Below the pieces are notes generated by a model. It saw only the letters and a list, made by a program, of their open reading frames with translations. It was not told the DNA's origin and ran no database searches. Positions 1 to 64,000 of a stretch of 64,000 nucleotides of DNA are shown here, piece after piece; position 1 is the stretch's first letter; every line of letters begins with the position of its first letter. Position numbers and translations under genes: made by a program. Where the stretch lies: NCBI RefSeq assembly GCF_964340395.1, contig NC_135551.1, forward strand, positions 27,263,380 through 27,327,379, read 5' to 3'. The DNA comes from Glandiceps talaboti (taxonomy: Eukaryota > Hemichordata > Enteropneusta > Spengelidae).

Positions 1-371
1 ACATGATGACACATACAAATGAAAGACCACATGTATGTAGAGAGTGTGGTAAAGGGTTCAGTCACAATGGCAATCTGAAAGAACACATGAGGATACATAC
101 AAATGAAAGACCATTTGTATGTAAAGAGTGTGGTGAAGGGTTTAAACAAAGTAACCATCTAAAGACACACATTAAGTTGATACACACAAATGAAAGACTA
201 TTTGTATGTATAGAGTGTGGTGAAGGGTTTAAACAAAGTAACCATCTAAAGACACACATTAAGTTGATACACACAAATGAAAGACTATTTGTATGTTTAG
301 AGTGTGATAAAGGGTTTAAACAAAGAAACCATCTAAAGGAACACATGATGCTGCATAAAAATGAAAGATGA
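1..371 (+). CDS. C2H2 zinc-finger protein, 3' end (5' end outside window)
   Basis: This is the tail of a tandem C2H2 zinc-finger gene, probably a sequence-specific DNA-binding nuclear protein. The first two bases plus the next codons read as the H-x3-H end of a finger that starts before the window, so the first ATG is not the real start. Four complete fingers follow. Each has C-x2-C, the conserved Phe and Leu, and then H-x3-H or H-x4-H. The linkers are T-N-E-R-P/L instead of the usual T-G-E-K-P. Fingers 2 and 3 are nearly identical, which indicates recent internal duplication. The frame stops at TGA 369-371, directly after the last linker. Because more finger-like sequence continues past the stop, the gene may once have been longer or may be decaying. 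The target and the orthologue cannot be named. Confidence 0.8.
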   Translation, partial: MMTHTNERPHVCRECGKGFSHNGNLKEHMRIHTNERPFVCKECGEGFKQSNHLKTHIKLIHTNERLFVCIECGEGFKQSNHLKTHIKLIHTNERLFVCLECDKGFKQRNHLKEHMMLHKNER

Positions 372-528
372 TATGCATGCATTGAGTGATAGTAAAGGTT
401 TTATTTAGAATCACCATATGAAAACACACTAGACATCACACACAAATGAAACACCACTTGCATGTGCAGAGTCGAGTGTACAGGTCATTCAGAGTTATCA
501 TCTGAAAACACATTTACACACAAATGAC
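372..528 (+). pseudogene. Decayed zinc-finger units downstream of the stop
   Basis: Continuing past the TGA, the DNA still resembles about two more finger units. It keeps H-x-x-M-K-T-H and Y-H-L-K-T-H-like segments and repeated T-N-E/T-N-D linkers, but with stop codons and at least one frameshift. I read this as the eroded 3' end of the finger array. It shows that the array has lost units by point decay and not only by recombination. Confidence 0.6.
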
Positions 529-1034
529 ATTTTTCTGGTTTTGACTTTGGTATATTTGTATAAAGATGAGAGAGCAACTTGACAGTTTATTATTTTAATT
601 GCTCCAAATCAGCCATGTTTAGATTTATGATTCGTATATGAGAGGTGGAACCCCAAACACCATACCTGAAAAAGACAATGCAAAAATGTTATTGATGAGA
701 TAAACAGTGAAACTTACATTTTGTATTAAATATTACAGAAAACAACTCAAATGTAAACTAAATTTATATTTTTTACATTAATCTTTTACAGTAAAGGGAA
801 GGTCCAATCAAATGACGTTGCAATTTCTAATGATAAAATAAATGTGTGACAAGTGATTTGTACCATTTTTAAACTCAATTATCTTTGGTATAGCTTAAAC
901 ATCGGTTCAGAATGATGTGCTATTTGATTTTGATTTGTTTTAAATAAAACTCACTTTTTAACTTGTCATTTGTCTTTGTTAGACGATGACATGTGTGAAC
1001 CTTTTCTTTTATCTGCTGGTTTTATCATTTAAAT
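529..1034. other. Intergenic, no gene seen
   Basis: AT-rich DNA without a coding signal. It could contain the 3' UTR of the zinc-finger gene, but I see no clear canonical poly(A) arrangement that settles this. Confidence 0.4.
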
Positions 1035-1459
1035 TTGAAGAATAAGAATTCCCTTGAAAGAATTGTCACCAGAAGTTCAATAATTATTGGTGTACCACAA
1101 AGGAATGTTTTGTCATTTTACAATAAAAATATCATGAGGAAATCTCGTTCAATTTTAGATACAGACCACATTTTAACGACTGAATTCAATTTCCTTCCAT
1201 CTGGTAGACGTCTTAGATGCCCAGTTTGTCCGGCATAAAAACTCTTTCATACCATCCGCTGTTCGGCTTTCAAACAAAACATTTTAGATGCTCTTTTTGT
1301 AGTGTGAATTGGTTTTTGATGTCCTGTAACCTTTTATCGTGTTTGTTTTTGCTTTGAACTATTGTCTTTTTTTTTCTTTTTTCTTTTCTTTTTGATGTGT
1401 AGGTGTTTGTCTGCCAAACCTAATTGCCCGTTTGGGATAAATAAAGTTATTGAATTGAA
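1035..1459 (+). mobile_element. Truncated 3' end of a non-LTR retrotransposon (LINE, CR1-like)
   Basis: The translation from about 1140 contains the stretch F-N-F-L-P-S-G-R-R-L-R-C-P, which resembles the C-terminus of CR1-like LINE reverse transcriptases. It is followed by a poly-T-rich segment and then by AATAAA plus a short ATTGA-type tail ending near 1459, a common 3' end for such elements. Only the end is present, as expected of a 5'-truncated copy. The family assignment is from remembered motif similarity. Confidence 0.55.
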
Positions 1460-1663
1460 AAGCTCTTGAGGCACACACAAGAAAAGCAGGAAAAGTTTAC
1501 CAATAATGATAACTATAACTTTTAAGAACAAGTAATTTATTTATTTAGTATGATCAAAAGATGCTAATTAACAAGTCTTCATGGAAGATGCACCCTCCTC
1601 CTTTACTTCTATGTGATAATGGTGGCATGATTATAATACTAGTTACGTATCCTCTAATGGTTG

Positions 1664-1677
1664 CCACTTGAGGGCGC
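1664..1677 (+). promoter_or_regulatory. CTCF-like motif
   Basis: CCACTTGAGGGCGC matches the CTCF core CCASYAGRKGGCRS at 13 of 14 positions. It lies between the zinc-finger gene and MTF1. Motif match only; binding is inferred. Confidence 0.35.
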
Positions 1678-2383
1678 TTGGTGGAAAGTTACTCGTCATT
1701 AATAATTAATAAGGTATCCAAAGTAAAACTTGTCAATTAATTGATTGCAAGTTTTTTTTTTGATATTGACTCTGATTTTTTTTAAAAAAAAGAAAAAAAG
1801 TAAAAAGTAAATAAAGAAAATAATAATATTTGTAAACAGATAAACTACCCATTACAAATATATAAATGAATATGCAAATGTCCTTAGCAACAAGACCACG
1901 CCCATGGCAACAGTTAAATGATGACAGATAATACCTATGATAACACCAGCGAAGCAAAGGCAAATGAATAAACATTCCGAAATGCAAATATGCCTACTAA
2001 CAAGACAATGCCCACAGCAACAGTTAAACGATGGTGTATATTGTAGATATAGCACTATGGATGGGTATGTATGGGAATAAATCTTCAAATAATATATGCA
2101 AATATGCCTAACAATAAGACCACAATCATTACAGAAATTAAAGTTTACTTTCAACAGTTGTGCTACAATGCCAATGGTTTTATTCAATTTCAGATATTAT
2201 ACAGCCACTGTACACTGTGTGAATACTTGCGATACCTGTACCAAATTATCGACATGTGTAACACTTTGCCGATATTTGATTTGATGTGAAATATAAATTT
2301 ACTGCAAGGGTGAGGACTGGTTGATATGGCGATTCATTTATTTCACAATATATCAGTCATTTCTGTGTTTATTTATTTATTTT

Positions 2384-2384
<1 letters not shown>
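1678..2384. other. Intergenic AT-rich DNA
   Basis: There are no coding features. A loose phrase containing a cluster like ATGCAAATATGCCTA and AACAAGACCACGCCC recurs near 1870, 1985 and 2097 with a spacing of about 110 bp. This suggests a degraded three-copy tandem repeat. Confidence 0.4.
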
Positions 2385-2420
<36 letters not shown>

Positions 2421-2454
2421 TTGTTTGTTTGTTTGTTTGTTTGTTTGTTTGTTT
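2385..2454. repeat. Compound microsatellite (CTGT)n(GTTT)n
   Basis: A clean tetranucleotide tract switches from CTGT to GTTT units. It creates spurious reading frames of repeated C-L-S-V. Confidence 0.95.
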
Positions 2455-2540
2455 GAAAAAAGTGTAACTTTAGGAAACGGGAGTAGTTGTTTTTCTATGA
2501 GTATTTATTGTATTAATAGTAACCAGATTTAAACTGAGTG

Positions 2541-3427
2541 CCTCCCGTAAGGGAATCACTAATTATGCAAATAACTCATTAAACTCAAAAAACTATGGTA
2601 ACAGGCTATGGTTTTTGGACAAGTGTGCTTTCTTAGGTTAATGTATGTAAGAGTGTATGATACTACTTAATGCAGTCTTAAGATATACCCTAATTACCGA
2701 AAATCATTAATTATGCAAATTATTCATTAACAAGGTACATCAACTAACTTTATAGGATATACACAATTTGTTATGGTTAATGTATGTACTGAATTGTATT
2801 GAAATTGAAGCATGCAGTCGTAAAATATATCCTAATTACCAAGAATCATTAATTAGCAATTATTCATTAACACTGAAAGGTACACCAACAAACTTTACAG
2901 GACATATGCGATTGTTATGGTTAACGTGTGTACTGAATTATATTGGAATTGAAGTATGTATTCTTAAGATATAGCCTAATTACCGAAAATCATTAATTAT
3001 GCAAATTATTCATTAACACTGTATGGTGCATCAACAACTTGATAGGACATATGTGTTTTCTTTTGGTTAATGTATGTACTAAATTATGTTGAATTTGAAG
3101 TATTTATTCTTAAGATATAGCCTAATTACCAAAAATAATTGATTATGCAAATTATTCATTAATGCTCTAAGATACATCAACGAATTTTATAGGACAAATG
3201 TATGTTGTTATGTTTAACGAATATAATAAATTATATTGAAATTGAAGTATGCAGTCTTAAGATATTGCGTAATTAGTTGATTTCGTTAATATGCAAATTT
3301 CTTTAATTAAACATCAACAGATCTGTCTCAAAACCTAATCAAGATTATATATTCCAAATTCCATTACAATTGAGCCAGCCGATTTTTAGAAAATGATGAC
3401 ACAGACAGACAGACAGGCAGACAGACA

Positions 3428-3465
<38 letters not shown>

Positions 3466-3501
3466 TTCCCCTTTTAATATCTCCCGTACCCTTACGGGAG
3501 G
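2541..3501. mobile_element. Non-autonomous DNA element with 13-bp inverted ends carrying about 146-bp tandem repeats
   Basis: The left end CCTCCCGTAAGGG (2541-2553) and the right end CCCTTACGGGAGG (3489-3501) are perfect inverted repeats. The right end is itself a hairpin (8-bp arms at 3481-3488 and 3493-3500 around CCCT). Inside, a unit containing TTATGCAAATTATTCATTAA recurs with anchors at 2574, 2722, 2862, 3008, 3154 and about 3300, giving spacings of 140-148 bp. A (CAGA)n(CA)n tract at about 3403-3460 precedes the right end. There is no transposase and no convincing target duplication. Confidence 0.7.
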
Positions 3502-4563
3502 TAAAAATACCTTTAGGAATGAAAATGAGAACCATCTAGGTGAATGAATTGAACCGTTTATTACATGTCATTCCTTGATATCAATGTTTCAAGGTGGGAT
3601 ATAATCTGCAGCTTTTCATCCTGCCAGTGAGTACATCTTCATCTCCAGAAACTTATCACCTCAGTGAAATAGAAGTAGAAATATCAGAAGTACTATGACT
3701 ATTGTTTTTAAAATATACAGAAACTGGCTAGAATCTGTTTCCTTGTCGTGAATAGCATAGATGGTCAGTCACATTAATTGTAAGACATGAAAATTTAATA
3801 ACACCATTAATTAATTCAATGGAAGTAGAGGTGAATTTAATCCTTATGGCCATGCTCTATTTAGTGCCAAACATATGATCCGTGGAACAAAGTCTTCTGA
3901 CTTCACTGCGTTGTCCATGCACAGAATTTTAGTACAGTTGTGTTTTTTTTTTATATTGTATTATTTAACTTTAACTGTGCCGAATAAAACACACAAACAA
4001 AGAAATCACGAATGTCCCACTGTAAAAAGCAGTCGCTGGTGGCGCTCCACACCTTCCAATCGCTTTGTTGTGTCATGTACCGGGGGGGGGGGCGTACATG
4101 TACACTTGTAAACCTAATATCTATTCTTATTTTCAAGGTAAATCTCAGTTTTTGCATCACCAAAAGTGTGCGCATAAGCCACGAAATAACATAAAATTAC
4201 GCTTCATGGTTTTGTTGAGGACCGACTGCAGCATGTCTGGAAGCAATAAAATCACCAGAGAAATCACGGCGATCACGATACCATGACATCATGATTACAT
4301 TATGTAAATTTACTCAGCCCGATGAGGTACCAAACGATTGTACTCTTTCTGACCTGTACATTCGATGTATTTGCAAATATGTATCTTATGGTAAATTCAG
4401 TCATTTGAATCAACCGAAAGTTCAATTTTACATAAAGGGCACATTTTCTGTATCATGAAAGTATTATATAGTTGGCTTGTGCCGCAATATTTGTAATGAA
4501 AAACACTATATCACGACTACATTTTACGCACTACTTTCAGTGACAGAAATATTTTCGATCAAA
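3502..4563. other. Upstream flank of MTF1
   Basis: This should contain the MTF1 promoter and 5' UTR. It includes a G10 run at 4081-4090. I see no convincing TATA box or metal-response element core (TGCRCNC) close to the start, and no upstream coding exon. Confidence 0.4.
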
Positions 4564-7500
4564 ATGGCGGAAGTCAAGCAGGAGGACTGCTCAGACAACG
4601 AAATAGAAGAAAATCAATTAGTTGAGGAAGAAGAAAACCATCGAGATGAAGATTTAGATGAAGACGAAGGTGACGAAAGCAACGATGCTTTCGTTAATAC
4701 GACGTACGACCAGACGGCAATTTTCATCGAAGGCGGTGGAAATAGCCAGAAATGTGGCTCGGGTGAATCGTTAATGGCGGACAGTGAATCGGGTGGTGTT
4801 TTAGTCAGTGCGGAGAGTGGTGCTTATATACACCATACGATCTCGCCCAATCAAATCCACATGCACATTAATCCAGGAGACAATTTTATGCCTGATGATA
4901 TCGGTGGAGCCACACTAACCTTGGAAACAAGTGACCCCGATACCAAAACAAAGGAGGTGAAACGGTACAAGTGTAGTTATGAAAGCTGTACAAGAACTTA
5001 TAGCACTGCGGGCAATTTAAAAACACACCAAAAAACTCACAAGGGAGAATACAGTTTTACGTGTACTCAAACAGGCTGTGGAAAGGCCTTTCTTACGTCT
5101 TATAGTCTGAAAATACATGTGCGGGTACATACGAACGAGAAACCCTTTTCGTGTGACATGCAAGGGTGTGAAAAATCTTACAATACGCTATACAGGTAAG
5201 GCATGTACGGGTGGGCTATAAAGAATTCGTTTTGATCACGTTTCCACTGTCAGCATGTTTTAAAACAATATGTCACTTTAACAGTGTCCACTTATTGCAG
5301 ATGATACAAATCAGGTTTATGCTAGGGAGTCTCACCCTATTCTTTTCTTTAACTCAGACTCCTTAGCTTGAATACTTTGTATTATTGTGCAGTTGATCCA
5401 CTGTTTTACACTCTTGCCTTTATTATAAGTTTGATAATAGGCATGTGGTACTTCTTGAACGTAACTGCTTCCATTATTGTGGTAATGAGACAGTACACCT
5501 GCAGTGTGTTCCACGGGTCTTAGCACTATAGCAATAGTTTGGTTCTGTGTACCTTCCCATACACTACATGTACAAAATGTAATCAGCAAGGTAGTTATCA
5601 GCTTCAGTTACAACAAACTACATGTGAACTGACTGCAGTAAAGGTGGCGGTTTTCCCCTCAGTCTCGATCCTCCACTCGGAACTGCTACAGAGTCCATAA
5701 TGTAAAGTTTCAATCTAAACTCAAGTGACAGATCATGTGAATTTTTGTTGAGAATAACACTTACTTCTCAAAAAATTAAGGATATATAAAAAGCTAGCTA
5801 CATATGATTCCTGTGAGGTCATCATCTTGAAAAACAACCAAGTGATCTAAATCTTGATTTGACACATAAGTGAATACAATAACCAACCACATATATACAA
5901 TATGTATTCATTGCTGGTAATGTTGTTTCTTTAAAAAAGAAACAAGTGTTAAACTTAAATAAAGACCCATTTTGAAAAAGATTAAACATTAGGTGTGAAA
6001 AACAGTTATCTGACAAAAGCTATAGAAAAAGTTGGCCAAGCACAAAAGAATTATTGTATGTACTCCTCATGGCTCCACTGATAAGATAACACTAATGCGA
6101 GAATGTGAGATTGAAACCCTCACCTTTAACTGAAGTAGAGCTAATTGTCACATGCTATTTGAAGAAATCAAACCTTGTATTCAAGTATACCGTCAGTTAA
6201 TTTAGAGTACAAGACTTTTATTACATGGGACTTGTTTACTGTTACTGACCTTTTTGACTCTAGCAGTTTTTATCGTTTTTATAGTGTTCAGCTCTGATGA
6301 ACTTTTAGGGTATATGGAGCTTTACAAGTGCTATTATTATTATTATTATTACATGTACTTAAATGTGAAGGAAATCCATATATGCTATCAAAACACTAGA
6401 CGATGTTTTAAATGTCATCAAAGACTTTCATCAACATTAAGGGACGATTGCACAATGTTGCACAAGGTCAATAAACAAACACCCTTCATTTAGGTCAAAA
6501 CCCCCTCCCGTAAATGAACATTCACATCATGCGACATCACACGTTTTATATGATGTAAACCATGATGAAAACTAGTGGTCACACCACTTTGAGCAATGCA
6601 ATGTAAAACCATGACGATAAACACATTAAATGCTACCAGAAACCAGCACCATATCTCACATTAGAAGTAAATTTTTATCAATTTATCATCTCAGTAGTAA
6701 ATACAAAAGCTGTAATCATTGAAGGAGTTAACATTTTCAGTCGAAATTTGGTTCGAAGTGTGAAAATGAAGTTCAGCAATCGCATTGACGTCAGACCCCC
6801 TCCACCGTCCCCCTCCCCCTAAACGAACCAATTTTGCTTATTGAGTTTGTGACATTGTGCAGTCATCCCTTACATTGTTCTTGAAAAGTTCACTCACCGT
6901 GTACGTAAGTATTTTCACTCAAGTACATGTAACAAAGATTATAAACTCAGTTTGTGAGTAAATTTGTATTGTACTGGAGGAAGAAGAAGGCTAAAACCTT
7001 TTTCATTTTTTCAACAGACTTAAAGCACATAAGAGACTACATTCTGGGCAAACATTCAACTGTGATTCCGATGGCTGTACTAAATATTTTACAACTCTAA
7101 GTGATCTTCGTAAACATGTAAGAACACATACAGGAGAAAAACCATATAGGTGAGTATGTGCTAAGATGTAGTGTTATAGTGAAAATATGTAAATAGAGAG
7201 AATGGCCATGTAAAGTAAGTGTTTGGTAAGTAAAGGAAATACACCAAGGCACTGTTAGTGCCAAGTTGCATTTTCTACTCACACCATGTACCATGTACCA
7301 CAATCTGATTAAAATCTGATGTTAGATAGGCTGGTTTTCCTGTGTTTACCTTTATTCCATCGTTATTGCGTCTTTTACGTTAGTTTTTTTTTTCCTAACG
7401 TAAAAGACGCAATAACGATGGAATAAATGTAAATACAGGAAAACCAGCCTATCTAACATCAGATTTTAATCAGATTGCATGTACCATGGCTCCTTTTGTG

Positions 7501-10500
7501 GTGACATTATGATATTTGTTATACAACCTCATGTCCTGTTTTCAGATATACACTGAACATTCACATTGAAACTAGTTCACAGTAGTCACAATGTGGTATG
7601 TATTTGATTTGGTACATGTTATACAGAAAATGTGCAAATGTGGAACTTTTGGGAAAATCCTGAATTTCATACTAAGATATAAATGCTGAGTCATTGTATT
7701 TCACAGTGGTTTACCTTTAGAAGAGTTGTCAAGACATGTCAAAAGTTAGCAAAGGAACTAATGCTGATATTATTTTATTCCAATTTTGCTCCCATGTACA
7801 AAGTTTAAAAAGCAGTAAATATATTACGTGTAGAAGTAATAAATCATTTGCAATTTACAAAGGACTAGTCACTGATTCCCTAAATTTGACCTTTGACCCA
7901 TATTAAACTTGAGCGGGAATGGAGTGATTGTTGTGTTGTTAGGTATGGTTACCTTACTACTGTAGTATTTATATACTGATTCTCATTGTCAAATATTTGA
8001 GTGGTACAATTTTTCTTTATTTTTAATTCTCTGATCAAAAAGAAATGAAAACGAAACCTGCACAGAATTTAATACAGTGAATTTCATGGCAATATCTCCA
8101 ACATCTCAAACACTGTTCTTTAGAATTGCAAGTTAAACTCTATCCCTAATGTAATTACACCATCCCAATTCAATAAAGAGAGTTATATTATAATATTATG
8201 TTCATGGCCTACAGGTTCCTATTTTCAAGTGAAAATTCCTACTCTTGAAGAGTTTTAAAAACTTTGAAGTAAATCTGTGATAACAACCCATTGTTGTACA
8301 TCCCTAACAATACCTATGAGATGTCAGAGAAAATTTAGGATATTGTTTTTTTTTGACTGCATAAATTTTCATTTGAAATTTTTAACCATTTTGCTATATT
8401 GAGAAGGGGGATATTTATTTGTAAATAGATAAATAAATTAATTATGAAGATCATTAAAAATGTAACAAGTTATTCTATTTTTGTGTCTCTTACCTCTGTC
8501 AAATTATGATAATGTCTTTAATCGTATATTTGAAATTCCAGCAGGGAATATGATATCATTAATTCATACTGGGAAAGAATTAATATGTGTGCCCTACAAT
8601 ATTCCCTTAGTCATGTTTATTTTTGTCCATTTGATATTACAGTAATGAACATGTTGATGTACACATAATAGTCTATATTTGACATGTGGAGATGCTGGTA
8701 TTTGACATAGAGTTCAATAGTTCAAACAGATAGGGTTGTTTTACATGATATGCACTCACAGACACTTTACTTTACTCATTGTAATGGAATTTGTCTGTAG
8801 TGTAGTCAATTGGAAGACTGTTCACTGTTTGATTAACATAGAATCTTTACTGACCTGTTAGATGATAGTATGTTATACAAGACGTCATGACAGAATGCCT
8901 TGTTGTCAGTATGGATTATGGGTTGGTATATGATAGCATACCTTGTAGTAGCAAGGATTGTTGGTGGATACATGATAGGATGAATGCCTTGTAGTCGACA
9001 TGAGTTGTGAGTGGATACATGATAGAATGAATGCCTTGTCTGTATGGATTGAGGGTGGATACATGATAGAATGAATGCCTTGTTAGGATTGTGGGTGGAT
9101 ACATGCTAGAATGAATGTCTTGCAGTCAACCAGGTTTGTGGGTGGATACATGATAGAATGAATGCCTTGTAGCCAGCAAGGATTGTGGGTGAATACATGA
9201 TAGAATGAATGCCCTGTAATCCACAAGGATTGTGGGTGGATACATGATAGAATGAATGCCTTGTAGCCAGCAAGGATTGTGGGTGGATACATGCTAGAAT
9301 GAATGCCTTGCAGTCAACCAGGTTTGAGGGTGGATACATGATAGAATGAATGCCTTGTAGCCAGCAAGGATTGTGGGTGAGTACATGATAGAATGAATGC
9401 CCTGTAATCCACAAGGATTGTGGGTGGATACTTGATAGAATGAATGCCTTGTCTGTACATGTATGGATTGTGGGTGGATAAGAGGACATGATAGAATTCC
9501 TTGTCAGCATGGTTTATGGGAGTGGGGGATACATGATTGATAAAATGCCTTGTAGCCAGCAACTGGACTACTGAATGCCATGTAGTCAGCAAGGATTATA
9601 CAGGTCAAAATGTAATACCTTGTTGTTATTTAAACTGAAAAATTCACAATGGATTAGGATTGAATTTGAGTATGAAAAACAGTTGTCAGGCCAGGGCTAT
9701 AGACAAAGGTGGTACCGAACAAAAGAATAATTCTACCAAAGTCTCATGGCTTGACTGACTAAGTAACAGTAGTATTAAACAATCATCAGATATAGGTATA
9801 TATGTATGTATGAACAGTGTTTCCGCTGCCTGCTCGCCAAATCGCAAAATGCGAATAAAATCTGCATTTGGCGAGAATATTTTTGATACAATTAGCCAAA
9901 CTTGCGAAGCCAATTTAGAATAGAACACTAGAAAATGTATGCCTAAAGCTTGTCATTTCTTTGTCGCAACGTGGAATATCCGTAATTTAAACTACATTGT
10001 ATTACATTTAGAAGGAAGTGTACACATTGTGCGTTCCTCGAAAGTTAAATAAACCATAAAATTGTTACATCAGCAATGCAAATAACGTCCGATTGTTCCC
10101 GTTCCATTGTGTAAAACTTTCAGCATCTGATCATGCGATCTATGCTTGTAAAATTTGATCAAGTAGTTCATCACATGCAAGGGGCGATTAAAAGATGAGT
10201 TGTCTTTATTACCGGGCCCTTCCACTATGCAGAAGAAATGTTAACTCATAATACATGAAGATAATCGTTTATTCTTGAACGATACACTATAAATAACGTG
10301 CGAACCAGACGAAGAGCATGTGTTCGATCTAGTAACAAAGCTCAAAAAGAAAAGGTTTCAGTTTTAGTGAGAATGAAATGGTGATGTGGCAGTTTGAATT
10401 TATCTAAGTGAAGTTTTCAGCATAGACTGTCAAATGATGTGGTTCATTTGATCATCCCTTCACTCGTGAGGGAAGATGCTTCGCCGCAATGGCAGTTCTA

Positions 10501-13287
10501 TCGATGGAAATCCTTTCGCACCATGTCTGTTAATAAGTAACCAATCACGTGGACAAGTAATTATAACATCGCGTAGTTTCTAAACTACCCAAGACGTGCT
10601 CTCCACATCAGGAAATGGTCATGGGGCACATGAAACTGTTAAAATGTTATGCATACGATGGGTCATATTCAAATTTCACAGGTCGCACTGAGATTTAGAA
10701 AATAGTTACAATGAGAACTGATTAAAACCTTGATGTTCGGTCCTACAACTTTGAAGCAAAGATGAGAACCATACGTTTGCCAACATGACATGAAAAATGT
10801 ATGTAAATAAACCAAGTAAAAACATACAAGTTTGGGTGATTGTCTTTATTTATATTGGTTCATTTTTATCGCAAAAGTTTGGCTAATTGAAAGTCTGGTT
10901 TGGCTAATAAATTTTGAGGCAAATTAGCCAAATTGCTAGTAAATTTTTTGACCCAGAGGAAACACTGTATGAACCTAGGATTTAATAATTTGCCCAGCCC
11001 ATTTCAGATTAGGAATAAATTAAAGTAAAAAATTGAATTTCCTGGCAGAGCTACATGTTAGTTGTGAACAAAATACTGATGCTGTGTATAGAGCCTTATG
11101 GTTCCACAATAGCATTGTACAATACATATATGCCTAAGGCCATCTATTGTGTTCAGACCTAACCTCCATGTTATGTCACTTCATGGGATTTCGGGTCTGG
11201 TGGTTACATTGAAAGATGCATAATATGTTGTGTGTATACATGTATATTTCAGGTCTGGTGATTATATTGAAAGGTGCATAATATGTATATGTGCATGTGA
11301 TTCTGTAAGGTAGAGATAATGGGTTGTTTTAGTTCAGTTGGAATTTATTTAGAGAAAATGTAAGTCTAGGCCCAATGGCTTGAACCTTGAAATAGTATCT
11401 ACCCAATTGTTTTGCATGTTTATAAACCTGACAATTTGAGTATCTTAGCTGTATGATGACATTATTGCAATCTTGATTCTGGTACTCAGTATATCCAAGA
11501 TGGCTGCCAAGAGAGGTGTTTTCTGATCACGTTTAACATGAATATCACGACGTTTAACGTGAATATCATGACGTTTAACCTGTCATCCCATATCAGAAGT
11601 GATATTTTGTGATAAACGTCACCAAGAGCAATTGATCTGGGCATAGGTATACGATAAATGACAGTATAGACTTATATTGCAATAATACATGGACATTTTC
11701 TCTCAGCAATTTAAATTGTGTTATCTATTCTAGACTGTGAACACAAATAGATTCTTGAACCTAATCAAAGGATTTGCTTCAGTGAACTTGTCAACAAAAC
11801 ATCATCAGCCAGCAAATAAAAGTCTCTGTATCTCCTACCAAACACCTATTATCTGAAACTTTGTAACGCCATATAGTTAAACGGACTGTTGGTGTTACAG
11901 AAGAGTGAGTTTAATTTTGTCTAACAATGTCCCTTTCTGCTCAAACAGACAATTCAAATTACCTGTCTGAGTACAGTTGTGGGTTAAAGGTCACTGAGGG
12001 TCAGAGGTCACAGTGATATAAGCAAACCTTGTTTCTAGAACGGGGTCAAATCTCAATTCTCTGCTAATGTCAACTGATCTGTGTTCAAAGATAATCAAGA
12101 GATTATTTCACTAATTAAATACTGTAGTCATATTTATTTTTGTGTATGAAAAATTTGGCAGAATGGCATTTTAGGATGTGTCAGGCACACTTTAAGATTT
12201 ATTTGTCAGACAGTGCAAGGGGAAAGAAGACACTACATGTACTTGTAATTAACTTATCCAGTCAGTCACCATATTCTTTGCTTCTGTTGTTGACACCTTT
12301 CACAACAGCTGAGTATAGAAATATGACAATGTCATGCCAGTTCAGATGACAGTAGAGGAGGCGATCAGTATAAAAACGTAAATATGTACCACGAAGGTCA
12401 AATCAGGCTAAATAAGGAAGGTAAGATAGTAATGAACGATTAGCCGACATCTACATCGGATTTTAATCAGATTGAGTCTTTGTCATTACATAACTGATAT
12501 CATGCAATGTACAAATAGATATCAAGATAAGACTGTTACCACAACGAGTCTTTGATCAGTACTGTACTATTGGGTCATATTTAGTTCAAAGTATAGCAAA
12601 CCAGTCTCTAAATTGTAAGATATGTAAAGTTGTTCAGCTCACTGGCTGATAGGTTGGCATTGTATATTGTAGACTGAACAGTAAGTTGACCTTGAATGAC
12701 CTCGTTCTTTTCAAAACATGTACAAAAACCATTATAAAACAGGCCGCTTAATGGTATACCGGCATATAACAGCTCACCTATTTTAAATAAATACAATACT
12801 GTGCATATGCAGACATAAACTGCTCTGTTATTTAAATACAAGTCAGTCAGTGTCCTTGGGTCTCCCATAATGCAAATTTATTTCTATTCAGGAAAACATA
12901 TGGTGATCCAAAATTGTATGATGTATGCAAATGAAGATATGTGTGTACTTGCATGTGTGTACATGTATACGTATGTATGTATGTACAATGTATGTGTGTA
13001 TATGTGTGTGTGTGTATGTATGTATGTGTGTGTCTATGTATGTGCATATGTACGTATGTACGTATGTATATGTGTATGTGTGTATTAGACTGTCAACAGT
13101 TGCTCACGACTAAACTTAAGTCGTGTGTGCGTGTGTGCGTCGCTGTGCTCCAATCCGGCGCAATACTACTATAATTGCATACTGATATCGAGGGCCGTCG
13201 GAGCGTGGCGACGACTTAAGTTTAGATAAAACGTAGAAAAAAAAGGTGCAAGCGACTGTCCACAGTCTATGTGTGTACATTTGTATA

Positions 13288-13329
<42 letters not shown>

Positions 13330-16300
13330 CGTGCATGCGTGCATGTGTGCGTGTGTGTGTGTGTGTATGTGTATGTATGTCAATACAATGTGAACTTCAC
13401 ATGTATGTCACTGGTATTACATTACCTATCATGATAGTACTGCTTGTCCTGGTAATTTATGGTACAAAAAATGAATGTATCTACAGTGTCTACTGTATGA
13501 TGACACTTCAACATTCCTACAAAAGCTTATCATCTAGTCAGAATTAAACCATGTGATGTTTAGTCAATCCATAGACCCTACACCAAGGTGGTGTAGGGTC
13601 TATGGTCAATCAAACTCTGCCTGAAAGTTGATATTTGTCTTGAAGTTGACTATTCTATTCCCCATGTACCTATACACTAACTACTGACCATATGTGAATG
13701 TTCTAATACCCACTAAACTATTAGGCACTGTGTATAAGCTCAGTTCTGCTTGTAATAAATTATATTCCCCATTTCATTCGTTCGTTCATTCATTCATTCA
13801 TTCATTCATTCATTCATTCATTCATTCATTCATTCATTCATCACCACAGTCACTGCAGGAAGGCATGCAAGCTTGACAATGACAGTGCTTACCCTCAGCT
13901 AGAATAGATTAGTTAATGTGTAACTATTTTCCAGCCTCTCAATCTTCAGAAACTTTGAATATGAGATTCAGTTTTCAGTCCAATTCAATTCAATTGAGAT
14001 GAACTCGAACCTACTGGTCAGGTTGCTAAAAATAAGACCACATGAAACCAGGCAAATAGAATTATGATATTGCCCTCCTAAGGTTGTAGATCCGAGGTAA
14101 AGTTTGGCAGCTCATCTGGTGAAAGGCCCAATACAAAGTCATTTGGTTTGTACTGGATTATGTTTGAAAGTTCAAAGGTAACCTATGTAATTACATAGTT
14201 AGTTTGTTACATGGACTTAGCAGACACTAAGTGTTTGAAGGCTTAATTTCCACTTTTTATAATATCTCAGTTGATGATGATTTTATCTTTGTTTCTTCTG
14301 TAGGTGTAATTATTCCACCTGTGGGAAAGCCTTTGCTGCCAGCCATCATTTGAAAACACACATAAGAACACATACAGGTAAGACATGACTCAGCAATTTG
14401 AAAACACAACACAGACAGGTAAGGTATGACTCAGCATTTGAAAACACAAAGAACAATTGATTTGAAACAATGAAAGAACAATGGACCCAGCAGTACAAAT
14501 AACAATGTAAAGTAGCTGTAAAGCATCTTTTGTTTTAATAATTGTGTGGAAATTGATATGCATGCAAAGCAGTATGGTTATCCAATATATTATTATTGTG
14601 CATTCTTTTATGAATGCATATAGAATTATGGATTGGTATCCTACATGCTATGTTGCCATGGCAAGGTATATCACCTTGGCAATGAAAGTATAATAAACCA
14701 ATGAAGAGATGATGATATTTGTGGTGATTCATTTTTTCAGGTGAAAAGCCCTATACATGTAAAGAAGATGGATGTAGTCGTGCCTTTACTACACAGTATA
14801 GTTTGAAGAGCCATTTAAAAGGACATCAAAATAAACAACAGGTAAGGAATACTTTATCAAGTAAATATTGTATCTGGTGAAAAAACACCACAGGCTCATT
14901 TTTACTTCATTTTCCTAAATGATCTCAGCTAGTTTTACAGGTGTCAAAATCCGTAAAAGTTCTGGAATTTTCAACCAGTTTCTTAAAAATGCTGGAAAAT
15001 GTATTTCACTCTAGGAAACTCTGGTGAATAAGATTTGTTGTGTGATCTTAAACCATTTTAAAAGAGCTGGACAATATATTTCACGGCAGGAAACTCTGAA
15101 GAATGAGATTTGTAAAGTGATCAGGAGTAAAATATCAAAAAATTTTATTGCTTTATCAGTAAACTGACTGTCATGTCAGTAGTGCACCCTCAAAGTTTTG
15201 ATGTGCCACTGACAAAGAAATTTCTTGTCACCCACCAAAATTTGACATTGCCCTATCATTTACTATGTGATGGCTAACAAGGAAACATCTATACCACATC
15301 AAGTTTTTTTGGCCTTTTGTCATCTATCAGAAGATATATATATACCCAGTATATCAAAGTGATCCATATTAGGTCGGTTGTTTTTTCTTGGGGGTGGGGG
15401 TGGGGTGTTATCTATCAGAGGGAACGTTGTTATGATATGTGAAATTGTAGTCTGCTGCCTGTTGGTGAATTGCAAATAAAATTCTCCTGGAAAATGACAT
15501 TAGTTGTCTAAAAACTACTTAAGATTGACTATCCTGGCAACCATGGAAGTTTTATGCATCTACAACATGACTCTTTTATCATGTATAACTGATGGTATGA
15601 TTTACAGAAACCTGGTGAAAACTCAGAATCTAGTCAAGAACAACAGGTTATTAATGTATGTACACACGGAGAAGTGTCGTTAGAAGCTTTACCAAGCTAT
15701 GAAACTAGTATGGCAAATAGAGTGTTACTAACTACTACCGCCGCTCCAAGTCAGGTCTTACAACAACCACTGGTAAGTGGAAGATGTAGTGTTTATGAGT
15801 ACTAAAAAATTAACCAATACACAACCTAATAGGGAACTTGCAATCCAGACTGAGCATGCTCAGATGCAAAGGACTATGGGATTATCTATGGTTATCATAA
15901 TACCTAATCTGGAGTTACTGATAAAATAAACCTCCCATAATTGTCAGGGTAACTGTAAATTGATAATTTGTGGTTACAAACAATGCATCAACATTGTTTA
16001 CATTACTAATTGATTAGTATTTATTATCACATTTCCCATGATGCAACATTCAACATGGTGGGTTTGCAAGTTCCCTATTTGATTAGCTGAGAACTTTTGA
16101 CTGCAAACAGTCAGTTTTGTTCACTCTATGATATATGGTACTGTTTACTATGATCACGTGACAAAGTCATATGGTTCAGGATTCCAAGCATCAATAGGAT
16201 GTCTACAGTAAAGAACATGTATAGTTACTTTGGAATAGTAAATTAGCAACATATGCAATCGTTCAATCCATCTATTTCTACAGACCTTGATCATGCATTG

Positions 16301-18439
16301 ATTTAATTATTCAGTGTTACTTTCTTAGAAACTGGTGGAACGATATATCCATACGTTGATGGTTTGAACAGGGACCAAAGATACCAACTACCATCAATTT
16401 ACCATCATTTGCATTCAAAACCTGTAATACTTGGTGTACACAATTGATGCCAGTGATAAAGAAATCTACATCATGTCTTATCAGTATGCATTGTTGATTT
16501 TTTCAGAATTGTGGTATTTTTGAACAATCACCTCAGCTAAGCAATGCTAGTGCTGAACAGCTGTTGACAAATATGTATATGGTACAAGGAGATGGTAGTG
16601 TTACAGCCACAGTCCAAAACCCAGCAGGTACAGATGGGTCCACAGTTGAGGCAGCTGTGGCCAATATAGTTGGTAAGTGAGACTTAGTTCCAGCCACAAT
16701 ACATACTTGGTGACATTCACAGTACAAAACCCAGCAGTTACAGATGGCCCACTCTTTAGACAACATTGGCCAATAGAGTTGGTAAGTGTTATTTATGTGA
16801 TACAGGGAGATCGCTGTAAACTACTTACAGCCACTGTACATACTTAGTGATACCACAATACAAAACTGAGCACTTACAGATGGGTCCACTCTTTAGACAA
16901 CAGTGGCCAATAAAGTTAGTAAGTGTTATTTATGTGGTACAGGGAGATGGCTTTAGACTTGGTTAAAGTCACAATACATGCTTGGTGAAAACCACAGTAC
17001 AAAACCCAGTAGTTACAGATGGTACACTGCTTAGACAACAGTGGCCAACATTGTTGGTAAGCTTTATATATGTGTTAATGTGGACGCATACAGCCACAGT
17101 CTGAACAAAACCATGTAGTTACTGACAATTCAACCAGTGAGGCAACCATGGCCAGTATAGTCTGTAAGTTTTATTTTACACATGGAGTACACACAACAAC
17201 ATGTATAACCATATCAATCTCCAATGGATCCATAGTTGAAACAACAGGTAGTAAATATTATTATGTAGATTATACACCCAAAGATAAACACCCATCAGTA
17301 AAAGAGCTTTGTAATCAGCTCTATCTGTCATTCCTTCTGTCTTGATTTGTGACACAAGGTGTAAGGAAAGACTTTGTTTTGTATCCCCTTCTGAAAATAC
17401 CTCAACACACTTCTATCATAAATTTGAAATAAACTGGTTTGTGTATAGAAAGAGCTGAGAAGCTGAGATCACACTGTAAGGAATGTATACATATGCAACA
17501 GGTAACACCACAACCAAACAAAAGTATAAAATAAAGTTGTGCTTGGGGTTGCTGTAGACATCTCAGTTACAGATACAGTAAGAATCGTTTCCAAGATAGT
17601 ATTGGGAAGGAGTGAAGGGTTTTGATTGCATCCTTCCACAGTTCAGGAGTTTCAAATATTGATGAATTATCTTGCAATGTCATATTGATGTTTAATTTAT
17701 ATTGTTAGTTTCAGGCATCAACCTCAGTGCAGCAGGAACTTCCAGTGCGACCACAGTAGAGGCTGTACAAGCTAATCCCACCACAACTACGCAGCAAACG
17801 CCGGCAACTTTACTTCTACAGAATGCCGAGGGACAACAGTTCATCATACAAGCTAATCTACCCGAGACATTGACTCAGTCTCAGACACAAGTTGTGACGC
17901 AGGTGTCAACAGAAGGGGTTGCACAACCTCTGACAGCTAATCTGGTACAGAGCCCAGCACAATTGATTGTGACATCTAACAATATGCAGGATTTATTTAC
18001 AACAGTGAACACACAGGATAGTACACCACAAATCAGTGAGTCTATCTCACAGGTCAATTACAATACTCCAGCTGAAAATGTACCACAAAATCAACAACCT
18101 GTCAGCACTGTTACCCCGAGCAACAGCCAGGATCAGTTACAAGATAATAAAGAAGAAGTTTCAACTAATATACCGATTAAAAATATCAACAATGCTGTGT
18201 ATGGAGGTGCTGAATATGAAACCATTTCAAATGATTTTGTGGTGAATTTACTTCAAAGTCACAACACTGATGCTACTGGAAATCACCTCATACAAACTAT
18301 ACCTACAAATAATATTATCAACACAGCGTTAGGTTTGAGTCTCTCTACTGTTCCCGTGACAACAAGTGCAAGCACGAGTGGTAACTCCTCAGATATGGAC
18401 TTCCTATTACAACAAAACAATGATGAAGCCAAAAAGTAG
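4564..18439 (+). CDS. MTF1: Metal regulatory transcription factor 1 (7 coding exons, 666 aa)
   Basis: MTF-1 is the zinc sensor that enters the nucleus under metal load and activates metallothionein and transporter genes through metal-response elements. Exons: 4564-5195, 7018-7149, 14304-14377, 14741-14841, 15608-15772, 16507-16672, 17709-18439. All introns are GT-AG and the joined frame is open. The start ATG has A at -3 and G at +4. Residues 10-45 are acidic, followed by a basic K-E-V-K-R stretch. Six CX4C fingers (137-308) follow. Between fingers 1 and 2 lies K-G-E-Y-S-F, the counterpart of the R-G-E-Y-T linker tied to zinc sensing in vertebrates. The rest (314-666) is Gln/Thr/Ser-rich, with no cysteine in the last exon, so the C-terminal Cys cluster of human and fly MTF-1 is missing. 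The last acceptor is ambiguous (17709 or 17714, both in frame). Intron 2 (7.2 kb) is full of mobile elements. Confidence 0.95.
5990..6130. repeat. Dispersed repeat family X, copy a
   Basis: This shares phrases such as GCTATAGAAAAAGTTGG, CACAAAAGAAT and CTCATGGCTCCACTGATAAG with sequences near 9672-9790 and 28418-28740. It is SINE-like in size. No tRNA head is visible. Confidence 0.55.
7301..7477. mobile_element. Foldback MITE with 9-bp target-site duplication
   Basis: Two arms of about 83 bp are near-perfect inverted repeats around a short T-rich centre (about 7384-7394). The ends read CAATCTGATTAAAATC and its complement. CATGTACCA flanks both sides (7292-7300 and 7478-7486), a 9-bp duplication typical of Mutator-like transposition. 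It has no coding capacity and lies in MTF1 intron 2. Isolated ends of the same type occur at about 12456-12477 and 37608-37627. Confidence 0.9.
8890..9600. repeat. 47-bp minisatellite with higher-order structure
   Basis: GATAGAATGAATGCC recurs every 46-47 bp (for example at 9152, 9198, 9245, 9292, 9339 and 9386). Variant units follow the order A-B-C-D-A-B-C. The same variants (GCAGTCAACCAGG, GTAGCCAGCAAGG, CTGTAATCCACAAGG) therefore return every four units, about 188 bp. The frames reading H-S-F-Y-H-V on the minus strand are by-products. Confidence 0.9.
9672..9790. repeat. Dispersed repeat family X, copy b
   Basis: Diverged copy sharing the GCTATAGA, GAACAAAAGAATAATT and CTCATGGCT phrases with copies a and c. 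It ends just before the hAT-like insertion. Confidence 0.45.
9816..10966. mobile_element. hAT-like non-autonomous DNA transposon with 8-bp target duplication
   Basis: The ends AGTGTTTCCGCTG and the complement of CAGAGGAAACACT match at 12 of 13 positions. GTATGAAC flanks both ends (9808-9815 and 10967-10974), the 8-bp duplication expected of hAT elements. Subterminal inverted segments (CAATTAGCCAAACTT near 9890 and its complement near 10876) extend the symmetry. I see no transposase frame in the 1151 bp, so it is a deletion derivative. It lies in MTF1 intron 2. Confidence 0.88.
11190..11310. repeat. Tandem duplication (two units of about 60 bp)
   Basis: TTTCGGGTCTGGTGGTTACATT is followed about 60 bp later by a close copy. 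Both units continue with GAAAGRTGCATAATATG. Confidence 0.6.
11529..11580. repeat. 21-bp tandem repeat
   Basis: ACGTTTAACNTGAATATCA units occur with GTTTAAC at 11531, 11552 and 11573, about 2.5 copies. Confidence 0.7.
12950..13088. repeat. TATG/TG-rich microsatellite
   Basis: Interrupted GTATG and TG units. Frames of repeated Cys-Val in this tract are artefacts. Confidence 0.9.
13101..13253. mobile_element. Possible small foldback element
   Basis: CTAAACTTAAGTCGT (from 13110) recurs inverted at 13211-13225. The 153-bp block is flanked by GACTGTCAACAGT and GACTGTCCACAGT (12 of 13 identical), which could be a target duplication. The long flanking repeat and short arms make this uncertain. Confidence 0.4.
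13295..13380. repeat. (TG)n microsatellite with GCGT/GCAT interruptions
   Basis: A long TG run with a central block of CGTGCGTGCATG-type units. Confidence 0.9.
13570..13604. mobile_element. 35-bp palindromic micro-element, copy 1, with 7-bp direct repeats
   Basis: Perfect 15-bp arms CATAGACCCTACACC and its complement surround a 5-base centre. GTCAATC flanks both sides exactly (13563-13569 and 13605-13611). The element consists of almost nothing but the hairpin. Three relatives occur at 34339, 37327 and 50819. Confidence 0.85.
13774..13841. repeat. (ATTC)n microsatellite
   Basis: Tetranucleotide CATT repeats near the end of MTF1 intron 2. Confidence 0.95.
14378..14452 (+). repeat. Tandem ghost copies of the end of MTF1 exon 3 with its splice donor
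   Basis: The exon 3 end starts with ATTTGAAAACACA at 14348 and continues through CAG/gtaaga. It is copied just inside the intron: ATTTGAAAACACA at 14396 leads to CAGACAG/gtaagg (donor at 14419), and a third ATTTGAAAACACA starts at 14436. The spacings are 48 and 40 bp. The second donor is a good consensus, but its use would add an in-frame TGA just after the normal exon end. Confidence 0.75.
16218..16420. repeat. Dispersed repeat family Y, copy a
   Basis: It shares TATAGTTACTTTGGAA, GCATTGATTTAATTATTCAG and GAAACTGGTGGAA-type phrases with 32360-32515 and 41356-41580. It lies in MTF1 intron 5. Type unknown. Confidence 0.6.
16690..17168 (+). repeat. Decayed tandem copies of the 3' half of MTF1 exon 6 plus donor
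   Basis: The exon 6 segment that begins CACAGTCCAAAACCCAGCAG (16608) and ends at the donor gtaagt recurs four times in intron 6. Copies begin at 16718, 16853, 16993 and 17095, and each ends in GTAAG-type sequence. Several units also carry the upstream exon phrase GGTACAAGGAGATGG in altered form. Copies have indels relative to the exon (the first has lost one base in the coding part), so they are not simple in-frame exons. A further faint copy may lie at about 17215-17235. Confidence 0.8.
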
Positions 18440-18507
18440 TTTATTATGAATCCCACTCATTAGATAGTGCCACTGAGTGGTGATATTATACCTTTCCCCT
18501 ATAAACA

Positions 18508-18521
18508 GCGCCATCTAGTGG
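18508..18521 (-). promoter_or_regulatory. CTCF-like motif
   Basis: Read on the minus strand, CCACTAGATGGCGC fits CCASYAGRKGGCRS at all 14 positions. A looser relative (GTGCCACTGAGTGG) lies 40 bp upstream. It sits 70 bp after the MTF1 stop. Motif only. Confidence 0.45.
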
Positions 18522-21500
18522 TATCATGAACATATAGAAAGATAAAAGCTAGCAGTCAAGTGATTTTTACATATTTGTGGTGTGATATAGAAACACTAAC
18601 TTGATTTAAAGTATTTCTTAAATATAATATTTTAGTGAGAAATGACAGCTAATGTATTTAACATTTCAACTTTACAACACTGAATGGCGCTGTTTACCTG
18701 AAGGACTAGATTTATGAATGTGAAGAAAATGTCATCAGTACTGCAGTTTAGCAGTTTACTGATGTTTGTCCAGTTAACATGAGCTAAGTGTTACACATGA
18801 AGTTAATTAAATGGGGTGGTGTTGAAATATAAAAAAAATAAGCCTGGCTTCTACTGCACAGCAGAGACCCGGTGTCATGGACTAACCCAACCACCCCTGT
18901 TTATCTCCGCAATGAACCATCTCCTCTTTGGAGAACACAAGTCATTGGATTATTCCATTTGCTTTGAAGGTATGTGAATAGGCTAATTGGAGAGTATCGT
19001 ACACAGATGTAGGCTCCTACTATTTTCTTAGCACTACTAATAATTCATTCCAGAGTGAAACACTGGGTGTAGTGTCGCTTCATTCCAAATCATTTTCAAT
19101 TGTCATTTTAACAATATACTTGTTGTAAAACTAGAAATATGGGGTTCGATTGATAATACATTCATATAATACCTACGTAAAGATGAGTAGTCACAGTGTT
19201 TTGTTGAGGATTGAGAATGCCAGTAAGACAGAGGCAGAGAAATCAGATTTAACTGGTGTGATCTTCCATATATCGTATCATGATTTGATTAGGAAACCGG
19301 GTAATGTGACTTTGGAACTCAGATAGATTTTATCTGTTTACTACGCTACACTCTATCTGCAACTGGAACATTGTTTGAAACTGTTTTGTTAGATTTAATG
19401 ACTTTAATTGTAATATCGTACACCGTGAACAGTATTGAATCACTGGGTAAACATATTTGTGTAGTGCAGTGCAGTACACATATATGGTACAACCTCAAAT
19501 CTCAATTGGTTTTTTGGTCCGCACCCTAAAATCAGTGCCCCAACTTGGTCATAATTACAACCTGTTACTGTACTAATTATGGGTAAGGTCGACCATATCA
19601 AAAAGGTATTGATAAAAATGAAGAAAAGAGTCAAGTTTCATGTAAATTTATCCAAATGTGATATATCTATAGAATATAATATGCATCACTCAGCAATAAT
19701 ATTCAAATGAGTTAATTATTATGTAAGAACTTCTGACAACACCATTTACAACTTACAAGAGTTATTCTTTTGCTTTCACCATTGACCGAAGTTTTTCTTG
19801 ACCATTCTTCACAATGACATGGGCTCGAGTGGAGATCATTGTGAAATGACTCCAAAGAACACACAAAATATTGAATTTTGAATACAAAAATAATGACCTG
19901 TCCCTTTGTTAACATACTGGATTGGAGTAAAGCTGGAAAAAACCATGGCGAATTGCCTTAATATATAGTTTTTTGATAACATTGAATTCTACATCATAAT
20001 GTAACACTTTGCACCATTTAACAGTGCTATGCAATGTCTATTTAAGATATCCTTTTTATAGTAGTAAATATCATATGCCGTAGAAATTTAGCAACTTAAG
20101 TTGTGTATATCTTTGTTAACAGTTTTTGATATGTACAGAGAAACAGATATTTAAGTTTGAATTTTGCATGGTTTGTAGTTATATTAATTGAAAGTGAAAG
20201 TGAAACTAGTAATTTCAAAAATGAATTTCATTTTAAATTATTACTGAGTTGTATGACAACATAATTGAGCAAATTCTAATTTCTATTATTGGATTTATTG
20301 GCAGTATAAACAGATATATTTATTTGGGATTGTGGATACTTTTTTAGTGTGACATCAATTTTGTAAAGAGTCAGGTTACATCACGGTGACAATAATTGTG
20401 AGTAGGGGGTATTTTCACAAAGATTCAGGTAGGTGCAAACGGAGGGGGGAGGAGTTGTCACTGGCAGGAGGAGGCAAATCTATAACTGTTTGTGTCTAGA
20501 TATGAATAGTCAAGAACAGCTGGTTGTGACTAACAAAATGATATTTTAATGAAATTCCACACAAAATTAAAACAAGTTTTGTTTGAAATTATGTATGAAA
20601 AATTTAGACATTCAATCTTATCAAGCGGTCATTGTCATGATACGTCACCATGATCAGCTGTTATAGTGGTTTGAATAGCCAATCAAAATTATGATAAGGA
20701 GTGACATTATCGTTATAACCCAGTGGATTTTTAGAAGGATTTCTCGATTCAAAATGTTTAGATAGATTCCTCATTTCAGTATTGTAATGTGGTTAAGAAA
20801 ACATATTTCTATATTTTGTCACAACTTTGAAATTTCTTACCCTGAAATAATACTTACTCGGCAATCTGTCACTTGTGTAACAACCTGAATAATGAAATCA
20901 TGTCAAAACACACATAGAGAAAACTTCACTACCATCCTTCACATCAGCACATTGTATTTTGTATGAAGTCCTGATGAACCCAATGTCTTCATCAACAGAA
21001 CAAATTTCAGATGTCACCATTGGAATCCCAAAATGTGAAAAATAATGTCATAATTGTTGAAAAATCAAGTAATGTCTCTATCCTATATTCTAGTGCTTAT
21101 CCTTGTTTGAAAGTTTCACAATCAACTAATTTGATAAATAAAATAGTTATTGCTATGGGTAGAAGCATTCTGATGCAACATGTACAAATTAAGTTTTCAA
21201 CAGCGCATATTTGCTTCTTTTCTCTATTTATATCATTGTGAACTTTGCATTCTTTTATTATATATATACAAGATAATGTAAAACTTAAATGAAAAGTCTA
21301 GTCAGACTATTTCTACCTTTCTAAGTACACTTGTATCGATTACTACTATCAACCTACATATGATTTTGGGTGATAAAATAACACCTTAGTAACTTACTCA
21401 ATTTTGAAATCTAGTAAAGAAGCCCCACTGCACTTGACACCTGTTCAGCCATTTCAGGGATTTCCTGCAATGGTTTATGGGAAAACTCTTGTGATGACAT

Positions 21501-22550
21501 CACAGATAGAAGAGTGTGTCAACACATACTGGTACTAAATAGATTTCAAAGTTTTGTAGGGCCATATATAGAATTGGGTACATGTTTTCTATAACCTTGG
21601 TTACATCTCACTGCCGCACAGTTTCCTCAAAGCAATAAGAAAAGAGACTTGTTAAAGTTCTGGTGCTCATGGATTTTTATCATTTGGCAAGTTTCAGATA
21701 CTGTAAACCTAGATATGACTAATTAATTAAGTTTTATGACTAAAAAATCAATACTTATTTTTACATTTTTGTTTTCTAGCGAAATAAGTGAAAATAAGTC
21801 TTTATATTAGCAAAAATATCCAGGTTTACAGTATATGCTATGGTGTGCTATGTTTTTATCTTTTGTATTTTTGTAAGAAAAACTGAATGATTCCACAGTA
21901 TATTTTACTAAAGGCTTTAGTGTTGTGGATACTTATTATCGCTTTGTTTCTTACAGCAAAGGAGCTGTTACAACAATGTGATAAAAAGTGCAGGAAATAA
22001 TGAATCTCCCAGTGTCAAGTTCTGTATGAACAACAGGCATTGCCATGAGTGCAGTTGTTATTCCTCATTGTATTAGACCATAACATCAAAGTTTTTTATG
22101 TATATGAAAAATGTGTGGAAAATATTTGTTATCGCGGCTAGGTATGATTGGCACAGCCGTATATGGAATGATATGCTTTATAATCACAATGAACTTTAAT
22201 ATAGAAAAGTGTTCATTTATTTATTCTTTACAACTAGGATCTGAGGAAACATCAATAGATTATTGTAGCTTGGTGAACAATATGTATGTGAAATTTTATT
22301 TTTTTTAATGTTTGTGTTTTAACCACTCAGTGAATTTTTCACATTTTGTATTGTTTAGTTCTATTTTATTTTCTCATTTTTATGGCATTGTTTTGTAAAT
22401 GACGGAAGTTCTGGCATGTCCATTGCAAATTCAGACCAGTGATTGTAATTTGTCGTGTGAATAATTACTGTGAAAAGAAGCAAGTTTTAGTTTGTCCATG
22501 TCACACATCTACTGGTATTATGCTAGAGGCACAGAATGGAGCTTATGTTA

Positions 22551-22552
<2 letters not shown>

Positions 22553-22627
<75 letters not shown>

Positions 22628-22636
22628 GTCTGCTGC

Positions 22637-22690
<54 letters not shown>
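22553..22690. repeat. Compound microsatellite (CTGT)n(TG)n
   Basis: About 70 bp of CTGT units, then a short spacer, then about 50 bp of TG. Open frames on both strands here are repeat artefacts. Confidence 0.97.
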
Positions 22691-22693
<3 letters not shown>

Positions 22694-23482
22694 ATACAAT
22701 ATTATGGCCAAACTGCTTCTTCGTCAGTGTTACCAACACTGATAGTTATATTTCTTTGCTGAATTTCTTCAACTTCATGAAAGAAGGTAGAGATGATGAA
22801 ATCATACATTCTGAAAGAGTGACATCATAAAAATATTGTTCTTTAATACCCATTACACATGGTGTAGCTTTGACTGAGTCGATTACCCAATGTACTCGTT
22901 AAGAATTACAATGCTGAAAAATGCTAAGTATAACAGAATAATACATGACTCTTTTAAGTTTCTTTGCCTGTAGGCATTCATGAGTTTCAAATTGGGTAAA
23001 ATATTTCAGGCTATATAAGATGTACTAATTAAACAAAAATCTTTGGTGGTTGATATTCAACTTAAATTCTAAGTTATGTATATTTCGGAGTAAGGTGTTC
23101 CATGCTTCACATCATAGCTTAAATAGGATAATGAATGCTGGGTAATAGTACAAACCAACTGTCTTTTCATAGTAGCAAATTAAAGGTACTTATTATTTTG
23201 GCTGATTGCCAAAAGTGTGTTTTCATTAGTTTTATTGTGGGCTCAATGCTAAAATATTATCCACTGTGTGGATAGATTGTAAATGCTATACACATTGTGT
23301 ATGTAAATATTATTCTGTAAATAAATGTGATTGAATTAGATTCTGAGATATAGATGTCATTGGTGTTTTGTTTATCATCTTTTTCATCCATGAATGGCCG
23401 CCAAAGAGGAGCTTAATATGGGAAACTGTTCTGTTCATCCATGTGTGTTTGTTCAGCCAATTCTTTGACATGCACAAGTGGA

Positions 23483-23665
23483 GTTGTGATGGTCAAATGG
23501 TTATTGTGTCCAGCATGGAATCTGCAGGTTGCAGGTTTGAACCTTGTCACTGTTGTTTGTGAATAGCTAAAGTCCTCGGGGGCAAGATTTGAACCATGAC
23601 TGCCCCATACAGTCAACCCAGCTGTATAATTGGGGGTCTGGTAGGATAGAGGCTGCAACGACCAG
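23483..23665 (+). mobile_element. tRNA-derived SINE
   Basis: The head looks like a tRNA. The A-box-like TGGTCAAATGG (23490-23500) and B-box GGTTTGAACC (23534-23543) are 44 bases apart, as in a tRNA. The flanking acceptor arms pair only partly, so it is not a working tRNA gene. The body continues with CAGTCAACCCAGCTG and GGTCTGGTAGGATAG. This tail recurs inverted near 30590-30715 and, amplified, at 42931-43290. Confidence 0.65.
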
Positions 23666-24282
23666 GTCCAAGGGTGATTTACTATAACGGTCATTTGAAC
23701 ATTACTTAGTATACTAAGTAGAGGAATTATCAAATTTGGACTTACAGCAGCTATATTTATCATGAAGACTGCACTGCACTCTGATGTGATGATGGTGTTG
23801 TGTTGTGCTGTATGAGATATAATATGGTATATATGATCATTCTGATACGATACGATGTGATATATTTATTGTCGTGTGATAATACAGTTAACCTATGAGG
23901 CTTATTTGATGGCAAAAAGACCACTATCAAGGATCAAAAACTTAGAACAACCAATCAGAACCTTGATTGCATGCACACATACTTTGGGTTCTACTCATAA
24001 GAAAACTTTTAAAATCACAAATTTGATGTCACTGTATACTGCCACAGATGTCCAACGTCTATCATAACACCCAATATTGACACCTCAGTCATCTAAAACT
24101 CGCCTGAATTACTTAAGGAAAATTTGTCCTTTGTGTATTGGCCTCAAATAATAATCACAATTACTCCTTGTAACTTTAGTCTCAGACTTCATCCTATTTC
24201 TCCTTCGAGGAGAGGAAACCCCTATTTCTGAAAACGAAAGAAATTCCTGTTTGCGTGAGTCATCGAGGGCGCTCTACCATTC
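23666..24282. other. Taxilin upstream flank
   Basis: No coding signal is seen. Promoter sequences for the taxilin gene should lie at its right end. A GAGGGCGCTC motif occurs near 24266. Confidence 0.4.
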
Positions 24283-24290
24283 TGACGTCA
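24283..24290. promoter_or_regulatory. Consensus CRE (TGACGTCA) beside the taxilin start
   Basis: This is a full palindromic CREB/ATF site, four bases before the ATG. In many CpG-type promoters such a site lies close to the transcription start, so the 5' UTR may be very short or this may not be the only first exon. Binding is inferred from the motif. Confidence 0.5.
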
Positions 24291-24294
24291 TAAC

Positions 24295-43952
<19,658 letters not shown>

Positions 43953-44910
43953 GTTCCTTTCTTAATTTTCACTTTTTTTGTCATATTTCAAACGTATTAG
44001 TACTATAATTGGCACTGTTTTCTTTGTGTGGCTTCAAGTGCATTTTTTGTCACAACTAGCCCTATTTCAGTTACACGGAGAGAGATTTGTTATTATGGGT
44101 AGTATCCAAACACAGTGTGAGACATGATACTACTTTGGAAACCAAGCTGTCGGTGTACTGAGATAAACACAAACTAAAATTATTGTTGTTGGATGTGGTA
44201 GATTACACAATTGGATGGTTACGGTATACCTCTGTTATATGGATATAATCATTGTGTAAGAAAGATAGTGTAAACACTGGAAGTCTCCAAAAATGTACAC
44301 TTCAAGATTATGGAAGTCATCAAAAATGCAAGCATACTTTAAGTTAGTATTAAACCAATGTCCATTCAATACACAGTATAATTCAACATGTCACAACATT
44401 TTTAATGTCTATGTCGGTTACCTCAGAGCTCAGTTTCCGCAGTATTAAATACAATGCCCATAACAATGAATCTTTCTATTGATATACTTGTTACACACAT
44501 ATAGAAAATATGAAATATGTGATACTACATACAAAACACAAGCCGTACCAAGCTGAATTAGAATGTTCAACGTTCACTCTCTGTCTTTCATTGCTATGAT
44601 AGTGGGTATTTATGTCATCACCATTGTTATACTTGAAGTACACACAGAACTGAATTGCCATTGTTAATCTGCAGATTATTTCCATATGTGTGTATCATAT
44701 CAACAAATGCTTCAATTTCAATTAAAGAAAGTTGTTCCGGTTTTCACTTCTTGTCTCTCAGAATCATAAAACATTCATGATATCAAACTCAGATAAAATG
44801 TAAACAGTATTAATCTTTGTATTATCGGCTCAAATGTTGGTCATGTGATTAAGATCCCTAAAAATAAGCAGAATAAAAGTCAGTGAAATAATAATAAAAG
44901 TCAGAAAATG
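43953..44910 (+). other. Taxilin 3' UTR (candidate)
   Basis: AT-rich sequence without coding signal. It ends at two candidate poly(A) signals. Confidence 0.45.
44872..44898 (+). terminator. Two AATAAA poly(A) signals
   Basis: AATAAA at 44872-44877 and again at 44893-44898, about 0.9 kb after the taxilin stop. These are the first closely paired canonical signals I see. Later ones, for example near 46120, remain possible. Confidence 0.45.
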
Positions 44911-45857
44911 TGTTCAACTTTTTGAAATAATGACTTTTTGGCTCATGTAATGTGTTACATTGACAGTTGTGAAATTGTCCAATTTTTGACAATGCTTTTC
45001 AGTGTTACACATCTAAATTTTGCTGTTATTATCTTTTCTATCAGTGAAATGGTCTTTCATCAACCTAAAATGGGCAATTTTTATCTGAAAATGGCACAAC
45101 TGAGGAAAATATGCACACATACTGTATACAGGCTGACAAATCTCTGTTTTGATGGATATACTAGTACCCAATACTAAAGTTTATCAAATGGCGCCCTCTG
45201 TGGTGTAAAAACTATCCCTTTCGTTTGAACCTGAGCGACAAGAAATTTACCAATTCCAATGACGTTCTTTTCATACTTTGAAAACCTCATCTCAACTTTT
45301 GATTAATTTCTAATGTTAATGATTTAACAATTGTGATAAGAAAACACTATAATTTTATGAAATGGTGTTTTTTGCCATATTTATCAATTTATTCCCTTGA
45401 AACACAAAAAATTAACAAATTATCCAGAAATGGATTGGACTTGTTTGAATGATCATCTGTGACAACATAAAGGGGCATTGGCTGAGTTTATATTGCTGCG
45501 GATACTGTTTTATGCAAATCAAAGTATACTTGCAGTATTCAACTTACTGAAGCAACATTACTGAAAAGCTGGGCATTTTCACCAAAGATTTATTTTTGCT
45601 AATTTCACTGGAAAACAAACACAAGAATAAGTAGTGACGAAAATGCCTTCATGTATATGAACACAATGTACCAGTCTGGTAATTAGTAAAAATCAGTCTT
45701 TGAGAACTAACTGAAACCTATACCGTAACATGGTTTACAGTGACTGGCTGTTGGCATAACTGGAGCCTTTTATTGAGACATAATACAAAATCAAGTGGAT
45801 GGCATAATTTAATAAACATACCAGTATGCTATACCAGTATGCTAACATACTATGCTG
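44911..45857. other. Intergenic
   Basis: No gene is seen. A GCGCCCTCT motif (45190-45198), core-like for CTCF on the minus strand, is present. A second such core lies at about 46258-46266. Confidence 0.4.
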
Positions 45858-45970
45858 TATCGTCGTAAACCACAGCCTCTTTTACGGCACCGTCCAAGAC
45901 GTGCCTGCCACCAAAAGACAGTAGAAAGAAATAACATCTCTGGTTTGTGAGAATGACTTTGCGGCATACC
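45858..45970. repeat. Repeat family Z, copy 1
   Basis: Contains TCGTCGTAAACCACAGCC, TTTTACGGCACC, and GAAATAACATCTCTGG followed by GAGAATGAC. The same order is seen at 51458, 52165, 52608 and 53384. Confidence 0.7.
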
Positions 45971-46655
45971 ATCAAAGATGCTGTTGGAGACATGTACACT
46001 TGAATAGTTTAATCAAAGTTTTATGTACAAAGTGTTTTCATTAGAATAAAAATGTTTATAAACTCATCTTGTGCCCTCTTAAATTGTCAGATTACTCCTA
46101 AATCTGTATTTAAAAAAATAAATAAAGATGAATTTTAAATGAAATAATCTATGAATAAAGACAGAGGAAGAATTGTGACTATAAAAAATGTGTAGACCAG
46201 TTTTGCTGTTGTCCTGAAACATCTGATATGGATTTATTTATCATTATTTCTTAATAGCGCCCTCTATGTCCAGAAAAGTCGAATTGGATGAAATAGAGCC
46301 TTGAGCATGTTGAGCGGACCTAGTCCAGGAGATAAACTAATAACTTTATTTCACCAATCAACTTTGTTTCTTTTACTACTGATTATGAATTGTCCAGATT
46401 AAGTCTGTTTCTTTCTTTGATATGTACAAGTGTCGGGGGAAATTAATGAATAAATTACAAGCAATAAATTGAATCTTGAGTTGTATGTGTGTGAAAGGAA
46501 TGCTGAATTTATCTACATGAGCATGTGTGCACATTAGGTTGATTGATATAACTCCAGAGACAACATATAATCATCACAACAGTTCTTACCCAAGCAATCA
46601 GATTTTATAATCCGAGTCAGATGACTCCTGCTTACATTGCTGTCTAACACTAGTA
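45971..46655. other. Intergenic
   Basis: AT-rich DNA without recognisable features apart from AATAAA-type hexamers near 46120. Confidence 0.4.
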
Positions 46656-46659
46656 ACAG

Positions 46660-46722
46660 TAGTGATTATGATGGTGGTGATGATGGTGATGATGATGGTG
46701 ATGGTGACGATGATGACGGTGG

Positions 46723-46753
<31 letters not shown>

Positions 46754-46797
46754 GGTGACGATGATGATGATGATGATGATGATGATGGTGATGTTAG
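46660..46797. repeat. (GAT)n/(GGT)n trinucleotide array
   Basis: Mixed GATGGTGAT units. The apparent Asp-Gly protein on one strand and Ile-Thr protein on the other are artefacts. Confidence 0.95.
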
Positions 46798-47685
46798 TCA
46801 TAATGACAATGTTGATCTAATGTGGTGGATATAACAAACAACACAGAAAAAATAATAAAAGCTGTCTTCAGTTAAAACAATTTCCTTAAAATTTTTTTGA
46901 TTTGATCCAATACATTCTTCAGAAAAAACTTCAAATTATAAACTCTGGATGTACCAGATGCCATACAGCTGATACGTATTAGGAGTGCACAACTATTAAT
47001 TATAGGTAGTATATATTTAACAATGTATTTAGGACAGTATTGTCTAAATAGCTGATAGTTTGTGAAGGTCAGAATGAATCAGTGTTGGATTAGTTACAAG
47101 TCTGTGTTAGTGAGCGAGTGGGCGAGAGACAGTGAGACACAAAAACACAGAGACAGAGCAACATGCACATAGAGGCTGACAGACAAAGATATTCAGATGC
47201 AGTTGATTTAGTTGATGTAAGAATGTTTCAAAGACATAAACATGTATTTCGGCACAGGATTTAGTTCAGCTGAGTGCAAATATATTTTTTGTCAAACTTA
47301 GTTCCGCTAACATACTTTATATACATGTAAATCAACTTGTGTTATAAATAGAGAATAGACTGGCGTCAATGATGTGAAAGTTTATCTTGTTTTTATTTCA
47401 ATTTAGCTTTTCATTAGATTTACTGTCTACCAGTTTTTTATATTAATATATCAAGAGTTATACTTTGTTTGGAATTTTATTTCCTATTTTTGATATTTCA
47501 TCTCTTTGTATCAAATGGACATCATGTGTCATGGATTATATGACCACTAACTTTATATGCACTTTTCCACACCTAAAGGACTCAAATAATCAAATGTAAA
47601 ATCAATGGACAGATTCCCATAGCACCAGTACTGGTAAACAGTGAATAGCCCTGTGTTGATTGTCATAAACGTATCCCCCCCACAC
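46798..47685. other. Intergenic
   Basis: No gene or clear element is seen. Short CACA/GACA-rich patch near 47130-47190. Confidence 0.4.
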
Positions 47686-47892
<207 letters not shown>

Positions 47893-48430
47893 GCAAGTGC
47901 ACTACATAAAGACGCACATACACACACGGTTTAAAAATCTATTTTTATCCCAGAATAAACTTTTGAACCTAAAATTCAAAAACACAGTCTCTTAGGGAGT
48001 CCATCTTTTGTGATGTGATTTAATACAGCAAGGCCATGTTATCTGAATAGACGATGTATAAAAACAGTTATTGATTCTTGCATACCCATGTGAATACAGT
48101 AATAACCTTCACCGATGTAAGGTTCAACGACTTATAGGGTATTGACACATACACATGTTATTTGATGTTGATATGTAGTGGCACCAAGGTCAATAATGTC
48201 AGTAATCTCAGTCCTTTCTCTTATATCAAGACACATGTATGTCAATCAGGTAATTTATAATATTGTATAACATGTGATGCCATAGTATCAAACCCCTATA
48301 ACATTGACTTGAAGTATTTATCCATAACATCAGTTCATATTTTCAACCTGTCTATCTTGTTATGGTCGCTGTGTCTGTTGTAACGTGTAGGATCATCTAG
48401 CCAGTGGTCGAACCTAATCAACATACAACA
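47893..48430. other. Intergenic
   Basis: No feature could be supported. Confidence 0.4.
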
Positions 48431-48884
48431 ATGTTCGACCAACTGTATCTCTTAGCCTGTCTCAAGCTGTGCTACAGATACCTACGTACTAGCAGCAATT
48501 GAGTTTCTCTATTGATCACAATGTATTCTTTCACTCCCTGATGTTTAATTAGTGTACATTTCACCAGACTAAAGAGTCTTCAGGATAGCGACACTGAAGG
48601 ATATCTAATCTGGTATAATAAACAAAGTTGCAATGTTGTATTGTGTTGTAGTTGTTAATTTAACAACAAATGTTGGCCTTGTTTTTTTTTTAGTCTGAGT
48701 GAAGTGAGAGTGTATGTGTCGTATTATCTGTGTAGTGACTAACCAGCCTTGGTATCATCAACAATTTGTTTACAATTAAACATCAGGGAGTGAAAGATTA
48801 CACTGTGATCAATAGAGAAACTTGCTGCCAGTAGGTAGTTTTAGCACAGCTTGAGATAAATAAGAGATACAGTTGGTCGAACAT
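48431..48884. mobile_element. Foldback element with inverted ends of about 130 bp
   Basis: ATGTTCGACCAACTGTATCT at the left returns inverted at the right end. The arms share TCTCAAGCTGTGCTA, TTTCTCTATTGATCACA and CTTTCACTCCCTGATG. There is no transposase and no clear target duplication. Confidence 0.75.
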
Positions 48885-50295
48885 TAATAGTTGTAACACA
48901 AAGTTCACGTTAATTCTCCCCTGATTCAGTTTTCTAAACAGTGGCCCTCCCTCAATATTTGTTTTCTAAAACATGACCCTCCCCCTGTATTTCAACAACA
49001 TGGGTTATAATTCTGTCAAGTGAAAGGGGACTCAATCCCACAGCTGCCACCATATTGATCATTTTAATGCAATTGATTGTTTCCCGCGTTGATTATTTCA
49101 ATGACATTGGCTCTTTTTGACAACTACCACCAGAGTGATTTTTTCAGACACTGTATTAATTAATTAACCTCTAATTAACTATCTAATTGTCAGAGTTGAA
49201 TGTCTGACCTCCTAAAGACTAGACGAATGCACTACGAGCATTTTTATGGACCGAGGTCAATATGCCTAATAATTACCACACTGTTCTCACCTGTGAGACC
49301 CTGGACTCCTTACCTAACATCACAGCTAACAATACTATTGGTTCACTGCATTGTTGTCAGTAGTGATTTGACAGACATGCTGATATTCAATTACAGTAGC
49401 GGGCTTTGGCAGTGATAGATGCCAAATCACAAAACAATACAATGCTAGGTTATAAACTTAGTCAAATTTAAATGTGACCCCCCCCACCATTTTATTTTTT
49501 TAAATGTGGCCCTCGCAGAGAACCAATTTGTAAAATCTGACCCATCCACTAATTCCCCGGCCCTTCCCCATCAGTGATTACTGAAGACTCCCTTAATATT
49601 TGTACTGTTTTCACACGACCATCAAGCCAACGACTAGTAGACAGAGGTAATTCAAATTTAAATATGCTGAACCGTTTCAAGTAAACAACAACATGAACAG
49701 GCAAAAGCCACCACTGCTGTGGCTTCAATTTGCTTTATATGTATTACTACAGGTCTAGCTGGGGGAAAAAATGACGATTAGGAGTTCTTCCTTGATATAT
49801 TGTGTATATCTATCTGATCAGCAGCACTTGCCGCATTGCTACTTTATGCCCAACAATTAATGGTTTCCTCTCTGGACATCACGGAGAGTATTATTCTCCC
49901 AAAATATATTCATTACACCAATTATTCATATATTGTGCCTGCATTAACATAAATTGGACAATGTTTTTATATATACATATATCATAAAAGGTTTACACTA
50001 GGATCTCATCCCTGATACAATGGATGTAGTCAAGAAGTATTTCCGTCAAATTCAATGTCCGACGGAAAACGAAATAAAAGTTTGATCTCTCCCTTCCCCG
50101 TGTAATGAGTTACGTTTTTATTGAATATCTTGAAATTCTTTCTTGTCATCACTTTACCCTCTTGTTTGTTTACCATCATAACTCCTCTCCTCTCCTCTCC
50201 TTCTATCTGCCTCTCCTCTTCTATCTCCCCTGTCCCCTTCTCCCTTGCCTTTCTGTTTATTTATACATTTTAGTCTGTATATCTATTTCTATTCA

Positions 50296-50296
<1 letters not shown>
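48885..50296. other. Intergenic
   Basis: AT-rich DNA with several short C-runs (for example at 49477) and a CT-rich patch at 50180-50245. No coding signal. Confidence 0.4.

Positions 50297-50356
<60 letters not shown>
50297..50356. repeat. (CTGT)n microsatellite
   Basis: Fourteen or so uninterrupted CTGT units. Confidence 0.97.
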
Positions 50357-50358
<2 letters not shown>

Positions 50359-50818
50359 ATTTCTCATTGCATTCTTCCTTTGGTGGTAATTATGATTTTA
50401 ATCACTGACAGACTAAGAATTAAAACTGATAATGTAAATGACAATTGATTCTGAGTTAAATCTTCATCAATAACCCTCGCAATCAATATTGTGATCATTG
50501 GCGTCGTTGTCATAGCAACGTTATAAAAAAGTGTGTACGAACACGTTGTGGTGACAGTATGGAGAGTTATATAATAGAAGAAGCGACTGAAGCTTTCATT
50601 TTGGTTACGAAATGAAAATTAATTTTAGCTGTTGAATACATGGAGGTTAACGTTGACAATCAAATTCGTAGTAAATAGCACATGGGAATTTTAATGAATA
50701 CATAAATTAACAGATACTTTAGAAAAAAAATCCAATATATCATTATTGCGCCGATTATATTACGTAATGTTTCTGAAATTAATTCATTCATATTAATATA
50801 ACAAATGATACATCCAAC

Positions 50819-50853
50819 CATAGACCCTCCATCAACATAGTGGAGGGTCTATG
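50819..50853. mobile_element. 35-bp palindromic micro-element, copy 4, with 7-bp direct repeats
   Basis: CATAGACCCTCCA at the left and its complement at the right. ATCCAAC flanks both sides exactly (50812-50818 and 50854-50860). Confidence 0.85.
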
Positions 50854-50860
50854 ATCCAAC

Positions 50861-51288
50861 CTTCAGCTTACTGTTTCATAAATTTGACCATATTGGTGAC
50901 GTCATTGTCACGCATATAAAATGTCTTTTACTGTTGACACAATGCCAGATTAATGACATAGATATGACATTTGGAGTTACAGTGTTGTATTTTGTACATG
51001 TAGTTGGTTTTTAGTTCCTCCTAGCTATAGGCACATTGTTTACATTTTTAGTTCTGTATAATATATGTATAAAATGTCTTTCGGTTTCACTTCCCGTCCA
51101 GTGTTGAATGTTGTTGATATCTAGTATATAGCTGTACTACGTTTTAGATTTGAAGATGGCGTCAGTGAAATATTTGACCTTTGCTAGAAAGTGCGTGGTG
51201 ATAATTCAATCAGGTGACAACAAGATATGGTTAACCTGCATAGGCAAAGATGTGCGAGTGATGTGCGATAATCGGGAATAGTAGGTGA
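50861..51288. other. Intergenic
   Basis: No feature supported apart from AT-rich sequence. Confidence 0.4.
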
Positions 51289-51353
51289 TAGTGGTGGCGT
51301 TGGTGGTGGTGGTGGTGGTGGTGGTGGTGGTGGTGGTGGTGGTGGTGGTGGTG
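51289..51353. repeat. (GGT)n trinucleotide repeat
   Basis: About 18 GGT units. Confidence 0.95.
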
Positions 51354-51457
51354 CACGGGATTGGAATCCGTGAATAAATCATTGATAAATACAGAGTTGT
51401 CACTCTATTAAAATATTCTCATATTCATTACTGTTATATTAAAGGCCTAAACAACCC

Positions 51458-51546
51458 ATCGTCGCAAACCACGGCCTGTTTTACGGTAACGTTCTTAACG
51501 AGCCTCCCACAGGTATAACTCTAGCTTGCGAGAATGACATTACGTA
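51458..51546. repeat. Repeat family Z, copy 2
   Basis: ATCGTCGCAAACCACGGCC, TTTTACGG and GCGAGAATGAC in the family order. Confidence 0.65.
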
Positions 51547-52164
51547 CACCATCTATCTCCATCCTTCATTCCTTACAATATGGTTACACGTACATATTGA
51601 TAAGCTCGATAACACAGCAAGTTTGTTTGACATGTTCAGCAGTTTAATCAGGAAACGTAGTCAACACACTAGTGTGTTAGCTGTATGATACCATCAAAAG
51701 TTACATGTATGGGTAACAAAGGTAAATAGACCCCTGGTTCATTCCAACATGTCCAGGGTGTACACGTGCTGTTACTCATGTTACTGCTCGATAAAAGATC
51801 TAGTGATTACCAAAGTTACTAATGGCTTCTTTGCATGCAATGACATTATCTGACCATAAAGGACCACAAACTAAGTTTATACGAGTTTTTTGTAATATTT
51901 TGCTGCATATTATTCAAAAGTACTGGCAGTACAAAAGCATGCAAAACCATCATTTGCAAGTGACCGAACTCAAACCTGATATCAACATATAACTTGTAAA
52001 TGATTCGATGACGTAATTTGTTTAAATTTACATATACAAAATGTTGAGGAAATCGCCACCATGCAATCAACAGTTCTATCAATGGCAGAAGACAACTGTA
52101 ATGTTATAGAAGGCATACATCGTATTCTAAATAGTTTAATGGCGGTTTATGTAATCATTTTCAC

Positions 52165-52282
52165 CATCGTCGTAAAAACTACTAGCCTTTTTACGGCAGC
52201 CCTTAACAAACGTCCCCTTGTAGCAGAGGTATTATTTTTTTGTTGCGTCAGCAGAAAAATTGTACTTTGGATTGCGAGAATG
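52165..52282. repeat. Repeat family Z, copy 3
   Basis: ATCGTCGTAAAAACTAC, TTTTTACGGCA and TTGCGAGAATG in the family order. Confidence 0.6.
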
Positions 52283-52354
52283 TAAAAAGTTTGTAAACTC
52301 TTCTGTTTGTGTTTGCTGATTTATAGAGAAAAATCACACATACATGTATTACAC

Positions 52355-52584
52355 CACAGGGGCGTGTAATATTTCATAGATTGTTTGTTTTCCAGGTCTA
52401 CAGACTAAATATAACAACCTTTTGATTATATATTCCTACATGTAAGGGGAAGAGACTTAATATTTCTTCGTAGTTTAGAGATTGATACATTTGTAGCAGC
52501 AAGATTCGTGCGATATTTTCCTAAGAAAACAGCATTCTAAGCAATAAGAAAACAACAATCTATGAAATATTACACGCCCCTGTG
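52355..52584. mobile_element. hAT-like MITE with 8-bp target duplication
   Basis: Inverted ends of about 33 bp begin CACAGGGGCGTGTAATATTT. TATTACAC flanks both sides exactly (52347-52354 and 52585-52592). The 230-bp element has no reading frame. The 8-bp duplication and AGGGGCGT-like end fit hAT. Confidence 0.88.
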
Positions 52585-52607
52585 TATTACACCGGTCGCT
52601 TCACAAT

Positions 52608-52699
52608 ATTGTCGAAAACCACAGCCTCTTTTACGGCACCTTCCAAGAGGTGCGTCATTTCGCATGCAAGAAATAACAGCTCTGGTTATGCGAGAATGC
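52608..52699. repeat. Repeat family Z, copy 4
   Basis: TTGTCGAAAACCACAGCC, TTTTACGGCACC, GAAATAACAGCTCTGG and GCGAGAATG. The best match to copy 1. Confidence 0.7.
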
Positions 52700-53383
52700 T
52701 TCACAATTTAGACACAGGTTGTACATTATTTATACCCCATTCATCAGTTTACAAGGACATACCCCAATCAGCAGCTATTCAATAATGAAAACATTGACCC
52801 AATTTATTACTGTATTATTTCATTGTTTACAATTTATGTATGTTTTTCTAATCTGAAAGGCAATTACACGCTATCTAATTAAATCCTAGTTTACAAAGAA
52901 ATCGACTTATTAAAAAAATAATTGGAAGACACGTTTGTGAGAATTAGGTTAATTGCCTCATATTGTGTTTACGTACGAGTTCGGGAGACTTGATGACGTC
53001 ACAATCATGAAACACGGTTTGTTTTATTGATGATATTTCATTGTATTTCATTCACTAGGAGTATTCCTAAAAAAGATTAGCTGGTAACTATATGTGAAAT
53101 TTGTGTCTCTATGCTTAAATTTTAATGAGATATTTATCAATGTATTCATTCATATAAACATATGTTAAGAATGTGCAGGTATGGTCTTCCATGTCGACAC
53201 TATATGCTAAAGGCATATCATGTATATTGACACAACTGTTGGGAACCCCCCCCCCTCCCCCATATTGACATCCAATCCCTTGACATACCATTACATAATA
53301 TATCCTTGGCATATTGAACGGATACTAATCTAACATAATACTTTTGGAAACTGCTACCGAGTCACCATCTAATGCGTATTCCG
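52700..53383. other. Intergenic
   Basis: A C-rich run near 53246-53258. No coding signal. Confidence 0.4.
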
Positions 53384-53430
53384 TATCGTCGTAAAACGCT
53401 CGAAGCCACAGACCCCTTTGCGGCACCAAT
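53384..53430. repeat. Repeat family Z, copy 5 (partial)
   Basis: TATCGTCGTAAAACGC and CCCCTTTGCGGCACC. Only the head of the family is recognisable. Confidence 0.5.
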
Positions 53431-55628
53431 ATAACTCATTTATTCATTTACAATTTTTACGAGAGTTGACAATTACCTCCATTTTATCATAATTAGTATT
53501 TTGTACCTCGGTATATACAATGTCATTTATAAAGAAAAACGACAAATAAAAATAAAAGTTAGCAGCCAAAGTGTCATATTTTGTTCCCAACCTAAAACCA
53601 GAATGTTAGCATGATGATATATCTCACAGCTAGACTGATTGTTCCTACAAACCCTTACATGTCATCACACTGGTATTAGTCTACACGATAGCAACACTAT
53701 ATTACCGTATTGAGAATTTGAATACTTTGATATGATTGTACAATGTAGTTTTATTTGAAATCAACGGCTTATTATAACTGTGTTCTTTCTATGTAGTCTT
53801 CATATTTATCCACGTCTGCCTGCCTGTCTAATTGTCTTACATTGTACACCTTCCTTTGATGTTTTCGTTAAAAGAAACTTGAGTGCGTACTGATACACGG
53901 AGTTCGAAATTCGGAGTAAGAATCCGAGTTGATTTCCTTCACAATCTTTATAGTGTATCTATAGACACAAAGTGATCGATAAATACACAACTTTTGCATT
54001 AGTGCGAGTTTGCCGGCTGTCAAATCTGTTTTACTGGCAGTGTTTATTCTTCATCTCCTGTCGAGACAACACTCCATTCGTATTGTATCGATTGTATGAA
54101 GTTTGCTGGAAGATGTTGACACGGATAAGTATCGCAGTTAGACGAACAGTTTTAGGAAGAAACGACTTTGTCAAAGGGTCACAGGCCAGATCAGATCAGA
54201 AAATTTTCCTGCAATATTTGGTTTCACATGAAGAATTATTCCTTGTTTCAAATATTTATTAACATCTGTAACTAGATCTGTAGCACAACAGGCAGGCAAA
54301 CCGAATAAATATTTCGATTGTGTTTTGGGTGCACCCAAAAAGTACCATCATATAGACCACCTCCACCCACCGTGCCACCGTGACTGACATCTGAATCGTA
54401 GAAAAACCATACATTCATATTACCTGGCAATGCTATATGGCTGCTGTATGCTTTCAGGAAAAAAACACATAATACAAGATGACCTTCATGGAAGTATTTA
54501 TTATTTAGATAAAACTGTGTATCAAGGTGGGCCGTCACTTTTAACACTCATGATAAATTTCACCAGCAAAACCACATATAGACTGAACCAGAGTTGAAGC
54601 TGGTAACACTCAACACGTGATTCTAAATATGAATTCAATGGAAAAATGTAAATAGTAATTTATATTAGAGGACAATACACAAGGGGAAGTGCTCTATCGG
54701 TGTTTATTTCCCTTCAATATAACTTATCAACTCATCAGAATAGATTAATATAGTTTGATTCATGGGTGATTAGATTAGATTAGACTGAACAGTTCAATTT
54801 ATCGCGCCGTTGGCTACCAGCAAATATCAATCACAACTTGGCAACGTCAATATAACTCACTTCCGATTTTAGGTTTGAGGTTTTTTCCTGATACTGGTAA
54901 CGGTGTCTCACTGTAACATGATACGTATGTTATAACAAGGCATACATTTTTTTTTTTGGGGGGGGGGGGGTAATAAAGACAGTATTTGCACAAACGATGT
55001 ACGTGACATACCCTAATTTGCATTATTCCCATTATACATTTCATTGGTGCTTGGCGAAAAATATGCTGCAAGTTTTTGAACAATTGCAAATATTTTGCAG
55101 TAATTGAACCAGCATGTTCACAACGATAACAAGCTGTTACTGTATTTGTTTCGTTTGCTGTACGCCCTTCCATCACTGAGTCATCGGCTGTACTATGTGG
55201 CCCAAGTGGTTATGTCTAATGATGATTGCCCACATAGACTACATACATTCTAGTCTAGTCTGGCCAGTGGAGTATACATAGTGTACGTACATACCTAAGT
55301 GATTACAGTTGCAAAATTTCAGTGACAAAACTATTCAACAGATTAAAATTACAACCAAAACAGTCGATGTGATCAAACCTCAACTCTTGTAATGGGTGGA
55401 TGGCATTGCATTTTCCGAATCAGTGATAAAAATCTCTTATGTAGGAATACAGCTAGATCTCGCTTTGTTTATATTTCTTTCTTTCGTTTATTGTCGTTTC
55501 GTATTTATTTTTCTTCTTTTGTCGTTCTGAGAGTGATCGCTTCTTCCTATCAAGCCGATGAATTACAGAACGATAAAATAAATAAAGGAAATCTAGTAGT
55601 ATACCTACATCAAATGTTCACGAGATTA
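53431..55628. other. Intergenic
   Basis: No gene is seen. It holds a 12-base-plus G run after a T run at about 54947-54971 and an ATTAG-rich patch at about 54768-54785. Confidence 0.4.
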
Positions 55629-55656
55629 TGTTGTTGTTGTTGTTGTTGTTGTTGTT
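55629..55656. repeat. (TTG)n trinucleotide repeat
   Basis: Nine TTG units. Confidence 0.9.
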
Positions 55657-57672
55657 TACTTCTTGTCGACATACATTGGTATTATTCTTTTATTGTATTT
55701 CATTCTCTCTGTGAAACTTCACCTTGATGGTAGCACATACACACCATGTATGCAGTCGGAATGACGTCAGTACGTTACAGTATGTGTACTAGTACATCAT
55801 TTACCACGGTGTGATAGTATGGCAGTCAAGTCTATTAGTAATTACACGTAAAACCTATTACAATGTAGAAAATTTCTGCATATCCAATATTTAAAGGACT
55901 CCGATCATATACATAATAATAATTCACCACTTTATGACAAAAGTTTAATGTGAAAGTGCAAATATATGTATCATTTTCATAAAATTCTAAGCTATGTTTA
56001 GACCTGGGACACATATTTTGTCCTGTGTGACCCAGTGACCTACTTAACGTGACCTTGTAATCGAGGAATGTCTGTAAACACAGGTTCAGACGATAAAGAA
56101 AAGACAGCGAGATAGTGTGAGACCGATACAATTCTTTTGTTATGCAAATGATGTAAACATACTCCTTCAATCTCGTCTCTTTGAAAAGTCCCCTACATGA
56201 TAATTAAAACCTCTTGGCAATGGTACAGAAAGTACGATAGTTAGTGATGTGCATATTGGCACTGTCATTTGGCTTTCTGTCGAATGAGTTCGATAATTAA
56301 ATGCTTTTTTTTTTACATTTCAAAGTCCCCATAACGTGATGCTATTTGTAAGCCAAGCTTTCACACCACGGGTCACGCCACGTGGGGTATACTTCCAATA
56401 TATGCACTAATTTCAATAATTGTATCACAATGAATAAAGACAATGGAGATAAAGCTGAAAACAACAGGTGTGTGGTATGCGGGACCATAGATGCTGGACG
56501 TACAATATATATTTGTGACTACTTTCCAGTCCATAGTTAGTTTTATTCTAACATAAAGGATGTAATACATCATTCTACTAAAAGCCCCTAGGGGTGCTTT
56601 TATGACGACTTTGCAATTCTCTTTTGAAATGCATTCTGCTTAGTTAAGTCAATTGTGATAAAACAAACAAACAAACAAACAAACAAACAAACAAACACAA
56701 TCAAATTTACAACATAAAAGTATCACAAATAATGTCCTTGATTGTTGACAAACAACCACAAATACAAACAACCCAGATGTGCACCTTAAAAAAAACCCAT
56801 CACAAACAAATTGTGTTCTTGAATTTTTTATTGAACTTGTGCAAAAATGATCACAGAATGAAACACCATGAAAATACATAAGTAAACAAGACTTGTAGTA
56901 TAAATTATTTACAAGAGCCGTGTGTGAAAACTACATATACAAAACTATACTGTGCTGTTCAAGCTTACAAAGTTAAGGTGTATCATATGTGGCTTTTTTG
57001 TGTTTTTTTTCTTTTCTTTCTCATCAACAAAGAACCCATGGTAAATATTGAATTATTCATGTACTCTTTTCAAACCATTTCAAGCATCGACTTCAAATTA
57101 AACTTTGAAACTCTATATTTTCAAAAAACAATCCGTTATAGTGGTGACATAAAAGCAACCCCCCCCCACCTACCCCCATATCAGGTTAACTTGTTCTCAT
57201 ACTTGAATAAAAGTACAGATTTTGATTGTATGTTGATCTGAAACGTAACAATAGATTTTACCACATTCTTTGAGTGCTGGCTGATATCTATGGGTTTGTT
57301 TGGTTGTTGTTTCATTTCCTCAGATAAGCGGGTCCAGTTGTTGAGGTTAACTGTTTGAATAAACAGCTGTTAAAAGGCTTTATGGAAAATTCTGTTTCTA
57401 AATCAATAAAAATCTGGAGATCAATGGATCATTTAACCCCAATATATCTAATTCGAAAAAAACACTGTCGTAAAGTAAATAGCCATTCATGGTTTAGGAA
57501 ACTACAAATTAGTGAAAATCCACTCAAAATGACAGGAATATTCAAAATTTGTGAAAAACTCTAAAACAAATGGAGAATTCACTGCTGTTTTTATTAAAAC
57601 CTCACTAGATACTGTTACCAATGTGAACATTCACATTGCAGTTTAATTTGAATATTAAAAACCCTGAAATAA
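55657..57672. other. Intergenic, possibly the distal HECA 3' UTR
   Basis: Contains (AAAC)n at 56662-56697. TTTATT hexamers (AATAAA on the minus strand) occur at 56827-56832 and 57590-57595, and either could terminate a long HECA transcript. No coding signal. Confidence 0.35.
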
Positions 57673-57900
57673 ACTGTCATTGGCTATGTTGATCAGTATA
57701 CACAGGTGTAAAGTTGCATCATACTTGTCTCTTTGTCAACCAATAAACTACTAATTGGGATTTTCATAATGATCCTATTACCCAAAGCAACATAATAGAT
57801 GCATTTGCACATGAAGGGCAAACCAATGAAAAGTACTTTATGGTACAAAGCGATTGGTCACTTTTAATAACACACCTGTGAAATAGCCAATGACTGTCAA
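57673..57900. mobile_element. Probable foldback element
   Basis: CTGTCATTGGCTAT and ACACAGGTGT at the left return inverted as ACACCTGTGAAATAGCC and AATGACTGTCA at the right. Target duplication not identified. Confidence 0.55.
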
Positions 57901-57977
57901 ATCAGGATTTGACTGGCCAGTATGTTTTATTATTTACTCTGTACAATAGTGAAGACTACACATTCTGGGGTATAAAG

Positions 57978-58440
57978 TATTATTACATATGTACCAGAGA
58001 TTACTTGCACAAGTGTGCATGCATACTAGTGGTATTATTACATATGTACCAGAGATTACTTGCACCAGTGTGCATGCATACTAGTGGTATTTGCACTGTA
58101 GTACAATACTGATAAGTTATCACATATGTGTATGCAAATGTATGCAAATGAGTACGCAATAATTCCTTGCACACAAATCACATTATTGCACAGTATGATT
58201 TCTACAAAAATTTTATGGTTTCTGATAAACTTATGTAATATAACAGAACCCTGTGATGCATGAATGCCAGTGTGAGTACTTTAGGGGTATTTGCATGTGT
58301 GCTTCCTATGTTTTCTACTGCACCTTCACTCACTAGCCTTCTGAAAGCATGACTGCAAAGAATACTGGAAATGCTCGTTCACATACCCCCAAGTATGCTA
58401 CACTTACACATCATGGGGTTCTGCCATGTTATTTTCCCAG
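57978..58440. mobile_element. Dispersed repeat family W, copy 2
   Basis: It starts with two tandem copies of a unit (about 55 bp) beginning TATTACATATGTACCAGAG, then continues parallel to 33707-34105, including TTTCTGATAAAC, AACAGAACCC and CATCATGGGGTTCTG. The (TTATTACATATG) lead is single in copy 1. Confidence 0.6.
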
Positions 58441-59009
58441 TCATCTTTCAAGTGATTCATCCACCAGTTTCATTTACATTCAAATTTTTTTAACAAGCCA
58501 GTCAGAAATAATCATTATATCGATAACAACACTCTGTTAAGGTTTCAATAAGATTGGAATCCCTTAAATACTATACTTCTTATTTTCCATGTTACTTCAT
58601 GGATCTAACAGATATTTCTTAGTACTTCCCTGGTCTTCAAAACAATCCCATCTATAAAGTCACTATCATATCTTGCACTATAAAAAAGGTATATGCCTTG
58701 ATAATTGAATCTTGACTCCTTAATAATGAATTTACAAACATTTTATCTAGTAAACAAAAACTAGAAAGAATGTGTCGCAAGTAAAATGTCAATAGCTTTA
58801 TATAGATGCTGTGACTGCAATAAATCTTACATAAAACCACTGCTATAAATGGTTAACATGAATCATTTAGTTTTTATATACTTAAATGGTCAACCATGGT
58901 TGTAAAATGGCCATAAAATTTGTTATAATGACTGCAAGCCAAATTACAACACTCACATAGAAAATACAGGATATATTTTGTAGATACGTCAACAGTTCTG
59001 GAGTAACCT
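58441..59009. other. Intergenic
   Basis: AT-rich, no feature supported. Confidence 0.4.
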
Positions 59010-59412
59010 GTCTACATTGCGATCTGTGATTTAGTTTCACTTCTCACTAACTTGTGTACATTGCAATCTGTGGATTTTGCTTCTCAGCAGCTGCTCGTAA
59101 TAATATCAGCGTGAAGCTGTTGTGATTTTAAAATATGCTTTCAAACTGATTGGTCACAATGCGGAGTGATAACACTGCATCAGACTATTTGATTATGAAA
59201 TTAAGTCATTATGTAAATGAACACTCATTACTCAGATGAACATTAGAGTTAACATTTACATAATTTACATATAGGGTAATATTATAATTATGTAAATGTC
59301 TACAAATAGGCATGCTGATAACGTTCACTGGAGCATCGCTAAATTAACAGGTTGACGCTGACAGTATTATAAGCAGTTAGTGAGAAGCGAAAATCACATA
59401 TCATGATGTAGA
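59010..59412. mobile_element. Probable foldback element, about 400 bp
   Basis: TGTCTACATTGCGATCTGTG and CACTTCTCACTAACT at the left return inverted as GTTAGTGAGAAGCG and GATGTAGACA at the right. An inner pair (TAATATCAGCGTG and CGCTGACAGTATTA) supports it. Confidence 0.6.
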
Positions 59413-59458
59413 CAAACTATAGACTAGCCTTGTAATTGTATGCCATCAAAATATGTGT

Positions 59459-59770
59459 GCCTGACATCATCAGTTTTTGATGCTTTATAATACATGTTTA
59501 CATCATCAGTTCTAGTGTTCTACATCATCATACTGTGGCTACATCATCAGATCTAATGTTTTGTTACGACAATATGTCTACATCATCAGTTTTGATGTTT
59601 TATATCATGACAAAGTGTTTACATCATCAGTTCTAGTGTTCTTCATCATCACTGTGTCTACATCATAGGTTCTAATGTTTTGTTATGACAATATGTCTAC
59701 ATGTATCAGTTCTGATGATGTCATCACAATAAGTGTTACATCATCAGTTCTGGTGTTCTACATCATGGGA
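59459..59770. repeat. Minisatellite, CATCATCAGTTCTRRTGTT-type units
   Basis: Units of about 40 bp built on TACATCATCAGTTCT and GATG/GTTCTACATCATC. A composite containing CTAATGTTTTGTTA returns at 59553 and 59672, about 119 bp apart. Confidence 0.8.
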
Positions 59771-60607
59771 ACATATCTCATTATGATCAATTCTGTAGAA
59801 CCAAAACTGTATAATAAAACAAGTATGATTGACACCATGGCTAGCACTTGGTACATCTAATAATTAGAGTATGCATGTTGGTTTTACCATAGGCCCGACA
59901 TCTTTTGTGTAATGTCTAAGATTTTACAATCAATCTCTGACCTATCCTGACAGTGGCACCTCTTTGTTGATTTTTCACCATTATCTATGGGTGTTTACCT
60001 AAAAGACATTCTACTGAAGGTATTTGAAATTCATCCTGTATAGCTACACCCAAGAAAAGCTTAGGTGTATTCACCATCATTTTGTGTTCCCTACATGTAT
60101 TTCTATCACATACAAATATAGCTGAAATATGTGTAAATTCAACTTGTTTCAGATAGTTTATGTTTCATGACGTGAATACAAAATTAAATGGTGACTTGGC
60201 TAGTAGTAGTAAGTATGTTTTTGCAAGTAAAAAATTATGTCGTACCTCCTCTAAGGACAACTGCCCTGGGTTCCAAAAGTGGAATCTAGCCACAGGAAAA
60301 TTATATCTTAACGAACTTACAATATGAATTACAATAGTCAACCAAAAATTATCAAAAGTATCACCAAAAAAAGAAAGAAATATCAAAGTAAAGTACACTT
60401 CTTTTAAATGTCTTGTATCAACTAGACAATTAGGAGTGGTACAATGGGAAACACATTTCTGTAACTTATTCAGGAACTCATGTTTACCCTTTGTCATAAA
60501 GGTTATTACTCTACTGTCACCTGTAGATGAACTATGGTCTACCACAAATCCATGTTTAGTAGTAGTTTGTGTACATCTGTACAGGAAATGTCGTGAAAAG
60601 ACGTACC
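59771..60607 (-). other. HECA 3' flank / 3' UTR
   Basis: Directly downstream of the HECA stop on the minus strand. A splice-donor-like GAG/GTACGT overlaps the end of the stop codon, so a 3' UTR intron is possible. A 148-codon frame here has low-complexity, non-conserved-looking composition and is best read as UTR. Confidence 0.45.
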
Positions 60608-62131
60608 TCAATACTGTGGTATAAGTTCATAGCTACTCAGTGGTTTGACGAAATGGTAGTCTGCTACACCACAATGGGGACATTTAACATTCTGAGAATA
60701 GTCACTGAAGTAATTCATCCCATGACGTACATCAATGACTGGTTTATCACAGTGCTTGCAAGCTACGCGACTGGCACAACATGGCCGGGCTGCGAATATG
60801 TCATATTTGTACATGGTACCTAACTGATGATGGCTGCCGTCCCAACGCGACTTGCAACTCCTGCATATAATATGTGCACCCTCCAAGCAGTTGACACACA
60901 CAGCGCTAAGATATACCGTTTTATCTTCCAGGTATACCCGCATACAATTTTCACTGTGGCGCTGTGGGGTGAGGAAAAATGTTCCATCAATCAAAGGATA
61001 TTTATCAAAAACAAGTAAGTGTTGGCTGCAAAGTGTACATGTCATATAACTGGTCGTATAAGTACTTAGTGTAGCTAGAACGAACGCTCGTATATCATCG
61101 TTGTCGTCGTCCATTCGTATATGATAGGGGTTCAGTTTATGTTTTGGTAGAACGTTCTGGAAGGATGTGTAGTCGATGCGGCGTAGAAGTGTTATATTTG
61201 GCTTGCTGGCAAAATGCACGTTATTATTGTTGTTGTTCGGCTGCGTGAGTGCGTTCATGTTCACTTGGGAACAGGAAGTGTTGCTGTTGACGCCTTGATT
61301 GTTGTTGTTGTTGGTTGTTAGTGGACTCACTGTACGTCCTCCAGTGCCCATCACGTTGTTGAAGCCATGAAAGTTTCCAAATGTCCCGTCACTGTTTCCC
61401 TTCGTGCGGTTGAACAACTCGGTGTTAGCGCTGCCCTGATATCCATTACCATTTCCGTTATACGCGATGGGGAACTCGAACTTTGTTGACACCTTTCGAT
61501 TTGCACTTCGAGGGGACAACGCGTAGTCAGCACTGCTTGGAGGGCTGTGGTTTTCAGTCGAGGACGTCGAACCCTGCCGTTGAAGTTGTTTGCCGTTGTT
61601 CGACACGCCAACATGGCCTGGTAGTGGTCTAGTATTTATGCTAGGTCGATCACCTGACTTCTTCTTTCGTCGGACTCTACGCAGAGCTTCGTCCGGATTT
61701 CGAGGTGGGATCCAGTCGAGGTCTTTCCGTAAATGGCCCTTCCCACATTGACAAGAACATGCTTTCCATGCCAGATCATACCCTTTCTTTGTCCATAAAT
61801 TTTGTCTGCGTTGTTTTTCGGACCAACTTCTCGCCCGTCCAGACGACCGTAAAAATGTCAAAACATCGTCTTCCCAGATATTAAAGCATTCACGGTGCAT
61901 ATACTCACCGTTCGTGCACTCCGGGTTGTTACATACAACTTTAGCCACATCAAGAGGATCATGTATGTTAACAGGGTCGTTATTTAGCAGACATCCATTT
62001 GGAGCACTACATTTCACAGTCTCGTCACCATTTCTATCTTCGCCTTCGTCATTAGGGTCGTCAAGTTGTTGTTGCTGTTCACGAAACTGGCGATTTTTCT
62101 GCTTAGCACGTTCCTCTCTCGAGTACGGCAT
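60608..62131 (-). CDS. HECA: Headcase protein homologue (507 aa, single exon)
   Basis: Headcase restrains cell-cycle entry and growth. In Drosophila it acts with Unkempt and opposes mTOR-linked proliferation of progenitors. The N-terminal headcase domain (about 40-145) starts C-S-A-P-N-G-C and includes M-H-R-E-C-F and W-K-A-C-S-C-Q-C-G. A basic patch R-R-V-R-R-K-K-K follows (151-158). Residues 165-312 are Ser/Asn/Gly-rich with poly-Asn. The C-terminal headcase domain (about 315-507) carries C-x2-C pairs (C-T-L-C, C-V-N-C, C-R-S-C, C-K-H-C, C-P-H-C) and D-G-T-F-F-L-T-P. The ATG has an in-frame TGA nine codons upstream, which supports the start. Length is close to human HECA (543 aa), but human HECA is split into several exons and this one is not. 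It converges on taxilin. Confidence 0.97.
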   Translation of the reverse strand: MPYSREERAKQKNRQFREQQQQLDDPNDEGEDRNGDETVKCSAPNGCLLNNDPVNIHDPLDVAKVVCNNPECTNGEYMHRECFNIWEDDVLTFLRSSGRARSWSEKQRRQNLWTKKGYDLAWKACSCQCGKGHLRKDLDWIPPRNPDEALRRVRRKKKSGDRPSINTRPLPGHVGVSNNGKQLQRQGSTSSTENHSPPSSADYALSPRSANRKVSTKFEFPIAYNGNGNGYQGSANTELFNRTKGNSDGTFGNFHGFNNVMGTGGRTVSPLTTNNNNNQGVNSNTSCSQVNMNALTQPNNNNNNVHFASKPNITLLRRIDYTSFQNVLPKHKLNPYHIRMDDDNDDIRAFVLATLSTYTTSYMTCTLCSQHLLVFDKYPLIDGTFFLTPQRHSENCMRVYLEDKTVYLSAVCVNCLEGAHIICRSCKSRWDGSHHQLGTMYKYDIFAARPCCASRVACKHCDKPVIDVRHGMNYFSDYSQNVKCPHCGVADYHFVKPLSSYELIPQY

Positions 62132-62239
62132 GATTTGGGTTGATTTGGAGTTTTTTTCTGCTCAGATTTTAGCTTATGGACGACGGGCTGAAAAGGTGTG
62201 TTGTTGTTGTCGAGATATGTTTTTCTGCTGAACGTGCAA

Positions 62240-62385
62240 AAGGGGCGTGACCGGTCCCTGGAAATGTTGTCATTTTCATTCTACGATGAAGTCATCGAAT
62301 TTGATTGGCTCGTCTCCATATAAATAGACTGTCTAACTCGATGTAAAATGTTTGTTTAGCTGACATAGAGTCGGTGATTGGTTGA
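62240..62385 (-). promoter_or_regulatory. HECA promoter region
   Basis: Reading towards HECA, two CCAAT cores (at 62377-62381 and 62304-62308) and a CACGCCCC GC-box-like site (about 62242-62249) lie 110-250 bp before the ATG. No well-placed TATA box is seen in this orientation. Assignment by motif and position. Confidence 0.45.
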
Positions 62386-63823
62386 AATCAATTATACGTC
62401 TCCCCTAGGTTTTGAATGATTTTTTGACAGATTACGAGGATAGATGGTATGCATACTAGCATAGTGAACTAAACATTTTATATTGTGACCTAAATACTTG
62501 CTAATAGTTGCACAAGGTTTGTTGTAAAGTGCAGCCTCAGGAAACAAAAAGTTGTCAGAAATAATACCCATCTGCTTCGAACGAGCGTTATAGAAATATT
62601 GCTATGCAAATAAAAGCATTAATTGATGAGAAAAACAAAACTTGTCATTGCGTACACCACAATGCCCTCCCATAACCCCTGTCTCTATCCCCGACTTGTA
62701 TAATTATGTGTGTGTTTACTGCGCGTAGGTGGAGGCAGAATTATTCGGATACCAGCTATTTTAAACATTTTTTTTGTAAAAACTTCAGAACGGCTCGCAA
62801 CATAATACTACATATCGGAAAGGAACTATCTGAAATTAACAATAAATGAATATTTAAACGTTTGTAACGGCTGTTCACGATCAGAGTTGTTTACACGCAA
62901 CGCTACGAGCAAGGGAACATGTATCATATTTTGTTTTGGCACGTTGCCAAACTTTCCGTAGTCGAGTCGAGCTCATGTGGTCTGTTGCTAACAGCACATA
63001 CATACGTAGTGTTCTGCAATGAAATCCTCCATTCTTATGCAAAATTAGATCATTTTGTCTGTGACACATTATTTCCGTATATTTGGATAATCTCGAGAGC
63101 ATGCTGTGTTGATTTTCTTCGAGGTGACAGTTACATAACTATGTTGTCGTTTGAGGTTTCCGAGTCGACTATCCAATTAACTATTGCCAGAGTGAAAGAG
63201 GCCTCAACAGCCGTGCTCAATAGTTTCGGCACAAATAGAATATCTCATCAAATCAAGCTTCTAGTATTTTTTAAAAATCTACTTGAAGTTGAAGCTACAC
63301 TCGTTATTTTCCAATCTTCAAATCTTCCAATGTATTATTTAATATATACCCGGTAATGATAAAAGCAAAGGCGTTCAAGAAAAATCTTACAAAGTCCTCC
63401 TAGACCGAGGCAAGCTATCATCACCAACACGAGAGGACCGCGCTGTGTTACTACATATACATGTATAATACTTAACTTTAGTAAATTTGGTTGCTACTAG
63501 TCTAGCAACAGGTGTTGTCAAATTTATTTTGATAGAACTTATACCCTTTCAATATCAAGTTTCATATTCTTGCCTGCATTTATGTATCATGGCATATCTT
63601 CATGCCACTTTCTTTCAAATCAGGTACATGATGAAGTACATAACTTCATAAGCAACTGCCCTACCAATTGCAATTCTTAAAACATGATAAGTGTCATCAT
63701 CAACATCAATGCATGAGAAAATGCATATATTAAAGCTCAGGTATATAGCTGAATAAACATTAAGGAAAGCAATCAGAACATAAATTATAATTTCACTATC
63801 CGAGGCCTTATACAATTTACCAA

Positions 63824-63825
<2 letters not shown>
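62386..63825. other. Flank beyond HECA
   Basis: No gene is supported. The 145-codon frame at 62919-63356 (+) has no recognisable domain, no good start context and no nearby homologous signal. Confidence 0.4.

Positions 63826-63881
<56 letters not shown>
63826..63881. repeat. (GATT)n microsatellite
   Basis: Fourteen uninterrupted GATT units. The remaining 119 bases of the window show nothing. Confidence 0.97.
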
Positions 63882-63882
<1 letters not shown>

Positions 63883-64000
63883 TCGTGATGGATACATTTG
63901 TTGGTCGTCAGACTGGACTTCAGAGAGAACCGGTTGACTTCAGTCACAATTGTTTCGTTGTCTGATTTGTGACCTCCGACCTCGGGATAAATGGATGACT

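Follow-up and report, generated by a model that had tools for sequence, protein, structure and literature searches.

Short hairpins between 7-bp target duplications read as probable excision scars of P-superfamily transposons

The window (the whole 64-kb stretch of DNA that was analysed) contains four hairpins of 29-35 bp. Judging from sequence, we propose that they and their many relatives elsewhere in the genome are footprints left by the excision of a cut-and-paste P-superfamily transposon, and not mobile elements themselves, a reading to which we assign a probability of about 0.93. An earlier note on this DNA had reported four copies, two with exact 7-bp flanking repeats and two with flanks matching at 6/7 and 5/7; all four were present at those places with those flanks (Table 1). 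Its description of the copies as perfect hairpins holds nearly for two of them, at 13570 (17-bp arms, with the next base included, and a 3-nt loop) and at 37327 (16-bp arms and a 2-nt loop), but not for the others, in which the arms are unequal. The copy at 50819 has 13 perfectly paired bp and a 9-nt loop, and the right arm of the copy at 34339 is reduced to 8 nt. At up to three mismatches the arm matched the window eight times, against 0.65 expected, and the match at 6792 lay outside any copy.

Table 1. Putative excision scars in the window and their flanking words; scars were split by hand into retained ends and filler.
Feature	Position	Strand	Flank match	Basis
Scar 1, left TSD copy GTCAATC (7 bp)	13563-13569		7/7	flank reading
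Scar 1, left end 17 nt (ACACC variant, shared with the 9.2-kb element) + 2 nt + right end 16 nt	13570-13604	+		split by hand
Scar 1, right TSD copy GTCAATC	13605-13611		7/7	flank reading
Scar 2, left flank word GTCAAAA	34332-34338		5/7	flank reading
Scar 2, left end 17 nt + filler 4 nt + right end 8 nt	34339-34367	+		split by hand
Scar 2, right flank word GTTAAAG	34368-34374		5/7	flank reading
Scar 3, left TSD GTCTATC	37320-37326		6/7	flank reading
Scar 3, left end 15 nt joined bluntly to right end 17 nt (CCACCCA variant)	37327-37358	+		split by hand
Scar 3, right TSD GTCTATT	37359-37365		6/7	flank reading
Scar 4, left TSD ATCCAAC	50812-50818		7/7	flank reading
Scar 4, left end 18 nt (with one substitution) + filler 3 nt + right end 14 nt	50819-50853	+		split by hand
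Scar 4, right TSD ATCCAAC	50854-50860		7/7	flank reading

With four copies in 64 kb, the window far exceeds the mean density of the genome. The 226 kb of DNA flanking the loci held three CATAG...CTATG hairpins with flanks matching at 5/7 or better (two of them being one duplicated segment), so that the four in the window form a local excess. Local hopping was considered as its source and set aside: the two-armed copies on contig C1 (n = 49) were not significantly clustered at any of four distances (p 0.14-0.34), and the excess may thus stem from the selection of the window. The window also contains a perfect inverted repeat at 7351-7427 (TTTATTCCATCG...CGATGGAATAAA), in which an 11-nt loop separates arms of 33 bp; it has no relation to the scars and is possibly another small foldback element. 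A perfect hairpin with no adjoining 7-bp duplication lies at 26056-26086 (TGGGCTACCAATTTC..., 15-bp arms, 1-nt loop). A Headcase (HECA) homologue lies at 60608-62161 on the minus strand (Pfam 4.3e-82 and 1e-45), and an ORF with C2H2 zinc fingers at 4459-5196 on the plus strand (zf-C2H2, 9.2e-9).

The genome (590 Mb, 47 contigs) holds 2,126 exact matches to the 15-mer arm and none to the reversed-pattern control. Two-armed matches, with both exact 10-mer arms 0-30 bp apart, number 1,034 (control 0), a count in which a nested pair enters twice and duplicated segments are included. The 7-mer ends CATAGAC...GTCTATG gave 3,496 matches against 203 for the control; these are counts of the pattern as such, irrespective of a target-site duplication (TSD), and they take in the other end variants CATAGACAATGG and CATAGACAGTGG. 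The earlier note had proposed a genome-wide arm search with a tally of the flanks, and this confirmed the 7-bp repeat. In 51 two-armed copies, 48 drawn from C1 by position and three from the window, the 7-bp flanks were identical in 35, and 47 reached at least 6/7. Here, and in the tallies of second TSDs, retained arms and junctions given below, copies whose surroundings were the same entered as one (L119 with L118, L139 with L001). When the right flanks were shuffled 1,000 times, the mean was 0.75 exact matches and 1.75 at 6/7 or better (maximum 6 for the latter). Exact flanks of 8-11 bp were found in none of the 51 and of 6 bp in two. The TSD target profile, symmetrised over both strands, lies near GTTWAAC. 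The two copies of the TSD differ at 14 of 336 positions (n = 48, the three copies with a match below 5/7 being left out), which indicates that the insertions are not brand new.

A second tally followed single arms outward. The left 7-mer recurred at 6/7 or better within ~60 bp downstream in 35 of 49 sampled arms, three scars having been entered from both sides; by our estimate, chance would give ~3 or 4 of the 49. Two of the 35 accepted second TSDs (L006 and L146) are doubtful and resemble chance hits. In the 14 rows lacking a recognisable second TSD, a deletion may have run into the flank, or the copy may have decayed or be unrelated. We also observed an identical duplicated scar at L118 and L119 (C1:18171666 and 18175579) with mismatched flanks (CTTAAAC/GTTTGTC), which is perhaps a recombinant of two scars.

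The link to the P superfamily comes from a search of the genome with the P-transposase RNase H profile PF21787, which returned 13 matches. The second best, on contig C24, lies within a 9,179-bp element (C24:18349274-18358452; element A) bounded by perfect 37-bp terminal inverted repeats (CATAGACCCTACACCAACAGGATACGCAACTGCGGCA) and an exact TSD (ATGTAAC/ATGTAAC). The terminal repeat reads CATAGACCCT[C/A]CACCAAC followed by AGGATACGCA..., and the arm variants tied to element ends are CCACCAAC and ACACCAAC only. The earlier note had called for longer elements with the same ends that encode a transposase, and element A is such an element. The view that the 7-bp duplications arose by transposon insertion is likewise borne out. 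As for the mobilising enzyme, to which the earlier note had put no name, the evidence now points to a P-superfamily transposase.

On its plus strand, element A carries, in order, Pfam matches to RNaseH_N (2.2e-25), the GTP-binding insertion (6.4e-8) and RNaseH_C (7e-8). The TNP-like_RNaseH_N and RNaseH_C matches are above the Pfam cut-offs, and the insertion match (PF21788), which covers positions 66-115 of the 119-position profile, lies between the two RNase H parts. The 721-aa ORF had a single PDB sequence match up to E = 1, to the P transposase (6p5a/6pe2, E = 0.001), and the C-terminal ORF alone had none. Neither Pfam, applied to the 721-aa ORF and four other plus-strand ORF segments, nor a six-frame scan for the C2CH motif revealed a THAP domain, and a short exon could be missed by these searches. 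By its domains, element A is a P-superfamily relative, and by its 7-bp instead of 8-bp TSD it is not a canonical fly-type P element. Duplications near 7 bp are also made by the hAT, Mutator and Dada classes; these were considered and dropped in view of the P domains in element A. On the opposite strand we noted a 346-aa open frame (L069 25-702 (+) and beyond) with no Pfam family match; another frame, of 114 aa and close to the right end of the element, contains a weak C2H2 zinc finger that falls short of the Pfam cut-off. These opposite-strand frames are perhaps a second transposon gene.

The best PF21787 match, on C5, belongs to a relative of element A (95-98% identity where the two align). 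A 4.1-kb member carrying the same ends is nested beside or inside it, and the far end of the outer C5 copy was not found. Of the 13 PF21787 matches, these two were linked to the ends described here. No parents were found for the CCACCCAC and ACACGAAA arms; CATAGACAAT and CATAGACAGT are further arm variants. Nine elements or deleted derivatives are visible from both ends, five of them ~1.6 kb long, and their 7-bp TSD is exact in six and matches at 6/7 in three. The genome contains 64 instances of the 21-mer that extends beyond nucleotide 18 by three bases (43 with the C variant, 21 with the A variant). At 15 inspected sites, ten continue into the terminal repeat (25-35 nt match) and five depart at 21-22 nt, four of the five being evidently scars. 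As a rough figure, ~40 of the 64 would be real element ends, perhaps from 20-30 elements, with diverged ends missed by this count. Scars would then outnumber recognisable elements by tens to one, a rough estimate that sets about a thousand two-armed hairpins, with this and related ends, against the elements. We must also note CATAGAC-ended hairpins with other inner sequences (CATAGACAATAGTGG, CATAGACAGTGGAGGGG), which occur at L067 6319-6354 and L068 977-1012 (one duplicated segment) and at places among the 7-mer-end matches; such hairpins are likely scars of further P-type lineages.

The retained ends show a sharp limit at 18 nt. Exact end matches fall from 2,126 for the 15-mer to 1,008 for the 17-mer and 744 for the 18-mer, and then to 173 for the 19-mer and 43 for the 21-mer, the last two counts including real element ends. 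Extension from 17 to 18 nt thus succeeds in 74% of cases, and from 18 to 19 nt in 23%, about the random-base rate. Among 101 sampled arms of at least 14 nt, 17 match exactly 18 nt, two match 19 and none goes further, although the parent repeat is 37 bp long; in this sample the CCACCCAC and ACACGAAA arms score as 15 and 14. The arms were drawn from L001-L030, L089-L148 and the window, and the regions L129-L148 represent 20 C1 places listed with a single arm; L031-L053 and L074-L088 had been retrieved with longer patterns and did not enter the sample. Two C1 arms outside this sample (L074 and L075) match for 22 nt and then depart. Nothing in a miniature or internally deleted element would give a reason for a stop at nucleotide 18, and the stop fits a transposase that leaves an 18-nt tail; we infer that the position of the cut sets the limit.

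This limit also bears on the possibility that the hairpins are internally deleted elements formed by interrupted gap repair, in which synthesis from a sister copy is followed by end joining, instead of by direct joining. Look-alike products do exist here (L080, 107 bp, and L086, 418 bp), and passages of a study of fly P excision (PMC2895639) describe flies making the same class of product. In the L080 copy (1501-1607), which has a 6/7 TSD, one end persists for at least 35-37 nt and the other for 17 nt; this copy looks like an interrupted gap repair that was then end-joined. Such repair, however, predicts a spread of retained lengths above 18 nt, which the fall from 744 to 173 does not show, and none of the 101 sampled arms extends beyond 19 nt, against the two 22-nt arms outside the sample. 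Gap repair can explain a minority of copies; as the general origin of the hairpins it is highly unlikely.

Junctions were compared in 69 scars with a TSD from the window, L001-L053 and L074-L148, each with a second TSD matching at 6/7 or more, a left arm of at least 10 nt and a right arm of at least 4 nt. Their total length ranges from 21 to 55 bp and 63 sequences are distinct. The arms are joined without added or shared bases in 24 of the 69, and 25 have a filler of 6 nt or more. Some fillers are copied from the end (16 nt in L029, 13 in L013, 9 in L108), and 16 of the 17 nt of the L047 filler are present, inverted, in its right flank. For these 25 longer fillers, the mean of the longest template match is 7.6 nt, compared with 5.1 in shuffled sequence, an excess that comes partly from arms broken by point mutation, with some loci picked by 20- or 21-mer patterns. 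Many copies have one arm shortened to 3-14 nt, and L144 has lost that arm entirely before a 6/7 copy of the TSD.

These junctions weigh heavily on the proposal of the earlier note that the hairpin is itself a minimal mobile element. As a minimal MITE it would be non-autonomous, moved in trans by a transposase recognising only ~15 bp, and the real 7-bp duplications at most sampled copies, the high copy number and the recurrence of a few sequences at separate sites (two of them three times each and one twice, n = 51) all speak for it. MITE copies, by definition, have one internal sequence and size in common. The 51 two-armed copies comprise 46 distinct sequences of 21-47 bp, and those that recur are simple joins without long filler, such that neither a common interior nor a common size is seen; with the stop near nucleotide 18 of a 37-bp repeat, this led us to reject MITE membership. 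Centres that vary by site, arms cut back or lost and an L047 filler drawn from the local flank all count against a mobile hairpin, which we consider very improbable.

The scars are inherited, since some are common to diverged duplicates: L115 and L116 have one scar in common within surroundings that are 93% identical, and L007 and L141 have one within surroundings that are 85% identical. Within the compared stretches, L118 does not differ from L119, nor L001 from L139. On C2 (C2:3028015-3028617, L034-L037), a scar-like hairpin lies within the unit of a tandem array with arm spacings of 53, 106 or 159 bp, perhaps a minisatellite seeded by an excision scar. Such inheritance argues against an artefact of sequencing body tissue, in which the assembly would derive from cells with the elements cut out and the scars would not be passed on. 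That scars are apparently far more numerous than elements would suit somatic excision. The diverged duplicates, the array and the differences between TSD copies nevertheless require germline inheritance and time, and we regard a somatic origin as extremely improbable.

The excision reading would involve four steps. An element with 37-bp terminal inverted repeats would insert and duplicate a 7-bp target, as is seen on the nine elements and deleted derivatives. The transposase would then cut one strand at the boundary of transposon and host and the other ~18 nt inside, leaving an 18-nt tail beside the TSD, as the stop suggests. The tails would be trimmed and end-joined, sometimes with filler from the tails or nearby DNA of the kind seen in the junctions, probably by a polymerase-theta-like pathway. 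Finally, the scars were inherited, as the diverged duplicates show. The scars are probably immobile, given that everything inside nucleotide 18 is absent. Against this reading stand the combination of an 18-nt stop with a 7-bp TSD, instead of the 17 and 8 of the fly, the THAP domain that was not found in our searches of element A, its C-terminal ORF without a PDB match, the 14 of 49 rows without a recognisable second TSD, the two 22-nt arms and the two end variants for which no parent was found. Both 17 + 8 in the fly and 18 + 7 here equal 25, and one fixed transpososome spacing may have been shifted by one base. More tentatively, at somewhat less than even odds, the genome may preserve a natural record of germline excision repairs, some thousands in number, made by a P-type clan with its own geometry (18-nt tails, a 7-bp stagger and a target near GTTWAAC) that has largely excised itself and has left the scars as its main trace.

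Many cut-and-paste transposons leave footprints too short to be detected from sequence only, so that the frequency of their movement in nature is difficult to establish. The signature of P-type elements is long, and a scar-rich genome would allow past excisions to be counted; it would also reveal the end-joining pathway used in the germline and, across animals, the cutting geometry of P-type elements from sequence. For repeat annotation, a hairpin "family" with good TSDs is not necessarily a mobile element. Footprints of Stowaway-like MITEs and mariner are described as short, in contrast to the recognisable 21-55 bp hairpin that P-type tails give here.

The closest known products are the excision footprints of the Drosophila P element. 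As set out in sections of PMC2895639, they run from an 8-bp target copy through one end of at most 17 nt, an insertion or microhomology and the other end, again of at most 17 nt, to a second 8-bp copy. The same sections note that inserts are sometimes templated and that deletion past the duplication is also marked; the 17-nt tails of the fly transposase are given there and in part of PMC7776569. The hairpins described here have the same order of TSD, end, microhomology or filler, end and TSD. According to those portions of the fly work, the fly footprints were induced in the laboratory at one site, unlike the present ones, which are natural, inherited, found at very many places, and built on ~18 nt and a 7-bp TSD. 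The zebrafish Pdre2/THAP9 P-like elements, in the relevant parts of PMC10983969, also have a P-type transposase, internally deleted relatives and a terminal repeat that starts with CATA and contains CAAC (CATACCTGTCAAC there, CATAGACCCTMCACCAAC here). They differ in having 13-bp repeats and 8-bp duplications, against 37 bp and 7 bp here, and their transposase is described in those parts as giving excision but no integration in assays. Among the matches listed in a literature search on the arm sequence and excision footprints, no description of a natural, genome-wide set of P-type scars was found. In our view, excision footprints as a kind are known, from the laboratory; what is new is their abundance as the main trace of a natural transposon clan, and the 18/7 geometry.
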